The translations under genes and the position numbers were made by a program. This document shows, piece after piece, positions 1 through 64,000 of a stretch of DNA of 64,000 nt; within the stretch, counting starts at the first letter, position 1, and each line of letters opens with the position of its first letter. The stretch spans positions 1-64,000 of the forward strand of contig CALXOJ010000007.1 of NCBI GenBank assembly GCA_944390005.1, given 5' to 3'. The notes beneath the pieces are model-generated. The model was not told the origin of the DNA, ran no database searches, and was given only the letters and a program-made list of their open reading frames with translations. The DNA is from an uncultured Spirochaetota bacterium (GTDB lineage Bacteria > Spirochaetota > Spirochaetia > JAFGXN01).

Positions 1-252
1 TGGAAGTTGTCCGACTTCGGTTGGAAGTTGTCCGACTTCGGTTGGAAGTTGTCCGACTTCGGTTGGAAGTTGTCCGAGTTTGGCTGGAAGTTCTCCGAGT
101 TTGGTTGGGAGTTCTCCGAGTTTGGTTGGAAGTTCTCCGAGTTTGGTTGGAAGTTGTCCGAATTCGATTGGGAGTTCTCCGAGTTTGGTTGGGAGTTCTC
201 CGAGTTTGGTTGAGAGTCTTCCGCACTCGATTGAGAGTTATCCGAATTTGGT
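1..252. repeat. Tandem 21-bp repeat, twelve units, coding for a heptapeptide tail
   Basis: Twelve head-to-tail 21-bp units run from the window edge to about 252. The first three units (1-63) are identical and the later ones diverge gradually, especially 211-252. Read on the minus strand in the protease frame they encode the hydrophilic heptad Q-P-N-S-E-N-S/F. Because 21 is divisible by three, unit gain or loss keeps the frame and changes only tail length. The array continues beyond the window, so the true copy number is unknown. Confidence 0.95.
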
Positions 253-2270
253 TGCGGTTTTTCGGTTACAGGAGGCGGATTGAGAATTTCCGACATCCGA
301 AAGTCGTTGATTCTCAAATTTTTGCGAATGTTGACCGATTCGGCTTTCAGCGTCTCTTTGCGAGCGGCAACCGACGATCCGACAGCCGCCGCATAAAGCA
401 TATTCGGATCGGCTCCTGTAATGATTTGATAAACCTGATGATAATTTCCGGAAGAGTGAATTTCTCCGTTAAACGGCTCCTCCTTGTTCTTCATCTTCTC
501 CCAGATGAATCGAGCCGACGGATCGGCGCCTTCCCCCGGATTGAAGATGCGGTTGACGGAAACAGTTCCCGAATCGCTCATATTTTCCTGCAGCAAGAAC
601 CCTTTGACGACCCAATCCAACTCACCGGAACGAAGTTTCTCAAATCCGGGCAGAACCGTCAGCAAACTCTGACTGCTCCAATTAAAAGCCGATCCTGCAT
701 AACGGAGCGCTGCCGGACCGCACTTCAGGTCAACGCCGTTCGGCAGTGCTGCGACCGCAACATCGGCAGCCGTCGGCGGCACCAAATCTTTCAGCTTCAG
801 AAATCGCTCCCACTGCAGAAAGGTTCCTCTATACGAAAGGTGAACGTAATCGGCCATCAGCTTAAAATCGCGTAAATGCCCCGTTCGAACCGCATCGGTA
901 GTATCCATTTGAATCATCAGAGCTGCGCCTTCAGGCGTCGGTGTCGCGAAAAAAAGCACTTTAGCGTCGTTAAATCCGATATTGTAATCGGCGATAATCC
1001 ACTTTCGTTTATAGGCATCAGTGTAAAGCGAAAATTTATCGGCCTTTCCGAGAGAAGTGATTCTCACCCGTTCGGAGGCAAAATTGCGGTAGCGGTAAAT
1101 CGGGAACCCTTTCAGAATCTCCTCACCCATGAATCGGGAATCGGAGAAAAAACGTTCGGCATCCAATCCGTCCGGAAAGACAAACGACGCCAACGTAAAA
1201 CCGCCCAAAACGCCGTAGGTCCAACTTCCGTTGCCGTCAACGCGCGTCTCCTGCAGCTGCTGCGGACGGAAAAGTCCCCAGCGGCCATCCGGTCCCTGTC
1301 CGACCATATGCGGAAGCGTTGTCTGAAAAACCCCGCTCAAAACGGTTTCAGAACCTTCTCCTTTCGGAAATCCCTTCTCCTTCCACTCTCTTTTGATTTC
1401 GGCGACCAAACGCCCCGTCCAACGATCGTAGGCGGCAAACATTTCGGCGCTCAGCTGCTGCAAATTGAGCGGCAGTTCAACGGAGTGAGAAAAAATACCG
1501 CGTTTGAAGTAATCGAAAAAAATGGGAACGGAGTATTTCAGCTTCATGTAGGCGGCCGCTGTGTTTTCGGGCGCGTTGAGATACTCGGAAATCGGCAGCG
1601 CATAGTTGAGATTTTCGTTCTGACTTTTCATTGTAATGATACCGATGACTTCACCGCTGTGATTGATCAACGGTCCGCCGCTGTTTCCCGGACTGGCAGC
1701 CGCCGAAAAGCGGATCCAATCCCACTCCCCCTCCTCCATTTCCGGTGTATAACTGGTTAAAAGTCCGTCGCGGATGACGATGCCCTCTCCGTAAGCGTTG
1801 CCGACGGCGTAAACCCGCTCATTGAGCGTTGTCTGAGTTTGAACGTCCAACCCGCGGTGTTCGGGCAATCCTTCCGCTTTAAAAGAGATGAAATCACGAT
1901 AGTTGGAGTATTTATATACATCCGTAATTTTATACAGATTCTTTGCTCCATCGCGCAAATAATAATTTTTGTTTTGAGAAAGATTGATAACAGAAAAAAC
2001 GTGAGCAGCTGAAACAATCTCTCCCGTAGAAATACGGAATGCGGTACCGATGGAGAGGTATTGATCGGTTCTCACTGCATAGGGAACAGTGTCCCAAGGC
2101 AAATCCCGCTCATATTTGATTTGCGGATCTTCGTTTCGGGGAACAACAACTTCAAAAACCGCCGCCTCCAATGCCCTGATCACATCAACTGAAACCGCCG
2201 TCGACTGTGCCGTTGCCGCCGGCGCGAAAGCGCAGACCATCCAAGCGATCAATAAAATTCGATTTTTCAT
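1..2270 (-). CDS. Secreted trypsin-like serine protease with heptapeptide-repeat tail (3' end outside window)
   Basis: This open frame starts at ATG 2270 and runs off the left edge with no stop, giving at least 756 codons. Residues 1-22 form a signal peptide (KNRILLIAWM, then APAATAQS). A chymotrypsin-fold protease domain follows: His in AAHVF, a candidate Asp in YRDFISF, and the serine motif GNSGGPL with the usual following strand GEVIGIIT. After it come about 400 residues I cannot assign, then the Q-P-N-S-E-N repeat tail. The start lies 10 bp after nadB, and its Shine-Dalgarno (GAGG) overlaps the nadB stop, so it is the last visible gene of the nad operon. It probably acts in the periplasm or at the surface; the substrate is unknown. 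The fold is secure; the role is not. Confidence 0.85.
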   Translation of the reverse strand, partial: MKNRILLIAWMVCAFAPAATAQSTAVSVDVIRALEAAVFEVVVPRNEDPQIKYERDLPWDTVPYAVRTDQYLSIGTAFRISTGEIVSAAHVFSVINLSQNKNYYLRDGAKNLYKITDVYKYSNYRDFISFKAEGLPEHRGLDVQTQTTLNERVYAVGNAYGEGIVIRDGLLTSYTPEMEEGEWDWIRFSAAASPGNSGGPLINHSGEVIGIITMKSQNENLNYALPISEYLNAPENTAAAYMKLKYSVPIFFDYFKRGIFSHSVELPLNLQQLSAEMFAAYDRWTGRLVAEIKREWKEKGFPKGEGSETVLSGVFQTTLPHMVGQGPDGRWGLFRPQQLQETRVDGNGSWTYGVLGGFTLASFVFPDGLDAERFFSDSRFMGEEILKGFPIYRYRNFASERVRITSLGKADKFSLYTDAYKRKWIIADYNIGFNDAKVLFFATPTPEGAALMIQMDTTDAVRTGHLRDFKLMADYVHLSYRGTFLQWERFLKLKDLVPPTAADVAVAALPNGVDLKCGPAALRYAGSAFNWSSQSLLTVLPGFEKLRSGELDWVVKGFLLQENMSDSGTVSVNRIFNPGEGADPSARFIWEKMKNKEEPFNGEIHSSGNYHQVYQIITGADPNMLYAAAVGSSVAARKETLKAESVNIRKNLRINDFRMSEILNPPPVTEKPQPNSDNSQSSAEDSQPNSENSQPNSENSQSNSDNFQPNSENFQPNSENSQPNSENFQPNSDNFQPKSDNFQPKSDNFQPKSDNF

Positions 2271-2280
2271 ACAGTTATCC

Positions 2281-3849
2281 TCAATTTTTGCGGTAATGGC
2301 AGCCGATCGACTTGACATTGTGCAGAGCCGATTCCGCAATTACCTGAGAAACAACGGCCGCATTGCGCAATTCAATAATATCGCGCGTCAGAGCCGCTTC
2401 TTTGTAAAACTCCATCACCCGTCTGAAAAAATATCCCAAATCGGAACGGGCTCGCGTCAGACCTTTCTCCGTACGGACAATGCCGACATAATTCCACATC
2501 GTTTGCTTGATCGTTGTCCAATCCTGCTTGATGAGCATCGGATCGAAGTGAACGTTTTGCCGGCGAGGACGCTTCCAGTCGGGGATCGAATTGAAACGCT
2601 TGCTGTCAATTTCGTCAAGAGATTCGGCAATCGATTCCGCCGCGCTCTTTCCCCATAAAACCGCCTCCAGAAGTGAAGTCGAAGCAAGGCGGTTGGCGCC
2701 GTGAAGCCCCGTACAGCTGACCTCACCGACAGCATAAAGTCTCTTCACCGCTGTTCGCCCGTGCGTATCGACTTTGATTCCTCCGCAAAAATAATGCGCT
2801 CCCGGAACGACAGGAATCGGATCTTTTGTGATATCGATACCGGCTAACAGACAGTTTTTGAAAATTTTCGAAAATCGCTCCTGCAGCGGTTCGCGGCCGC
2901 TGTAATAGGAAGCCAAATCCAAAAACATATACTCTTTTTTATCGGCGTTCATCTTATCGAAAATCGCGCGGGAAACGATATCCCTCGGAGCTAAATCCCG
3001 CTGCGGGGAATAGTCTTTCATGAACTCGTATCCGTTGTGATCTTTCAGACGGGCTCCTTCGCCGCGCAGCGACTCGGAGATCAAAAAACGGCGCACGTCG
3101 CGGTGAAAAAGCATCGTCGGATGAAACTGTATAAATTCAGCATTGATGATGGGAGCCCCTGCCCGATAAGCCATACTCAGACCGTCTCCCGTTGCGCTTG
3201 TCGGATTTGTCGTGTATTGATACAGATTGCCGACGCCTCCGGTTGCCAACACGACCGCATCGCCGAAAAGAGTTCTGACCTCGCCGCTTCGGTTCTCGAG
3301 AGCGTAAACGCCGAAAATCTCCCGCCGTTTGTAAATTTCCTGCGGATCGGTTGAATGGTGGTTGTTGGAAATCAAATCAACAGCGGTAAAATCTTCGTAA
3401 AAATCGACTCCTGTTGTTTTGACATACTGAAACAACGTCTGTTCGATAGATTCTCCTGTCAAATCGCGGTAATGAGCGATGCGTCGGATGGAGTGAGCCG
3501 CCTCTTCCGTAAAATCGATCTCTCCGCTTTCATTTCGAGAAAACTCGACGCCCGCTTTGTCGATCAAAAAATCAAAAACGATTTTCGGTCCGTTTTCGGA
3601 AAAAAAGACGACAGCTTCGCGGTTATTGTAACGGCATCCGGCATTTTCAATGTCCTCCGCCAACAATTTCGGATCGTCCTTCGGGTTGTAGGCGATGATT
3701 CCGCCTTGAGCACAGAACGAATTGGACTGCGACAGATCTCCGGTTTTTGAAAGCACGGCGACAGTCAGTCCCTTCATTCTTAAATGCGCGGCACAAGAGA
3801 GACCGGCCGCCCCGCAGCCGATAATGATGGCGTTGTAGCGCTTTCTCAT
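2281..3849 (-). CDS. nadB: L-aspartate oxidase
   Basis: This FAD enzyme oxidises L-aspartate to iminoaspartate, the first step of de novo NAD synthesis. The 522-residue protein opens with the dinucleotide-binding GCGAAGLSCAAHL motif. It also shows the succinate dehydrogenase/fumarate reductase-type SFCAQGGI segment, VLATGGVG, the active-site region FIQFHPTML, and GAHYFCGGI with ARG-rich ESLRGEGARL. Length is typical of NadB. Its ATG overlaps the nadA stop by 4 bp, indicating translational coupling in nadC-nadA-nadB. Iminoaspartate passes directly to NadA. Nothing unusual is visible. Confidence 0.97.
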   Translation of the reverse strand: MRKRYNAIIIGCGAAGLSCAAHLRMKGLTVAVLSKTGDLSQSNSFCAQGGIIAYNPKDDPKLLAEDIENAGCRYNNREAVVFFSENGPKIVFDFLIDKAGVEFSRNESGEIDFTEEAAHSIRRIAHYRDLTGESIEQTLFQYVKTTGVDFYEDFTAVDLISNNHHSTDPQEIYKRREIFGVYALENRSGEVRTLFGDAVVLATGGVGNLYQYTTNPTSATGDGLSMAYRAGAPIINAEFIQFHPTMLFHRDVRRFLISESLRGEGARLKDHNGYEFMKDYSPQRDLAPRDIVSRAIFDKMNADKKEYMFLDLASYYSGREPLQERFSKIFKNCLLAGIDITKDPIPVVPGAHYFCGGIKVDTHGRTAVKRLYAVGEVSCTGLHGANRLASTSLLEAVLWGKSAAESIAESLDEIDSKRFNSIPDWKRPRRQNVHFDPMLIKQDWTTIKQTMWNYVGIVRTEKGLTRARSDLGYFFRRVMEFYKEAALTRDIIELRNAAVVSQVIAESALHNVKSIGCHYRKN

Positions 3850-4895
3850 ACATTCGCCTCGGTAACGGATACCATTCGCTCCAACGCTTTACGCGCGTCG
3901 GCTGCCGTCTGCGGATCAACCGTCACTTCGTTGACGGCAGATGTTCCCCCTCTGATAATTCCGTCAATTTCTCTCAACACCGCAGCCAATTTTTCCGGAG
4001 TGATTTTATTCATGTCGGCGCATGGATACGAAGCCAGCGGCAGAACGGTTTTATCCGGACAGTCGAAAGAAAGCCGTTCGACAAAGCTCGATTCGGTACC
4101 GACACCCCAAACCGTTCCCGGCGCCGCCTCTTTCACCGTCCGCAGCAGAAATTCGGTCGATCCGAAACCGTCTGCACTGTGAACAACTTCATAATTGCAC
4201 TCCGGATGAACAATGACCGAAATTCCCGGATGTTCCCTTCTGATTGCTTTGACTTGATCCTCTGTAAAACGGTTGTGAATCGGACAGTACCCCTCCCAAA
4301 GGAACACTTTTGCCTGTTGTGCGTCGCCGTCAATGTTCATATCCGATCCGATCCGAGCTATATCGGAATTCTCCGTCAAGCCGCAGCCGACAGCGGTGTT
4401 GAATCCGAGTCGGGAATCAGGGGCAAATAATACCGGCGCTCCTGTTTTTAAAAAGTGTCTGAGAATTTTTTCCGCATTTGAGCTGGTACAGACAGAGCCG
4501 CCGGCGCGTCCGCAAACTGCCTTTACGGCGGCCGTCGAGTTCATATAAACAACGGGAACCGCCTCCTTTCCGCACGCTTCCCGAATACAATCGAGAGCCT
4601 TTGAAAGCTGCCGCTCATCGATCATGTCGGCCATCGGACAACCTGCGGAACGATCGGGAATGAACACCCGCTGGCGGCCGTCTGCCATGACAGCGGCGCT
4701 TTCGGCCATGAAAAGAACGCCGCACATAACGATGAAGTCAGCCTGTCCGGCGGCACAGTCGACAGCCAGCCGGTAAGAATCTCCGACAGAATCGGCATAT
4801 TTGACGATTTCCGGCCTCTGATAGTGGTGGGCGGCAATCGCAATGCGGGAACGGTGTTTGGCAATCAGCGCGCGGATTTCTTCGTCCGGACTCAT
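3846..4895 (-). CDS. nadA: Quinolinate synthase
   Basis: NadA condenses iminoaspartate with dihydroxyacetone phosphate to quinolinate using an oxygen-sensitive [4Fe-4S] cluster. The 349-residue protein has the typical AAHHYQRPEI N-terminus, the VGDSYRLA segment and cysteines in the FIVMCGVLFMAE, GSVCTSSNA and SYPCADMNKI contexts, which are the places of cluster ligands in the family. HPEC and GTESSFVERL are also family signatures. It overlaps nadC upstream and nadB downstream by 4 bp each, so all three should be made together. Confidence 0.97.
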   Translation of the reverse strand: MSPDEEIRALIAKHRSRIAIAAHHYQRPEIVKYADSVGDSYRLAVDCAAGQADFIVMCGVLFMAESAAVMADGRQRVFIPDRSAGCPMADMIDERQLSKALDCIREACGKEAVPVVYMNSTAAVKAVCGRAGGSVCTSSNAEKILRHFLKTGAPVLFAPDSRLGFNTAVGCGLTENSDIARIGSDMNIDGDAQQAKVFLWEGYCPIHNRFTEDQVKAIRREHPGISVIVHPECNYEVVHSADGFGSTEFLLRTVKEAAPGTVWGVGTESSFVERLSFDCPDKTVLPLASYPCADMNKITPEKLAAVLREIDGIIRGGTSAVNEVTVDPQTAADARKALERMVSVTEANV

Positions 4896-5749
4896 TGTTT
4901 CGACTCCCCGCGGTTTTTTCTCAGCGAAAAATCGAACGCCTCAACCGAATGCGTCAGCTCTCCGAACGAGACAAAATCCACTCCCGTCTCTCTGACAGAA
5001 GCCAATCGATCGAGATTCATATTCCCGGACGCTTCGGTTTCACAGCTGCCGCCAACCAACGCCGCCGCCGCTTTCATTTCGTCGTCGCTCATATTATCAA
5101 ACATAATGCGGTCAACCCGGCACGCCAACGCTTCCTTCACTTCATCCGCGTTGCGAACTTCGACCTCAACCGCATACCGGTCGCCCCATTTGGCGCGCAC
5201 CTTTTCGACGGCGGCGGACAATCCCCCGGCCGCATCTTGATGGTTGTCTTTGATCAGCACCATATCAAACAGCCCGATGCGGTGATTTTCGCCTCCGCCG
5301 CACTTGACCGCATACTTTTGCAGCAGCCGGTAACCGGGCAGCGTTTTCCGCGTATCAAGAATCCGCACTTTTCCTTCGGCGGCCTTCACCAGCCGAGCCG
5401 TCTTTGTTGCAACGGCGGAAAGATGACTTAAAAAATTGATTGCGGTGCGTTCGCCTTGAAGAATCGAAAGAACCTTCCCGGAGACGTCGGCAACACAATC
5501 GCCCTTCTTAAGCGCATCCCCATCGGAAAAATGAAAACTTACGTTTACGGAAGGATCCACCTTCGCCATCACTTTTTCAAAGAGGCGGCGGCCGCACAGA
5601 ACTCCTTCCGATTTGGAAATTAAATAAAATTCATCGGTTTCGTCGGAAAAGACAGCGGATGAAGTCACATCGCCGACGCCGTCCAAATCTTCCAACAACG
5701 CCATTTCGATTAAAATATCCTCATTGGAGGAAATCACATTTTCTTTCAT
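4892..5749 (-). CDS. nadC: Nicotinate-nucleotide pyrophosphorylase (carboxylating)
   Basis: NadC converts quinolinate and PRPP to nicotinate mononucleotide and CO2. The 285-residue protein shows GERTAINFLSHLSAVAT, ILDTRKTLPGYR and KCGGGENHRIGLFDMVLIKDNH, all diagnostic of the family. It is the first gene of the nad operon. The ATG at 5749 has no Shine-Dalgarno; instead a TATAAT box ends 8 bases upstream, so its mRNA probably begins at or beside the start codon. NaMN made here leads to nicotinate adenine dinucleotide, the substrate of LarB encoded at 53 kb. Confidence 0.97.
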   Translation of the reverse strand: MKENVISSNEDILIEMALLEDLDGVGDVTSSAVFSDETDEFYLISKSEGVLCGRRLFEKVMAKVDPSVNVSFHFSDGDALKKGDCVADVSGKVLSILQGERTAINFLSHLSAVATKTARLVKAAEGKVRILDTRKTLPGYRLLQKYAVKCGGGENHRIGLFDMVLIKDNHQDAAGGLSAAVEKVRAKWGDRYAVEVEVRNADEVKEALACRVDRIMFDNMSDDEMKAAAALVGGSCETEASGNMNLDRLASVRETGVDFVSFGELTHSVEAFDFSLRKNRGESKQ

Positions 5750-5757
5750 ATTATTTT

Positions 5758-5786
5758 ATTATACAAGAAAAAAGAGGGAAAATCAA
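5758..5786 (-). promoter_or_regulatory. nad operon promoter, near-leaderless
   Basis: On the minus strand TTGATT (5781-5786), a 17-bp spacer and TATAAT (5758-5763) form a strong sigma-70 promoter. Only 8 bases separate the -10 box from the nadC ATG, leaving no room for a ribosome-binding site or a riboswitch. Confidence 0.75.
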
Positions 5787-5794
5787 TCACCTTT

Positions 5795-7381
5795 TCAGAT
5801 AACGATTTCTACCCCCCCCCCCCCGTCATCGGAATTTTTCTTAAAATTTTTCTCTCGGTACATATTTGTGTCGGCTTGATTCATGAGTTCAGCAAAATCC
5901 TGTTCGCTGCTGATGGTGCCGGCGGCGGTACCGATGGAAAATCCGCAGCGAATTCCTGGAAAATTCGGTAATTTTAAATTTTTTCGAATTCTTTTCCGCA
6001 GTGATTTGACCATTTCTCCTTCGGAAGAGTCCATTAAGACCACCAGAAATTCGTCGCCGCCAATTCTGAAGATCAAATCCGGTTTACGAACGCTGGAAAA
6101 AAGAGCGTCTACGCATGCTTTAATGTATTGATCACCGGCTGTATGTCCGAAAATATCATTAACGGCCTTTAAATTATCGATATCGCACATCATGATGACA
6201 ACGAACGGCTTTTTCTCGATAACTGCGTTTTCCTTAAGCCGCAGATAATGGCGGTTGTAAGCACCGGTCAGCGTGTCTTTGAACGCAGAATCTTCCATCA
6301 TCACCAAAAGTTGTCCGACACGGGAGATGTCGTTCAGCATATAAATAAAACCGATAAACCGCTTCCGTTTATCAAAAAGCCGCCTGACTTCAACATAATG
6401 AAGAGTATCGCCGTCGACCCCTTCAATTAAGTAAAAATTTTCAAGATCGGAGTCGTCTTTCCGCTCCCCAAAAGCAATTTCCTTTTTACGGAAATACTGT
6501 GCTAAATCATAAATTGAGAACATTCCTTCTTTTGACAACAACCCTTTTCTCTTTAAAAGCGCAGTCGTCGCCGCATTCATGTAAACAACGGTTCGTTTTT
6601 TGTCGGTAATCATCACCGGAACAGGAAAAATATCGCTGCCGTGTTTGGAGGCGGAGAGAATCAGTTCTTCCACACGGTCAAAATAAACTGCCATCCAGAT
6701 GAATACGCCGCACAGAAAATGTGTGATTCCGCCGCAGGCAAACAAAAGCTCCGGTGAAAAGCCCGGAAAAATCGTCGAAATTATATTTTGAGTAAATAGG
6801 AACACAACAGCCGCAATCAGCATTGCCACCGTCTTTTTATTAGGCGTCGATTTTCTGAAAAGCTTAATCAGCAGAAAAACCGTTCCCGCAACGGTCGCCA
6901 CATATCCGTAAATAAGATGAACATAGTACCACGGTCCGTAAAATTCAGGAATTCGCATCCCGAAGCGACTGATAAAAACGTATTCGTAAGAGAACATAAA
7001 CGGATAAAACGGATACAAAAGCGAAAACAGCGTTGTCGCAAAAGACATGATCATAAACGGTGCTAAAAACCGGTTGCTGCCGACAGTCGGCCACGTGTAA
7101 CACAAGGCAAAAGAAAACCAAAATGTGACGGTAAATGAATTAGCAGAAAAAATAAGGGAATTATAAAACGCCGCCGTTTCAGGAACGGAGGTCAGCGTGT
7201 AAGCAAGATAAGATAAATTCCACAGTCCGAAAAAACAGGTAAAAAGCTGAAGATACCGATAAATTCTGCCGTGTTCGCGGTACCGTTCACAGAGAAAAAA
7301 GACGCCGAATGCGACCATCGCCGCCAATACTCTGCCGATGATTCCGATTAAGTACGACATACTCGGGACGACATCAATCAC
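5795..7381 (-). CDS. Membrane-bound diguanylate cyclase (7TM-PAS-GGDEF)
   Basis: This enzyme likely makes cyclic-di-GMP. Seven hydrophobic segments fill roughly residues 10-235, as in the 7TM sensor regions of histidine kinases. A PAS-like domain follows (about 250-365), then a GGDEF domain (about 370-520) with the intact signature RIGGDEFLVV and the family start DTLTGAYNRHYL. The GTG start overlaps the sbcB stop in a GTGA, preceded by a G-rich Shine-Dalgarno; ATG 7360 is an alternative. The last residues are GGGGVEIVI, the glycines being encoded by 13 consecutive G on the coding strand. Losing or gaining one G would end the protein at once or swap its last residues, so C-terminal variants are expected. 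Confidence 0.9.
   Translation of the reverse strand: MIDVVPSMSYLIGIIGRVLAAMVAFGVFFLCERYREHGRIYRYLQLFTCFFGLWNLSYLAYTLTSVPETAAFYNSLIFSANSFTVTFWFSFALCYTWPTVGSNRFLAPFMIMSFATTLFSLLYPFYPFMFSYEYVFISRFGMRIPEFYGPWYYVHLIYGYVATVAGTVFLLIKLFRKSTPNKKTVAMLIAAVVFLFTQNIISTIFPGFSPELLFACGGITHFLCGVFIWMAVYFDRVEELILSASKHGSDIFPVPVMITDKKRTVVYMNAATTALLKRKGLLSKEGMFSIYDLAQYFRKKEIAFGERKDDSDLENFYLIEGVDGDTLHYVEVRRLFDKRKRFIGFIYMLNDISRVGQLLVMMEDSAFKDTLTGAYNRHYLRLKENAVIEKKPFVVIMMCDIDNLKAVNDIFGHTAGDQYIKACVDALFSSVRKPDLIFRIGGDEFLVVLMDSSEGEMVKSLRKRIRKNLKLPNFPGIRCGFSIGTAAGTISSEQDFAELMNQADTNMYREKNFKKNSDDGGGGVEIVI
5812..5824. repeat. C13/G13 homopolymer at the end of the diguanylate cyclase gene
   Basis: Thirteen consecutive C on the plus strand encode the GGGG near the C-terminus of the cyclase. 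With 12 G the frame hits TAG directly after the tract; with 14 G it runs on for about eight different residues. Confidence 0.95.
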
Positions 7382-8904
7382 GACTGCGCCCCCCGATCGA
7401 TGTTTTTTCCAAGAATTTCCCTCTCAAGACGGAGTCCGTAGTCGCGCAGCTCTTTAAGAATCACTTTGTCTTTCGCGAGAGTTTCGCGGCTGGCAAGCCG
7501 CTCCTCAATTTTTCTCATGTAAAACGAAAAATTGATTAAATGATCCTGCGGCGGAACCAGCAGCCGCTGCGCGCAGAAACTTTTCCACTTGGCGCGGGTC
7601 TGATCATCCAACGAACCGTAATGATTGCGGCAGACAAATCGAAACACCATTTCATTCAGCCGCGGGTCCTCGAAATCGAAGCGGGTTGTCAGCATCTCTT
7701 CAGCCGAAAGCATCAGTGCGCGGTGCATTCTCTCCTTGTCGGCGTCGGAGAAAAAACCGGAGTAAATCATTAAATCCGGATCATTGGTCGGAGCGGCGGA
7801 ACTGCGTTCAAAAAGACCGCTGTCGACGGGTTCGGAAGCGACGCGTCGATTGTGTTCGAATAAATTGCGGATGCGGGCAAACAAATCGGTCTCCCTCATC
7901 GCCTTACGCAATTCGGCGGCGTTCCTCAGACAAACAGCTTTATCGATTTTCAGCCGTTCAGCCGCTTCTTTTGTCAGCGCCGAAAGCGGTGCAGCCGCCG
8001 GCGCGCGGTTAAAAAAGAATTCTTTTATCGGCAGCCGGAGAGCGTTTTCGGCAGCCAGAATTTCATTGCGCGAGTACAGACGGTGCGCCAATTCATCCTC
8101 GCTCATACTGATGAAATCATCCGGAGCAAAGCGCAAATCATAAACGAGACTGCAGTTTGCCCGCGTCGGATCGGTTGCCAGCGGCAAAACGACGCTTGTC
8201 ATTCCCTCCGGGCGTGAAAAAAGCGGCGAGGTAAAAAGAAACGGTTCTCCTGCCGTGTGAAATTCCTGAACCGTCTTTTTTTTACGCATATTAAATTCGT
8301 AACGGAACAGCTTCGGCTGCTTTTCGAACAGCAGCTTTGCGACGGCGATGGTGGCGTAAACGTCACTGAGGGCGTCGTGGGCATGTTCGTGCGCCAACCC
8401 GTTGGCGGCGGAAAGTTTTTCCAATCGAAAGGTCGGCCGCCCCGTCTCTTCGTCAATCGGCCAGACAATTCCCTCCGGGCGTAAATCATGCGCCATGCGG
8501 ATCAAATCGATGATGTCGTATCGGTAATTGCCGTTTTTGTACTCCCGTTCGTAAGGATCCAGCAGATTGCGGTAAAGCGCATTCCGAATAAATTCGTCGT
8601 CGAATCGAATGTTATTGTATCCGAGAACGGTTGTCCCGGGAACAGAAAAAATTTCATTGATCGTGCGGATAAATTCGTATTCATTAACGCCTTTGCGCAG
8701 CGTTTCATTGGGGGTAATTCCGGTAACCAAACACGCTGCCGGATCCGGCAGATAATCGGGAGTAATTTTGCAATAAAGAACGACAGGATCCTCTATCGGT
8801 TCAAATCGATCATTGGTTCGGATTCCGGCAAACTGTGCAATCCGATCGATGCGCGGGTTCGTACCGAAAGTTTCGAGATCGTACCAAAAAAGAGATTCTC
8901 CCAT
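7378..8904 (-). CDS. sbcB: Exodeoxyribonuclease I
   Basis: ExoI degrades single-stranded DNA 3' to 5' in mismatch repair and recombination. The 508-residue protein begins with the DEDD-family Exo I motif WYDLETFGTNP. It continues with GYNNIRFDDEFIRNALYRN (ExoII) and the AHDALSDVYATI segment (ExoIII), matching E. coli SbcB order and size (475 aa) with a modest extension. Its stop overlaps the diguanylate cyclase start by 4 bp. The ATG is preceded by a -10 box only 6 bases away and no Shine-Dalgarno. Confidence 0.95.
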   Translation of the reverse strand: MGESLFWYDLETFGTNPRIDRIAQFAGIRTNDRFEPIEDPVVLYCKITPDYLPDPAACLVTGITPNETLRKGVNEYEFIRTINEIFSVPGTTVLGYNNIRFDDEFIRNALYRNLLDPYEREYKNGNYRYDIIDLIRMAHDLRPEGIVWPIDEETGRPTFRLEKLSAANGLAHEHAHDALSDVYATIAVAKLLFEKQPKLFRYEFNMRKKKTVQEFHTAGEPFLFTSPLFSRPEGMTSVVLPLATDPTRANCSLVYDLRFAPDDFISMSEDELAHRLYSRNEILAAENALRLPIKEFFFNRAPAAAPLSALTKEAAERLKIDKAVCLRNAAELRKAMRETDLFARIRNLFEHNRRVASEPVDSGLFERSSAAPTNDPDLMIYSGFFSDADKERMHRALMLSAEEMLTTRFDFEDPRLNEMVFRFVCRNHYGSLDDQTRAKWKSFCAQRLLVPPQDHLINFSFYMRKIEERLASRETLAKDKVILKELRDYGLRLEREILGKNIDRGAQS

Positions 8905-8910
8905 ATCGTC

Positions 8911-8939
8911 ATTTTATTAGATATTCGAAAAGATGACAA
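8911..8939 (-). promoter_or_regulatory. sbcB promoter, leaderless
   Basis: On the minus strand TTGTCA (8934-8939), a 17-bp spacer and TAAAAT (8911-8916) lie so that 6 bases separate the -10 box from ATG 8904. Transcription should begin at about the A of the start codon. Confidence 0.7.
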
Positions 8940-8947
8940 GTTTAATA

Positions 8948-8976
8948 TTTACGAAATTTGTTTTTTCAAGTATACT
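8948..8976 (+). promoter_or_regulatory. Promoter of the GH127-like gene, leaderless
   Basis: TTTACG (8948-8953), a 17-bp spacer and TATACT (8971-8976) are followed after 6 bases by ATG 8983. No Shine-Dalgarno is present. The -10 to ATG spacing mirrors that of the divergent sbcB promoter exactly. Confidence 0.65.
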
Positions 8977-8982
8977 CAAAAC

Positions 8983-11010
8983 ATGAAGCGCCTGAAACCG
9001 ATTCGTTCGCTTTTAATCAATGACCGTTCCCTCCTTCACCGGCTGAACCGCAGCGCCGAAGCGATTTTGCCGGTTCTCTGGCAGCAACTGGACGACAAAG
9101 GATTTCTGGACAACTTCAAAGTAGCGGGAATGAACGCGTTCGGCTTTTACCGCGGACCGGCGGATGCCGACGCCTGCGTCCACGATTGGGCTGCCGCGGC
9201 GCTGAAAACGGTTGCCCGAAAAGAAACCTCCGAAGCGGCGCGGGAAGATCTTAACCGCAAACTGGAAACGTATATCCGCTTGGTAACGGCGGCTCAAGAC
9301 GAAAGCGGCTATCTTTACACTTTTAAGCAGATTTGCGATCCGTCGCAAAAATGGAAGCGGCTTTTCGCGGAACGGGAGTGGCTCTGCATGGGCGCCTTCA
9401 TCGAAACAGCCGTTATCCACGGAGAGCTGACAGGAAAAACGGAACTGCTGAACGCCGCCGAAAAGTGCGCCGACCTTTTTCTCGCTGAATTCGGAAAAAC
9501 CGAAGATACGCGGACTGCCGCCTTCAGCCGCATGGAACGGCCGCTTTTTCTGCTGAGCCGCGCCGTCGGCAACGACCGTTTTACGTTTCTGGCAAATGAG
9601 TTAACGGAACGGAGAACGCGTCAAAAAGCTCCCGGAGTGAGGTTTTTTTTCGAATCGCTGCAGCTGAATCGCCTGAAAAAAAACGTTCTCAAAAGTCAGT
9701 TAAAACTGCTTGGCAAAACATGGCCTATTGAAAGTGAACGGTGGGAAATTTTCCCCGAAGAACGCAAACGGCTGAGACTGAGAAGTTTCATCGACACGGC
9801 AACAGGGACCCGCTTTCAGATGAATCGGCGCAAACCGGCTCTCGAAAAAACTTGCGGAAACGCCGCCAATTATCTGGAAATTCTGCGCGGCCGTTTAGCC
9901 GATCCGAACGCCGACGACCGGATCCTTTCCGACATTGAAAATCGCTGGAACGACATTATTTTAAACCATGCCTACCTCACCGGCGGCGTCGGCGTCAACG
10001 CGCTGACCGGCGGATTCGGCAAACCGGGGGATTTACCCGCTGCCCGCTCCGTTGCCGCACCCGAAACGGCGTTTGAAACGGCGACCCTCTCTCTCGAGCT
10101 TTACATGAGAACAGGGCGGATTTTTTACATCGATTTTTACGAATGGATCTTTTTCAACCTCATTCTGACAACCGCCGACAGTGAGGGGATCCGTTTTTTT
10201 TCCCGCCACCTTCACGAATCCGACGGCGGTTTCGGACGCAAGGAGAATCCCGTCCACCTGCAGGCGCCGCTTTCGTTTGCCAAAGCGCTCGCTTTTTACC
10301 CCGAAACGGTTGTCTTTCAGGACGATGACGGCGACCTCTACATCGATCAATACATCAGCGCGGAAGTACACATCGAAGAACCGGAACTGACGATTTCGAT
10401 GACGGCAAGCGAATCGGACTCTTTCCAAACTGTCATTCTTGTCGACAAAAAAACCGCCCGCGATCTGACGCTGTTCCTGCGCATTCCCGGATGGGCTGTC
10501 GGCTACCGCATCACCCTCAACGGAACGGAACTCGAATCGATGCCGAATATCCTTTTCGGCGAAACCGGCGAAGTGCCGCACTATTTCAACGGAAACCGCT
10601 TTCCGGTTAATTTATCAGGCAAAGGAAAAAACGAAATCACCGTCGACTTTCCGAAAATCATCCGGAGCCACTCCCCTCGGCGGCCGCACAAAACCGACGG
10701 AGACGTATTTGCCGTTTCCCGCGGGAAATTCCTCTACTGCGCCGAAGAAGCCGATAACCGGCACTCCGATTTCAATGAGCTGAACTTAAACCTTCAGAAT
10801 GACTTTACCGTCGAGAAGAGTTACGACTTTTTCGATTCGCTGGTCATCGACGGAAAAGACGAAAACGGCGGGAGGGTTCGTTTGGTTCCCTATCATTTGT
10901 GGAACAATCGCGGCGACGGAAAAATGAAAATCCGAATAAAGAATCGAATTTCCGAAGAAATTCCTGACAAATCGGTTCGGAAAAAATCCGAACAAAAGGA
11001 TCGAAAATGA
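8983..11010 (+). CDS. GH127/DUF1680-like protein lacking the catalytic cysteines
   Basis: The 675-residue protein resembles the beta-L-arabinofuranosidase family GH127. REWLCMGAFIETAVIHGELTG matches the helix with the family HEW..G..IEA motif, YLTGGVG matches YITGGIG, and LTLFLRIPGWAVGYRITLNG matches the C-terminal beta domain. The family region containing two adjacent cysteines (CCPPN; zinc ligand and nucleophile in characterised members) aligns with APLSFAKALAFYP, which has none. It may use another mechanism or be inactive. ATG 8983 was chosen because an in-frame -10 box ends 6 bases before it; an open frame extends further upstream but overlaps sbcB. No signal peptide, so cytoplasmic. It overlaps hisS by 4 bp. 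Confidence 0.7.
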   Translation: MKRLKPIRSLLINDRSLLHRLNRSAEAILPVLWQQLDDKGFLDNFKVAGMNAFGFYRGPADADACVHDWAAAALKTVARKETSEAAREDLNRKLETYIRLVTAAQDESGYLYTFKQICDPSQKWKRLFAEREWLCMGAFIETAVIHGELTGKTELLNAAEKCADLFLAEFGKTEDTRTAAFSRMERPLFLLSRAVGNDRFTFLANELTERRTRQKAPGVRFFFESLQLNRLKKNVLKSQLKLLGKTWPIESERWEIFPEERKRLRLRSFIDTATGTRFQMNRRKPALEKTCGNAANYLEILRGRLADPNADDRILSDIENRWNDIILNHAYLTGGVGVNALTGGFGKPGDLPAARSVAAPETAFETATLSLELYMRTGRIFYIDFYEWIFFNLILTTADSEGIRFFSRHLHESDGGFGRKENPVHLQAPLSFAKALAFYPETVVFQDDDGDLYIDQYISAEVHIEEPELTISMTASESDSFQTVILVDKKTARDLTLFLRIPGWAVGYRITLNGTELESMPNILFGETGEVPHYFNGNRFPVNLSGKGKNEITVDFPKIIRSHSPRRPHKTDGDVFAVSRGKFLYCAEEADNRHSDFNELNLNLQNDFTVEKSYDFFDSLVIDGKDENGGRVRLVPYHLWNNRGDGKMKIRIKNRISEEIPDKSVRKKSEQKDRK

Positions 11011-12314
11011 ATCAAATTGTTGAACCGAAAATTTTAAAAGGTTTCCGAGACTCGCTGCCGGAGACCGAAACCGTAAAAAAACAGATCATTCGCAAACTGG
11101 AAGAAACCTTCACCCGCTTCGGGTTTGATCCCGTCGACACTCCGGCGCTGGAATACGCTTCGGTTCTGCTTGGCAAAGGCAGCGGCGAGACCGACAAACA
11201 AATTTACCGCTTCCGGGACAACGGCGGCCGAGACGTGGCGCTGCGTTTTGATTTGACAGTGCCGTTTGCGCGCCTGATCGCCGCCCACCGCAGCGAACTG
11301 CCGATGCCGTTCCGCCGCTATCACATCGCCAAAGTGTGGCGCGGCGAAAACACTCAAAAAGGCCGTTACCGCGAATTTACTCAATGCGACTTTGACATCG
11401 TCGGAAGCGATTCGCCGCTCAATGACTTGGACATTCTGCTGCTGATGAACGAATCGTTTCGCGTCCTGGGAATCGACGGCGTGACGTTTCACATTTCCCA
11501 CCGCGGCATCTTTAACGATTTTCTCAAGAAAGAAGGAATTGAAACGGCGTCGGCCGACATTCTGCGCACGGTCGATAAAATCGGAAAAATCGGCGAAGAG
11601 GAAGTGAGGCGCCTTTTAACCGAATTGCTGAAAGCGGAAAAAGCGGAAAAAGTCATCGATTTTATCCGTCCCGAAGAGACAAATGAACGGACGCTGCAAA
11701 AGCTGACTCGTTTCTGCGGCGGAGAAACGCAAAATACCGCGCGTCTCTCCGATTTGCTCCGCATGCTGGAAGCAGCGGAAGTCGGAGCAAAATTTAAAAT
11801 CAATCCGTCGATTACCCGCGGACTCGATTATTACACCGGTATCGTTTACGAAACGTTTTTGAACGCTTTGCCCGGCATCGGTTCGGTCTGTTCCGGCGGC
11901 CGCTACGACAATCTGACTTCCATTTACACAAAAGAGCGGATTCCCGGCGTCGGATCATCTATCGGATTGGATCGGTTGATGGCGGCGCTCGGCGAACTCG
12001 GTCTTCTTCCGGGAACCAAAACCGGAACAGCCGCCTTGGTATGCCTTCAGGATGAACGGTTTCTCGACGGCTGCCTGCGTTTGACACAGCGGCTGCGGGA
12101 AGCGGGAATCGCCTGCGAACTTTATCCTGAAGACAAAAAACTGCCGAAACAGTTCTCCTACGCAGAAACGAAAGGCGTTGCGTTTGCCGTCATTTACGGC
12201 GAAGCCGAAGCGGCATCCGGGACTGTCACCGTAAAAGATTTAACAAAACGGGAAAACCGCGCTGAAATTTCGTTTGAGGAAGCGCTCGCTTGGATCAAGC
12301 GGGAGGGGCGATGA
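11007..12314 (+). CDS. hisS: Histidyl-tRNA synthetase
   Basis: This class II aminoacyl-tRNA synthetase charges tRNA-His. The 435-residue protein shows motif 2 around RYHIAKVWRGENTQKGRYREFTQCD, the histidine-binding signature TRGLDYYTGIVYE and motif 3 PGVGSSIGLDRL, followed by an anticodon-binding domain. A good Shine-Dalgarno (AAAGGA) precedes the ATG, which overlaps the GH127-like stop. Downstream it overlaps the helicase start in an ATGA. Size is standard. Confidence 0.97.
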   Translation: MNQIVEPKILKGFRDSLPETETVKKQIIRKLEETFTRFGFDPVDTPALEYASVLLGKGSGETDKQIYRFRDNGGRDVALRFDLTVPFARLIAAHRSELPMPFRRYHIAKVWRGENTQKGRYREFTQCDFDIVGSDSPLNDLDILLLMNESFRVLGIDGVTFHISHRGIFNDFLKKEGIETASADILRTVDKIGKIGEEEVRRLLTELLKAEKAEKVIDFIRPEETNERTLQKLTRFCGGETQNTARLSDLLRMLEAAEVGAKFKINPSITRGLDYYTGIVYETFLNALPGIGSVCSGGRYDNLTSIYTKERIPGVGSSIGLDRLMAALGELGLLPGTKTGTAALVCLQDERFLDGCLRLTQRLREAGIACELYPEDKKLPKQFSYAETKGVAFAVIYGEAEAASGTVTVKDLTKRENRAEISFEEALAWIKREGR

Positions 12315-14779
12315 ATTACACCGAACTGCCGGTTTACCGGCAAAAAGAAAAAATTCTCGACTGTCTGAAAGACCATTCGGTGATCATTGTCCAAAGCCCA
12401 ACGGGTTCGGGTAAGACCACACAAATTCCGATAATCCTGCACGACGCCGGCTACGGAGAAAACGGTGTTATCGGCGTCACGCAGCCGCGGCGAATCGCCG
12501 CCCTCTCTGTCAGTGACTTCATTGCCCGTCAGCTGAACTGCCGCGTCGGTGACTTCGTCGGATACAAAATGCGCTTTGACGATAAAACCTCGCCTTATAC
12601 GAGGCTGAAAATCATGACCGACGGCATTCTTTTACAGGAACTCAAACAGGATCGTTTTTTGTCGAAATACAGCGTCATCATGGTCGATGAAGCGCATGAA
12701 CGGAGCCTCAACATCGACTTTATTCTCGGTCTCCTGAAAGAGATTCTGAAAGAACGCAGCGATTTTAAGGTCATCATCTCATCGGCAACCATCAACACCG
12801 CCGTTTTTTCGAAATACTTCGACGACGCACCGATTGTGACCATTGAAACGCCGGTTTACCCGGTCAAAGTCTCTTATCACCCGCTTTCCGACCGCCGCGA
12901 CGAAGAAGCTCTGGACAAGGAGATTGCCGACATCATCGAAGCACGCGTTAAAAATCGTCTTAAAGGCGACATTCTGGTTTTTCTGCCGGGTGAAGCCGCT
13001 ATCAAATCGTGCTTAAAAGAAATTGTCGCCCGCCCCATCTCCGAAAAACTGGTGCTTTACCCGCTTTACGGCAGACTGAGCAAAGAGGAACAGGAGCGGG
13101 TTTTCACACCGACGCCGCCGGGAATGATTAAAACAGTTGTCTCGACCAACATTGCTGAAACCAGCGTCACCATTGACGGAATCGCCGCCGTTATCGATTC
13201 GGGATTGGCGAAAATCAATTTCTACAATAATCGAACCTGCACATCGGCATTAATCGAATCGGAAATCTCCAAAGCTTCGGCGGAACAGCGCAAAGGCCGC
13301 GCCGGCCGCACCGGTCCGGGCGAGTGCTACCGCCTCTATTCGAAACTGAGCTGCGAACACAAGCCGCAATTTACTACTGAAGAGATTTTCCGCACAGACC
13401 TTTCGGAAGTTATCCTGCGCATGGCGGATCTCGGAATCAAAGATTTTGAACGATTCGACTTCATCTCAAAACCGAACCGCGCCTCGATTGCCGGCGGAAT
13501 AGAGACGCTTTTGAAGCTCGAAGCAATGACCGACGACCGCGAACTAACCGAAATCGGCAAAATGATGGTGGAATTTCCGCTGCTGCCGCGCCATGCCCGC
13601 ATGATTATCGAAGCGGTTTACCGCTACCCCGATGTTTTGGGCCACGTTGTCACCGCCACCGCGTTTCTGTCGACCCATTCGCCGTTTATTCTTCCGCCCG
13701 ACGAAGAATTGGCCGCCCGCGCTGCCCATCACCGCTTTCGCGATCCGTCAGGAGATTTCGTCGCCTATCTCAAAATTTACGAAAAATTCATAACTGCCGA
13801 AGACAAAGAACTCTTTTGCAAAAAAAATTACCTCGATTATAAAGTGATGCTCGAAATTGCCAACATCAAAGAGCAGCTTGAATCGATCTTGGCAGAGAAA
13901 AACATCCCCGTCGGCAACCGCTTCGAATTGAAGCCGTTTCTGATGTCTATTGCGAAAGGTTTGATTCAATTTGTCTGTGTCCGCACCAAAACCAACGTTT
14001 ATCGATCGTCGACGGCGGAAAAAATCAGCATTCACCCGGGATCGGTTTTATACAAAGAGAACGCTGAGTTCATCGTTGCCGGAGAAGTGGTCAAAACCTC
14101 GAAAACCTTCGCCCGCAGTGTCTCCAAACTGCAAAAAGAGTGGATAAGCGAACTATCGCCCGAACTCTACCGCGATTTGATGAAAAACAAATCCGGCGAA
14201 CGCATCCGAGAACCGAAACAGCCGCACGCCGACGGAGTTTCCAAAAAAATCTGCGGAAAAACCTTCCCCGTTACAGCAGAAGGATCTCGAAAAGATGTAC
14301 TGCAAATCGATTGGGAAACATATCGAAAAATCCGCTATGACATCGACGAAAAAGACATTAAACAAGTCGGTAATCTGCGCGGCACAATCCTGTGGAACGG
14401 CCGCCGCATTTTAACGGAAGAGAAGATGCGCACGCTGATGTTCACCGCCCAGTTTCTCAACCCTGAACAGGATTTTATCGAAACCATCGATCGGCAGCCC
14501 CATCCGTTTGGAGACGCGCTTCTGCGCAGCCTGCCGCTTCTTCTGAAACTGACCCCGTTCGAAAAAAACGGCAAAAACCTCGGCTTTGTCTATCTGCGCA
14601 CGGTTAAAAAAGGCAACTACGCGCTCGATGTCACCGCCAAGTTTACCGTCGCTGTCAACGAAAGTCTCGGGACCCTCGAAGAACTGGTTGACCTTACCGC
14701 CGGAAAAGCGACCGCTCGGCAAACGGAGCAGCTTAACCGCGTTTACAGACGGCTTTCGATTATTGAAGATAAATTTTAA
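12311..14779 (+). CDS. hrpA: DEAH-box ATP-dependent RNA helicase, HrpA type
   Basis: A superfamily 2 helicase of 822 residues. Visible motifs are SPTGSGKTTQIP (I), TQPRRIAA (Ia), VDEAHERSLNIDFILG (II), ISSATIN (III), STNIAETSVTI (V) and QRKGRAGRTGPGECYRLY (VI), followed by the winged-helix/ratchet and OB-like regions of DHX proteins. The DEAHERSLN box resembles HrpA rather than HrpB, but the protein is much shorter than the roughly 1300-residue enterobacterial HrpA. The ATG at 12311 has a GGGAGGGG Shine-Dalgarno and overlaps the hisS stop; the TTG at 12290 is less likely. The gene ends convergently with aroB, overlapping it by 4 bp. Confidence 0.9.
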   Translation: MNYTELPVYRQKEKILDCLKDHSVIIVQSPTGSGKTTQIPIILHDAGYGENGVIGVTQPRRIAALSVSDFIARQLNCRVGDFVGYKMRFDDKTSPYTRLKIMTDGILLQELKQDRFLSKYSVIMVDEAHERSLNIDFILGLLKEILKERSDFKVIISSATINTAVFSKYFDDAPIVTIETPVYPVKVSYHPLSDRRDEEALDKEIADIIEARVKNRLKGDILVFLPGEAAIKSCLKEIVARPISEKLVLYPLYGRLSKEEQERVFTPTPPGMIKTVVSTNIAETSVTIDGIAAVIDSGLAKINFYNNRTCTSALIESEISKASAEQRKGRAGRTGPGECYRLYSKLSCEHKPQFTTEEIFRTDLSEVILRMADLGIKDFERFDFISKPNRASIAGGIETLLKLEAMTDDRELTEIGKMMVEFPLLPRHARMIIEAVYRYPDVLGHVVTATAFLSTHSPFILPPDEELAARAAHHRFRDPSGDFVAYLKIYEKFITAEDKELFCKKNYLDYKVMLEIANIKEQLESILAEKNIPVGNRFELKPFLMSIAKGLIQFVCVRTKTNVYRSSTAEKISIHPGSVLYKENAEFIVAGEVVKTSKTFARSVSKLQKEWISELSPELYRDLMKNKSGERIREPKQPHADGVSKKICGKTFPVTAEGSRKDVLQIDWETYRKIRYDIDEKDIKQVGNLRGTILWNGRRILTEEKMRTLMFTAQFLNPEQDFIETIDRQPHPFGDALLRSLPLLLKLTPFEKNGKNLGFVYLRTVKKGNYALDVTAKFTVAVNESLGTLEELVDLTAGKATARQTEQLNRVYRRLSIIEDKF

Positions 14780-15828
14780 ACGTGAAGCGCCGGAACCGTC
14801 TTCCGCAGGATTTCAATCGAAAGCGGCGCTCGAAAGGTTTCACAAGGTCCCGACTGTAAAACAAACAGCAGATCTCCGCCGTTTTTCTTTTTATCTTGAG
14901 AAAGCGCTTCGCAAAATCCTTCAAAATCGGGAACCGGCGTTTCGACGGCAAACCCGTATTTATTCACCAGCTCCTCAAACGCTTCCGCATAAGCGGCGTT
15001 GCCGCTTCCGATCAGATCTGCCGCTTTCAACCCCTTGTCAATTCCCCAAACGACCGCTTCGCCGTGAGTCAAAGATCCCAGTCCGCAGACAGCCTCAAAC
15101 GCATGCGCAAATGTATGCCCCCAGTTTAAATAGGCGCGAATGCCCTTTTCTCGGAAATCCTCACGGACAAACCGCGCCTTCACCTTCACGCATCGGGAAA
15201 CGATTTCGCGCAATACGCCCTCTTCCCGTGCCGCAACGGCGTCACTCTCCCTCAACAGAATATCAAAAAGCTCCCTGTCGCCGAGCATTGCGGTTTTAAT
15301 CGCCTCCCCGAGACCGCTGCGGTATTCGTTTTCCGGCAGCGTCTTCAGAAAATTCAAATCGATTCTCACCTCCCGCGCGGGATAGAAGGTGCCGATCATG
15401 TTTTTCAATCCGCGGTAGTCGATACCGGTTTTTCCACCGACGGATGCATCGATCATTGCCAGCAGTGTGGTTGGGTAAAAAACGACGGAACATCCCCGCT
15501 TAAACAGAGAAGCGGCCAATCCCGTCAAATCGGTCAGCACGCCGCCGCCGAATGCGATCATTTCCCCGCTGCGATCCAGCTTCAAATTAAATGCGGCGTC
15601 CAAAATCCGAAACAAGGAATCGGCGTTTTTCACCTCTTCTCCCGAAGGCAGAGTTAAACACCGTCCGTCGGGAATGCGGGAACAAAAATCATCAAAAGGA
15701 CGATTCAGCGAGCGGATACGGCTGTCGGTCACAAAAAGACGATTTTCGTAATTATTTTCGCAATACGGTTCACTAAAAGAAATTTCCGTGATATAATCAT
15801 CAAAATGGATTGTATCTATCAAAGTCAT
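14776..15828 (-). CDS. aroB: 3-dehydroquinate synthase
   Basis: AroB makes 3-dehydroquinate, the first ring of the shikimate pathway, using NAD and a divalent metal. Signatures are MIAFGGGVLTDLTGLAASLFKRG, YPTTLLAMIDASVGGKTGID, the metal/active-site LGEAIKTAMLGD and LNWGHTFAHAFE. Several in-frame ATGs lie at 15840, 15837, 15831 and 15828. I chose 15828 (350 aa, near the family norm) because a well-formed promoter ends 7 bases before it and the upstream ATGs fall inside or next to the -10 box. It is a single gene, divergent from the SLBB exporter. Confidence 0.93.
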   Translation of the reverse strand: MTLIDTIHFDDYITEISFSEPYCENNYENRLFVTDSRIRSLNRPFDDFCSRIPDGRCLTLPSGEEVKNADSLFRILDAAFNLKLDRSGEMIAFGGGVLTDLTGLAASLFKRGCSVVFYPTTLLAMIDASVGGKTGIDYRGLKNMIGTFYPAREVRIDLNFLKTLPENEYRSGLGEAIKTAMLGDRELFDILLRESDAVAAREEGVLREIVSRCVKVKARFVREDFREKGIRAYLNWGHTFAHAFEAVCGLGSLTHGEAVVWGIDKGLKAADLIGSGNAAYAEAFEELVNKYGFAVETPVPDFEGFCEALSQDKKKNGGDLLFVLQSGPCETFRAPLSIEILRKTVPALHV

Positions 15829-15835
15829 CATATAC

Positions 15836-15864
15836 ATCATAACCCGTTTGACCGATTTTTTCAA
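15836..15864 (-). promoter_or_regulatory. aroB promoter, leaderless
   Basis: TTGAAA (15859-15864), a 17-bp spacer and TATGAT (15836-15841) on the minus strand are followed after 7 bases by ATG 15828. No ribosome-binding site is present, which fits a leaderless mRNA. Confidence 0.6.
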
Positions 15865-15878
15865 CCGGAGGTTACGAT

Positions 15879-17534
15879 TTGAAGCGTTTATTTGTATTAT
15901 TCTTAAGCGGATTATCGCTGTCGATGTTTGCGCAAAGCAATCTTTCAACGGCAGTATCCAATTTGGTTCAATCTCAGAGCAGTGAAAACCAAACCTCAAA
16001 ATCGGGCTCCGATGAACAAGCCGATTTCGGTCTTCGCGAACGGATTCTCAAAGCATTGACAGTTCCGAAATGGGATACGATTCCGTCGTCATACATTTCG
16101 GCGATGGAGTCATACAAACCGACTCCGGGCGATATTTATCAGCTGACGATTTCTTCTTTTGATAACGGAGACGCCTCAGTCAAAACCGTTCCGTTTCAAT
16201 TGGACACGGATTACTGTTTTGATTTACCGGTGATCGGTTTATTCAGCGTTAAAGGAATGGATCTTTTTACCCTGCAAAAAACCGTTACACACCGATTGAA
16301 AACGGTTCTGCCTGTTGCGACTGTCGATTTTCGTCTGCTGACCCCGGCGCTGTTTGATGTTTTTATTTACGGAAGAGTGCCGTCACCCGGAAAACAGATC
16401 ATGAATTCGACATTCCATCTGGTTGACTCCATTGCCATGGTCGGAGGATTAACGCCGACGGGCAGTTACCGGAAAGTGAAAGTTACCGGAGCCGACGGAA
16501 CGGAAAGGTATTTCGACATCTCCAAATACTACACGAACGCCGATTTTTCCGTTAACCCCAATATCAATCCGAACGATGTCATTCAAATTTTACAAGCGGA
16601 TATTTTGGTTTATGCTTCCAATGCTCTTTTATATCCGGGAACTTACGAACTAATCGAAGGCGAAACGATCGACGCAGTCATTCAGCAAAGCGGCGGCTTT
16701 GCCGGAGACGAAAATTTCATTAAAGCGAGCGTCCTCAGAAAGTCCGGATCCACAACCGAAACCATCCTGGTTGAAGCAGAATTTTTTTCTGAATTTAAGC
16801 TGCAGGATAAAGACATCATTAATTTTATTCCCGAATCGCTGCAGTACGATCCGGTGATTATCGATGGAGCCATAAATATCGGATCTGCCCCCGTTTCCTC
16901 GCAAATTGCCACCCAGGCAGGCCTCAATGAAGCAAACCTCTCCGGAGTAACCGCATCGTTGGGCACCAATCGCCTCTATATTCCTTACAAAAAGGGATTA
17001 ACGGTTTTGGGTGCTCTGGATATGGCAGGCGGGCCGACAACCGTTGCCAAAATGGAACAGGCATTCATTCTGAAAAAAGGCTCTCTCGAGAAGACCCCTC
17101 TTCCGAACTTGAAAGAGTTGTGGCAGACGCGCAACGTCGAGCTTGACGTCATCCTTGAACCGGGAGACAAAGTCATTATTCCGTTTGAAGAAGTATTTGT
17201 CTACGTGGCAGGAGAAGTCAATGATCCGAAAGCGATTCCCTACATTTCCTCGTTTGCGCTTTTAGACTATGTAAAACTGGCCGGTGGTTTTACACTGAAC
17301 GCCAACTACAAGAAATATTACCTGCTCGACTTAGAAGGAAAACGGATTGAAGTTCCGAAGGATTACGCCGTTTCGCCGGGAGACATCATTTACATTGAAC
17401 GCAACTTTGCTCAGCTGTCGAATCAGGCGTTCAAAGACGTTCTGATTTACACCAGCTTTGCAAGTTCACTGGTGGCAACAGCTTCGAGTATCATGTCGCT
17501 TGCCATCAATATCCGGAACTGGCAGCGTAACTGA
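15879..17534 (+). CDS. SLBB-domain polysaccharide export protein
   Basis: The 551-residue protein has a signal peptide (KRLFVLFLSGLSLSMFAQS), a Poly_export (Wza-type) domain from about residue 85 (PGDIYQLTIS... LPVIGLFSVKG), and repeated SLBB beta-grasp segments, including VFIYGRVPSPGKQIM, YPGTYELIEGETIDAVIQQSGGF, TVLGALDMAGGP and VYVAGEVNDPKAIPY. A C-terminal hydrophobic helix closes it. This is the architecture of periplasmic/outer-membrane channels for capsule or exopolysaccharide. The start is TTG: GGAGG sits 7 bases before it and no better start exists. No glycosyltransferases or tyrosine kinase lie nearby, so the exported polymer is unknown. Its stop overlaps the next start by 1 bp. Confidence 0.85.
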   Translation: MKRLFVLFLSGLSLSMFAQSNLSTAVSNLVQSQSSENQTSKSGSDEQADFGLRERILKALTVPKWDTIPSSYISAMESYKPTPGDIYQLTISSFDNGDASVKTVPFQLDTDYCFDLPVIGLFSVKGMDLFTLQKTVTHRLKTVLPVATVDFRLLTPALFDVFIYGRVPSPGKQIMNSTFHLVDSIAMVGGLTPTGSYRKVKVTGADGTERYFDISKYYTNADFSVNPNINPNDVIQILQADILVYASNALLYPGTYELIEGETIDAVIQQSGGFAGDENFIKASVLRKSGSTTETILVEAEFFSEFKLQDKDIINFIPESLQYDPVIIDGAINIGSAPVSSQIATQAGLNEANLSGVTASLGTNRLYIPYKKGLTVLGALDMAGGPTTVAKMEQAFILKKGSLEKTPLPNLKELWQTRNVELDVILEPGDKVIIPFEEVFVYVAGEVNDPKAIPYISSFALLDYVKLAGGFTLNANYKKYYLLDLEGKRIEVPKDYAVSPGDIIYIERNFAQLSNQAFKDVLIYTSFASSLVATASSIMSLAINIRNWQRN

Positions 17535-18700
17535 TGCCGCGCATTTACTTTGATTGGGCTGCCTCCGCTCCGTGCGACCCGGAAGCAGCCGAAACCCTCT
17601 CTGCCGCCCTCAAACGCTATGCGGCCAACCCCTCATCTCGTCACACAAGCGGAAAAGAGGCTCGCGCCTGCTTGGAAACGTGCCGAAACGAGTGCGCCGA
17701 TCTGTTGAAAACCACGCCCGAAACCGTCGTTTTTACTTCGGGCGGCAGCGAATCCAATAACATTGTCCTTACCTCGTTTTTGACTAAACGGAGACAAATC
17801 CATATTCTCTCCGCACCGTTTGAACATCCGTCGGTCATCAACCCGCTGTTTGAATTAAAAAGCAGCGGTCACAAAGTCGAATTTCTCAAAACAACCTCCG
17901 AGGGCGTCATCGACACCGACGATCTGCGCCGAAAGCTGACGCCCGAAACCGCTCTCGTCTGCCTGATGCACACTCACAACGAAACCGGCGCCGTTCAACC
18001 GCTCTCCGAAGCCGTGCAGGCGGTGAGAGAGTTTGAAAGCGGCGGAAAACGAATTCACTTCCACTGCGACGCGGTTCAGGCCGGCGGAAAAACCGCCATC
18101 GACCTAACGGCAGCCGACGTCGATTCGGCGTCATTCAGCGCCCACAAATTCGGCGGCGCACGCGGCGCCGGCATTCTTTTCCTGAAAAAACCGCTTCAGC
18201 CGCTCTATCTCGGCGGAGGTCAGGAAAACGGTCTGCGGCCGGGAACGGAAAATCTTCCCGCCGTCGCGGCAATGACAGCCGCCCTCAAAAACAGAAATCG
18301 CTGCCGAGACGATGAGACCGCCGCCGCCCGCGAAATCAGAAGAAAACTGACGAATGCCTTTTCCCTGCGGCCGGAGATTGTCTTTCCCTTTCCCGAAAAC
18401 GGAGCAGAGTTTTCACCCTACGTGATGAGTATAGCCGTTCCGGGACTGCCGTCGGAAGTCGCCCAGCGGCTTCTGAGCGACCGAGGTTTTGATATTTCAT
18501 CCGGCTCCGCCTGTTCGTCAAACGACGCTGCCCGCAAACAGAAAATCAAAAATCCCCTCGGTCTCCCCCCTCGAATTGCCGAATCGGTTCTGCGTCTCTC
18601 GTGGGGACACACCACCTCTCCCTCCGACGCCGACGCTCTCATCAATGCGTTTGATGAAATCATAAAAGAACACCACACCCTTTTACGGCGGTCACCATGA
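17534..18700 (+). CDS. Cysteine desulfurase (NifS/IscS family)
   Basis: This pyridoxal-phosphate enzyme releases sulfur from cysteine. The 388-residue protein shows YFDWAASAPCDPEA, FTSGGSESNN, the PLP-lysine region SFSAHKFGGARGAGIL, and the mobile-loop cysteine in SSGSACSSN, which resembles the group I (IscS/NifS) loop. It overlaps thiI by 4 bp. This pairing is like the dedicated NifZ-ThiI pairs of other bacteria and suggests that it delivers persulfide to ThiI. No IscU or SufB partner is in the window. Confidence 0.93.
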   Translation: MPRIYFDWAASAPCDPEAAETLSAALKRYAANPSSRHTSGKEARACLETCRNECADLLKTTPETVVFTSGGSESNNIVLTSFLTKRRQIHILSAPFEHPSVINPLFELKSSGHKVEFLKTTSEGVIDTDDLRRKLTPETALVCLMHTHNETGAVQPLSEAVQAVREFESGGKRIHFHCDAVQAGGKTAIDLTAADVDSASFSAHKFGGARGAGILFLKKPLQPLYLGGGQENGLRPGTENLPAVAAMTAALKNRNRCRDDETAAAREIRRKLTNAFSLRPEIVFPFPENGAEFSPYVMSIAVPGLPSEVAQRLLSDRGFDISSGSACSSNDAARKQKIKNPLGLPPRIAESVLRLSWGHTTSPSDADALINAFDEIIKEHHTLLRRSP

Positions 18701-19875
18701 AACAACTTTGGTTGCTGAAAATCGGCGAAATTGCACTGAAAGGCGGAAACCGCTCCCTGTTTGAACGGCAGCTGAAAAAAAACATCCGCTTTCAATTAAA
18801 AGAACACCTGATCTCCTACACCGGACAGCGGGGGCGATTTTACGCCGAAACCGACGGTCTGAGCGAAGAGGAGACGGCAAAACGACTCTCCACTGTCTTC
18901 GGGCTTTCGGGATTTGCCGTATGTCTGAAAACGGAAAAAACTGCCGACGCCGTCATCGAAGCGGCGGCCGAAGTTGTCCGAAAGCATTTGGAACAAACAA
19001 AAACGGCGGCCGTTACGTTTAAAGCTGAATCACGCCGCGCCGACAAAGCCTTTCCGCTCGATTCCTACCGCCTCAACTGCCTTGTCGGAGACGCGCTGTG
19101 CGGCCGTTTTCCCCAACTGAAAGTCGACGTTCGCAATCCGCAGCTGACAGTCGGCATCGAAATCCGCGATCACGCCTACGTTTACGGCAACGGCACTGAA
19201 GGACCGGGCGGTCTTCCCGTCGGCTGCGCCGGCCGCGGCGTTCTGCTGCTCTCCGGCGGCATCGACTCACCTGTAGCCGGATGGCTGTGCGCCAAACGGG
19301 GCCTGAAACCGGAAGCCGTCTACTTTCACACCTACCCGTACACCTCCGGCGACTCTCTGGAAAAGGTCAAAACCCTCGCTCAAATTCTCTCACCGTGGAC
19401 GTGCGGATTAAACCTGTTCTGCGTCAACTTCACGGAAATCCAGCTGAAAATCAAAGCCGAAGCCCGCCCCAACCGCACAACGATACTCTCCCGCAGCGCG
19501 ATGATGGAAATCGCCACTCGGTTGGCATCCGAACGGCACGCCGGCGCCCTCGTTACCGGCGAAGCGCTCAGCCAGGTTGCCAGCCAAACCATCGAAACCC
19601 TGCGCGTCACCGGCAGCCACACCGACCTGCCCGTTCTCCGCCCCGTTATCGGTTTCGATAAGCAGGAAATCATCCGCATCGCCGAAAAAATCGGCACCTA
19701 CGAAACCTCCATCCTCCCCTATGACGACTGCTGCACCCTCTTCTCCCCCGAACACCCGGAAATTGCCCCCGATTTCGCCGAACTGCAAAAAGAGTTCGCG
19801 CGCCTGAATCTGTCTCCGCTGATTGAACAGGCAGCCGCCTCCGCAGAACGGCTTTACTTTCACCCCAAAAACTGA
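18697..19875 (+). CDS. thiI: tRNA 4-thiouridine sulfurtransferase
   Basis: ThiI adenylates and thiolates U8 of tRNAs, and may help make thiazole. The 392-residue protein has the ferredoxin-like and THUMP domains (start LLKIGEIALKGGNR) and the PP-loop LLLSGGIDSPVAGW at about 185. It also has the family segments TGEALSQVASQTIETL and LPVLRPVIGFDKQEI, and a CC pair in PYDDCCTLFSPEHP. It lacks the C-terminal rhodanese domain of enterobacterial ThiI, so it is of the shorter type. A GC-rich structured element begins about 20 bases after the stop. Confidence 0.95.
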   Translation: MKQLWLLKIGEIALKGGNRSLFERQLKKNIRFQLKEHLISYTGQRGRFYAETDGLSEEETAKRLSTVFGLSGFAVCLKTEKTADAVIEAAAEVVRKHLEQTKTAAVTFKAESRRADKAFPLDSYRLNCLVGDALCGRFPQLKVDVRNPQLTVGIEIRDHAYVYGNGTEGPGGLPVGCAGRGVLLLSGGIDSPVAGWLCAKRGLKPEAVYFHTYPYTSGDSLEKVKTLAQILSPWTCGLNLFCVNFTEIQLKIKAEARPNRTTILSRSAMMEIATRLASERHAGALVTGEALSQVASQTIETLRVTGSHTDLPVLRPVIGFDKQEIIRIAEKIGTYETSILPYDDCCTLFSPEHPEIAPDFAELQKEFARLNLSPLIEQAAASAERLYFHPKN

Positions 19876-19893
19876 CACCTTTCTCTCTCTTTT

Positions 19894-20005
19894 TTTGGGC
19901 GAGTGCGCGCCTGACGGCGCGCACCGCGTCGACGGCGGGCGCGGTCTGCCTGGCGGCAGACGGCCTTGCGGCCCCCGCCGTGCCGCTCTCGCCTTCGACA
20001 GCGGC
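19894..20005 (+). ncRNA. Unassigned GC-rich multi-hairpin element, copy A
   Basis: Immediately after thiI, TTTGGGCG (19894-19901) leads into four nested or adjacent hairpins: an 8-bp stem 19904-19923; an outer 8-bp stem pairing 19932-19939 with 19974-19981; inside it, two abutting hairpins at 19944-19961 (7 bp) and 19962-19973 (GGCC-TTGC-GGCC); then a 6-bp stem 19982-20005. A second copy is found at 50117-50209 on the minus strand with the same order. Strand is given relative to the upstream gene. It could be a 3'-UTR RNA or a palindromic mobile unit; I do not recognise a known family. Confidence 0.5.
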
Positions 20006-20014
20006 AGCCCGCAC

Positions 20015-20047
20015 AAAAAAAGCGTCCTTGCCCAAAGGCAAGGACGC
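20015..20047 (-). terminator. Rho-independent terminator of GH16/InlB unit A
   Basis: A perfect 11-bp stem (20022-20032 with 20037-20047, loop CAAA) is followed on the minus strand by seven T. The same terminator, with one base different just beside the stem, ends the paralogous unit at 45967-45999. Confidence 0.95.
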
Positions 20048-20070
20048 AGAAGAGTTTTCGAAGTGTATAA

Positions 20071-21906
20071 TCAGCCGGCGGCGGCGGAAGCCGCTTCCGC
20101 AAGTTCGTAAAAGACCGCCTCTTGAATGGTCATCGTTGCCGAATCGGTGCCGCTGCTTTCTCTCCACAACTGCAATTTGACATCCGTACCAAGAGTCGGA
20201 GCCACAACGTTTTGAGTAGTATGGGAAGGGTTGCTATCCTCCGTCAGCGGAACGAATTTATTCTCTCCGTTAAAGAAGAATTTGACCGTTGTATCGTCAT
20301 TATTATCAGTATTGTCCGCTCCGTCAAAGAGGTAGCCGAGCGTAAACGGTTCATCCGCCGGTACGGTGTACGTTGCCCCTGCTGCTCCCGAATAAGCTCC
20401 GACACGGAAGGCGGTTCCGCCATCTGTACCTCCTTTAAAGGTGTTGCGCAAAAGCCAGAACCACGGTTCAGTCGACACGTCTTTCGAAATAGCCAATACG
20501 GCGCAAATGTTCGTAGTGTCGGAGTAAAGCACTTTCAATTCCATCAGAATGGGGTTAGATGAAGTGCTGCTATCCTTGACATTTTTAAATGTGATGGAAG
20601 CATTATTCGTACCGCTTTCCGTCGCTAATGAGTTAACGGTAATCTTGGCTCCTGTATCCGTACCTGCAATCGCATTATTAGTCTTATTATCATACGTTAC
20701 GTAAGTATCGTTTGCAAACGCAGAGGTCTCATAACGCTTCACATCTTTGTACAGATTACCGTCGCGCACCACCCAAGTGTCGGGGTAAACGGTTAAATCA
20801 GATAAACTAGCAGGGACTGAAATTTCCTCTCCGCTATCATTTACCGTATAATAGGTCAGAGTTAAATTGTACACTGCGGAGTCATCTCCTGTATTCGACG
20901 GCAGAGTCAAGGTTTTGGTATCAAAGTCGTAGCTCGCTGTTCCGTCACTCCCACCCGTTACTTCCACTCTCGACACGTAGGCATTTGCAGGCTCCAGCGT
21001 TTCCGTAAGCACAACCGTTGTTCCGCCGATCAAATATTCGGTACCGGCGGGCAAGGAAACAGTAACCCCTGTCAGCTGAATTCCTGCCCAAACCGCATAG
21101 AGGTCGATTCCGCTATCAATATTCTCGGCCGCCGCGGTCAATTCCGCTCCATCGGCATAAGCAATGTCTGTCGACTCTGCGCTCGTCGCCCAACCTTTAA
21201 ACTCATAACTGTCGTATGCGAATGTGCAGGACTCCAACGCCGTCGCCTCACCGACTGTCACAACCTGGGTATAGGAATCCTGCGCCGCTAAATCGGCCGG
21301 CGGATTGCTGTGAAAAGTCACTGTAACCGGAGAGTTTGCCAGCGACGGAGTGCCTTTGACAGTTGCCTCTCGGCTTGTCTTTCCGTCTGCCGTCACAACC
21401 GCCGTAAAGGTGTATGCCACATCGTTCTCCAATCCCGAAATCGTCACCGTGTCGTTGGGTTCATTCTGCGGAGTCACCTTCACCGCTTCGCTTGCGCCGT
21501 CATAAGTGATGCTGATTTCTTCATAAGGAATTTGAACGAGATCCCAGGTCAAAATCACCGCTGCGTTTGCGCCGACAGCCGCAAAGTTTTGCAGCGGCGC
21601 CGGCTTCCACTGCGCATAGAGTTTCACCGCAGCGGATACGGTGATTTTTCCTTTGTCTGCGTAGCTTTTTCCGGACCCGTCAGCCGCTTCGTTCCAACCG
21701 TCAAACTCATAACCCGCTCGGTCAAACTCGTTCGCATTCAGCGTCGTCTCCATTCCGACTGTCGCATCCTGATCCGCCATGGTTCCGACTCCTCCGTTGG
21801 CACTGAAGGATATCTTAACCGCCTCTTCCGTCGGCGGACAGCCAATCAACGCCGCCGCCATCGCCATAAAAATCAACAATTTCGCATAAGTTTTTTTCAT
21901 TTTCAT
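20071..21906 (-). CDS. Lipoprotein with InlB-type repeats and unassigned C-terminal domain (companion of GH16 A)
   Basis: The 611-residue protein has a lipoprotein signal with lipobox ALIGC (Cys near 23). A Listeria-Bacteroides (InlB B) repeat follows (about 32-105, GYEFDGWNEAADGSG... YAQWKP), then a fibronectin III-like domain (about 107-195) and a second InlB-type repeat (about 200-275). A beta-rich stretch leads to a C-terminal domain (about 415-600) with the signature WFWLLRN, GTAFRVGAYSG, EPFTLGYLFDG and VKFFFNGENKFV. That last domain recurs in the lipoprotein at 40990-42903. The gene starts 18 bp after GH16 A and shares its transcript; GGAG sits 8 bases before ATG 21906. It is probably a surface glycan-binding partner of the glycosidase; this is inference. 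Confidence 0.8.
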   Translation of the reverse strand: MKMKKTYAKLLIFMAMAAALIGCPPTEEAVKISFSANGGVGTMADQDATVGMETTLNANEFDRAGYEFDGWNEAADGSGKSYADKGKITVSAAVKLYAQWKPAPLQNFAAVGANAAVILTWDLVQIPYEEISITYDGASEAVKVTPQNEPNDTVTISGLENDVAYTFTAVVTADGKTSREATVKGTPSLANSPVTVTFHSNPPADLAAQDSYTQVVTVGEATALESCTFAYDSYEFKGWATSAESTDIAYADGAELTAAAENIDSGIDLYAVWAGIQLTGVTVSLPAGTEYLIGGTTVVLTETLEPANAYVSRVEVTGGSDGTASYDFDTKTLTLPSNTGDDSAVYNLTLTYYTVNDSGEEISVPASLSDLTVYPDTWVVRDGNLYKDVKRYETSAFANDTYVTYDNKTNNAIAGTDTGAKITVNSLATESGTNNASITFKNVKDSSTSSNPILMELKVLYSDTTNICAVLAISKDVSTEPWFWLLRNTFKGGTDGGTAFRVGAYSGAAGATYTVPADEPFTLGYLFDGADNTDNNDDTTVKFFFNGENKFVPLTEDSNPSHTTQNVVAPTLGTDVKLQLWRESSGTDSATMTIQEAVFYELAEAASAAAG

Positions 21907-21924
21907 TTTTTCTTCTCCTTTATC

Positions 21925-24096
21925 TTAATTTGCCGCTTCCGACGAGCCTTCCGGCACGTAGTAAGCGATGTAATCAGCTTCGACCCATACGGGAAGATGA
22001 GGCAACGTCAGGTCTCCATTCGGAGTAGAGCCCCATCCGGGACCGATTTCTGTCGACAGAAAGACGTTCATCGGCGCTGTCGGAACGGCTAACAGGGTAT
22101 CGATATAACCATGGTCTCTATACGACGTGTTGAACTCTGGACCCGAGGTGTTAATGCTTGGTCTATTAGGATTACCATTATTAGATATTGCGTCGGCTTG
22201 ACGTTGTAAATTATCGTTCTTTGTCAGAGTCGCCTGTTTGTTGTTGTTATCGGTAGCTCTATAATAATGCGCCCAGACGTCGTTGTAGTAGTAGGTCACC
22301 TGATCATCGGTCCATTGCAGCGCAAGCTTGTACCATTTGTCCTGCATGACCGTATCAGCGCCGTTGACATTCAACTGCTGGTAAAAATAAGACATATGCG
22401 TCGTTCCGTAAGTTCCCCAGCCGTTGTGATACTGGTTGACGTAGTTGATAATCCGCGGTTTTCCTGCCGTCTGTTCCATTAAGTCAAACTCATGAACCGG
22501 TCCGTGCATCCAAAACGCAAACCAAGCGCCTTCGTTTGTAAAATACTTTGTGTCGGAATAACCTTTATAGCGGGTGCGCAGTCTTGCTACGTAATATCCT
22601 TTTCCGTACAGTTCATTGGTGATTGCCGCACCGGAGATAAACCCCTTCACAGCTCCGGTAGCGATGTCGAACCCGCCAAGCTTTTTGGTTTTATTTAACC
22701 CCAAATAAAAGATGCCGTTATCAACGTCGGCCGCCATGTGCTTCGACATCAGCATTCCGTTTTTCGCTTCGATGGTGCGGAAGTCCCAGACGCCGGATTT
22801 TCGGGCATGCGATCCCTTCTCCAAATTTTCACAGCCCCACAGGCGGGCAAAGTCGTAGGCGGGGTCGCCGGGCGTTTCCCGCGCCGCCAGATACGCCGCG
22901 TTGTTCTTGTAATTCAGTCCGTTGAACGGATAGTTGAAGTCGTCGCCCCAGCTCAGCACGTATTTGGTGTAGCCTTCAACCGCGGTTTCGGAGTAATTTC
23001 CCTGATCGTCAAGCCAAATCTCGGCGGGGTACTCGCGGCTTCCTTTAACCGTAATTTTATCACCGAAAAGGTCATCGATTCCCCATTGCGTCGTCAGTAA
23101 GCCGACAAAGTCGGGCGATTTGCCGGGAATAAGAATTTCGGCGCTTTTCACGGAGCACTCTTGATCCGCTCCTGTCGCCAAATCAAACTCGTAAATGTCC
23201 GCATAAGGCGTTCCGACAGGTACCGCCACCTCCGTTCCGCCGGCGTCAACCGTTCCGCTCCAGGCCGCCTTCGTAAAATCGTAGGAACCGAACGTCCCGT
23301 CTTCAAACCACGTTTCGTTCATCAAGACTTCCATATCGGGAAGGCTGAATGCGACCAGCGCTTTGGCCTCCGGCTCTCCCTTGACGTCGGTTTTCCTCAA
23401 AATGTTGACATGGGCAGGCGTAACCGTCGCGCTCTTTCCCGTCATAAACCGTATGCTGCTTAAATCAGGAAAATCTTTGGTGAATGTTTCGGTGACGTCG
23501 GTTCCGTCTTCCGTTTTGAATGAGAAAGAAACACTTGCGTTCTGCGTGTCCTTGGGAAAACGAATCGCATAATCATCACTGATTCCGGTTCCTCCGAACT
23601 GTTGCGGACTTCCGGAACCGACGGCATAAAAACCGGTCAGCGTCGCCGGTTTTTCCTCTTCTGTTTCTAAATCATTGATATAGGTTTTGATTCCTTTTAA
23701 TCGAAGAATGAAGTCTGTCCCGTCAAATTCCCACACCGTCTCGAATGCGGTCGATTCACAAGTCAGCGTAATGCTGCCTGTAACCGAAGGATCGACAACA
23801 GAGGCTGCGGTGATGGTCACAGCTCCCGTTTTGACTCCCGTTACCCAACCGTACGCGTCGACGGTTGCTATTTCGGAATCACTGCTGGTCCATGTAACAG
23901 ACTGGTCAACCGTCGCCGGTTCAACCGCAGCAGACACTAAAAGAGTGCCGTTAATCGGCACAACCGTACTGTTCGCGCTGACACTGATACCGGAAGGCTT
24001 TACTTCATTCGCCCCCCCCCCCTCTTCGGGCGGCGGACATGCAATGAATGCCGCTGTTGTCAGCAATGCCAAAACTAAATGAAAAATTTTGTTCAT
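21925..24096 (-). CDS. GH16-family glycosidase lipoprotein A, with Big_2 domain and phase-variable G11 tract
   Basis: The 723-residue protein has a lipobox (AFIAC) directly followed by PPPEEGGG. A Big_2 immunoglobulin-like domain lies at about 30-110 (VTWTSSDSEIATVDAYGWVTG), then about 230 unassigned residues. A GH16 concanavalin-like domain follows from about 370 with SWGDDFNYPF and the catalytic signature EFDLMEQ (Glu near 536 and 541). GH16 enzymes cleave beta-1,3/1,4 glucans or galactans; the exact substrate cannot be read. ATG 24096 was chosen over 24108 because GGAGGTG lies 5 bases before it. The GGG codons come from a G11 tract; G10 or G12 would stop translation within about seven codons. 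Confidence 0.85.
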   Translation of the reverse strand: MNKIFHLVLALLTTAAFIACPPPEEGGGANEVKPSGISVSANSTVVPINGTLLVSAAVEPATVDQSVTWTSSDSEIATVDAYGWVTGVKTGAVTITAASVVDPSVTGSITLTCESTAFETVWEFDGTDFILRLKGIKTYINDLETEEEKPATLTGFYAVGSGSPQQFGGTGISDDYAIRFPKDTQNASVSFSFKTEDGTDVTETFTKDFPDLSSIRFMTGKSATVTPAHVNILRKTDVKGEPEAKALVAFSLPDMEVLMNETWFEDGTFGSYDFTKAAWSGTVDAGGTEVAVPVGTPYADIYEFDLATGADQECSVKSAEILIPGKSPDFVGLLTTQWGIDDLFGDKITVKGSREYPAEIWLDDQGNYSETAVEGYTKYVLSWGDDFNYPFNGLNYKNNAAYLAARETPGDPAYDFARLWGCENLEKGSHARKSGVWDFRTIEAKNGMLMSKHMAADVDNGIFYLGLNKTKKLGGFDIATGAVKGFISGAAITNELYGKGYYVARLRTRYKGYSDTKYFTNEGAWFAFWMHGPVHEFDLMEQTAGKPRIINYVNQYHNGWGTYGTTHMSYFYQQLNVNGADTVMQDKWYKLALQWTDDQVTYYYNDVWAHYYRATDNNNKQATLTKNDNLQRQADAISNNGNPNRPSINTSGPEFNTSYRDHGYIDTLLAVPTAPMNVFLSTEIGPGWGSTPNGDLTLPHLPVWVEADYIAYYVPEGSSEAAN
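24012..24022. repeat. G11 (coding strand) tract just after the lipobox of GH16 A
   Basis: Eleven C on the plus strand read as GAG-GGG-GGG-GGG-GCG in the gene. The length present is in frame (ON). With 10 G the frame reaches TAA, and with 12 G TGA, a few codons downstream. Confidence 0.95.
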
Positions 24097-24116
24097 TTCC
24101 ACCTCCATTTTTATAT

Positions 24117-24146
24117 ATTATAAATTCAGAATAATAAAAAAGTCAA
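24117..24146 (-). promoter_or_regulatory. Promoter of GH16 unit A
   Basis: TTGACT (24141-24146), an 18-bp spacer and TATAAT (24117-24122) on the minus strand, with an A/T-rich tract upstream of the -35. The -35 box and the A-tract are nearly identical to those of GH16 unit B at 50004-50009, so the two units probably share their promoter ancestry. Confidence 0.8.
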
Positions 24147-24199
24147 ACTTTTTTTTATTTTGATTTTTACTTTTACCGTATCGATTAAACTTACCGCCG

Positions 24200-25564
24200 T
24201 CAAAAGAGTTTAACGGCGGTTCCCGTCAAACTTTTCAATGCCGTCGAAAAACGGCTGTTTTCATCTTCTTGTTTCTGCTTCAGCTCCGACAAATTGCTGA
24301 AAAGCGTTTCAAGGCGCAGCGCTCCGGGTGTTCCTGTCGACGTGCGGGCGCGTAAAGCGGCGGCCGGATCGCGGTTTTCAAGCGCACCGAGGTTGAGTCC
24401 AACCTCTCGGTAAGCGTCTCGGAAACTTTTTCCGGCAGCAACCGCCTCGTAAGCGGCGTCGGTTGCAAAAATTTCCGGGGTGAAAGCCTCCGTCAGCCGA
24501 CGGCGGTTGACCTCCACCTCTCGAAAAGTCAGCTCCATAATGCGGGCGCACTGAACCGACAGCCGAGCGGCTTTCAGAAACGGCTCTTTTGTATCCTGAA
24601 AATCGCGGTTATAACCCGAAGGCGCCGAGCGCAGAATGTTTTTAATTGTCGACGCGCAGCCGCCGAGAACCGCCGCTTTGGAACGGATCAGTTCCAACCC
24701 GTCGGGATTCTTTTTTTGCGGCATGATGCTCGAACCGGAACACAGTTCACGCGGCAGGGAAAAATATCCGAACTCAGGCAATGAAAAGAGAATCAAATCC
24801 TGCGCCGCTTTGGAAAAGCAGAGACACGCCGCCTCCGCAGCGTCAATCAGCATCGCTTCAAACTTGCCGCGGGAGTTATTTGCGTACAAAACATTATTCT
24901 GCACGCGGGCAAAACCCATCAGTTCAGCGGTCATTTCGCGGTTCAACGGCAGCGGCGTGCCGTAACTGGCGGCAGAGCCGAGCGGACTCTGATCGATGAG
25001 GTCATAAAGGAAAAAAAAGTGACGGATGTGGTCGACCGTCTCTTCGGCAAATGAAGCAGCCCACAGTCCAACCGACGACGGCATCGCTGTCTGCAAGTGG
25101 GTCCGTCCCGGCATCGGTGTTGTTTCTTCTTTTTTTGCTAACCCGGCGGCTGCCTCGGCGAAACCGATCAGCGCCTGAATCATCTCCAATACATACGCTT
25201 TCGAGTAGAGACGCAAGGCGGTCAGAACCTGATCGTTGCGGGAACGTCCTGTATGAATTTTTTTACCCGCCTCGCCAAGACGCTCGGTCAGACGGTTTTC
25301 AATCGCGGTGTGGCAATCTTCGTCGGAAAAGGCGATCGGAAAGCGTTTTTCTCCCGCTTCGACCATAATTTGCGACAGTTCGCGGCAAAGCTCATCCGCC
25401 TCTTGCGGCGACAGAATGCCGACAGCCGCCAGCATTTTGGCGTGCGCCGTTGACGCGGCACAGTCGCTTGCCACCAACTCCAAATCGAGAACAGGGTCGT
25501 TTCCGACCGTAAACTCTTCAATTAAAGCATTCAAATTGTAATCTTTTTGCCAAAGTTTCGCCAT
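24200..25564 (-). CDS. argH: Argininosuccinate lyase
   Basis: ArgH splits argininosuccinate into arginine and fumarate. The 454-residue protein has the fumarase-superfamily signature GSSIMPQKKNPDGLELIRSK, the catalytic HTGRSRNDQV segment and GRTHLQTAMP. It lies 4 bp after the DUF2156 gene and appears to be the last gene of a glgA-methyltransferase-DUF2156-argH operon, an unusual neighbourhood for arginine synthesis. carB, which supplies carbamoyl phosphate, lies 11 kb away. Confidence 0.97.
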   Translation of the reverse strand: MAKLWQKDYNLNALIEEFTVGNDPVLDLELVASDCAASTAHAKMLAAVGILSPQEADELCRELSQIMVEAGEKRFPIAFSDEDCHTAIENRLTERLGEAGKKIHTGRSRNDQVLTALRLYSKAYVLEMIQALIGFAEAAAGLAKKEETTPMPGRTHLQTAMPSSVGLWAASFAEETVDHIRHFFFLYDLIDQSPLGSAASYGTPLPLNREMTAELMGFARVQNNVLYANNSRGKFEAMLIDAAEAACLCFSKAAQDLILFSLPEFGYFSLPRELCSGSSIMPQKKNPDGLELIRSKAAVLGGCASTIKNILRSAPSGYNRDFQDTKEPFLKAARLSVQCARIMELTFREVEVNRRRLTEAFTPEIFATDAAYEAVAAGKSFRDAYREVGLNLGALENRDPAAALRARTSTGTPGALRLETLFSNLSELKQKQEDENSRFSTALKSLTGTAVKLF

Positions 25565-25568
25565 GGTC

Positions 25569-26429
25569 TCACCGTCTGAAAATCCGATATTTCTGCGCCA
25601 TCATATCCGGCAGATACGAGGATTTTGACGCCCGCAGAGGCAGACTCCCCAAATCCTGCTCCATATTAACATACGAAAAACTTTCGGGCAAGCGGGCAGC
25701 CGCCGTGCTGAACAAAAACTGATAAATACCTTTGACCGATTTATCGCCTTTAGCAAAGTGAAAGGCAAAGACATCGTCTTGAATCGGCTCACCGACAAGA
25801 AATCCGGCAGGTTTTTCGCCGTCAAAAACCGTAAATCCGGAGAGTCCCAGCTCGTCGTAAAGCTCCAACGCTTCGCGGCACGGCTCGTAATCGGTCGACT
25901 CCTCTGAATCAAACGACGACTGCCACCGTTCCAAAACGGCAACCGCGCCGTCTTTTGCCTCTGTTTCGCTTAAATCAACCGTTCGGTGATCGGGATAGTA
26001 TTTCAAAAACTGGTACAAAAGGTTGCGTTTGTTCTGCAGCCGGCGGCCGGGGAAAAACTGCATCTTCTCACGTGCATAAATGTAATCCAAATCTTCCGCC
26101 ATCGATTCGAATCGAAACGACTCTTCTCCAAAGTACGCCAAAGCCTTCGCTGAAACGGGAAAAATCATGTCAACCTGAGAAAGCTGCGCCGTCAGCGCCT
26201 CGCGGTACTCGGGAGACGCCAACTGTTTCTGGCAGCACGGCATAACATAGGAAAGACCGTCGTAACTGACGCCGCGAATGAAAAGGCAGCCGCCGGATTC
26301 CTCAACGGCATAACGGTGCTTGCGTCGAAAAAGGTACAGATTGGAAAAACAGTACTCCGACAAAAAATCGCCTGAATTTCGAAGTATCGATTCAAGCTTC
26401 GCTTTATCGTCCAAAGTCAGCGGTTTCAT
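25569..26429 (-). CDS. DUF2156 (GNAT-fold) protein
   Basis: The 286-residue protein resembles DUF2156, the family related to the C-terminal domain of phosphatidylglycerol lysyltransferase MprF. Family-like segments are the N-terminal SEYCFSNLYLFRRKHRY, YIYAREKMQFFPGRRLQNKRNLLYQFLK and GFLVGEPIQDDVFAFHFAKGDKSVKGIYQFLF, ending with YVNMEQDLGSLPLRASKSSY. No membrane segments, so cytoplasmic. Members of this group may transfer amino acids from aminoacyl-tRNA or act as acetyltransferases; the substrate is not determined. It sits between the methyltransferase and argH in one operon. Confidence 0.8.
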   Translation of the reverse strand: MKPLTLDDKAKLESILRNSGDFLSEYCFSNLYLFRRKHRYAVEESGGCLFIRGVSYDGLSYVMPCCQKQLASPEYREALTAQLSQVDMIFPVSAKALAYFGEESFRFESMAEDLDYIYAREKMQFFPGRRLQNKRNLLYQFLKYYPDHRTVDLSETEAKDGAVAVLERWQSSFDSEESTDYEPCREALELYDELGLSGFTVFDGEKPAGFLVGEPIQDDVFAFHFAKGDKSVKGIYQFLFSTAAARLPESFSYVNMEQDLGSLPLRASKSSYLPDMMAQKYRIFRR

Positions 26430-26430
26430 T

Positions 26431-27033
26431 TTAAAGCCTCAAAATAACGGTAAAATCGTTTTGACTGTACCCGTCGTCAAACTCCAACGACCGCGGCCGC
26501 GGAGAAAGGCGCCGCAAAAGTTTTTCAACTGCTGCCGGCGTTGTGTAAAAATACTCATCTTCACGGTCGCCGGAACGTTCATGCAGCAGGTTGAAAACGA
26601 CCGACTCCGAAGCAATGTTCATAAAAACCGAAACGGTATCGGTTAAAAACCGTTCGTTGCAGCCGCTGTTTAAATTAAAGATACCCGAAGCGTAAACGAC
26701 ATCGAAACTCTTTGCGCCGAACGGATTCTCTTCTTCCAAATCAACGGTCATAAACACGCCTTTCGGCTGCCGCTGCCGGGCCGCCGCCGTCATTGCCGGT
26801 AAAATGTCGATGCCAACGTAATCGCAACGGATTTTGCAGCGCTCCAGTTCGCCGAAGAGGGAGCCAACGCCGCAGCCAACGTCAAGCAGAGTTTTGCCGT
26901 TTAGGTCAACCGCCGCAAAAAGCGCTCCGAACCGTTTTCGGGCAGCGGCTTCGCTCTCCCAGCCGTGAACGCGGTAATCGGGATTCTCCGGCTTGATTTT
27001 ATCTTTGTAATACGACTCAATCAGCTCTTTCAC
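26431..27033 (-). CDS. Class I SAM-dependent methyltransferase
   Basis: The 200-residue protein has the Rossmann SAM-binding motif LLDVGCGVGSLFGEL, an acidic post-II residue in DYVGIDILPAM, a VDLEEENPF acidic segment and FDVVYASGIFNL. The start is probably GTG 27033 (KELIESYYKDKI), one base after the glgA stop. The longer frame reaching 27201 lies wholly inside glgA. The substrate is unknown. Confidence 0.8.
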   Translation of the reverse strand: MKELIESYYKDKIKPENPDYRVHGWESEAAARKRFGALFAAVDLNGKTLLDVGCGVGSLFGELERCKIRCDYVGIDILPAMTAAARQRQPKGVFMTVDLEEENPFGAKSFDVVYASGIFNLNSGCNERFLTDTVSVFMNIASESVVFNLLHERSGDREDEYFYTTPAAVEKLLRRLSPRPRSLEFDDGYSQNDFTVILRL

Positions 27034-27034
27034 G

Positions 27035-28516
27035 TCAATACAGATTATGAAAACGTTTGCGTTTCTCAAACGCTGCCGCGTAGAGTTTCTCGTACTCGGC
27101 TGCCGATTGATCCCAGCCAAAGCGGCGCGCCATCGCCGTTTTCCGCATTCGGTCGATGTGATTCGGTCGATCATACCAGGTGGAAACTGCCCAGCCGACA
27201 ACGTTGTACAATGCGTTTGGGGTTAAATCGTCAAACAGAAAACCGTTTCCGCCTCCGTCGGCTTCACCGTATTGCCATACCGTATCCGCCAAACCGCCGG
27301 TGCGCCGCACAATCGGCAGCGTTCCGTAGCGAAGCGAATACATTTGATTCAGTCCGCACGGTTCATAGGCGCTCGGCATGAGGAAAAAGTCGGCGGCCGC
27401 CTCAATTTTGTGGGCCAAAGCGTTGCTGAAACGGATTTCAGCCCGCAGATTCGGCAATGCAGCATCCAAACGGCGCAACTCCTCTTCGCACCACGGCTCG
27501 CCTGTTCCCAAAATCACAAACTGAACTTTCATATCGCGGCAAATCGGATAGAGCGAACCGGAACCGGGACCGCACAGCGCTCCGAATCCCTTCTGTTCCG
27601 CAAAACGGGAAACCATGCCGATCAGAGGAACGGAAGCGTCAGCCGTCAGACCGAGTTCGCGCTGCAGCGCCTCTTTGTTGCGGGCTTTCTCTTTCAGCGT
27701 TCGGTCGGAGTAATTGAACGGAATGTATTTATCCGTTTCGGGGTTCCACTCGTCGTAATCGCAGCCGTTCAGAACGCCGTAAAGGTCTCCGCGTCTCTGT
27801 GCAAGCACATCCTGCAGCCCTTCGCCGTAGCCTCCGGTCTGAATCTCACGCGCATAAGTCGGCGAAACAGTCGTAATTAAATCGCTTTTCAGAATTCCCG
27901 CTTTGAGAAAATTCAGGCTATCGTGCCGCTCCAAACCGCTTTCATAAAACTCTTCCCACGGCAGCTGAAACAGCGTTAAATCGTCTTTGGGGAACCATCC
28001 TTGATAACCGAGGTTGTGAATGGTCAAGACGGAAGCTGTTTTTGTGAAATAGCCGGATTTCTCCCATGTATTGAGGATGACCGCCGCCGGAGCTGTCGGC
28101 CAATCGTGAAGATGCATAATATCGGGATACCAGCCAAGTTTTTTGCAAAGCTGAAACGCTCCGCGGCTGAGAGCAACAAAGCGCGAAGCGTTGTCCGGAT
28201 AACTGCCGCCGAATTCACCGTAAACGCCGTCACGGCCATAAAGACCTTCATGATCCAAAAAGTAAACCGGCACGTCGCTTTCCGGCAGCCGTCCTTCATA
28301 AACGCCCGCCCAAACCTGACCGAAACCGAGGGGAATACCCAATGCACCCGGCAAAAGCGTCAGCCGCGATCGGTCGATGCGATAATAGCGGGGCATGACG
28401 ATACGAACATCATGTCCGTTTTTTTTTAATTGTTTGGAAAGCGCCGAAACGACGTCCGCCAAACCGCCTGTCTTGACAAAAGGAACCGCCTCACTGGCAA
28501 CCATTAAAATCTGCAT
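27035..28516 (-). CDS. glgA: Glycogen synthase
   Basis: GlgA extends alpha-1,4-glucan from ADP-glucose. The 493-residue GT5 protein has the KTGGLADVVSAL nucleotide-sugar site (residues 15-18 region), HDWPTAPAAVILNTW, TIHNLGYQGWF, GMVSRFAEQKGF and the C-terminal PSAYEPCGLNQMYSLRYGTLPIVRRTGGLADTV. It is the first gene of a four-gene operon. No glgC, glgB or glgP lies in the window. The ATG has no Shine-Dalgarno and lies 5 bases after an extended -10 box, indicating a leaderless mRNA. Confidence 0.97.
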   Translation of the reverse strand: MQILMVASEAVPFVKTGGLADVVSALSKQLKKNGHDVRIVMPRYYRIDRSRLTLLPGALGIPLGFGQVWAGVYEGRLPESDVPVYFLDHEGLYGRDGVYGEFGGSYPDNASRFVALSRGAFQLCKKLGWYPDIMHLHDWPTAPAAVILNTWEKSGYFTKTASVLTIHNLGYQGWFPKDDLTLFQLPWEEFYESGLERHDSLNFLKAGILKSDLITTVSPTYAREIQTGGYGEGLQDVLAQRRGDLYGVLNGCDYDEWNPETDKYIPFNYSDRTLKEKARNKEALQRELGLTADASVPLIGMVSRFAEQKGFGALCGPGSGSLYPICRDMKVQFVILGTGEPWCEEELRRLDAALPNLRAEIRFSNALAHKIEAAADFFLMPSAYEPCGLNQMYSLRYGTLPIVRRTGGLADTVWQYGEADGGGNGFLFDDLTPNALYNVVGWAVSTWYDRPNHIDRMRKTAMARRFGWDQSAAEYEKLYAAAFEKRKRFHNLY

Positions 28517-28521
28517 AGCTG

Positions 28522-28530
28522 ATTATATCA
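28522..28530 (-). promoter_or_regulatory. glgA extended -10 promoter, leaderless
   Basis: TGATATAAT on the minus strand is an extended -10 (TGn-TATAAT). Five bases separate it from the glgA ATG. The -35 region is poor, as is common with extended -10 promoters. Confidence 0.65.
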
Positions 28531-28631
28531 CGCCGCAGGATTTTACGCTATCAAAAAATATAAAAAAATACGTCGATTTGATAACCGCATAAAGCTGTTT
28601 AACCAATCACTTAAAACAAGGTTAACCTCAC

Positions 28632-28671
28632 AAAAAACCGGATAAGAGACAAAAGTCTGCTTACCCGGTTT
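28632..28671 (-). terminator. Terminator of the ABC exporter operon
   Basis: A long imperfect stem (AACCGG/CCGGTT outside, TAAG/CTTA and AGAC/GTCT inside, AAAA loop) is followed on the minus strand by six T. It lies between the exporter operon and glgA. Confidence 0.75.
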
Positions 28672-28713
28672 TCAATGCTAAACGAAACGATAAAACAGTA
28701 TTGCTGTCCCTCC

Positions 28714-28735
28714 GAGGAACATTGCCTTGTTCCTC
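28714..28735. other. Perfect 7-bp inverted repeat after the ABC exporter
   Basis: GAGGAAC and GTTCCTC flank an 8-base loop. No T-run follows on the minus strand. It may protect the mRNA 3' end; I cannot assign a role. Confidence 0.4.
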
Positions 28736-28764
28736 TCTTTGATCACAACATCAATACGTATTCC

Positions 28765-30495
28765 TCATATCTCCCAACTTCCACTCATCATTTGCAGCTG
28801 CATCATGTGGGGGTAAATCTTTCCTGTTCGCATCAATTCCTCCGGAGTTCCCTGTTCGGCGACAATTCCGTCTGAAAGAACCACGATTTTATCCGCGCCG
28901 CTTACGGTACGCATACGGTGGGCGATGACAAGTACGGTTTTGTTTTTTATCAGCCGTGATAAAGCGGTCTGTATGAGCGTTTCATTTTCCACATCGAGGC
29001 TTGCCGTGGCTTCATCCAATAAAATGATCGGAGCGTCTTTAAGGAAAGCGCGGGCAATGGAAATGCGCTGTCTCTCGCCGCCGGAAAGTTCGCAGCCGTT
29101 TTCGCCTATCATGCTGTTATAACCGTCCGGGAGCTTTAAAGCGAACTCCTCGCAGTTTGCAAGCCTTGCCGCTTGGATAACTTCTTCATCGGTGGCATCC
29201 TTTTTGCCGATCCGGATGTTTTCCAAAATGGTGTTGTTAAACAATGTTACATCCTGGAATACGATGGAATACAGCGACAGTAAGGTTTCCGGATCGATTT
29301 GCGAAATATCCATTCCTCCAACCGTAATTTTCCCTTTGCCGATATCCCAAAAACGCGCGGCAAGGCGGGAGACGGTCGTTTTCCCTCCGCCGGACGGTCC
29401 AACCAAAGCCGTGACTTCTCCCTGCTTTGCCGTAAAAGATACGTCTTTTAATACAGTTTCCCCAGTATGATAGGAAAATCCCACATGGTCGAAAACAATA
29501 TCGCAGCCGTCATTTGTTAGTTGCTCATTCCCCGTTTGAACGGGCTGGTCAAGGATTTCGTTCATGCGGTCAATGTTGGTTTTGGTTGAAATAACCGCCG
29601 CCAGATTTTGCAAAGCTCCTTCCAGCGGGGCATAGAGCCTGGACGCCACCAGCAAAAACAGGAAAAACAATGGGATTTCGATTTCCCCGCGCACAAGCAG
29701 CACAGAGCCTACAAGCGCCACCGTAGCGATTCCGAATTTTAGAATTAAAGTAGAGGAAACAACGAAAAGAGCGGTACCCAGTTCTGTAATGATGTGCCGT
29801 TTTTCCACATAATCAATTTTCTGATTCAGCCCTTTTAAATAGGCTTCTTCCGCGTTATTGGCCTTTAAGTCCTGCAAGCTTTCAATACACTCCTGCACAC
29901 CGCTTTCCAGGGCAACATTTGCCGCTACGGATTTTCGGTTGAAGTATTCCTGTATGCGGGCCGAAAAAAATGTAATAGTGAAGGCAACCGGCAAAACCCA
30001 AACCGCGGCGAGCGCCATGCGCCAGTCATAGACAAAAAGGCAAACCGCAATCAGGGTTGTGGAAATGAGGGAGCCTGCCAAAGCGGGCGCATAATGAGAA
30101 AACGCCGTTTCCAGCGTGGCGCAGTCGCCCATGATGGAGTTTGTCAAATCGGCAAGGTCTTTTTTGCCAAAAAAGGAGAGCGGAATTTTGCGGAGCCGTT
30201 CCGCCAGGGAAATACGCCGCACGCCGCTTTCCACATAAGTCGCGAGATATGTGGCGTTGTATTGAAAATAGGTCGCGATGAAGATCAGCAAAAGGCAAAC
30301 CAGAACGCCCGCCGCGTAAAAACCGGTTCGGCTTCCGTTGATGCCTCCGTTCATCATATCCATGACAAACGCATACAAAATTCCTACGGGAATCATAAAC
30401 GAAAGATCTTGTACGACACAGGCGCCGCAGCCTTTGATTAAATCGACAGCTCCTTGATGGGACAGCGCAAAGCGCCTTTGCAACGCTTTGATCAT
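28765..30495 (-). CDS. ABC exporter half-transporter (permease + ATPase), subunit 2
   Basis: The 576-residue protein has an exporter-type transmembrane domain (about 1-320, six helices) fused to an ATPase with GPSGGGKTT (Walker A), CELSGGERQRISIARAF (signature) and IILLDEATASLDVEN (Walker B with catalytic Glu and a regular D-loop). ATG 30495 has AAGGAGG 7 bases before it and overlaps the preceding gene by 4 bp, so the two should form a heterodimer. The substrate may be a drug, peptide or siderophore. The pair with a TetR regulator resembles exporters common in gut Firmicutes and may have been acquired; no integrase is present. Confidence 0.88.
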   Translation of the reverse strand: MIKALQRRFALSHQGAVDLIKGCGACVVQDLSFMIPVGILYAFVMDMMNGGINGSRTGFYAAGVLVCLLLIFIATYFQYNATYLATYVESGVRRISLAERLRKIPLSFFGKKDLADLTNSIMGDCATLETAFSHYAPALAGSLISTTLIAVCLFVYDWRMALAAVWVLPVAFTITFFSARIQEYFNRKSVAANVALESGVQECIESLQDLKANNAEEAYLKGLNQKIDYVEKRHIITELGTALFVVSSTLILKFGIATVALVGSVLLVRGEIEIPLFFLFLLVASRLYAPLEGALQNLAAVISTKTNIDRMNEILDQPVQTGNEQLTNDGCDIVFDHVGFSYHTGETVLKDVSFTAKQGEVTALVGPSGGGKTTVSRLAARFWDIGKGKITVGGMDISQIDPETLLSLYSIVFQDVTLFNNTILENIRIGKKDATDEEVIQAARLANCEEFALKLPDGYNSMIGENGCELSGGERQRISIARAFLKDAPIILLDEATASLDVENETLIQTALSRLIKNKTVLVIAHRMRTVSGADKIVVLSDGIVAEQGTPEELMRTGKIYPHMMQLQMMSGSWEI

Positions 30496-32267
30496 CTTTT
30501 TGCCTCCTTTGCGATTTTCCATTCCACTGATTCGGAATAATTATTCCACATGTGAGCAAATACGCCATTTTGATCTATTAACCTACGGTGCGTACCGCTT
30601 TCTATGATCTCGCCGTCCTGCAAAACATAAATACAGTCCGTCCTCGTAATAGACGAAAGTCTGTGCGCAATCATCACGACGGTTTTTCCTTTTGACAGCG
30701 CGGACAGCGCCTGCTGTACGCGTACTTCATTGTCCGGGTCGGCAAAGGCGGTGGCTTCATCCAAAATCAAAATCGGCGCGTTTTTCAGAATCGCTCGCGC
30801 AATGGCAATTCTTTGCTGTTCGCCGCCTGACAGGTACACGCCGTTCCCACCAACCACTGTATCGACGCCGTTCGGCAGCTTTTCAATAATATCCATACAC
30901 TGCGCGGCTTCCAACGCATGCATGATTTCAGCGCGCGATGCGGCGGGATTGCCCATGCGTACATTTTCCAAGATAGATGTCTTGAGCAAACGGCTGTTTT
31001 GAAAAACGAACGATACCTTGTTCATCAATGTTTCTTTCGGGATGGCTCGCGTATCGGTATTCCCAATCAAAACGCGCCCTTTTTGCGGATCGAAAAACCT
31101 TGCGATGAGATTGGCAAGAGTCGTTTTGCCGCCGCCGGACGGTCCGACAAGCGCGACGGTTTGTCCCGGTTCGATGATCAGTGACACATCGTTCAGCGCA
31201 TTCTTCTTTCCGTCGTAGCTGTAGCTGACGTGTTCCAATATAACCCCGTTGTCTTTCGGTTCATTGGTTGCCGCGCTTTCAGGCAGCGGTTTTTCTTTGA
31301 GCACCTCATCTATCCTGTTTATCGCGTCGCCTACAATCATGGCGTCCTCGCTCATAAACATAATTTTTGTAAGCGTTGTTCCGATCACAGGCGTAATGAC
31401 AATATAAAAAATCAGATTCAGCAGAAGCTCTGTTGTTACGCCGCCTCTTGACAAAAGGATCCCGCCGGCAATTAAAAAAGCGAATACGCCGTTGATCGCC
31501 GTTGTATAAAACATCATCGGAAGACGCAGTTCTTTTGTATAAGCGATAACCCACTTTTCATAGTTATCAATTGCGGCTTTGAAACGCTTGAAAGAGAATA
31601 TGGTTTGTCCGAACGTTTTTACCACGGGAATACCGCGTACATATTCGACCGCTTCGTTGGACATAGAGGAAAGCGCGTTTTGATATTCCCGCATTTTCCG
31701 CTCCATTCCTGTTCCTGTCATTTTCATCATGATCAGAAATCCAAGCGCGACGGGAATCAAGCTCAGGAGTCCCAGACGCCAGTCAAATGCAAGCAGCAAA
31801 ACAAGCAGTCCAAACGGAGTGGCAATCGCGCCCGCTTTGTCGGGCAGGCGGTGCGCTAAATAATTTTCCGTCGCCGCGCTGGACGTATTGACAATTCTCC
31901 GAAGTTTTCCGCTGCCATACGCTTCCGTTACGCCAAGCGGAAGGGACGTGATATGACGCATGAGCGTTTTTCGGATATTGGAGGCGACCCGGAACGCGCT
32001 CAAGTGGGAGCACATCAGGGCGGCGATGTATACAACAACGGAAATTACTGCAAACAATACGGCAAACCAGCCGTAACGTGCGATATGTTCCGCATGTGCA
32101 AAATCCGGGGCGGCTGCCAGCACATCGCGGACAATGCGCCATATGTACCAGAACGGCACAAGAGCGACAAGGGCGCTGATGACCGATAAGATCCACGAGA
32201 GATAGGTTAATATCCTGTGCTTGCCGGCATACCCCATCAGCCTGAACAAATTCGATTGCTTTTTCAC
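30492..32267 (-). CDS. ABC exporter half-transporter (permease + ATPase), subunit 1
   Basis: The 591-residue protein has the same layout as its partner: a membrane domain (about 15-310) and an ATPase with GPSGGGKTT, VYLSGGEQQRIAIARAI and ILILDEATAFADPDNE. Its D-loop (FADPD in place of SLD) departs from the usual form, a feature frequent in one half of heterodimeric exporters. The start is GTG 32267 with AGGAGG 7 bases upstream. The upstream intergenic region holds two palindromic operators, so the operon is likely repressed by the adjacent TetR protein. Confidence 0.88.
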   Translation of the reverse strand: MKKQSNLFRLMGYAGKHRILTYLSWILSVISALVALVPFWYIWRIVRDVLAAAPDFAHAEHIARYGWFAVLFAVISVVVYIAALMCSHLSAFRVASNIRKTLMRHITSLPLGVTEAYGSGKLRRIVNTSSAATENYLAHRLPDKAGAIATPFGLLVLLLAFDWRLGLLSLIPVALGFLIMMKMTGTGMERKMREYQNALSSMSNEAVEYVRGIPVVKTFGQTIFSFKRFKAAIDNYEKWVIAYTKELRLPMMFYTTAINGVFAFLIAGGILLSRGGVTTELLLNLIFYIVITPVIGTTLTKIMFMSEDAMIVGDAINRIDEVLKEKPLPESAATNEPKDNGVILEHVSYSYDGKKNALNDVSLIIEPGQTVALVGPSGGGKTTLANLIARFFDPQKGRVLIGNTDTRAIPKETLMNKVSFVFQNSRLLKTSILENVRMGNPAASRAEIMHALEAAQCMDIIEKLPNGVDTVVGGNGVYLSGGEQQRIAIARAILKNAPILILDEATAFADPDNEVRVQQALSALSKGKTVVMIAHRLSSITRTDCIYVLQDGEIIESGTHRRLIDQNGVFAHMWNNYSESVEWKIAKEAKR

Positions 32268-32342
32268 GCAAAGACCTCCTTATAAAACCAGTTTTTATCA
32301 ACTCGGAAACAGATACGCTGATTCCGAATAGCCGCAAGTTTA

Positions 32343-32358
32343 GTTAGCTATTGCTAAC
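32343..32358. promoter_or_regulatory. Palindromic operator 1 upstream of the ABC exporter
   Basis: GTTAGC-TATT-GCTAAC with TTT/AAA outer arms. It is repeated 69 bp away in inverted orientation. It probably binds the TetR-family protein encoded next to it. Confidence 0.65.
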
Positions 32359-32406
32359 CAAATACAATAAATACGTCTCCGGCAGACTTGAGATAAATAT
32401 CCGCTC

Positions 32407-32434
32407 CATTGGTTAGCAATAGCTAACTAATGGA
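32407..32434. promoter_or_regulatory. Palindromic operator 2 upstream of the ABC exporter
   Basis: GTTAGC-AATA-GCTAAC (32412-32427) is flanked by CCATT/AATGG arms, giving a 28-bp palindrome. Together with operator 1 it brackets the likely promoter region of the exporter. Confidence 0.65.
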
Positions 32435-32450
32435 GAAAAAATTAAATCTC

Positions 32451-33068
32451 CTATTGCCCCATAATTTTCATCCATCCTGCCGTATAAAACGCCCGCATCT
32501 CTTTTAAATAATGCCGAGCTTTTTCAATCGGCATTTCATGAATAATCAATTCAAAAAATGTATTAAACATGCCGGTGATCAGTACATGCTCCAAATGCTC
32601 GTCAATCGGCGGTGCAGGTCTTCCCAAATTTTTCAACACTGTCAAATAATCATGCGTTCCTTTAATTTCGATTTCCACCATTTCGTCAATCAGTTTTGAA
32701 AAGCGTGTCCCTTCCGAATGGCACAGAATAAGTTGAAAAACTTTTAAATATCTGTAGGCATACAAAAACATTTCATCCATACAGGCGCCGGATATATCAT
32801 TCAAATGTTTCGGCTGTTCCTCCGGCGGAATATTGGAAAAATCTTGCTGCGCTTTTTGAAAAAGCTTAATGAAATGCTCATACTGTTCACAAACCAACGC
32901 TTCAAACAAGGCCTCTTTGCTGGCATAATAGCCGTAGAACGCGCCCGTTGTAACGCCTGCCTTTTTTACTATATTGCGCAAGGAAGCAGATTTAAAGCCT
33001 TTTTCGAGAAATTCCTGCATAGCGGCTGAATGAATTAATTGCAAAGTTGTTGTCTCTGTTTCGCTCAT
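32451..33068 (-). CDS. TetR/AcrR-family transcriptional regulator
   Basis: The 205-residue protein has a typical TetR N-terminal helix-turn-helix (LIHSAAMQEFLEKGFKSASLRNIVKKAGVTTGAFYGYYASKEALFEAL split over residues 10-58) and an all-helical ligand domain. It lies directly upstream of the ABC exporter in the same direction and probably represses it. A separate 19-bp palindrome overlaps its own upstream region, which suggests autoregulation. The inducer is unknown. Confidence 0.9.
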   Translation of the reverse strand: MSETETTTLQLIHSAAMQEFLEKGFKSASLRNIVKKAGVTTGAFYGYYASKEALFEALVCEQYEHFIKLFQKAQQDFSNIPPEEQPKHLNDISGACMDEMFLYAYRYLKVFQLILCHSEGTRFSKLIDEMVEIEIKGTHDYLTVLKNLGRPAPPIDEHLEHVLITGMFNTFFELIIHEMPIEKARHYLKEMRAFYTAGWMKIMGQ

Positions 33069-33077
33069 ACATTCCTT

Positions 33078-33096
33078 TATATAACACTGTTATATA
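33078..33096. promoter_or_regulatory. 19-bp palindrome upstream of the TetR gene
   Basis: TATATAACA-C-TGTTATATA is a perfect 9-1-9 palindrome starting 10 bases before the tetR-family start codon. It differs in sequence from the GTTAGC operators, so it may be a site for another regulator or a second recognition site. Confidence 0.55.
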
Positions 33097-33343
33097 TTAA
33101 TTTCATAGCGAACTTTTGTCAATATCTCTTAGCAAAAAGTTTTTCAAAATCTTTCTCGGTTCTTTATCAAAATTAAAAACGCAGTGATGTATGAATGAAA
33201 AGCAAAATCGCCTTTCATATGAAAAAAGCAAAAGATTGAGGAGTCTCAATACCCATTTTCCATTTTAAATAATGATAAACAGGTAGAAAACACCGCGAAA
33301 ACACTAAGAACGCTTCCTTTGTCTTTGTGAAGTAACGCCAAAC

Positions 33344-33376
33344 AAAAAAACGGCATAGACAAAGCTGCGCCGTTTT
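33344..33376 (-). terminator. Terminator downstream of the tRNA gene
   Basis: AAAACGGC (33347-33354) pairs with GCCGTTTT (33369-33376), with partial inner pairing. On the minus strand it is followed by a run of T, 50-80 bases after the tRNA 3' end. The rest of 33097-33428 is A/T-rich and I see no gene in it. Confidence 0.65.
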
Positions 33377-33428
33377 TCCAAAAGCAATCTGATGCTGTTT
33401 TATGAATGCATTCCGTTGGGAACACGTT

Positions 33429-33502
33429 TGGGCCCACAAGGACTTGAACCTGGGACACCTTGATTATGAGTCAAGTGCTCTAACCGACTGAGCTATAGGC
33501 CC
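33429..33502 (-). tRNA. tRNA with CAU anticodon, probably tRNA-Ile2 (lysidine type)
   Basis: The 74-nt cloverleaf has acceptor GGGCCTA/TGGGCCC, D-arm AGCTCAGTCGGTTAGAGC, anticodon stem CTTGA/TCAAG with loop CTCATAA, and a T-arm with GGTTCAAGTCC. The ACTCATAATC context is typical of AUA-reading tRNA-Ile whose CAU is modified to lysidine-AU; elongator tRNA-Met is the alternative. CCA is not encoded. Confidence 0.9.
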
Positions 33503-33570
33503 TTTTCTTTATTTTAACGCTTCATCACGCTTTTGTCAAGTCCAAACAAAAGGAGCAAAATTTATCCGTT

Positions 33571-33771
33571 TCAAAAGTAAAAATCGCTCAGAGGAACAGA
33601 TTCATTTCGGATCTCCGGAGATCGATAAATTTTAAAGTGATCGTAATAGATAAACATCATCAGCTGCTCGATTTCTCTCGTTTTTTTATAAAATGCTCTC
33701 AGGCAATCAATACTGTTTAATGTCACATTCTCTTCCCCTGATAAAAGATCTTTCATGCCGCAGTCTGACAT
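33571..33771 (-). CDS. Small hypothetical protein (66 aa)
   Basis: A 66-codon frame upstream of the tRNA, with a fair Shine-Dalgarno (GGAG, 8 bases before ATG 33771). The protein is mixed in charge, with an aromatic-rich centre (MMFIYYDHFKIY) and no signal peptide or domain I recognise. It lies in an A/T-rich spacer and could be a remnant. Low confidence. Confidence 0.35.
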   Translation of the reverse strand: MSDCGMKDLLSGEENVTLNSIDCLRAFYKKTREIEQLMMFIYYDHFKIYRSPEIRNESVPLSDFYF

Positions 33772-33887
33772 CAGCTGTGCTCCGGAATCTCACATTCCTA
33801 TTAAAAATAACATTTAATTTATATTACGATTTAAAATTTAATATTATACAATGATTAATATAATTTTATTTTAAAAGGATTGGATAT

Positions 33888-36575
33888 ATGAAAAGGACAT
33901 TGAAAACAGTCGCCTCATTTCATCTTTTATTTTTCATTGCGGCGATTTTCATTTTGCCCTCCTGCACGCAGCCAACAGAGCAGCCGTCCGCTGAAGGCGT
34001 TTTGGAAATCCTCAACGGCGATTTCACTATCGGAAAAGGTCAATCGGTTCAGTTAATATGGAAGACAGAACCGAATCCCAATGAAACCGTCTCATGGAGC
34101 ATTGAGCCGAGCGGCAGCGCTTCCGTTTCCACGAACGGACGGTTGACAGCGATTACGGTCGGCAGCACCCGCATAACGGCTCAAACCGAATCGGGTTTAA
34201 AAGATTCGATTTTGATTACAATCACGGAAGCTCCGCCTGTGCCTGAGAGTATTTTTCTCAATAATACGGTGTATAAACGAATTTTTACCGAAGAGTTCAA
34301 TTCGACGGCAGTAAAAATGGAAGGCGCCTCAGGTGACAGTTATTCCATTGAAAATGGACGGTTATTGCTGCGCAACGGCGGTGAAAACAGCGCTCAACCT
34401 GAAATGAAACTGTCGCTGACGGTTCCGGTCGCCTTCGATTTGATTCGGCTGACGTTTAGAACAGGTGACAACTACTCTCCCCGTTTCGGTTTTGAGGAAG
34501 ACGGAACGGTTTTCAATCTCTTTGCGGTTTCGGAAACAACGGCGGGAGTGAAGAACCCGGTGATGGGAGACGGAACACAGGAGACAGCCGCGTTTGATTT
34601 TCCCGATGAAATGAAACAGCGTTTTGTGACGTTGGACGTTGCCCGCTGCGGTCGGACGATCCAAGCCGCGCTTAACGGCAGCGCGCGGCCGCAGGCGTAT
34701 TGGACGGATGACGCCGCAAAGGAGCCGTTCAGTGAATCAGTCACATTGGTTTTCGGAGCACAGGAAGCGCTAACCGATGCACCGGTGGAGTATGCCTCGC
34801 TTGCGTCGATCGCTTTCTACCAGGCTGACGAAGTCAAACCCTCTATTATTCCGCAGCCGAAAACGCTGGAAATCGATGCAAGCCAATTTTTTACGATAAC
34901 AAATGAAACGGCATTGATCAACAATTCCGGACTCGACCTCTCTTCGGCAATAGATTTTTTCAAGAGCCACCTTTCAACAGCGCTCGGCATAAATCTGGCG
35001 GGAAGTGAACCTACAGCCGGAAGCATCACATTGACAAATAATGCTTCACTCAATTCTGAAGCATACGAGCTGGAGATAACGGCTGACGGCGTTGAAATTC
35101 GAGCAGGAGAGTCTGCCGGATTCTTTTACGGTTTGATGACTCTTTTACAGCTGCTGCCTCCGGAAGTGTTTTCAAAAACCGCTGTCGAAAATCCGCCTGC
35201 CTTGACAGTTCCGTTTATGTCGATTGCGGACGAACCTCGATTTGAGTACAGAGGATTTATGTTGGACGAAAGCCGCACGTTTTTCGGTAAAGAGACAGTC
35301 CTGAAGCTTTTAGATCAGCTCGCTTATTTAAAATACAACTATTTCCACTGGCACTTGACAGACGACGCCGGCATCCGTTTCCCGTTCAGCGGTCAGATCA
35401 CGACGACTTCGGGCAACACTTACGATTTTGACCAACTTATGGAAAAAGCGGCGTGGAGAAAGGGAGAAGCTGTTTCGACGCATACGCCGGAATGGATCTT
35501 TTGCACTGAGACGGAAGCCGACCGTCTGCGTTATTCCGACGGCGTTTATACGATTACGGAATTAAAAGAGATTGTTGAGTACGCCAAAAACCTCAATATT
35601 ACCATTATACCCGAATTCGACATACCCGGTCACTGCAAACCAATTTACAATTTACTGATTTCCGATACAGGAGAGACATTGCGTTGCGACGGATTTTACA
35701 AAAACACTGTTAGGGGCGGCCAAATTTTTCAAGAGAACGGACGAGACAGTGATCTTTGCCCCTCTCATCCCGATACTTACGAAGTTCTTGTCGAAATGTT
35801 CAAACAAATAATTGCTGTTTTCGGAGAAGACATAATTAATATCGGAGGAGATGAAGTCCGCATTGCTAAAAATCATCTTGGGAACGGTCCGTGGTGGTAC
35901 TGTAAACGATGTGAAGATAAAATCAAAGAACAAGGTTGGGGAGATGTTTCTTCCGAAAGTCTTCATCATCTCCAATCAATGTTTTTTGCCGAATTCAAGC
36001 AGCAATTTGAAAAACAATTCCAAAGCACACGCATGATGATGTGGAACGAAGCTGCCACTTTGGGAAATGAATTCCAAGCAACTGAAAACGATTTGATAGT
36101 CGACTGGTCGGGGGAGCACAGTGACAAACTTTATGCAATGAATACGCCGATTGTCAACGCTTCTCAACAAAATTATTATCTTTCCATTGTGCAATCCCAG
36201 GAAGATCGTGAGGCTGAACATCTCATCGGAGCTGCATGGACAGTCAGTACAATGGAAAAAATGTACAACGCCGATCCCGCTAAAAACAATTGGGGAACCG
36301 CCATCCCTTCCAACCTTCAGATCGGTGTTCAGACCTGTTTCTGGACTGATCGCACCAAAGGTTTTACCAAAAACGGCGTCACGTATACTCCAAAAATGCA
36401 GTTGGCTTATATGTGTTTTCCGCGGGCAGCTGCCGTTGCCGAAAGAGCGTGGTCACCCGAATCGGAGAAGAATTACAGCCGATTTATAGAAAAACTGCAA
36501 AATCATTTTTCCATTTACGAATACTCGAAATGGGACGGTGTGTGTCAGGACGAACGAATTTTTTATCTCGAATAA
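33888..36575 (+). CDS. GH20 beta-N-acetylhexosaminidase lipoprotein with Big_2 domain
   Basis: The 895-residue protein has a lipobox (LPSC), a Big_2-like domain (about 40-115, VSWSIEPSGSASVSTNGRLT) and an unassigned beta-sandwich region. A GH20b N-terminal domain (about 320-440) is followed by the GH20 barrel from about 445 with FEYRGFMLDESRTFFG, YNYFHWHLTDDAGIRFP and IIPEFDIPGHC. The catalytic pair Asp655-Glu656 lies in IGGDEVRIA. It removes terminal GlcNAc or GalNAc, as from mucin, chitin or host glycans, at the cell surface. A TATAAT-rich upstream region supports its own promoter, and a strong terminator follows the stop. Confidence 0.93.
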   Translation: MKRTLKTVASFHLLFFIAAIFILPSCTQPTEQPSAEGVLEILNGDFTIGKGQSVQLIWKTEPNPNETVSWSIEPSGSASVSTNGRLTAITVGSTRITAQTESGLKDSILITITEAPPVPESIFLNNTVYKRIFTEEFNSTAVKMEGASGDSYSIENGRLLLRNGGENSAQPEMKLSLTVPVAFDLIRLTFRTGDNYSPRFGFEEDGTVFNLFAVSETTAGVKNPVMGDGTQETAAFDFPDEMKQRFVTLDVARCGRTIQAALNGSARPQAYWTDDAAKEPFSESVTLVFGAQEALTDAPVEYASLASIAFYQADEVKPSIIPQPKTLEIDASQFFTITNETALINNSGLDLSSAIDFFKSHLSTALGINLAGSEPTAGSITLTNNASLNSEAYELEITADGVEIRAGESAGFFYGLMTLLQLLPPEVFSKTAVENPPALTVPFMSIADEPRFEYRGFMLDESRTFFGKETVLKLLDQLAYLKYNYFHWHLTDDAGIRFPFSGQITTTSGNTYDFDQLMEKAAWRKGEAVSTHTPEWIFCTETEADRLRYSDGVYTITELKEIVEYAKNLNITIIPEFDIPGHCKPIYNLLISDTGETLRCDGFYKNTVRGGQIFQENGRDSDLCPSHPDTYEVLVEMFKQIIAVFGEDIINIGGDEVRIAKNHLGNGPWWYCKRCEDKIKEQGWGDVSSESLHHLQSMFFAEFKQQFEKQFQSTRMMMWNEAATLGNEFQATENDLIVDWSGEHSDKLYAMNTPIVNASQQNYYLSIVQSQEDREAEHLIGAAWTVSTMEKMYNADPAKNNWGTAIPSNLQIGVQTCFWTDRTKGFTKNGVTYTPKMQLAYMCFPRAAAVAERAWSPESEKNYSRFIEKLQNHFSIYEYSKWDGVCQDERIFYLE

Positions 36576-36578
36576 CGA

Positions 36579-36602
36579 GGCGCCCTGCCGGGCGCCCTTT
36601 TT
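36579..36602 (+). terminator. Rho-independent terminator of the GH20 gene
   Basis: GGCGCCC-TGCC-GGGCGCC followed by C and five T, beginning 3 bases after the GH20 stop. Confidence 0.95.
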
Positions 36603-36818
36603 GACTCAACGAGACCTTCCCTCATTGATAAAATTCGTTTTACATAAAATTGAAGCGAAACTCGCTGCAAACGTCTGCACTCTGCTTCCGGAAATTTCTC
36701 CGTCAGATCCCAAACTCCTGAAAACAGACTCCGTTCCTCACGCCGCCGAGCCGCTATTACAGATTTATGCCGACAAAATCTGCACTTTCGAGGATATTTT
36801 GAATCCAAAAACCGTCTC
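36603..36818. other. Spacer between GH20 and carB, no supported gene
   Basis: A plus-strand frame stays open to 36828 (about 70 codons after the terminator, ending near carB), with protein-like composition. It has no convincing start or Shine-Dalgarno. It may be a decayed gene end; I see nothing else. Confidence 0.3.
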
Positions 36819-39800
36819 TTACTCCTGAATCGCGGCGTGATACATTTGCAGCGAACGGACAGCATCCGAACGGTTCATGCCGGAAGCGATACCTCTGGCG
36901 GCCGCCCGTGCGCCGGCTAACGTCGTAATGTACGGCACTCGATATTTTAAAGCAGCCTTACGGATCACTTCTTCGTCAACGATGGCGTTGCGGCGGGCGC
37001 TCGGCGTGTTGATTGCTAAACAAACCTCCCGATTGACAATGAGATCAACGACATTCGGACGACCTTCATTGATTTTAGCGACCGTTTGGCAGTCAATTCC
37101 GCCGGCGCGCAGGAAATCGGCTGTTCCCTCCGTCGCCAAAATCTGAAAACCGAGGTCGGAAAACGCTTTCGCAATCGACAACGCCTCGGCCGCCTGCGAC
37201 GTCTTTTCCGAAAGACTGATTAAAATGCGGGCACCGGCTTTCGGTTCCGGAAGTTTCATGCCGACGGCTTCCTGAGATTTGCAGAACGCCGAACCGAACT
37301 GATCGGAAAGTCCCAAAACCTCTCCGGTCGATCTCATTTCAGGGCCGAGGACAGGATCCACATTCGGAAACTTGTCAAACGGGAAAATTGCTTCTTTCGC
37401 CCCATAGTGAGGAATTATTTTTGCTTTCAAATTCAGCGATTTCAACGACTCACCGAGCATCAGCCGCGTTGCCAGCTGAGCCATCTGAGTATTGCAGACC
37501 TTCGAGACCAAAGGAACGGTACGGCTGGCGCGCGGATTGGCCTCCAGCACATAGACTTTTCCGTCTTCCACTGCGTACTGAATATTCATCAAACCGCAGA
37601 CTTTCAGCGTTCGAGCAATTTTTTCAGTATACTCCTGAATGGTTTTCAGCGTCTTTTCATCAAGTGAAACAGGCGGAATGACGCATGCCGAATCGCCGGA
37701 GTGAACGCCCGCCAACTCAATGTGCTCCATGACGGCTGGAATAAAAACGTCTTTTCCGTCGGAAAGCGCATCGGCTTCGCACTCCAGCGCATTACGCAGA
37801 AAACGGTCAATTAAAAGCGGGCGGTCAGGTGTGACACCGACAGCTTTCGCAACGTATTCAAGCAGCATATCGCGGTCGTAAATCACCTCCATACCGCGGC
37901 CGCCGAGAACAAACGACGGGCGGATCATCAACGGATAACCGATCTTTTCGGCCGCCTCCAACGCCTCCTCTTCATTGGCTGCCATCGCCGACTCCGGCAT
38001 CGGAATCTCGAGTTTTTCCATCATGCGGCGAAACAGATCGCGGTCTTCAGCCGCATCAATGCTGTCAATTCCCGTTCCAAGAATTTTTACCCCCGCTTCT
38101 GAGAGTTCGCGGGCAATGTTCAGCGGCGTTTGCCCTCCGAACTGAACAATAACGCCGGCAGGCTTCTCTTTTTCGTAGATTTGAAGAACATCTTCCGCCG
38201 TAATCGGCTCGAAATACAGTTTTGTGCTGGTGTCATAGTCTGTCGAAACGGTTTCCGGGTTGCAGTTGACCATAATCGTTTCGTAACCGGCGTCGCGCAG
38301 TGCAAAAGCGGCGTGGACGCAGCAGTAATCGAATTCGATTCCTTGCCCGATACGGTTGGGACCGCCGCCGAGAATCATGATTTTCTTCGGATTCGTACTG
38401 ACGGGCGACTCATCCGGCACATTGTATGTCGAATAGTAATAGAAGGTATTTTCTTTTCCCGAAACAGGAACGGCGCACCACCCTTCTTTCACGCCCAACG
38501 CCGTCCGCCGTTCGCGCACGGTTTTTTCTGAAATTCCCAGAATCTTTGCCAGATATTTATCGGAAAACCCATCTTTCTTCGCCCGAATCAGCAATTCATC
38601 AGAGGGCAGCTGTCCCGGAGTTTGAAGGATCTCCTCTTCCAGTTCAACCAATTCCCGCATTTGATGAATAAAATACTCTTTAACGAAGGTGATGCGGCTC
38701 AATTCGCGGTCCCCGGCGCCTTTTCGAATCGCTTCGTAAAGCTGAAAATACCGCTCGCTTGACGGCGTTTTCAGCATCTCCAAAAGCTGCGACAGCGGAC
38801 GTTCGTGAAAGTCTTTAGCGAAACCCAATCCGGAACGGCCGTTTTCCAGCCCGCGGATCGCTTTCTGAAACGTCTCTTTGAAAGTTTTTCCGATCGCCAT
38901 CACTTCGCCGACCGCCTTCATTTGAGTACCGAGCAAATCTTCCACACCGCGGAATTTTTCAAACGCCCAGCGGGCAAACTTCAGTACGACGTAATCACCC
39001 GACGGTGTGTATTTTTCCAATGAACCGTCACGCCAATACGGAAATTGATCCAAAGTCATGCCGGCTGCCAATTTGGCGGAGATCAGCGCAATCGGGAAAC
39101 CGGTCGCCTTTGAGGCCAAAGCCGACGAACGGGACGTCCGCGGATTGATTTCGATAATGACGACACGGTCGCTCTCCGGGTCGTGAGCAAACTGCACGTT
39201 CGTTCCTCCGATAACACCGATGGACTCAACGATTTTAAATGCCGTCTCACGCAAACGCTCTTCCAGCTCTTTCGATATTGTCAAAAACGGCGCGGCGCAG
39301 AATGAATCTCCGGTATGAACGCCGACCGCATCGATATTTTCAATGAAACAGACGGCAATCATCTGATTCTTGCTGTCGCGTACCACCTCGACTTCCAGCT
39401 CTTCCCAGCCGAGAATCGATTCTTCTATTAAACACTGGTGAGTCAACGAAAGTTCCAGTCCGCGACCGACTGTCGTGCGCAACTCCTCGACATTGTAGAC
39501 CAATCCGCCGCCTGCGCCGCCCATTGTGTATGCGGGACGGACAACTACCGGATAATTAAGTCTTTTGGCAATCTCTTCGGCCTCTTTCACCGACCAAGCG
39601 ATGTCGGAGCGGGGTGTTTCAACTCCGAGACGAGTCATCGTCTCTTTGAAAACTTCGCGATCCTCTCCGCGTTCGATTGCGTCTAAATTGACGCCGATGA
39701 CCTTAACTCCGTATTTTTCGAGGATGCCGGCTTTGTTCAGCTCGCACGCTAAATTCAGACCGGTTTGTCCTCCAAGATTTGGCAGCAATCCATCAGGACG

Positions 39801-40058
39801 CTCCGTTTCAATGATCTGCGTCAGGCGCTTCAAATTCAACGGCTCGATGTACGTCGAATCGGCCATCACAGGATCAGTCATAATCGTCGCCGGATTCGAG
39901 TTGACCAGCACGACCTTGTATCCGTTTTCCCTTAACGCTTTACACGCCTGGGTCCCCGAATAGTCAAATTCGCAAGCCTGTCCGATCACAATCGGACCCG
40001 AACCGATAATCAAAATCTTCGAACCGGGTTTTAACGGCGTTTCGCCCGCTGCTGCCAT
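36819..40058 (-). CDS. carB: Carbamoyl-phosphate synthase large subunit
   Basis: CarB makes carbamoyl phosphate for arginine and pyrimidine synthesis. The 1079-residue protein has the duplicated ATP-grasp architecture. The carboxyphosphate half begins ILIIGSGPIVIGQACEFDYSG and the carbamate half begins IMILGGGPNRIGQGIEFDYCC, each with VRPAY/IRPSF and EINPR/EANPR motifs. A C-terminal MGS-like allosteric domain closes it (from about 945). ATG 40058 lies 5 bases after AGGAGG; the GTG at 40064 overlaps that site and is less likely. carA is not adjacent. Confidence 0.97.
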   Translation of the reverse strand: MAAAGETPLKPGSKILIIGSGPIVIGQACEFDYSGTQACKALRENGYKVVLVNSNPATIMTDPVMADSTYIEPLNLKRLTQIIETERPDGLLPNLGGQTGLNLACELNKAGILEKYGVKVIGVNLDAIERGEDREVFKETMTRLGVETPRSDIAWSVKEAEEIAKRLNYPVVVRPAYTMGGAGGGLVYNVEELRTTVGRGLELSLTHQCLIEESILGWEELEVEVVRDSKNQMIAVCFIENIDAVGVHTGDSFCAAPFLTISKELEERLRETAFKIVESIGVIGGTNVQFAHDPESDRVVIIEINPRTSRSSALASKATGFPIALISAKLAAGMTLDQFPYWRDGSLEKYTPSGDYVVLKFARWAFEKFRGVEDLLGTQMKAVGEVMAIGKTFKETFQKAIRGLENGRSGLGFAKDFHERPLSQLLEMLKTPSSERYFQLYEAIRKGAGDRELSRITFVKEYFIHQMRELVELEEEILQTPGQLPSDELLIRAKKDGFSDKYLAKILGISEKTVRERRTALGVKEGWCAVPVSGKENTFYYYSTYNVPDESPVSTNPKKIMILGGGPNRIGQGIEFDYCCVHAAFALRDAGYETIMVNCNPETVSTDYDTSTKLYFEPITAEDVLQIYEKEKPAGVIVQFGGQTPLNIARELSEAGVKILGTGIDSIDAAEDRDLFRRMMEKLEIPMPESAMAANEEEALEAAEKIGYPLMIRPSFVLGGRGMEVIYDRDMLLEYVAKAVGVTPDRPLLIDRFLRNALECEADALSDGKDVFIPAVMEHIELAGVHSGDSACVIPPVSLDEKTLKTIQEYTEKIARTLKVCGLMNIQYAVEDGKVYVLEANPRASRTVPLVSKVCNTQMAQLATRLMLGESLKSLNLKAKIIPHYGAKEAIFPFDKFPNVDPVLGPEMRSTGEVLGLSDQFGSAFCKSQEAVGMKLPEPKAGARILISLSEKTSQAAEALSIAKAFSDLGFQILATEGTADFLRAGGIDCQTVAKINEGRPNVVDLIVNREVCLAINTPSARRNAIVDEEVIRKAALKYRVPYITTLAGARAAARGIASGMNRSDAVRSLQMYHAAIQE

Positions 40059-40221
40059 GGACACCTCCTAAATCGTTTCACTTTATCACATTACGAAAAA
40101 AAAATCGACCGTTTTTCGGAAAGAAATCGGGAATTTGAATAGAGATTTTCTTACAGACCCCGTAAAAAAGAGTGTCCATTTCCGAAAACTGTGTTAAAAT
40201 GTTTGAGGAGGTCTTTACTTT

Positions 40222-40943
40222 ATGAAACACTTTTTCATTTTAGCTGCAGCGGTATTTTTGTTAATCGCCTGCGAAGAAGAGATGAAGCCGCCGTCGGGTT
40301 CTGAGGAGCAGCCTCCGACGGAAAATGGAGATTCTACCGTGCCGGACACCGATCCAACGCCGGAACCGGTAACCGCCCGCGTTTCGGGTTTAAAATCATG
40401 CTGTACTGGCAAAATCCAAATGATGAGGATTTTGATTCCATCCGAGTCGAATGGAGAAAGAGCGGGGAAACGCAGTCAAAATCCGAAACACTGCCGAAAG
40501 AGACAATTTTTTACACTGTTGAAAACCTCGATCAAACGGAGTACCTTTTTTCAGTCATACTGAGTAAAGGCGGCAGCGACGGACCGGCGCAAACCGTAAC
40601 GCTGAGCGTTTCCAGTTTTGAAGGTTCTCCGTTTATCGGTCTCTCTGCCTCAGCTCAGCCTGTCTCTCTCCCAACAGACGACTCGAATCTTAACTTATTC
40701 TTCGATGATACTACTACTTCTGTATCAATTCCCGACGGTTCGACGCTCAAGTCATTTCGAATCAACAACTACGCTTTTTCGGAAGAAGAAATGAAGAACA
40801 TAACCATCCATTCAGATGGACTACTCCCCTATATTTCTGTGCCGGCTCAATCGGCATCCGCTCCCGGACTGTATGTCGTTGTTTTGAGTTACGCAGGCAA
40901 GGATTCCATGCCGCTGATATGGAACGTCTCCGCTGCCGAATAA
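40222..40943 (+). CDS. Lipoprotein with fibronectin-like domain, interrupted by a -1 frameshift
   Basis: The first frame (40222-40563) starts with a lipoprotein signal (FLLIACEEE) and a Pro/Glu/Thr-rich linker, and then loses sense. The second frame, one base back, continues IMLYWQNPNDEDFDSIRVEWRK, a fibronectin III-like sequence, to the stop at 40943. The frames meet at T_TTA_AAA (40389-40395), a canonical -1 slippery heptamer in the correct phase. AAAATCC/GGATTTT could form a 7-bp stem 15 bases downstream. Read through, it gives about 240 residues. The alternatives are a disrupted gene or a sequence error. SD GAGGAGG precedes the ATG by 10 bases. Function unknown; it lies in the glycosidase-lipoprotein region. 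Confidence 0.6.
40389..40395 (+). promoter_or_regulatory. Possible -1 ribosomal frameshift site (T_TTA_AAA)
   Basis: Zero-frame codons GGT-TTA-AAA place the heptamer in the X_XXY_YYZ register. A -1 slip enters exactly the frame that encodes the rest of the lipoprotein. Confidence 0.45.
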
Positions 40944-40949
40944 ACCTAT

Positions 40950-40983
40950 AAAAAAGCGTCCGCAAAACGCGGACGCTTTTTTT
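40950..40983. terminator. Bidirectional terminator between two convergent lipoprotein genes
   Basis: GCGTCCGC (40956-40963) pairs with GCGGACGC (40969-40976). Six A precede and seven T follow the stem, so it works on both strands. Confidence 0.95.
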
Positions 40984-40989
40984 CAGATC

Positions 40990-42903
40990 TCACTCAACCG
41001 GTTTGTAAAAAACCGCCTTCTGAATGGTCATCGTTGCCGGATCATTGTTTTCCCCATTTTCTTTCCAGAAATTCAACTTGACCTCATCTCCCAATGACGG
41101 AGCCGCCGGAACAGGAGTTTTCTCTTCTTCCAAAGAGACGAACTTATTTTCGCCGTTAAAGAAAAATTTGACGTTTTTATCATCCGATAGACGATCGCTG
41201 CCGTCAAAAAGATAGCCGAGCGTAAACGGTTCATTTTCAGAAATCGTGTAAGCAGCTTCCTCTGAACCGGAATACGGACCAACACGAAAACCTGTTCCTC
41301 CGCCGACATTTCCGCCAAAAGAGTTTCGCAGCAGCCAGAACCACGGTGCCCCGTTTTCACCCGGCAATTCGATAACGCCTTTAATATCAGAAATATCGGA
41401 ATAAACAACTGTCAGTTCCATTAACCAGCCGTCCGTCGAACTCTCGCTTCCTTTGTAATTTTTGAGCGTTAGATTTACACCATTGCTGTCTCTATTACCC
41501 TCCAATTGCAATGCACTAACATCTATCTCAGCAGCGCCGCCTTCCACAAATGTGACAATGCCGTCACTGTTGGCAAATTCGGCATCGCTACTTTGGTTAA
41601 AATTGACGATTTCCTTCACCTTTTTAAAGAATCGGCTGTCGCGGCGCACGTGTTCATCGGAATAGATCTTTCCCGCAACACTAACCGTAAAACTTTCACC
41701 GTAAACGGAGAGACACTCACACCCTATGGATTTGTCTTCACTGTCGGCGTCATTTGCCGGAGCGGGAACAGTCCAAACATTGCCTTCGACAGGGGTACCG
41801 CCAACACTCGTAATCTTAAACGAAGCGTCGGCGGCAGTCAGTGTCAGCGTTTCGCCTTCAATCCATCGATTGTCTTCATATCCGCCGAGGGTAATCGCCG
41901 CTTCGGGGAAGTTCACCGACAGACTGGCGCTTACGCCATCCTGCGTAACAGTCACAACAGCGTCGACAACTTCCTCCCCTACTTCTCCTCTCTTCAGCAA
42001 AACCTTCGCCTCTGCGCTTTCGCCAACCTCCGTCTCCGCCCCTTCGGGAAGAAGAATTTTTACGGCACCCGCGGGCTCCACGCTCCACACAGCCTCCTGC
42101 GGTTTGCTTGTCGGGTTGACAAACACCTGCGCCGTCACACCGCTGCCGCCTTCAAACAGCGCCAGCGTTCCGCCTTCAAACCCGTATCCGCTTTCGTCCA
42201 CAATTTCCAACGAATCCGGCGCGCTTGCGTCAACCATATTGATTCTCACTGCCGTCTTCGTCGTCCCATCATAGTTCGAAACCGCCTCTATCACCGCGCT
42301 GCCCAGAGCCGCATCCGTCCCTGTTTTTCCTGGCAACGTAAAGCTTAAACCCCCCTCAGCGGACAACGCAAACGCACCTTCCGGCTGCTGATCAACCAAT
42401 GACCAGCTCACCGTCTCATCATATCGTCCCTCCGAACCATCGGAGAAGTTCACTACCGCTTGAAACGCCTTCTCCTGCGTGTACGCACCGTTTTCGTCCG
42501 CCTCGACCTTCACCGTCAGCTCTTTGTTCAAAGACGTTTCACCGTCCATAATCACCACTGAGGCGACGGTTACCGGATTCGGGTTCTTCACTACCGTTAT
42601 TTCGACCGTATCACACATATTCTCATCCGCTTTCGACGCCAGCTTAACGGTCACCGTTCCCTCTTTGACTCCTGTCACAACGCCTTTTTGATCCACCGTT
42701 GCCGTCTTCTCATCACTGCTGCTCCACACCACCGCTTCAGGTACGTCCGCAGGCTCCACGCTCGCCGTCAGCTGCAACGTTCCTCCCACGTAAACCTCTT
42801 TCACTTCGGAGGTAATCGTTATCTTTGTCAGCAGAGACAAGCTTTCATTACACCCCAAAAGCAGCGCCAACGCCGCCGTTATCATTAAAATCGCTTTTTT
42901 CAT
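40990..42903 (-). CDS. Big_2 lipoprotein with unassigned C-terminal domain (companion of GH29)
   Basis: The 637-residue protein has a lipobox (LLLGC) and a Big_2 domain (about 28-108, VVWSSSDEKTATVDQKGVVTGVKEG). Further immunoglobulin-like segments follow (about 110-400). The C-terminal domain (about 430-635) has WFWLLRN, GTGFRVGPYSG, EPFTLGYLFDG, VKFFFNGENKFV and TMTIQKAVFY. This last domain closely matches the one in the lipoprotein at 20071-21906, although the N-terminal halves are unrelated. It starts 18 bp after GH29 with a good Shine-Dalgarno (GGAG), and shares its transcript. It is probably a surface carbohydrate-binding partner; this is inference. Confidence 0.8.
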   Translation of the reverse strand: MKKAILMITAALALLLGCNESLSLLTKITITSEVKEVYVGGTLQLTASVEPADVPEAVVWSSSDEKTATVDQKGVVTGVKEGTVTVKLASKADENMCDTVEITVVKNPNPVTVASVVIMDGETSLNKELTVKVEADENGAYTQEKAFQAVVNFSDGSEGRYDETVSWSLVDQQPEGAFALSAEGGLSFTLPGKTGTDAALGSAVIEAVSNYDGTTKTAVRINMVDASAPDSLEIVDESGYGFEGGTLALFEGGSGVTAQVFVNPTSKPQEAVWSVEPAGAVKILLPEGAETEVGESAEAKVLLKRGEVGEEVVDAVVTVTQDGVSASLSVNFPEAAITLGGYEDNRWIEGETLTLTAADASFKITSVGGTPVEGNVWTVPAPANDADSEDKSIGCECLSVYGESFTVSVAGKIYSDEHVRRDSRFFKKVKEIVNFNQSSDAEFANSDGIVTFVEGGAAEIDVSALQLEGNRDSNGVNLTLKNYKGSESSTDGWLMELTVVYSDISDIKGVIELPGENGAPWFWLLRNSFGGNVGGGTGFRVGPYSGSEEAAYTISENEPFTLGYLFDGSDRLSDDKNVKFFFNGENKFVSLEEEKTPVPAAPSLGDEVKLNFWKENGENNDPATMTIQKAVFYKPVE

Positions 42904-42921
42904 CTCTTTCTTCTCCTTTTT

Positions 42922-45720
42922 TTAATCTGCCAAATACAATCCAAACTCGGAGAGTACAACAGGCACCCGTGTATCTTTTCTGTAATTTGTAAACGTTACC
43001 CGTACATCCGTTGCGCTGACGGTATTGCTTCTTAAAATCCGTTTGTATCCGATTGTCGTGGTGACGTCGGGGTCGTTGCTGTCGCCGCTGATTGTTGTCG
43101 GCATGTTCGGATAAGTGACCGTTTTCCACGTGTCGTCTTCTCCGTTTTTGTATTTAACGGTAAACGCCTTAACTCGCTGTCCGAAGCGGATATTCTCCTG
43201 CAGCACAATGCGGTTAAACGAGATCGCTTCAGAGAAGGTGACTTGAATCCATTCATCTTCTTCACTTCCGCGTCCGTCGCCGACCGTCCAGTACGTTTCA
43301 TAGTCACCGTCGATGACCTTATACGGCGAATAGTTGATGTGGTTGTCGCGCACATGGCTTGCCGAAACTTTGTAAGCGCGCGCTGCCAAATTGTCATCAA
43401 AATCGGATGAAACCGTGTTCCACATCGTCTGCGCCGACTCTAAATTGTAAGAAGGAATGACGCCGCTCGTATCGGGTGAGAAGTTGAGAAGCAGCGTTCC
43501 ATTGCGGCCGACGGAGCGGTACCAGAACTCTATCATCTTAGCCGCGCCTTTGTCCTCTCCTGCGGTATAAAACCAGCCGTTCTGCGTCTTCATGTCCGCT
43601 TCGGCAGGCTTCACCGTCGTTCCATTCTCGTCTCCGTAGGGATTTTGACCGTCGGTCGAAGCCGGCATAATCCAGTTGGTGCGCCCTGCCCAGCCTTGCT
43701 CGTTGCCGACCCAGCGGATTTGAGATCCGAAGATCATCACTTCATGATCTTCGGTCGGTTTGTAGCTGTCGACCACCTCCTGCGCGACGGAGTAAATGCG
43801 GGCTCTCCAGTCCGACGGCAGTGTCACACTTCGATGAGTGAGATTGGAATTCAATTTACCGGAATAGTTATAATTTTGCTGAAACGATTTAACATCGGCG
43901 CGTTTGTTCGGCAAAATATCGACGGTCACAGAAGCTCCCTCGGCAACATGTGCATTATACAGCTGTCCGCCGTACCAGCCGCTCGGCGTATTGGCTCCGT
44001 CGAGCCACAATTCAAACAGAATCACATCGCCCTCACCGTACTCTTCCACATATTCAATCACTTCCGTTACTTGCGTGCGGAAGACGTACTCCAAATACGG
44101 AAACTCGCCATTTTCATCTACGCCCGCATAGGTCCAGTTGTTTCGATCCCACGGTGAGACGTAAACGCCCAGCTTTAACGGCGCTTCGGAATGGGCTCTA
44201 TTATAGTCGCGCATATTTTCAATCAACGCTTTCAGGTAATCCTCGTCGTGATACGAATACCCATCGCCGCTTTTGCAAACCGAATACTCGGTGGTCACCG
44301 TGTCCCACAGACAGAAACCGTCGTGGTGCTTGGCAACCATAATGATGCCGGTCATGCCGGCGGTAACAACGTCATCGATCCAACCTTGAGTGATTGTGTC
44401 GGCGTTGCTGCCCGGTCGGAAAGCAGCCGCCCCTGCCGGATAGCCGTTGCCCCACTCGCCGTTGCCGATTTGACCCGTTCCGAACGTGTTCGGCCCCCAG
44501 TGAATGAATGCGTATTGCTCCATTTGCATCCACTTGACCTGCGAATCACTCGGCAGAGGAAAGCCGTCTGTCGGTACCGGGGTCGCTACCGCTCCGTCCA
44601 TCTTCGCTTCATCTTCTTCCTGAGCCGTTCCTTCAAACATGATTTCATATACAAACTCTTCACTTACGTTGCCGGCGTTATCGGTGACTGTCACCGTTCT
44701 TTTATACGGTACGAAGAGTTCGATTTCCGCTAACTCAGTATCAACATACTTCCCCTCAATCTTGGTTGTGTCTACGCCCGAACCGCTTTCAATAATACGC
44801 AGATCCGAAGTGGATTCCTTAAAGGCCAGCCGTTCTTCGTCCGTATAACCGGTCAGCGTTTTCACTCCCCGCTGTATCACAGGCGCGGTTTGATCGAATC
44901 CGATGGCGACAGTTTTTATTGCCGGCATCCCGCCTGTATCTTTGACTTTAAGCGTAACAGTATACACTTTTTCTTCGGGGCTGTTTAACGTCAATTTGTT
45001 CGTCACCGTCTCTTGAACTTCGCCGTCAACCGTCCATACATACGTATACGTATCCGGCCCAGTTCCGCCGGTTACATCCGCAGTCAGCGTAACGTCATTC
45101 AGCTCTTTGTGCCATTTTACACTGTTTCCGTCTAAAGACTCCGCACCCTCTTTCAGAACCAACGTCACTTCCTCGCCAGCGGCTCCGTTAAATTTATAGG
45201 CGGTGATTTCCCACTCAAACGGTTCAGATGCGTTGCCGGCGCGGTCGTACGCCACGTAGACGCGCACATAGTCTCCCGGACCACCACCCTCTTTAAACGG
45301 ATCCCGGCCGTCTTTCCAGTAAGCGTCATAAACATAGTCGTACCCGCTCAAATTGTCGGAAACGGCATTTTCGCCGAGATTGTCAGCAATCTCTTTTTCC
45401 GTTGTTAAATTAAGCATTTGTTCCGTATTGGCAAAACCGTTGATCACCGGCGGGGTTTTATCTATAACGATTTTCTCCGTCTTTCCGTCGGTGTAGGTGA
45501 TTGTATATTTTCCTTCCTCGCTCAATACAAATCCGGAGACGGATTCTCCGTATTGATTAAACACCGACACAACATCGTTTCCCAACGTCACATCGGTATT
45601 AAAATATCCCGAACGCGACTTTGTCGGATTTTCAACCTTTTCGGCTCCTTCATAAACTGTCGGCTCGCAGCCGAAAATCATGAAAAGCACTGTAAAAAAT
45701 AAAATTGCTTTTTTTACCAT
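42922..45720 (-). CDS. GH29 alpha-L-fucosidase lipoprotein with C-terminal discoidin-type domain
   Basis: The 932-residue protein has a lipobox (IFGC), a Bacterial Ig/PKD-like region with TYTDGKTEKIVIDKTPP (about 25-360), a GH29 barrel (about 395-755) and an F5/8 type C (CBM32-like) domain (about 780-930). GH29 signatures are WMQMEQYAFIHWGPNTF, GIIMVAKHHDGFCLWDT and the predicted nucleophile Asp574 in ELWLDGAN. It removes terminal fucose from surface or host glycans. AAGGAG lies 6-7 bases before the ATG. Expression may switch on and off through a G12 tract inside its promoter spacer. Confidence 0.93.
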   Translation of the reverse strand: MVKKAILFFTVLFMIFGCEPTVYEGAEKVENPTKSRSGYFNTDVTLGNDVVSVFNQYGESVSGFVLSEEGKYTITYTDGKTEKIVIDKTPPVINGFANTEQMLNLTTEKEIADNLGENAVSDNLSGYDYVYDAYWKDGRDPFKEGGGPGDYVRVYVAYDRAGNASEPFEWEITAYKFNGAAGEEVTLVLKEGAESLDGNSVKWHKELNDVTLTADVTGGTGPDTYTYVWTVDGEVQETVTNKLTLNSPEEKVYTVTLKVKDTGGMPAIKTVAIGFDQTAPVIQRGVKTLTGYTDEERLAFKESTSDLRIIESGSGVDTTKIEGKYVDTELAEIELFVPYKRTVTVTDNAGNVSEEFVYEIMFEGTAQEEDEAKMDGAVATPVPTDGFPLPSDSQVKWMQMEQYAFIHWGPNTFGTGQIGNGEWGNGYPAGAAAFRPGSNADTITQGWIDDVVTAGMTGIIMVAKHHDGFCLWDTVTTEYSVCKSGDGYSYHDEDYLKALIENMRDYNRAHSEAPLKLGVYVSPWDRNNWTYAGVDENGEFPYLEYVFRTQVTEVIEYVEEYGEGDVILFELWLDGANTPSGWYGGQLYNAHVAEGASVTVDILPNKRADVKSFQQNYNYSGKLNSNLTHRSVTLPSDWRARIYSVAQEVVDSYKPTEDHEVMIFGSQIRWVGNEQGWAGRTNWIMPASTDGQNPYGDENGTTVKPAEADMKTQNGWFYTAGEDKGAAKMIEFWYRSVGRNGTLLLNFSPDTSGVIPSYNLESAQTMWNTVSSDFDDNLAARAYKVSASHVRDNHINYSPYKVIDGDYETYWTVGDGRGSEEDEWIQVTFSEAISFNRIVLQENIRFGQRVKAFTVKYKNGEDDTWKTVTYPNMPTTISGDSNDPDVTTTIGYKRILRSNTVSATDVRVTFTNYRKDTRVPVVLSEFGLYLAD

Positions 45721-45739
45721 ATGGGTCTCCTTCTCATCG

Positions 45740-45768
45740 ATTATATTTTACCCCCCCCCCCCATTTAA
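45740..45768 (-). promoter_or_regulatory. GH29 promoter with a G12 tract in the -35/-10 spacer
   Basis: On the minus strand TTAAAT (45763-45768), a 17-bp spacer made of G12 plus TAAAA, and TATAAT (45740-45745). The G12 tract is 45751-45762. A change of tract length would move the spacer away from the optimal 17 bp. The -35 hexamer is weak, so the spacing reading depends on it. Confidence 0.7.
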
Positions 45769-45966
45769 GGAAAATTAAATTTAAAATTATATTTACTGCC
45801 TCTTATTTTTGAAGTGTTCAAAGTTAACCGAATTGCGGGCGAAAACAGTTTGCCGGCAGAGGCGCAGCTTCGGCGCTGAGGTGTTTTGCGGTTTATCGCT
45901 TTAAAAACCGTCGGAGTTTATCGGCAAATCGGCCGCTTCGAGAAAGAGCAACGCATCTTCAATGAC

Positions 45967-45999
45967 AAAAAAAGCGTCCTTGCCCAAAGGCAAGGACGC
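45967..45999 (-). terminator. Rho-independent terminator of GH16/InlB unit B
   Basis: An 11-bp stem with loop CAAA and seven T on the minus strand, identical to the terminator at 20015-20047. The remaining part of 45769-45966 shows no gene. Confidence 0.95.
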
Positions 46000-46029
46000 A
46001 GGAGAGTTTTCAGTTTGATTACGAAGGTT

Positions 46030-47787
46030 TTACGGGGTGGTATAAAAGGCGACGGTTTTGAGGGTGTAGGTGACATTCTCTGTCCCACTGACTGTAAAAG
46101 TGATGTTAAACGGATTGATTGTCGTAATCTTTTTCCCCTCACTGTTTGTAATATCCTGCTCTGTCACATATATGACATTATTGAACCCTAATGTCGGCAA
46201 GTTGCTTCCGTCATCAAGTATAAAATATTTATTAAAACTTCCCGTACCGGGAGTTACATCTCTAGAAGATCCCTCCTTGGCATTCCATTTATTGCCTGTT
46301 ACATTACTTTGGAGTCCCAACATAAAAGTCTTATTACCCTTATACGGCGACCAGCCATAGATAGCATCTCCTTCAGCAATGTACACATTAGCGCCTGTTT
46401 TATCCCACTTCATCTCAATCAAAGTTAAAACAGCGGCGTCTAAACCGTCTGAAGGAATTGTTAATTGTTTATTTCCTGTCGGAACTGTAAAAGTAAATCC
46501 TTCCTCGCTGATTGCATCGGAAGAAATAGCCGCAGAATCATATTGCACACCTTCCAGAGATGCGGTATCCGTAAAATCAAACACCTGAACATCTTTATAG
46601 ACCGTGTTGTTAAACACCACCCAAGTGTCGGGGTAAACGGTTAAAGTTAGAGGCGCCGAATCACTTGTTGTTACATCAATCGTTGCTGCATCACCGTTTT
46701 CATCTACCGTATGATAGGTCAATGTTACGGAATACTCAATGCTTGCTTCCGTCGTATTCGACGGCAGAGTCAAAATTCCGGTGGCAGCATCGAACGCAAA
46801 GGAGGCTTCGGGAGTAGAGCTTACCTCTACTCTTGCAATATACGGAGCAGTCCCCTCTGTTTCCGCCGGAGTTAATGTCTGTTCAAATGTTATCGTTTTG
46901 CCGCCGATGAGCATATCCAACGCTGCTTCGCTGCTCACCGCTGCCGATTCCAGCTGATTCAGACGCCATACCGCATAAAGCGTTATACCGTTTTCGATGT
47001 CGGCTTCATCGGTCACCGAAAAATCACCTTGATCCTGAATCAGATTACTATCCGACGGTTTTGCTGCAGGATCTCTCGACCAACCGGCAAAGACACCCTG
47101 TGCATAAGTGAAGGTATTCTCGTCTAACCTGTTCGACGCGCCGTAGTAAACAATTTGTGTTTGAGTCGGAAGCGCTTCCAGACCTTCCGGCGGATTACTG
47201 TCAAACGTTAACAAAACAGCTGCATTGTCAGATGTTGGGATACAGCGTACCGTTGTCTCAGCGGAAGTTTTTCCTCCGGAAGTCACTGCTGCCGTAAAAG
47301 CGTACTCTTTTCCGTTTTCCAGGTTTTTGATTGTTACCGCATCGACAGTTTCGCTTTCGGAAGTCACCGTCACCGTTTCAAATCCGTCGCCGCGAATTTC
47401 AATCTTCTCCCACGGAATTTGAACCGTATCCCACGATAAAACTGCCGACTTGTGGCTTGCGGCAGCCTTAAAATGCTGAAGCGGTGCCGGCTTCCACTGC
47501 GCATAGAGCTTCACTGAAGCAGCAACGGTAATTTTTCCTTTATCGGGATAGGCGTTGCCGCTTCCGGATGCAGTTGTGTTCCAACCGTCAAACTCGTAAC
47601 CTTCGCGCTCGAATTCATTGGCATTTAATACAATTTCGATTCCGCTTGTCGCATCCTGATCCGCCATGGTTCCGACTCCTCCGTTGGCACTGAAGGATAT
47701 CTTAACCGCCTCTTCCGTCGGCGGACAGCCAATCAGCGCCGCCGCCATCGCCATAAAAATCAACAATTTCGCATATGTTTTGTTCAT
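46030..47787 (-). CDS. Lipoprotein with InlB-type repeats (companion of GH16 B)
   Basis: The 585-residue protein shares its first ~100 residues almost exactly with the lipoprotein at 20071-21906: the same signal peptide, lipobox ALIGC and first InlB-type repeat. A fibronectin III-like domain (about 105-195) and a second InlB-type repeat (about 200-275) follow. The C-terminal half differs. It has the common VYPDTWVVFNNTVYKDV linker but then diverges, lacking WFWLLRN, and ends YTLKTVAFY in place of the AVFY ending. The same fold with heavy divergence, or a swapped module, are both possible. It starts 18 bp after GH16 B with GGAG 8 bases before the ATG. Confidence 0.8.
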   Translation of the reverse strand: MNKTYAKLLIFMAMAAALIGCPPTEEAVKISFSANGGVGTMADQDATSGIEIVLNANEFEREGYEFDGWNTTASGSGNAYPDKGKITVAASVKLYAQWKPAPLQHFKAAASHKSAVLSWDTVQIPWEKIEIRGDGFETVTVTSESETVDAVTIKNLENGKEYAFTAAVTSGGKTSAETTVRCIPTSDNAAVLLTFDSNPPEGLEALPTQTQIVYYGASNRLDENTFTYAQGVFAGWSRDPAAKPSDSNLIQDQGDFSVTDEADIENGITLYAVWRLNQLESAAVSSEAALDMLIGGKTITFEQTLTPAETEGTAPYIARVEVSSTPEASFAFDAATGILTLPSNTTEASIEYSVTLTYHTVDENGDAATIDVTTSDSAPLTLTVYPDTWVVFNNTVYKDVQVFDFTDTASLEGVQYDSAAISSDAISEEGFTFTVPTGNKQLTIPSDGLDAAVLTLIEMKWDKTGANVYIAEGDAIYGWSPYKGNKTFMLGLQSNVTGNKWNAKEGSSRDVTPGTGSFNKYFILDDGSNLPTLGFNNVIYVTEQDITNSEGKKITTINPFNITFTVSGTENVTYTLKTVAFYTTP

Positions 47788-47805
47788 TTTTTCTTCTCCT
47801 TTATC

Positions 47806-49959
47806 TTAATTTGACGCTTCCGCCGAACTTTCCGGTACGTAGTAAGCAATGTAATCAGCTTCTACCCACACAGGAAGATAATTAATACTGTTTGCGGCAG
47901 GAACACTTCCCCATCCCGGTCCGATTTCCGTCGACAGAAAGACATTCATCGGCGCCAGCGGAACGACGGTTAACCGTCCGTTGTAACCGTATTGATTGTA
48001 AGTCGTGCTCCAGCCGGAAGTATTGACATTCTGATTGTTGTTACCGTTTGCCGTTGACGCACCGCTCAAACTGTTGTTTTTAACCAAGGACGCCTGCGTA
48101 TTGTCGTTGTTCGCCCGGAAATAATGCACCCAATCTTTGTTATAGTAATAAGTGACTTGATCGTCCGTCCATTGCAGCGCCAACGAATACCAATTATCCT
48201 GCATAACGGTATCATCACCCGATACTGTCAGTTTTTGATAAAACATGGACATATAAGTAGCGCCGTATGTATTACTCCATCCGTTGTGATACTGGTTGAC
48301 GTAATTGATGACCCTCGGAGCCCCGACTGTCTGTTCCATTAAGTCAAATTCATGAACCGGACCGTGAAGCCAGAAGGCAAACCAAGCGCCGGCCCCGCTT
48401 CCGAAACGAATGTTGTCGGAGTAACCCTTGTAGCGGGTTCTTAACTGGGCAATATAAAACCCTTTTCCGTAAAGTTCATTTGTAATTGCCGCGCCGGAAA
48501 TAAAGTTTTTAACGGCTCCGCTCGGATTGATGTCGGTGAATCCGCCGAGCGGTTTGGTTTTGTCAGCTCCCAGATAGAAAATACCGTTGTCGGCGTCGGC
48601 GGCCATGTGTTTGGACATCAGCATTCCGTTTTTCGCTTCAACAGTGCGGAAGTCCCAGACGCCGGATTTACGCACGTGCGAACCTTCTTCCAGTTTTTCG
48701 CAGCCCCACAGGCGGGCAAAATCATAGGCCGGGTCGTCGGGATTTTTCCGCGCATCCAGATAGGCGTCGTTATTTTTATAGTTCAACCCGTTGAACGGAT
48801 AGTTGAAGTCGTCTCCCCAGCTCAACACATATTTGGTATAACCCGCAACTTCGGTTTCGGAGTAATTTCCCTCGTTGTCAAGCCATATCTCGGCAGGATA
48901 TTCGCGGCTTCTTTTAACCGTAATTTTATCACCGAAAAGCTTATCGCTTCCCCATGTTAAATCGGCTAAAACCACGTTCATTCCCGTCAAATCGGGCGTC
49001 AAAATCCGAACTGTTGCCGTAAAGTCGTAGTCGGCATTCAAATCCAACGCAGTTTCAATAATGTCGCCGTAACCGCCGGAAATTTCGATTTCATTTGCCG
49101 CTCCCGTCAGTGTTGCCATCCAAACGGTTTGTTCCGTATTCAAAATCACATCTTCTCCGGAGAGTTCGTTCATCAATACCGTTACATCGGGATAGCTGAG
49201 AGCCGCAATCATTGTTGCGACCGGAGTACCATTTATTTCTGTTTTTCTTAAAATATTGATATGCGCAGGCGTTACCGTCCCTGTTTTCTTGTTGACAACA
49301 GGAGAAAAAATAACGGGATATTCATTGACGGACGAGGTGATGTCGTTATCGTTTTCATCATAGAAGGTCAGATTTACCGTCAGTTCCGAAAGATCTTTAA
49401 AAGCGCCAATGGGAATGGTGTGTTCGTTACTGATCGCGTCTTTAATAAGAGCTTCCACTCCATTAACGGAAGCTGTCACTTTTGCCGGCATGACGGAGGG
49501 CTGAAGTTCTTCAAGGGTACTCGAGAGGTCTTTTAAGACGATAGAAATACTTCCATCAGAGATTTTCCACTCTAAATTCAAGAGCGGAGGTTCGATTGTC
49601 AGTTCATATGTGCCTTTAACATTCGAGTCAACCGCGGATGTTGCCGTAATGGTCACAATTCCCGGTTTTAATCCGATAACCGTGCCGAATTCGTCAACGG
49701 TTGCTGTCGAAATATCGCTGCTTGTCCATAAAACCGTCTGATCGGCATCTGCCGGCGAAACTGTTGCCGTCATCAAGACTTTCAATCCGGTGGAAACTTC
49801 CGTTTCATGTGAAAACACGGAAATTGAAGTCGGCTTAATCTCGGGCGATCCGATTTCCCCTTCAATTCCTTCCGGGCAACCGAACAGCAGTGTGGAAATG
49901 CAAAAAAGATACAGGGCTAAAAGGCGAAGCCTTCCCCTCTCTCTCTCTCTCTCTCTCAT
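47806..49959 (-). CDS. GH16-family glycosidase lipoprotein B, with phase-variable (AG)10 start
   Basis: The 717-residue protein is a paralogue of GH16 A in the same order: lipobox LFGC, Big_2 domain (about 40-120, VLWTSSDISTATVDEFGTVIG), unassigned middle, and GH16 domain from about 370 with SWGDDFNYPF and EFDLMEQ (Glu near 537 and 542). ATG 49959 is preceded by AGAGGAG and a promoter, which excludes the longer upstream frame to 50208. Codons 2-7 (R-E-R-E-R-E) come from (AG)10 directly after the ATG. Nine or eleven units would lead to early stops, so the gene looks switchable. Surface beta-glucanase/galactanase-like; substrate unknown. Confidence 0.85.
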   Translation of the reverse strand: MRERERERGRLRLLALYLFCISTLLFGCPEGIEGEIGSPEIKPTSISVFSHETEVSTGLKVLMTATVSPADADQTVLWTSSDISTATVDEFGTVIGLKPGIVTITATSAVDSNVKGTYELTIEPPLLNLEWKISDGSISIVLKDLSSTLEELQPSVMPAKVTASVNGVEALIKDAISNEHTIPIGAFKDLSELTVNLTFYDENDNDITSSVNEYPVIFSPVVNKKTGTVTPAHINILRKTEINGTPVATMIAALSYPDVTVLMNELSGEDVILNTEQTVWMATLTGAANEIEISGGYGDIIETALDLNADYDFTATVRILTPDLTGMNVVLADLTWGSDKLFGDKITVKRSREYPAEIWLDNEGNYSETEVAGYTKYVLSWGDDFNYPFNGLNYKNNDAYLDARKNPDDPAYDFARLWGCEKLEEGSHVRKSGVWDFRTVEAKNGMLMSKHMAADADNGIFYLGADKTKPLGGFTDINPSGAVKNFISGAAITNELYGKGFYIAQLRTRYKGYSDNIRFGSGAGAWFAFWLHGPVHEFDLMEQTVGAPRVINYVNQYHNGWSNTYGATYMSMFYQKLTVSGDDTVMQDNWYSLALQWTDDQVTYYYNKDWVHYFRANNDNTQASLVKNNSLSGASTANGNNNQNVNTSGWSTTYNQYGYNGRLTVVPLAPMNVFLSTEIGPGWGSVPAANSINYLPVWVEADYIAYYVPESSAEASN
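49937..49956. repeat. (AG)10 dinucleotide tract directly after the GH16 B start codon
   Basis: Ten CT units on the plus strand (AG in the gene) begin at codon 2. The present number keeps the signal peptide in frame. Minus one unit reaches TGA after about 30 codons, and plus one reaches TAG within about 15 codons. Confidence 0.95.
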
Positions 49960-49980
49960 AGATTTTCTCCTCTGTATTTT

Positions 49981-50009
49981 ATTATCAATGCTGAAACGAG
50001 AAAAGTCAA
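49981..50009 (-). promoter_or_regulatory. Promoter of GH16 unit B
   Basis: TTGACT (50004-50009), a 17-bp spacer and GATAAT (49981-49986) on the minus strand. The -35 box and upstream A-tract match those of GH16 unit A. Confidence 0.75.
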
Positions 50010-50084
50010 ACTTTTTTTTATTTTTATCGACGATCCGCGGAATTCGTTGAAAGGAGAGCGCCTCGGAAGGAAAATTCGATTCGC

Positions 50085-50106
50085 AAATAAAAACGGCCCG
50101 AGCCGT
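50085..50106 (-). terminator. Terminator after structured element B
   Basis: ACGGC (minus strand 50106-50102) pairs with GCCGT, and T5-A-T3 follows. It lies 11 bases beyond element B and would end the long smc-lar-DUF362 transcript. Confidence 0.6.
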
Positions 50107-50116
50107 AAGCGCGTCA

Positions 50117-50209
50117 GGCGCCCGGAGGAGGCCGCAAGGCCGTCTGCCCGTCGGGCAGACCGGGTCCGGAGGGCGCCGACGACCGCCGCAGGCGGTCGGG
50201 ACGCCCAAA
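50117..50209 (-). ncRNA. Unassigned GC-rich multi-hairpin element, copy B
   Basis: Read on the minus strand from TTTGGGCG (50209-50202): an 8-bp stem (50180-50198), then an outer 7-bp stem pairing 50177-50171 with 50123-50117. This encloses two abutting hairpins, GTCTGCCC/GGGCAGAC (50160-50142) and GGCC-TTGC-GGCC (50141-50130). Copy A has the same plan. The first stem and the outer stem have different sequences in the two copies but remain fully paired. It starts 16 bases after the DUF362 gene. Confidence 0.5.
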
Positions 50210-50225
50210 TGAAAACAGAAAGAAG

Positions 50226-51203
50226 TTATTCGATTTCAACCAATCGGTATTGACGACTGCCGAGGTTGATTTTTGCCGCGTGGTCAAGCGTGTGCAGGCC
50301 TTGGCGGCTTTCAATGCGTTCTTTTAATGCCGCAGAGTCTTCGGCTGCATAGACCATGTCGATGGCGGCTTGGTCGGCTGCCAGCGGATCAAGCGAAGCG
50401 ACGATGCCGATGTCGTGCATGTCCGGTTCTGCCGGATTTCCGTTGCAGTCACAGTCGACGCTCAGCCGATTGAGGACGTTGATGAAAGCGATGTTTTTTC
50501 CCATGGCGTCACACAGACCTTTGGCAGCTTCGGCCATCGACTCCAGAAAGGCGATTTGATCGCCGCTGATGGAACCGTTTGTCGTTTTTCCGCCGGAATG
50601 GATGTAGACTTTGCCGCTTTCGAAATCTCCCCAACCGCTGCCAAATCCGATTGAGAGGTTTTTGATTGCTCCGCCGAATCCGGCCATGGCGTGACCTTTA
50701 AAGTGGGAGATGACCAGATATGAGCCGTAGTTGTTGAAATGGCTGCCGACAATGTGTCCTTTTGTCAGGTGTTCGGCGCCTTCAATCGGCAGATAGACGA
50801 CGTCTTCTTCGTCCAACAGATCAAAGTCGGCGATTTTCGTAAAGCCGTGTTCTTCGGCGACTTTGTGATGTTCCGCATTGGAATTGCGGCGGCCCGGATA
50901 GGCGGTTTTGCACTCGACAATCACGCCGTCAACGGCCTTGACCGTCTTTTCCAGCAGTGCGGGGCGCAGGTAATTGGATGCGGGCGGTTCGCCGGTGCTG
51001 ACTTTGACGCCGGTTTTTCCTTCCGGTTTCCAACCGAGGGCTTCGTAGACTTTCAACATTCCGTCGGCGGAAATGTCCTTCGTGAAATAGACCACCGGAG
51101 CCGATTTGTCGTCGGTTTGGTGGGTCAGTTTTTCTTGAGAAAAGGCTGTTGCACACGTGAAGAGGAGCGCCGCTCCCATCAATAAATGCAGAATTTTTTC
51201 CAT
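50226..51203 (-). CDS. Exported DUF362-family protein
   Basis: The 325-residue protein has an N-terminal signal peptide (HLLMGAALLFTCATAFSQ) followed by a DUF362 domain: YLRPALLEKTVKAVDGVIVECKTAYPGRRNSNAEHHK, then VVYLPIEGAEHLTKGHIVGSH, FKGHAMAGFGGAIKNLSIGFG and DIGIVASLDPLAADQAAIDMVY near the end. Members often occur with or fused to ferredoxin domains; none is present here, and the activity is not established. ATG 51203 (GGAG 10 bases upstream) was preferred to the longer frame beginning at 51326, which lies in the preceding gene. It is the last gene before element B and the terminator. Confidence 0.8.
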   Translation of the reverse strand: MEKILHLLMGAALLFTCATAFSQEKLTHQTDDKSAPVVYFTKDISADGMLKVYEALGWKPEGKTGVKVSTGEPPASNYLRPALLEKTVKAVDGVIVECKTAYPGRRNSNAEHHKVAEEHGFTKIADFDLLDEEDVVYLPIEGAEHLTKGHIVGSHFNNYGSYLVISHFKGHAMAGFGGAIKNLSIGFGSGWGDFESGKVYIHSGGKTTNGSISGDQIAFLESMAEAAKGLCDAMGKNIAFINVLNRLSVDCDCNGNPAEPDMHDIGIVASLDPLAADQAAIDMVYAAEDSAALKERIESRQGLHTLDHAAKINLGSRQYRLVEIE

Positions 51204-51216
51204 TTGTTTGTTTCTC

Positions 51217-51540
51217 CTATTGTTCCGAACTGATTTTTCGGTCCGAACTCCGATGGTTCCTTTTTTCGTTTCTCTTTTCGAAGAAAAAGAGAACGGCAAA
51301 GACGGCAACGGCAGCAGCGACGACAATCACTCCGAGAACAGCGTTGTCAATCGAGAGATCGAAAAACGGTTCACCGGCGGCAATAGCCGCAAATCCGTCA
51401 ACGCACCACATTAACGCTGCCGCCGTGCAAATCAGCGCGGCGGTTGCTAAACTTTTGTATCCTTGACCTCTGCGCTTATTTGAAACAAAATACAGAACGC
51501 CGAAAACAGCCGCCGCGACGGCGGTAAATATCAGACACAT
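51217..51540 (-). CDS. Small membrane protein (107 aa), unknown
   Basis: Three hydrophobic helices (about 1-20, 30-53 and 66-88) and a charged C-terminal tail (KRNEKRNHRSSDRK). No domain recognised. It overlaps the preceding gene by 1 bp and is followed 13 bp later by the DUF362 gene, so it belongs to the operon running from smc. Confidence 0.65.
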   Translation of the reverse strand: MCLIFTAVAAAVFGVLYFVSNKRRGQGYKSLATAALICTAAALMWCVDGFAAIAAGEPFFDLSIDNAVLGVIVVAAAVAVFAVLFFFEKRNEKRNHRSSDRKISSEQ

Positions 51541-51926
51541 CAGAAGCTCTCCGCCGCCGTTTTGCGCTTTCGAAGCAGACGCTTAACCGAAGCGGCCGCC
51601 CCCTCCGCCAATGCCCAAACACCGGTCACCAGCAGCGCCATACCGACGCCGACGCTTGCCAACTCCTGCAGCATGACGGAAATCTCCGCAGGGCTGTTCA
51701 AAGCTGTCAAGAACGGCGGAAGAAACGAAATTTCTCCGTACCACAGGTGTTCAATTGCCAACAGAAAACTTCCACCGTAGAGCATCTTTTCCAAGCGCCC
51801 GACACTCTCATTGATCGAATCCATTTTCGCTGAATGAACCGCATTGACAGCGCTTTTTTTTAAAACGGTTTTTCTGACAGCCGTGACAATCACAGCTTCA
51901 GCCAAAGGTACGGTAAAACATGCCAT
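51540..51926 (-). CDS. Small membrane protein (128 aa), unknown
   Basis: Starts with a hydrophobic stretch (CFTVPLAEAVIVTAV), a central segment with KMDSINESVGRLEKML, a hydrophobic stretch at about 50-70, and a glycine-rich helix at about 90-108, ending in basic residues. I recognise no family. Its position directly after larC (18 bp) and before another small membrane protein suggests a membrane complex with that partner; no evidence ties it to nickel. Confidence 0.65.
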   Translation of the reverse strand: MACFTVPLAEAVIVTAVRKTVLKKSAVNAVHSAKMDSINESVGRLEKMLYGGSFLLAIEHLWYGEISFLPPFLTALNSPAEISVMLQELASVGVGMALLVTGVWALAEGAAASVKRLLRKRKTAAESF

Positions 51927-51944
51927 ATCATTCCTCCGTAAAAT

Positions 51945-53240
51945 TTATTCTGTTTCCGCCTTTCGGAAAAGGTCGATCAGTTCCGCATAAACGTCGCCGA
52001 AGCGTTTGCCGGTCCGACGGCAGACGGCAGCGACACTCTCGTATTCGGGAGAAAACCGAGTCTCCCCTGCAAATTCCGTCATTTTTCCTTTAATATCCCC
52101 GTATGCCGAAGGGATGACGACCGCTTTCCGTTCAAGAACGGTTCGTTCCGCTTCAAACCGCCGCACGCCGATGGTATTTGTGTGTGTAAAAAGAATTTCT
52201 TCCATAGCGGCGGCCTGCTCCCGACGGCAAAGAATTTTCAGCAGAAAACCGGGGCGGTTCTTTTTCATGTAACACGGAATCGTACAGACATCCAAAGCGC
52301 CGGCTTCAAACAGCCGCTCTGCCGTAAAGCCGATCGCTTCGCCGGTTGTATTGTCAATATCGGTTTCCATCTGAATGATCCGTTCGTTCTCTGAGTGTGA
52401 GTTTTCCTCAATTATAAATGCTCTCAAAAAACTCGGACGCCGGTAAGTTCGTTTTCCGGCTCCGTTGCCGATTTTAACAACTTTCATGAGAGTCGGCCGC
52501 GCATATTCATCGGCGACGGCGGCTGCAATCGCCGCTCCCGTTGGGGTAACAAACTCGCCGCGCTCCGGAATGATTTGCAGCGGAATTCCGTAACGCAGCG
52601 CCGTTTCGGCGACCGCCGGAACAGGAACCGGCAGAATGCCGTGCTGGCAGCGGACGGTTCCCGTTCCTTCGCATAAACAAGGAATATAAACTTTTTTGAT
52701 TTCAAGCGAATCAAAACAGACGGCAAAAGCGATGATGTCGACAATCGAATCGACAGCACCGACTTCGTGAAAAGCGACGTTTTCGGCAGAGATTCCGTGA
52801 ACCTTCGCTTCGGATTCCGCTAAAACGGTAAAAATTTTCTTTGCCAGCCGCCGCGCGCCTTCGCTCATCTTCCCTTCATCGATAACGGCAAATATCTCTT
52901 TCAATCGGCGATGCTCGTGGTGATGCGTATGTCCGTGTCGGTGTTCATCTTCATGCGCATGTGAAGCGAGCTCCGTTTCTCCGCTGTGTTCGTGGCCGAA
53001 GAGGTATTCCATATCGTGATCTCGGTTCTCGTGTTTTTCGTCTAAAATGACGTTGAAATCGCAGCAGTCGACACCGCCTTTAACGGCGCGGCCGATTTCT
53101 ACCGAAAATCCGCCGATCGGCAGCGAATCTAAGGCATCGAGCAGAACTCCTTGATCCGCTCCGGCATCCAACAAGGCAGCCACAGCCATATCGCCGCTGA
53201 TTCCGGTGTGGCATTCAAAAAGCAAACTCCGACCGTTCAT
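51945..53240 (-). CDS. larC: Nickel-pincer cofactor nickel insertion protein LarC
   Basis: LarC inserts nickel into the pyridinium-3,5-bisthiocarboxylate mononucleotide, completing the nickel-pincer cofactor. The 431-residue protein begins LLFECHTGISGDMAVAALLDAGAD, typical of the family. It carries a histidine-rich segment (about 85-120: DHDMEYLFGHEHSG, HAHEDEHRHGHTHHHEH) fit for nickel binding, then FHEVGAVDSIVDI and ETDIDNTTGE. Here it is one intact frame, unlike larC genes that are split in two. ATG 53240 has GGAGG 5 bases upstream and overlaps larB in ATGA; the frame upstream to 53483 is not needed. Confidence 0.95.
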   Translation of the reverse strand: MNGRSLLFECHTGISGDMAVAALLDAGADQGVLLDALDSLPIGGFSVEIGRAVKGGVDCCDFNVILDEKHENRDHDMEYLFGHEHSGETELASHAHEDEHRHGHTHHHEHRRLKEIFAVIDEGKMSEGARRLAKKIFTVLAESEAKVHGISAENVAFHEVGAVDSIVDIIAFAVCFDSLEIKKVYIPCLCEGTGTVRCQHGILPVPVPAVAETALRYGIPLQIIPERGEFVTPTGAAIAAAVADEYARPTLMKVVKIGNGAGKRTYRRPSFLRAFIIEENSHSENERIIQMETDIDNTTGEAIGFTAERLFEAGALDVCTIPCYMKKNRPGFLLKILCRREQAAAMEEILFTHTNTIGVRRFEAERTVLERKAVVIPSAYGDIKGKMTEFAGETRFSPEYESVAAVCRRTGKRFGDVYAELIDLFRKAETE

Positions 53241-53917
53241 CCGTTCCTCCTCTCCGCCAAACGTTTGATTTGAGAAGCAATATATCCGGCTCCGTACCCG
53301 TTGTCGATATTGACGACGGAAACACCGTTTGCGCAGGAGTTGATCATTGTCAGCAGCGCCGCCACTCCGCCGAAGTTGGCTCCGTACCCGACCGATGTCG
53401 GAACCGCTATCACCGGCACGGATACCAATCCGCCGATAACGCTCGGCAGCGCGCCTTCCATTCCGGCAACTGCAATGACGCAATCGGCCGCCTTTAAAAC
53501 CGACTCTTCAGCCAGCAAACGGTGCAGTCCGCTGACGCCCGCATCAAAAATACGCCGAACACGGCAGCCGAAAAACTCTGCTGTCCCCGCCGCTTCCTGC
53601 GCAACGGGAATGTCGGCCGTTCCTGCCGAACAGACGACAATATTCCCCGTCTGTTTCTTTTCTTCGCTTTGAATTGTCAACAAGCGGGAAACCGCATCGT
53701 AACGGACTTCGGGCAAAACGGCTTTGACCACTTCAAACTGTGCCGCTGAAGCCCTTGTGCCCAAAACTTCGCCGTTTTTTTCGTAAAGCCGCTTGAAAAT
53801 TTCCCGCAGAAATGAATCTTCTTTCCCCTGACAAAAAACTGTTTCGGGGAAACCGGTTCGCTCTTTCCGCCCCGTATCCAACCGAGCAAATCCCAAATCT
53901 TCAAAGCCGCTGTCCAT
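53237..53917 (-). CDS. larB: Nickel-pincer cofactor biosynthesis protein LarB
   Basis: LarB carboxylates the pyridinium ring of nicotinate adenine dinucleotide and cleaves its phosphoanhydride. The 226-residue protein has the PurE-like AIR-carboxylase fold: IVVCSAGTADIPVAQEAAGTAEF, the central FDAGVSGLHRLL, CVIAVAGMEGALPSVIGGLVSVPVIAVPTSVGYG and NIDNGYGAGYIA. It overlaps larE by 17 bp and larC by 4 bp. Nicotinate nucleotides come from NadA/B/C at the other end of this window. Confidence 0.95.
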   Translation of the reverse strand: MDSGFEDLGFARLDTGRKERTGFPETVFCQGKEDSFLREIFKRLYEKNGEVLGTRASAAQFEVVKAVLPEVRYDAVSRLLTIQSEEKKQTGNIVVCSAGTADIPVAQEAAGTAEFFGCRVRRIFDAGVSGLHRLLAEESVLKAADCVIAVAGMEGALPSVIGGLVSVPVIAVPTSVGYGANFGGVAALLTMINSCANGVSVVNIDNGYGAGYIASQIKRLAERRNG

Positions 53918-54734
53918 TCTTCAGAACCTCGTTTAAACTTCCCGAACGGAATCCTTCCCAATCGACCGAAACGTAAACAAAGCCGATCTGTTTCAGCCGC
54001 GTTACCGCCTCTTCCCGCCTTTCAGCCAACAGACGCCAATCGGAGGGATCACACTCAATCCGAGCCAAACAACCGCCGTGGAGGCGCACTCGGCAGCGGT
54101 CGATACCCAATCCAAACAGATACGTTTCCGCCTCTTCGATCATCCGCAGTTTTTCAACGGTAATCGTCTCTCCATACGGAATGCGGGAGGCTGAACACGC
54201 CGATGACGCTTTATTCCACTGCGCCATTCCCGCCCGCCGCGCCAGGAAACGGATTTCGTTTTTGGTGAGTCCGCATTCAAGCAGCGGACTGCGGATGCCG
54301 GCCTCCGTCAACGCCTTCAACCCCGGTCGGTAGTCGTTTTCGTCATCGGCGTTGGTGCCTTCACAAACGGTGCCGAGATCGAGTGCGGCGGCAACGGTTC
54401 TGATTTTTTCAAACATCAGCCGCTTGCAAAGATAACAGCGTTCCGGCGGATTGCCGGCAAAAACGGAGAAATCCTCTTCCGTCAAAGAAACGGTTTCTCT
54501 GCGGACGCCTTCATTGCGGCAAAACTCCGCCGCTTCCAGTGCCTCTCGTTTGGGAAAAAGCGGCGATTCAACGGTAATCGCCGTCACATTTCCTCTCAAA
54601 ACTTCCGATGCCGTCTTGAGCAAAAAAGCCGAATCAATTCCGCCGGAAAAGGCGACCGCGACTCGATTCAACTGTTTCAGCAGTAATTTCAACTGTGCTT
54701 GTTTTGTCTCAGCCGCGTTGATGTCTGTTTCCAT
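53901..54734 (-). CDS. larE: ATP-dependent sacrificial sulfur transferase LarE
   Basis: LarE converts the two ring carboxylates to thiocarboxylates, in the L. plantarum type by giving up its own cysteine sulfur. The 277-residue protein has the PP-loop VAFSGGIDSAFLL, a segment with CEGTNADDENDYRPGLKAL, and KASSACSASRIPYGE, whose cysteine aligns with the sacrificial residue. ATG 54734 was chosen because it follows AAGGA closely and overlaps the GNAT stop by 1 bp. The lactate racemase LarA, or another enzyme using the cofactor, is not in this window. Confidence 0.94.
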   Translation of the reverse strand: METDINAAETKQAQLKLLLKQLNRVAVAFSGGIDSAFLLKTASEVLRGNVTAITVESPLFPKREALEAAEFCRNEGVRRETVSLTEEDFSVFAGNPPERCYLCKRLMFEKIRTVAAALDLGTVCEGTNADDENDYRPGLKALTEAGIRSPLLECGLTKNEIRFLARRAGMAQWNKASSACSASRIPYGETITVEKLRMIEEAETYLFGLGIDRCRVRLHGGCLARIECDPSDWRLLAERREEAVTRLKQIGFVYVSVDWEGFRSGSLNEVLKNGQRL

Positions 54735-55264
54735 CACGATTTCCTTGCCGTCATTGTACCAAACGGAAATTGATTTGGCAAATACTTTGTTTCTATTGCG
54801 GAAAATGCCTGCAAGGAATATTGCCGGCTGATCGGCTTTCTCAAAACAATCATGTCGACAAGACGCTTGCCCTCCTCCCAAATAGGAAAAGTGTATTCGT
54901 CCGGAAAAAAGTTACGGATGCGGCGGAAAAAGACAAAACCGTTTTTTTCGTAAAAAGAGAGCGTCGCCCGACTCTCCCCCGTGCCGACTTGAAGCAGCGA
55001 AAACGCCTCGGCAAAAAAATTGCCGACAAATTCAATCATGGCGCTTCCGTACCCGCAGCGGCGAAACTGAGGGGCGACGGCAAGGTTCTTGATTTCCAAA
55101 ACGCCCCCGCCCTCATCGGTGACGACGCAAACCGCATCGCCTCCGTTTAAGACAAAGAGGCGCCCCCGATTCAAGTAACGGTCAATCATCCGCTCCTCTT
55201 CGTCTGCTTGAAGCAAAATCGGTAAAAACCTCTTCTTGTCGGAAGCAATTTCCGTAATCGTCAT
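54734..55264 (-). CDS. GNAT-family N-acetyltransferase
   Basis: The 176-residue protein has the GNAT core: EIKNLAVAPQFRRCGYGSAMIEFV (motif A with the R/Q-x-x-G-x-G/A acetyl-CoA loop) and LQVGTGESRATLSFYEKNGFVFFRRIRNFF (motif B). Substrate unknown. The layout matches small-molecule or protein-N-terminal acetyltransferases. It overlaps larE by 1 bp and the exported protein by 4 bp. Confidence 0.88.
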   Translation of the reverse strand: MTITEIASDKKRFLPILLQADEEERMIDRYLNRGRLFVLNGGDAVCVVTDEGGGVLEIKNLAVAPQFRRCGYGSAMIEFVGNFFAEAFSLLQVGTGESRATLSFYEKNGFVFFRRIRNFFPDEYTFPIWEEGKRLVDMIVLRKPISRQYSLQAFSAIETKYLPNQFPFGTMTARKS

Positions 55265-55668
55265 GGTAAAGCTTCGTTCTGTACTCCGTCGGAAACTTCA
55301 TCAGACGGGTTTTCAGACGCCGAAAGATCTTCGGCAAAAGGAACGCCGACGGAGAGTTCCCGTTCGACGGAAGTCGTTTCGGCGGTATCATGATTTTGAA
55401 TTTGAAAAAAAAGTCGGTAACGCCCCGGTTGGCGGAAACGGAATCGGAAAACGGTCGCTCCGTCGCGCTGCTGTTTTCCCGTCAGCCGCGGTTCGCGGTG
55501 AGAATCGGCGTCACCGTCGGTCTTTTCCCAACGAAGAAACAGCGCGTTCGGTGATTCGATTGCAACCGACTCGGTTCGGGAAAACGGCGGTTCGTAGGCG
55601 GCTGCCGAAAACGACGATGCCAAAAACAACAAGCTACAAACCGAGAATTTCGCGAACTTTCTTCTCAT
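55261..55668 (-). CDS. Exported small protein (135 aa), unknown
   Basis: A signal peptide (KFAKFSVCSLLFLASSFSAAA-type) is followed by about 110 residues predicted to be beta-rich (ALFLRWEKTDGDAD, FRFRFRQPGRYRLFFQIQN) resembling an Ig-like sandwich. The end is acidic and Ser/Glu rich. ATG 55668 was chosen because the signal peptide begins there and a GGAA-type site precedes it. No family is recognised. In the smc-lar operon. Confidence 0.6.
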   Translation of the reverse strand: MRRKFAKFSVCSLLFLASSFSAAAYEPPFSRTESVAIESPNALFLRWEKTDGDADSHREPRLTGKQQRDGATVFRFRFRQPGRYRLFFQIQNHDTAETTSVERELSVGVPFAEDLSASENPSDEVSDGVQNEALP

Positions 55669-56128
55669 TTTCTTCCGCCAACAGATCTTCGGCCAACGCG
55701 CGGGAATCATTTTTGTACGGTTTTGCCATTTCGGGAGTCCAAGCCCTCATCGGTTCCCGGTAACGGATCGGTCCCTCCTTCTCTTCGCCTTTAAACGAAT
55801 CGGGAATTGCCAAATCGGAAACTTTCAGAATTTCGGTCGACTCGCCGACAAAATTGTTGAAGGTTGCCTCTTCCGCCAATTCACTGCGAACGGAAGAGCT
55901 GCGAAACCAGCCGACAGCCGCAATCACGACGGCTGCCGCAACAGCCGTTGCTGCAAGTGCCGTCAAATAAATTTTAAACGGCCGCGAATGAAAAAACTGA
56001 GAGAGATTTTCTTTTAAAAGAGTCAGCCGCGACGGCGTGACGGCCCCATCCTCTTCAGCCCATCGGGCTTCCCGTTTTTTGCGCCTCAGCGCCTTTTTAA
56101 AATTCAAATCAATTTTCTTGAATTTCAT
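55634..56128 (-). CDS. Single-pass membrane protein (164 aa), unknown
   Basis: A strongly basic N-terminus (KALRRKKREARW) is followed by one transmembrane helix (about 52-72, TALAATAVAAAVVIAAVGWF) and an extracytoplasmic part of about 90 residues ending EENEKKVREILGL. No family recognised. It overlaps smc by 20 bp and the next gene by 35 bp, so it is translated in the smc operon; an SD (GAGG) lies 6 bases before the ATG. Confidence 0.7.
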   Translation of the reverse strand: MKFKKIDLNFKKALRRKKREARWAEEDGAVTPSRLTLLKENLSQFFHSRPFKIYLTALAATAVAAAVVIAAVGWFRSSSVRSELAEEATFNNFVGESTEILKVSDLAIPDSFKGEEKEGPIRYREPMRAWTPEMAKPYKNDSRALAEDLLAEENEKKVREILGL

Positions 56129-58967
56129 ACGCTTCCTCAGCCTCCTCTATCTGCGCCAGCCTTTTTTCGCGGTAATTTCGGCTTTCGTTGTCCAACTGCG
56201 TCGAAAAAACGGCGGAGATACCGGCTTTCGGCATCGTTACACCGATAATCGACGAAGCGGCCGCCGCTGTTTTTTTATTATGTGTGATGATGATAAACTG
56301 CGACTGTCGGGAAAATTCCTGCAATGTCGAAATGAAGTGACCGATGTTGCTTTCATCTAATGCGGCGTCGATTTCATCGAGCAGACAAAACGGCGACGGC
56401 TTCACCATAAAGATCGCAAAAATCAAAGCAACCGACGTCATCGACCGCTGTCCGCCGGAGAGCAATCCGATCGACTGCAGCTTCAACCCCGGCGGCTCAG
56501 CCAAAATTTCAATGCCGCTGTTTAAAATATCCGACGTGTCTGTAAGGCGGATCTCCGCATTTCCGCCTCCGAAAAGACGGCGAAACATCGAATGAAAGTT
56601 CTTCCGAATTTTTTTAAACGCCTCTTCGAATAAATCCGTCGCTTCGCTTTTGATTTTTTCCGTCACTTTTTCCAAATCTTTTTTAGCGGTTTCCAAATCC
56701 TTAATCTGCTCCGAAAGAAAATCGTAACGTTCCTTGACTTCTTTAAACTCTTCGGGCGCCATGTAGTTGATACTGCCCAAACCGGAGAGCGTTTTGGTTT
56801 TGGTTTCAAAATCGCTCTTCAGCTGCGCTTCATTGTCTGAAATTTCATATACCATGCTGTCAAATTCGGAGAGACTGCGGGCATGTTTGTCGGTAAAGTT
56901 TTCATAGATGTTTTTAATGTCGGCCTTGACAGCTATCAGCGAAGCGTTAAGCTGAGAAAGATTTTCTTCCATAGAGTGAAGTTTGTCCTGCGCTTTGGAA
57001 ATTTTCTCCGCCGCCTTCACCAAACTTTCGCTGTTTTTGGAGATATTTTTCTCCAAATCGTGATACTCCGCGTTGAGTTTTTCCCGCTGACGATCGATCA
57101 TTGCGATGTCTTGCTTCTTCTCTTCGATTTGATTCATCACCTCACGCAGTTTTTCATTTTCCGACTCCATCAACGCGCGGTTCTTTTCAACCGACAGCGC
57201 TTGTTCGGCTTTTTCAGCTTCGTGGAGCTCAATCTGCTCTTCAAATCCCTGAAGCTGCGTCTCCAAACGCGTTTTTTTAATGTGAATTTGTCCTTCGGCA
57301 CTGCGGCACTCGGCGATCCGGTTTTCCAAAAAACGGTTCTCGTCGGCAATCTCGGCAAGACGATCGCGCCCCTCTTCGATATCGGTCGACAGCCGCTCAA
57401 TGCGTTCGCCGATTTTCCGTTTTTCGGCAACCACTCCTTCAGGGGAAAGAAAATCCTCCAGAAAACGGGGAAAGGCGTGCCGATAGCGTTCAAAGGCGTC
57501 TGCGGCCTTTTCGGTTAATCGAGCGGTTTCCACCCAGCCGACGTAAAGCGAATCCGCCATGCTTTTCAGCTCATCACCGTTCGGCGGAACTTCCGAATCT
57601 TTCAGAAGTCGGGCAACGCCGCTTTTGGCGCCGACAACAGCCTTCAATTCGGTCAGAATTCCGTTGATTTCTTCTTCAATCCGATGTTTCGCTTCAAACT
57701 GGAAATCACTTTCTTTAAGCCCCTCGTCGAGTTTTTTGACAATATCGTCGGTCAGAGCCGCCAGATCGCCGTTCAGCTGCCGCAGCAGCGTTTCATTCTC
57801 CCGAATCCGCACCTGAACAGTCTGCAGCTCATCTCTGTTCAGCGCCGTTTTTTCGCGTGCGTAATCGATTTCTCCTGTCAGCTTAGCCGCTTCTTCGTCC
57901 AAATCACGAATTTTCATCTCGTAACCGTCGATGATTTCCCGCTTTTCGGAAATGCGCCTGTCGATTTCTCTGATTTTCTCCTCGACGCGCGCCGACGCCT
58001 CTTCCAGCGCCGCGACAGAACTCCGGATTCCCTCTGTTTTTTCATTGAGATGACCGACAGTCAGCTCCAAATTCTGTTTTTCGTATTTAAGACTGTTGAG
58101 CAGCGTTAAAGTCTGCTGCATTTTATTTTCCATTGAATCGAGCTCGCCTTTTCCGGCTTGAAGTGCTTTCGCCATTTCGTCAATGGAATCCTGAAGTTTT
58201 ACCTTCTCCAACACCCGTTGATTGTACGCTTCCTCCTTTGAGTTGCGCGTTTCGAGGTGACGGCGCAGCCGTAAAAGCTGCAGTTTGATTTCAATGTCGA
58301 AAAGATGGGTTTTGAGCTCACGCGCCAAAACCGCCTTTTCAGCCTGCGTTTTCAGTAAATCGTGATTGCGTTTGACATCCTTCATGATCAGCGACGCCTG
58401 TTCCAAGTTGGCGGATGTCTGCTCCAGTTTGCGTTCGGCCTCCTGCTGCCGCGATTTGAATTTATTGATGCCCGCCGCTTCGTCGAAAATGAAGCGGCGC
58501 TCTTCCGGTTTTGTCGACAGAATGCGGTCAATCTGCCCCTGTTCGATAATGGAATAAGCCGACTTTCCCATTCCCGTATCGAAAAAAAGCTCGCGGATGT
58601 CTTTTAAAAGAACCGGTGTTTCGTTGATAAAGTATTCGTTCTCTCCCGAGCGATAAACGCGCCGTTTGACGGAAACGTCGGCGACACCGAGGTTCATGAC
58701 ATTGTCGTCGTCCTGAAAAGTCAGCTTCACCTCCGCCATATTCATCGGAGCCTCTTCCTGAGTTCCTTTAAAAATGATTTCGCTCATAGACTTGGCACGC
58801 AACGACTTTGCCGACTGCTCGCCCAAAACCCATTTGATCGCTTCAACCACATTGCTCTTTCCGCAGCCGTTAGGCCCCAAAAGCGCGGTGATTCCGTCGG
58901 CAAACTCGACTTTGGTCCGTTTTTGAAACGACTTAAATCCGAAAATTTCCAAACTCTTTAACAGCAC
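56109..58967 (-). CDS. smc: Chromosome segregation protein SMC, short form
   Basis: The 952-residue ATPase has Walker A GPNGCGKSNVVEAIKWV (31-38 core), Q-loop region GTGMGKSAYSIIEQGQIDRIL, long coiled coils (about 170-390 and 560-800), the signature LLSGGQRSMTSVALIFAIF and Walker B FCLLDEIDAALDESN. It is about 200 residues shorter than the usual 1150-1200. The middle (about 390-520) lacks the glycine-rich hinge sequence; other spirochaete SMC proteins are also short. The start is GTG 58967 with a weak GGGG site. First gene of a long operon; scpA/scpB are not nearby. Confidence 0.93.
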   Translation of the reverse strand: MLLKSLEIFGFKSFQKRTKVEFADGITALLGPNGCGKSNVVEAIKWVLGEQSAKSLRAKSMSEIIFKGTQEEAPMNMAEVKLTFQDDDNVMNLGVADVSVKRRVYRSGENEYFINETPVLLKDIRELFFDTGMGKSAYSIIEQGQIDRILSTKPEERRFIFDEAAGINKFKSRQQEAERKLEQTSANLEQASLIMKDVKRNHDLLKTQAEKAVLARELKTHLFDIEIKLQLLRLRRHLETRNSKEEAYNQRVLEKVKLQDSIDEMAKALQAGKGELDSMENKMQQTLTLLNSLKYEKQNLELTVGHLNEKTEGIRSSVAALEEASARVEEKIREIDRRISEKREIIDGYEMKIRDLDEEAAKLTGEIDYAREKTALNRDELQTVQVRIRENETLLRQLNGDLAALTDDIVKKLDEGLKESDFQFEAKHRIEEEINGILTELKAVVGAKSGVARLLKDSEVPPNGDELKSMADSLYVGWVETARLTEKAADAFERYRHAFPRFLEDFLSPEGVVAEKRKIGERIERLSTDIEEGRDRLAEIADENRFLENRIAECRSAEGQIHIKKTRLETQLQGFEEQIELHEAEKAEQALSVEKNRALMESENEKLREVMNQIEEKKQDIAMIDRQREKLNAEYHDLEKNISKNSESLVKAAEKISKAQDKLHSMEENLSQLNASLIAVKADIKNIYENFTDKHARSLSEFDSMVYEISDNEAQLKSDFETKTKTLSGLGSINYMAPEEFKEVKERYDFLSEQIKDLETAKKDLEKVTEKIKSEATDLFEEAFKKIRKNFHSMFRRLFGGGNAEIRLTDTSDILNSGIEILAEPPGLKLQSIGLLSGGQRSMTSVALIFAIFMVKPSPFCLLDEIDAALDESNIGHFISTLQEFSRQSQFIIITHNKKTAAAASSIIGVTMPKAGISAVFSTQLDNESRNYREKRLAQIEEAEEAYEIQEN

Positions 58968-58996
58968 AAAAAACCCCGAAGGAGAAAAGTCTGTTT

Positions 58997-59005
58997 ATTA
59001 TATCA
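58997..59005 (-). promoter_or_regulatory. smc operon promoter (extended -10)
   Basis: TGATATAAT on the minus strand about 30 bases before the smc start: an extended -10 like that of glgA, but here with room for a short leader. Confidence 0.55.
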
Positions 59006-59125
59006 GAATTCCGCCGCTGTGAAAAGCAAAAAACGAGGATTTATTCCGTGTTTGCCGCGTTGTCAGCCGCCGCTGAAAACAAAGGGATTGCCGATAAACT
59101 ACTTTCTTTTCTGCGGAAAAAAGTT

Positions 59126-59131
59126 TAAAAT
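59126..59131 (+). promoter_or_regulatory. rnhB -10 box, leaderless
   Basis: TAAAAT ends 5 bases before ATG 59137. No Shine-Dalgarno is present, and the -35 is weak. This fits the spacing at sbcB, glgA, aroB and nadC. Confidence 0.5.
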
Positions 59132-59136
59132 ACGAT

Positions 59137-59694
59137 ATGATTTGCGGTTTGGATGAAGCCGGCTGCGGTCCGTTGGCCGGTCCCGTTACAGCCGGCGCAG
59201 CGGTACTGCCGCCCGATTTCCCTGTCGGACTTTTAAGAGATTCAAAACAACTCTCCGAAAAAAAGCGGCTTCTGCTTTATGATTTAATTTGCGAACGGGC
59301 AGCTGCGCAGGCAACGGCGTTTATCTGGCCGGAAGAAATCGACCGAATCAATATTCGGCAGGCGGCTCTAAAAGCGATGGCAGAGGCTTTTGACCGCGTC
59401 AGAAAGCAGCTGCCAGACGTTACGGAGTGGCGCTGCCTGGCCGACGGGAACCAAGTTCCTCCAGTGGCGGTTCCGTGCACCGCCGTCGTTAAAGGAGACC
59501 GGCTGATTCCGGAAATCATGGCGGCTTCGATTCTTGCCAAAACCGAACGGGACCGTTATATGCTCGAAGCCGACAAACTTTACCCGGAATACGGGTTTCG
59601 CCGCCACAAAGGCTATCCGACAGCGGAACACCGCGAAATCTGCCTGCGCATCGGACCGAGTCCGATTCACCGTCGCAGCTTCCGCATCCGATGA
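59137..59694 (+). CDS. rnhB: Ribonuclease HII
   Basis: RNase HII nicks RNA-DNA hybrids at embedded ribonucleotides. The 185-residue protein begins ICGLDEAGCGPLAGPVTAGAAVL (catalytic Asp-Glu), has LRDSKQLSEKKR, the catalytic Asp of CLADGNQVPP, ILAKTERDRYM and the closing GFRRHKGYPTAEH. Length is typical. It converges on the PUR-domain gene with no gap. Confidence 0.96.
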   Translation: MICGLDEAGCGPLAGPVTAGAAVLPPDFPVGLLRDSKQLSEKKRLLLYDLICERAAAQATAFIWPEEIDRINIRQAALKAMAEAFDRVRKQLPDVTEWRCLADGNQVPPVAVPCTAVVKGDRLIPEIMAASILAKTERDRYMLEADKLYPEYGFRRHKGYPTAEHREICLRIGPSPIHRRSFRIR

Positions 59695-60153
59695 CTATTT
59701 TTTCTTAATGATTTTCACCCGCTTCTTCGACGGATTGTTCATTGCATCGACAGAACGGTTGAGCGTTTGCAGAAATTCCTTCAAGTCTTCTTTAAAAACA
59801 ACAATTTGACGTCGTTCAAAACCGAGGGAACTTTCGCTCTCCTTGCTTTCGACAATATTGAGGAAAAGATCGCCCAAACGGTTCTCTTTAACATTGAAAA
59901 AGTAAGTTCTCTGTTTGTCGGTTGAGAAACGTTCTGTAAAAATCTCTCCGCGATGAGTCGGCGCCTCTGATTTTCTGAGAATTTCCCGCTCGATGCGGTC
60001 CATCGGTTTCTCTTTTTTATAGAATTTTTCGAACGGTTTTTCCCGTCGATCCGTTTCCCGACCTGCGGTTTTCCGATGAGTTTCGTTTTTTCTCGATTTT
60101 GAGGCGTTTTCGCGAGAGCGCTTCTGCGGAGCGTCGAATTTCTTACTATACAT
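59695..60153 (-). CDS. PUR-domain (DUF3276, BpuR-like) nucleic-acid-binding protein
   Basis: The 152-residue protein has a long basic, disordered N-terminus (about 1-65, rich in K, R and E). A PUR repeat domain follows: GEIFTERFSTDKQRTYFFNVKENRLGDLFLNIVES and RRQIVVFKEDLKEFLQTL. It resembles Borrelia BpuR, a DNA/RNA-binding regulator, but the N-terminal extension is longer than in the basic family. ATG 60153 (AGGA 7 bases upstream) is favoured over the upstream ATG. Its promoter is divergent from that of tmRNA. Confidence 0.85.
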   Translation of the reverse strand: MYSKKFDAPQKRSRENASKSRKNETHRKTAGRETDRREKPFEKFYKKEKPMDRIEREILRKSEAPTHRGEIFTERFSTDKQRTYFFNVKENRLGDLFLNIVESKESESSLGFERRQIVVFKEDLKEFLQTLNRSVDAMNNPSKKRVKIIKKK

Positions 60154-60170
60154 AACTCTTTCCTGCCGGT

Positions 60171-60199
60171 ATTCTATCAAAAACAAAGAAATTTTTCAA
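60171..60199 (-). promoter_or_regulatory. Promoter of the PUR-domain gene
   Basis: TTGAAA (60194-60199), a 17-bp spacer and TAGAAT (60171-60176) on the minus strand, 17 bases before ATG 60153. Confidence 0.7.
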
Positions 60200-60205
60200 G
60201 AAGAC

Positions 60206-60234
60206 TTGTTTCTTTTCTCCCGTTGTGTTATTTT
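60206..60234 (+). promoter_or_regulatory. tmRNA promoter
   Basis: TTGTTT (60206-60211), a 17-bp spacer and TATTTT (60229-60234), 8 bases before the mature tmRNA 5' end. It lies back to back with the PUR-gene promoter. Confidence 0.65.
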
Positions 60235-60242
60235 TGAAGAAA

Positions 60243-60582
60243 GGGGGTGCACCGGTTTCGACCGACGGATGTCGCAGACTTCGGATGCATGCAGAGCTGC
60301 CTAACTCTTTAAAAGGGACACTTAAATTAAACGGAAAAGCGAACTACGCTTTGGCTGCTTAATGCGGCTCGAGTTTGATTCCTGCTGTTCCTAAGGATGA
60401 AAAACTCGTCAGAAACAGGGACTGACCGGACGCTTTCTGGGCGCGCTTCGGGACATTTTACCGGATCGGCGGTGAAGCTTTTGTGTTGTTTGACTTCCCC
60501 GCTTAAAAAGCAAACAAGACTAAGCATGTAGGAGGCCGTTGGTGTGCCCGCCGGGACGCGAGTTCGATTCTCGCCACCTCCA
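60243..60582 (+). ncRNA. ssrA: Transfer-messenger RNA
   Basis: The tRNA-like ends pair GGGGGTG (60243-60249) with CACCTCC (60575-60581), and the 3' half has GAGTTCGATTCTCGCCACCTCCA. The 5' end shows the conserved TGCACCGGTTTCGAC. The tag frame ends GCG-AAC-TAC-GCT-TTG-GCT-GCT-TAA (ANYALAA). In-frame GGA-AAA precede it, so the resume codon may be GGA at 60333 (tag GKANYALAA) or an alanine codon at 60339. CCA is not encoded. It is about 340 nt long with the expected pseudoknot region between the tag and the 3' end. Confidence 0.96.
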
Positions 60583-60637
60583 TCCGCAAACCCCTGAAGA
60601 CTCCGCCGTTTTTGCCAGCCGCAAAACAGCGGCAGAA

Positions 60638-61633
60638 ATGAAAAACACTATGAATCACCAGACGCAAACCGAAACCACTCCGCCGCAAGACGGCGCCGTT
60701 TACTCCGAACTCTCGCTGAAATTCGCAAATAGAAAAGAAGTACTGAAAAGCGCCTTACTCGGCGCCTTTATCGGATTGGCAATCATCGTTCCCGGTGTCA
60801 GCGGATCGGCTGTTGCCATCATCTTCCGTCTTTACGAAAAGCTCCTGTTTGCCCTCGGCAACCTGTTTCGTCGATTCGGAGAGTGCCTGCGTTTTCTGGT
60901 ACCGATCGTTCTCGGCGCCTTTGTCGGTCTGATTATCGGATTTTTCAGCGTCCGCGGAGTCATCAATAAAGCTCCGTTTGTCGTCATTGCTTTGTTTGCC
61001 GGACTCATGTTCGGCGCTTACCCCTCCGTCACCGATCAAATCAAAGGCGAGCGGCCGACCCCTTTGAGGATTTTGCTCTTTTTACTCGGAATGGCTGTCC
61101 CGATTTCGTTTTCGCTGATTTCGATTTTTGTCGCCTCCGAAGGAATCACCATTACCGAGTGGAAACTTCCGCATCTTTTTGTCTTTCTCTGTCTCGGATT
61201 CGGCGTGGCCGTCACTCAACTGGTTCCGGGATTGAGCGCAACCGCTTTGCTGATGATGGCAGGCTGTTTTACGCCGCTGATGAACTCCGTCGGCTTTTCG
61301 TTTTGGGAAAGCCATCCGAGGGTGTTCATTGTCTATGGATGTCTGATTTTCGGTTTTTTCGCCGGGCTCCTGATTGTCTCAAAAGGGCTTTCCGATTTAA
61401 TCGAACGACGGCGGGCGCCTGCGTTTTTTGTTATCTCCGGTCTCTCTCTCGGATCGATTACAACAATGTTCTTCAATCCGGAGATTTTGGAAGTGTACGC
61501 CGGCTGGACGCTGCCGTCGGCAAAGAGCCTGACAGAGTTGATCATCGGTCTGGCGCTTTTCGCCGCCGGTGCGGCCATTGCCTACGCATTCGTCCGCTTC
61601 GAACGGAGACACGCAGCTGTCGAAAACAGCTGA
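60638..61633 (+). CDS. DUF368 undecaprenyl-phosphate translocase (PopT family)
   Basis: The 331-residue polytopic membrane protein has the DUF368 hallmarks: LGAFIGLAIIVPGVSGSAVAIIF near the N-terminus and its inverted counterpart VAVTQLVPGLSATALLMMAG, with about eight to ten helices. DUF368 members have been shown to recycle undecaprenyl phosphate across the membrane for envelope polymer synthesis. ATG 60638 begins 55 bases after tmRNA; ATG 60650 is an alternative, and neither has a clear Shine-Dalgarno. The gene ends convergently with glnN. Confidence 0.9.
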   Translation: MKNTMNHQTQTETTPPQDGAVYSELSLKFANRKEVLKSALLGAFIGLAIIVPGVSGSAVAIIFRLYEKLLFALGNLFRRFGECLRFLVPIVLGAFVGLIIGFFSVRGVINKAPFVVIALFAGLMFGAYPSVTDQIKGERPTPLRILLFLLGMAVPISFSLISIFVASEGITITEWKLPHLFVFLCLGFGVAVTQLVPGLSATALLMMAGCFTPLMNSVGFSFWESHPRVFIVYGCLIFGFFAGLLIVSKGLSDLIERRRAPAFFVISGLSLGSITTMFFNPEILEVYAGWTLPSAKSLTELIIGLALFAAGAAIAYAFVRFERRHAAVENS

Positions 61634-61634
61634 A

Positions 61635-63725
61635 CTACCGCACGCTGTACAAGATTTCTCCGTAAGTCGGATACGGCCAATACTTTGACGAAATCAACGT
61701 CTCCAGCTCGTCTGCCGCACGGCGCAAATCCCCCATGACGGGCACAACCGAATCCCGACAAAAGCGGGCGCCTTCAAACGAATCGCGAATCTCTTTTCCT
61801 TTCCGAGCAGCCGTCTCCATCCGCTCGATGCAGGCGTACAACTCCGCCCCCAGCCGAGAAACTTTTGCCAACAACGCTTCTTCCGTCGAAGTGTCAAACA
61901 CTCCTGCCGACTTTTTCGCGGCAATCGTCTCAGCCAGCAGCTTCTGATACTCCCAAACGGCAGCAGAAATCTCTTTCCGAGCCATGTCGATCATCGTCAG
62001 CGCTTCGATTTGAATGGTTTTCGTATAGTTTTCCAAAAGGATTTCGCAGCGGGAACGGATCTCCGTCTTTGAAAAAACGCGGTGCTTGACAAACATTGCT
62101 TCGTTGCTATGGTCGATGAACCGCGGCAAAGCGTCGACCGTCGTCGGCAGATTGTGCAGTCCCCGTTTTTCGGCCTCCTTCATCCACTCGTCCGAATAGT
62201 TGTTGCCGTTAAAAATGATACGCTTATGCTCTTTGATACTGCGGCGGATCAACGTATTCAATGCTTCATTAAAAGAAGGCGCTGCCTCCAACTCATCGGC
62301 AAAACGGGAGAGGATCTCAGCGACAATCGAATTGAGAATGATGTTCGGTCCGGCAATCGACAGACCCGCCCCCGGCATCCGGAACTCGAATTTGTTCCCG
62401 GTAAACGCAAACGGTGAAGTCCGGTTGCGGTCGGTCGTGTCCTTCGGAAACTGCGGCAAAACAGAGACGCCGATCTCCAGAGGGACCCGTTTTTTTCCCG
62501 AATACATCTCTCCTTTTTCAACGGAATCGAGAATTTCGCTTAAATCCTCCCCTATAAAAATGGAGATAACCGCCGGCGGCGCTTCGTGTCCGCCCAAACG
62601 GTGATCGTTTCCGGCCGTGGCAACCGAAACCCGCAGCAGATCCTGATATTCATCGACAGCCTGTATCACGGCGGTGAGAAACAGCAGAAACTGAGCGTTT
62701 TTCTCCGGAGTGTCTCCCGGATCGAGGAGATTCTCGCCCGTGTCGGTGGAAATCGACCAGTTGTTGTGTTTGCCGCTTCCGTTGACACCGGCAAACGGCT
62801 TTTCGTGCAGCAGACAAGCCATCCCGTGACGGTCGGCGACCTTTTTGATGATCTCCATTGTCAGCTGATTCTGATCGGTGGCTAGGTTGGTGGTGGTAAA
62901 CACCGGCGCCAATTCGTGCTGCGCCGGCGCCACTTCATTGTGTTTCGTTTTTGCCAAAACGCCCAGCTTCCACAGTTCGACATCCAAGTCTTTCATAAAG
63001 GCCGACACCCGCGGTTTGATGACGCCGAAGTAGTGATCTTCCATTTCCTGGCCTTTCGGCGGCTGCGCGCCGAAAAGCGTCCGTCCGCAGTAAACCAAAT
63101 CGGGACGGCGGTCATACATTTTCTTGTCAATTAAAAAGTACTCCTGCTCGGCACCGACGGTTGTGATAACGCGGCGGGCGGCGGTATTGCCGAAAAGCCG
63201 CAAAATGCGCACGGCCTGCCGATCCAACGCCTGCATTGACCTCAAAAGCGGGGTTTTTTTATCCAGCGACTCTCCGTTGTAAGAGCAAAACGCGGTGGGA
63301 ATACACAGCGTTCCGTCTTTGATGAATGCGTAAGACGAAGGATCCCACGCCGTGTAGCCGCGCGCCTCAAAAGTCGCCCGCAGACCTCCCGACGGAAAGC
63401 TGGAAGCGTCCGGCTCCCCCTTCACCAATTCTTTCCCCGAAAACTCCATAATAACGCGGCCGGACTCCGTCGGAGTGATGAAACTGTCGTGTTTTTCGGC
63501 GGTAATACCGGTCATCGGCTGGAACCAGTGAGTAAAGTGAGTCGCGCCTTTTTCAATGGCCCAATTCTTCATCGCCGCTGCAACGATATCGGCCGTTTTC
63601 AAATCGAGATGTTCGCCGTCGGAAACCGCCCGCATCAACGCATTGTAAATATTCTTCGGCAAAGCGGTCTGCATCACGGAATCGTTGAAAACCATGCTTC
63701 CGAAAATTGAAGGAACATCGATCAT
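61635..63725 (-). CDS. glnN: Glutamine synthetase type III
   Basis: GSIII makes glutamine from glutamate and ammonia. The 696-residue protein has the size and motifs of the GlnN class: [44 protein letters not shown]-like [37 protein letters not shown] and [19 protein letters not shown]. Its ATG has GGAG 6 bases upstream and begins 27 bases after a cation diffusion facilitator gene. No GlnB-type regulator is nearby. Confidence 0.97.
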
Positions 63726-63752
63726 TGAGCTCTCCTTTTATATCGAAATTCG

Positions 63753-64000
63753 TTAAGCAGGCGATCCTCTCCGCCCCGCTTTCCGTTCTTCTTCCTCTAA
63801 ATTCTTTTCACTGAGCCCAAAAGGCTCCTCTTCACAGCTGCCTTTCGGTTCGACATGAACCATCACGTCTGCGGTGTTTTCCAACGAATCGCGGACAGCC
63901 GCTTCCACCTCCATCGCGATACGGTGACCGGCGGCAACGGTAAGCCGTCCATCCACCTCGATGTCCAAATCTACAAAGAACATCTCACCGACTTTACGGA
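63753..64000 (-). CDS. Cation diffusion facilitator, C-terminal part (5' end outside window)
   Basis: The frame runs in from the right edge with no start inside the window (RKVGEMFFVDLDIEVDG...). The 82 residues match the cytoplasmic C-terminal domain of CDF metal transporters (FieF/CzcD type): a beta-alpha-beta fold with VAAGHRIAMEVEAAVRDSLENTADVMVHVEP, followed by an acidic tail. It would export Zn2+, Fe2+ or similar ions; the metal cannot be decided without the membrane part. Confidence 0.85.
   Translation of the reverse strand, partial: RKVGEMFFVDLDIEVDGRLTVAAGHRIAMEVEAAVRDSLENTADVMVHVEPKGSCEEEPFGLSEKNLEEEERKAGRRGSPA

Follow-up and report, generated by a model that had tools for sequence, protein, structure and literature searches.

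Folded palindromic repeats at gene ends of an uncultured spirochaete, read as relatives of Flavo-1

Two GC-rich elements located shortly after stop codons in the DNA of an uncultured spirochaete raise the question of whether they are copies of a selected RNA structure or of a mobile palindrome directed to the ends of genes. The stretch analysed (the window) comprises 64,000 nucleotides, positions 1-64000 of contig C7 of a 1.95-Mb draft genome that is 97% complete (G000). Comparison was made with the draft assembly of a sister species (G001), the one further genome of this genus that a search of relatives recovered, and with a genome from another family within the same class (G050).

Both elements were present where a preliminary description of the window had placed them, and were found to share an architecture in which an outermost helix (P1) encloses a hairpin (P2) and a stem (P3), with P3 carrying two further hairpins (P4 and P5; Table 1). 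On the strand bearing the motif GGGCG, the order is the first P1 arm, P2, P3 enclosing P4 and P5, the P1 partner arm and then CTTCG. As described previously, P2 and P3 differ in sequence between the two copies while pairing perfectly in both, and GGCC-TTGC-GGCC is common to the two. The folded core had been drawn too small, as P1 was missed in both; copy 2 therefore starts at about 50111 and not at 50117, with the first arm of its P1 lying outside the earlier coordinates. Folding z-scores of both copies ranged from -3.7 to -5.1 on either strand. Copy 1 belongs to a variant designated type B and copy 2 to type A, the core of the latter reading GGCGCCC-GGA-GGA...TCC-GGA-GGGCGCC.

Table 1. Coordinates, within the window, of the two folded elements, their helices and the adjoining genes
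Feature	Position	Strand	Remarks
thiI (tRNA uracil 4-sulfurtransferase)	18697-19875	+	TIGR00342, 329.5 bits
Copy 1 (type B), whole folded core	19897-19998	- folds best	GGGCG to CGCCTTCG; E 2e-20
Copy 1 P1 arm	19898-19903		GGCGAG
Copy 1 hairpin P2	19904-19923		TGCGCGCC / GGCGCGCA; perfect pairing
Copy 1 stem P3	19932-19981		ACGGCGGG (19932-19939) / CCCGCCGT (19974-19981); perfect pairing
Copy 1 hairpin P4	19944-19961		enclosed by P3
Copy 1 hairpin P5	19962-19973		GGCC (19962-19965), loop, GGCC (19970-19973); enclosed by P3
Copy 1 P1 partner arm	19988-19993		CTCGCC
InlB/List-Bact repeat surface-protein gene	20071-21906	-	convergent, far side of copy 1
Copy 2 (type A), whole folded core	50111-50206	+ folds best	E 9e-26
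Copy 2 P1	50111-50115 / 50200-50204		GCGTC / GACGC
Copy 2 stem P3	50117-50177	+	GGCGCCC (50117-50123) / GGGCGCC (50171-50177); perfect pairing
Copy 2 P3 internal loop	50124-50126 / 50168-50170		3x3, GGA/GGA; inner pairs GGA/TCC
Copy 2 hairpin P5	50130-50141	+	GGCC-GCAA-GGCC
Copy 2 hairpin P4	50142-50160	+	GTCTGCCC / GGGCAGAC
Copy 2 hairpin P2	50180-50198	+	CGACCGCC-GCA-GGCGGTCG; GNA triloop; perfect pairing
DUF362 gene beside copy 2	50226-51326	-	PF04015, 1.1e-36

The GGGCG of copy 1 lies on the plus strand and starts 21 bases past the stop codon of thiI, and that of copy 2 lies on the minus strand, 19 bases past the stop codon of the DUF362 gene. Directly downstream of copy 2 is a gene with a Big_2 domain (47806 to about 49981, minus strand), with a TC tract of approximately 10 units (plus strand; 49938-49981) right after its ATG (ATGAGAGAGAG...); it is likely to encode a phase-variable surface protein. 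A run of approximately 13 C at 5810-5824, just upstream of a minus-strand gene (4892-5749), is possibly another such tract. The block of conserved gene order shared with contigs C5 and C17 of G001 stops at about this position (5810-5824), at contig ends, while the first 254 bases of the window lie inside a tandem repeat (register of about 21 bases) that aligns many times to contig C5 of G001.

A covariance model was built from 15 copies and used to search the genome and its relatives, as the preliminary description had proposed. In G000, 23 confident type A or B copies (E below 1e-11) were found scattered over many contigs, together with one truncated copy, and the weak matches belonged mostly to a longer sister repeat (type C) with at least 19 core matches, giving the whole family roughly 40 members in this genome. 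The sister species has a similar copy number. The type A/B model gave no copies in the other genus of the same family and almost none across the rest of the class, where matches were weak only, and similarity searches of phage and plasmid collections found nothing. A pattern scan of viral contigs returned 46 scattered matches, which were taken, on pattern alone, for chance at 19 specified bases. The same was concluded for single matches to Streptomyces, Sorangium, Planctomycetota and others in a pattern scan of GTDB, in which the sister MAG was hit many times. Tandem arrays with a unit of approximately 57 bases (GCGTTAAAA...GATTCGCCAAA...CGAAG) were also observed in G000 (C3:56872-57256, C3:209906 and C3:214929); the first and last of these run straight into a type B element, and the unit resembles the tail (GATTC-C-AA) found beside many elements.

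Most type A and B copies were predicted to form a single cloverleaf on the better-folding strand, with a few adopting another minimum-energy fold. Paired changes were identified across copies in P1 (TC/GA, CG/CG, AG/CT and TG/CA), in P5 (GGCC to GGGC/GCCC to GAAC/GTTC) and in P3 (C-G, A-T and T-A); the P1 of copy 1 (GGCGAG/CTCGCC), for instance, covaries with GCGTC/GACGC, GGCGCG/CGCGCC and GGCGTG/CACGCC of other copies. Pairing was found in 87% of cells, compared to 35-52% with the arms slid, and double changes in 27 cells, compared to 7.3 in shuffles; covariation exceeded 500 of 500 shuffles and all slid controls. The copies are related to one another, and neither the paired changes nor the copy counts are therefore independent events. 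Copying errors in palindromes can also mimic selection for pairing. Scarcity of copies, absence of covariation and a match to an ordinary insertion-element end, which the preliminary description had named as outcomes that would tell against it, were not what was found in G000.

An Rfam scan of the window at the gathering threshold identified a tmRNA and one tRNA but no Flavo-1 (RF01705), and the comparison with Rfam proposed earlier gave a divided result: the type A and B copies of the window had no RF01705 match up to E = 5, while the cores of type C are sub-threshold Flavo-1 (21.6 to 26.8 bits against a gathering threshold of 42 bits). Type C has the same ends as types A and B (TTTCGGGCGCG...CGCGCCTTCG), shares their P1 and, in several copies, has nearly the same P2; its core on the better-folding strand reads GGGATTGAAGCGGAAAT...ATTGCAGCGGAAAGCCC. 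The stem of Flavo-1 is broken up by 3x3 loops of GNA/GNA form; one of these is retained, on the Flavo-1 strand, in type A copies, including copy 2, and none in type B (copy 1). An intermediate was identified at C11:43142, where the AGGGATT...AAGCCCG of Flavo-1 is retained with a plain helix inside. On the basis of the shared ends, the architecture and this intermediate copy, and not of an Rfam match, we group types A, B and C with Flavo-1 in a single family whose cores can be exchanged.

Weinberg and others proposed Flavo-1 as a candidate, or probable, non-coding RNA of Bacteroidetes (PMC2864571). It ranks among the most abundant bacterial small-RNA families, its function not being known (PMC9029176), and our literature search found no functional paper on it. 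In Flavobacterium psychrophilum, matches to Flavo-1 lie sense or antisense to transcripts indistinctly, with many outside transcribed regions (PMC9723704). In another genome (G197:C1:2583000-2650000), eight Flavo-1 copies in one orientation were observed in the sequence coding for the N-termini of tandem ORFs; several of these ORFs are large and Rhs/YD-repeat-like by eye, and the element is translated as a repeated leader (RTAIEAEILFAV...KKIGAESAVL). This run was considered as an integron array and rejected, since it consists of large ORFs in tandem, with the element coding for their N-termini.

The strand on which these elements fold, left open previously, was decided in favour of the one with the GCAA loop, opposite to that on which the motif had been written. 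With DNA parameters, the better-folding strand was the opposite of the GGGCG strand in 51 of 51 distinct copies, and the same strand was the more stable in 46 of 51 with RNA parameters. For the window copies, folding energies were -68.3 kcal/mol on the minus strand against -64.0 on the other (copy 1) and -64.4 kcal/mol on the plus strand against -61.2 (copy 2). Loops of the GNA or GNNA type in the RNA model made up 92 of 158 on the better-folding strand and 5 of 158 on the other, while wobble pairs in type A, small in number, were 9 and 3, respectively. Copies showed no overall bias relative to replication direction (10 vs 12); a post hoc split gave 2:10 for type A and 7:2 for type B.

These features bear on the alternative that carries most weight, which we nevertheless consider unlikely, namely that the elements are functional structured RNAs (Flavo-1-like small RNAs or 3’-UTR elements), kept in many copies because each would regulate or protect the transcript of its gene. 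Such a fold, with covariation and GNRA-type loops on one strand, is typical of RNA, placement at gene ends is common, and the naming of Flavo-1 as a candidate RNA agrees with this; gene-end placement together with folding would also fit an RNA role, and a transcribed role of the better-folding strand is possible. However, in most copies that strand runs antisense to the gene with the adjoining stop codon, no element-specific promoter was demonstrated, and the F. psychrophilum matches, with no sense preference and many of them untranscribed, argue against it. The loops of the better-folding strand comprise 37 GNA, 28 GNYA and 27 GNRA, so that GNA and GNYA together (65) outnumber GNRA, which suits DNA hairpins in the light of a passage of PMC6479982 that, with its reference 47, presents GNA loops as extraordinarily stable DNA minihairpins. 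As GNA triloops are exceptionally stable in DNA, the loops alone do not indicate RNA, and in the folding models single-stranded DNA accounts no less well than RNA for the preferred strand and the kinds of loop.

Placement relative to genes was examined across both genomes, with the GGGCG end adjoining the 3’ end of a gene in 31 of 43 copies; in G000, 12 of the 23 copies lie 4-25 bases past a stop codon in the same orientation. Several gene ends differ between the two species in the elements that they carry. The counterpart of copy 2 in G001 (C17:14438) is a chimera consisting of the right half of copy 2 and another left half, which, with its left flank, is that of a copy at C1:306739. One gene end carries both a type B and a type C copy in G000, and in G001 a single type C copy that takes the place of type B, 20 nt past the same stop codon. 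At another, the copy of G001 is internally deleted and its flank is different. No clean empty site was found between G000 and G001, the best case being one of differing element content, and a 285-bp difference at C17:12605 considered as an element insertion proved to be a coding deletion in G001.

Breaks in gene order between the two species were found to cluster at these elements. Once ends explained by contig ends or local indels were excluded, 14 of 19 synteny-block ends had an element no more than 150 bp away in one or both genomes, compared to 7% expected for random positions in the same stretches. The exact figure should be treated with caution, as the stretches were chosen around elements. 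The window copies represent two such breaks, with G001 joining the block that ends at 19926 to the block that starts at 50111, with 243 bases between. Both assemblies are drafts, although paired reads will normally bridge a repeat the size of this element (approximately 125 bases). Several contigs of G000 (among C10, C11, C9, C15 and C16) were observed to stop at a type C or similar repeat or no more than 300 bases from one, near-identical repeats being expected to break short-read assembly. On the reading favoured here, the repeats mark rearrangements at gene ends and probably cause them.

Homologous recombination alone yields mosaic copies and breaks at repeats, and it is conceivable, if rather improbable and a little more so than an RNA role, that these are ordinary old repeats which provide nothing more than homology for RecA-dependent recombination, with template-switching preserving the fold in the absence of function or mobility. 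Palindrome-templated repair can create compensatory changes. Against it, the same strand is preferred consistently, which together with the GNA loops suggests that selection acts on a single folded strand, and the state of Flavo-1 in G050 implies that elements of this kind can move. Flavo-1 cores occur there in at least 65 scored copies, and 36 places match a pattern of the inverted end GAGCCTGTTTAA plus a Flavo-1 core. The units are 158-160 bp in length with inverted ends (GAGCCTGTTTAA/TTGAACAGGCTC); all seven complete ones are flanked by TNA, and five of the seven have identical 3-base TNA target duplications, indicating that the cores in G050 ride in transposon-like units.

On balance, we favour the reading that the window copies are non-autonomous palindromic repeats of the Flavo-1 kind that spread and recombine as DNA. 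One strand would form the cloverleaf, closed by P1 and comprising the P2 hairpin and a P3 stem carrying P4, P5 and, in type A, the GNA/GNA internal loop, which by analogy may consist of sheared G.A pairs. The copies would spread and exchange as DNA, and the single-strand fold would be what is recognised or formed, presumably as single-stranded DNA in replication or repair and less likely as RNA. Recombination between copies would then move chromosome blocks, and genes may stay intact in the process because the copies sit past stop codons. With regard to the choice first posed, between a selected structure and a palindromic mobile unit at gene ends, the many copies, the compensatory changes and the gene-end placement are upheld; RNA nature was not shown, and movement within this genus is inferred, from differences in element content between the two sequenced species. 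A broader view, in which the Flavo-1 family as a whole, filed as a small RNA, is a folded single-stranded DNA site of recombination and mobility with G-N-A loops and exchangeable cores, and in which spirochaete chromosomes are reorganised there, at gene ends, by a so far undescribed enzyme, is offered as a speculation that we regard as doubtful.

Comparison with known systems delimits this reading. REP elements are short, palindromic and intergenic and fold as single strands, and terminators sit past stop codons. The repeats described here share with REP/BIME sequences a short palindromic form and an intergenic position, and inverted pairs, frequent in those systems, also occur here (type A or B placed back to back with type C, at C7:64.8-65.2 kb and at C1:140.6-141.0 kb); their placement past stop codons agrees with that of terminators. 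It is nonetheless very improbable that they are intrinsic terminators or REP elements moved by a Y1 transposase (RAYT). The fold is larger, with three hairpins, and no match to the Y1 transposase (PF01797) was found in G000 or G001, 5 of 14 control genomes being positive. The structure is not followed by a T-run on either strand (in the window copies, the GGGCG strand has a T-run ahead of it and the other strand an A-run behind it). Near copy 1, a terminator-like hairpin separate from the element lies at about 20024-20046. Least probable of all are integron attC-like sites, recombined as folded single strands by a tyrosine recombinase: these are likewise palindromic, located past stop codons in one orientation, variable in sequence with structure kept, strand-specific in folding (on the bottom strand; PMC2727003) and points of block exchange, whereas here the copies are dispersed with no cassette array, no GTTRRRY/RYYYAAC core boxes were seen by eye at the element ends, and no integron integrase (TIGR02249) scored above the cut-off in G000 or G001 (best in G000, 79 bits against 265; weak matches of this kind were given by all 14 control genomes).

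Another likeness is to miniature inverted-repeat elements (MITEs) with an IS5-type TNA target, as seen in G050, where the unit ends resemble those of the IS5 group and the body of the unit consists of a Flavo-1 core with P1/P2-like flanks. Many short non-coding copies are likewise present in G000 (23 of type A/B and 19 type C core matches). Around the copies of the G000 genus, whose unit ends are not sharply defined, inverted ends of this kind were not seen and no target duplication was identified; beyond P1 (5-6 bp), no terminal inverted repeat was detected in their flanks (mean 8.7 bases observed, 8.7 with shuffled partners).

The nearest relative is Flavo-1 itself. Its GATTGAAGCGGAAA is replaced in the window copies by plain GC helices, and the Rfam model, with 76 positions, leaves out P1 and P2. 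Readers of genomes should be aware that the closed structure extends beyond what this model describes, and that relatives whose core has changed are overlooked by it. Common to the two are a P3, in type A with one GNA/GNA 3x3 loop kept on the same strand, purine-rich linkers and, in some spirochaetes, many copies per genome. The data connect Flavo-1 with a broader group of repeats that share its fold and differ in sequence, and the exchange of cores, the breaks in gene order and the target duplications of one genus make the question of RNA or mobile DNA directly testable for Flavo-1.
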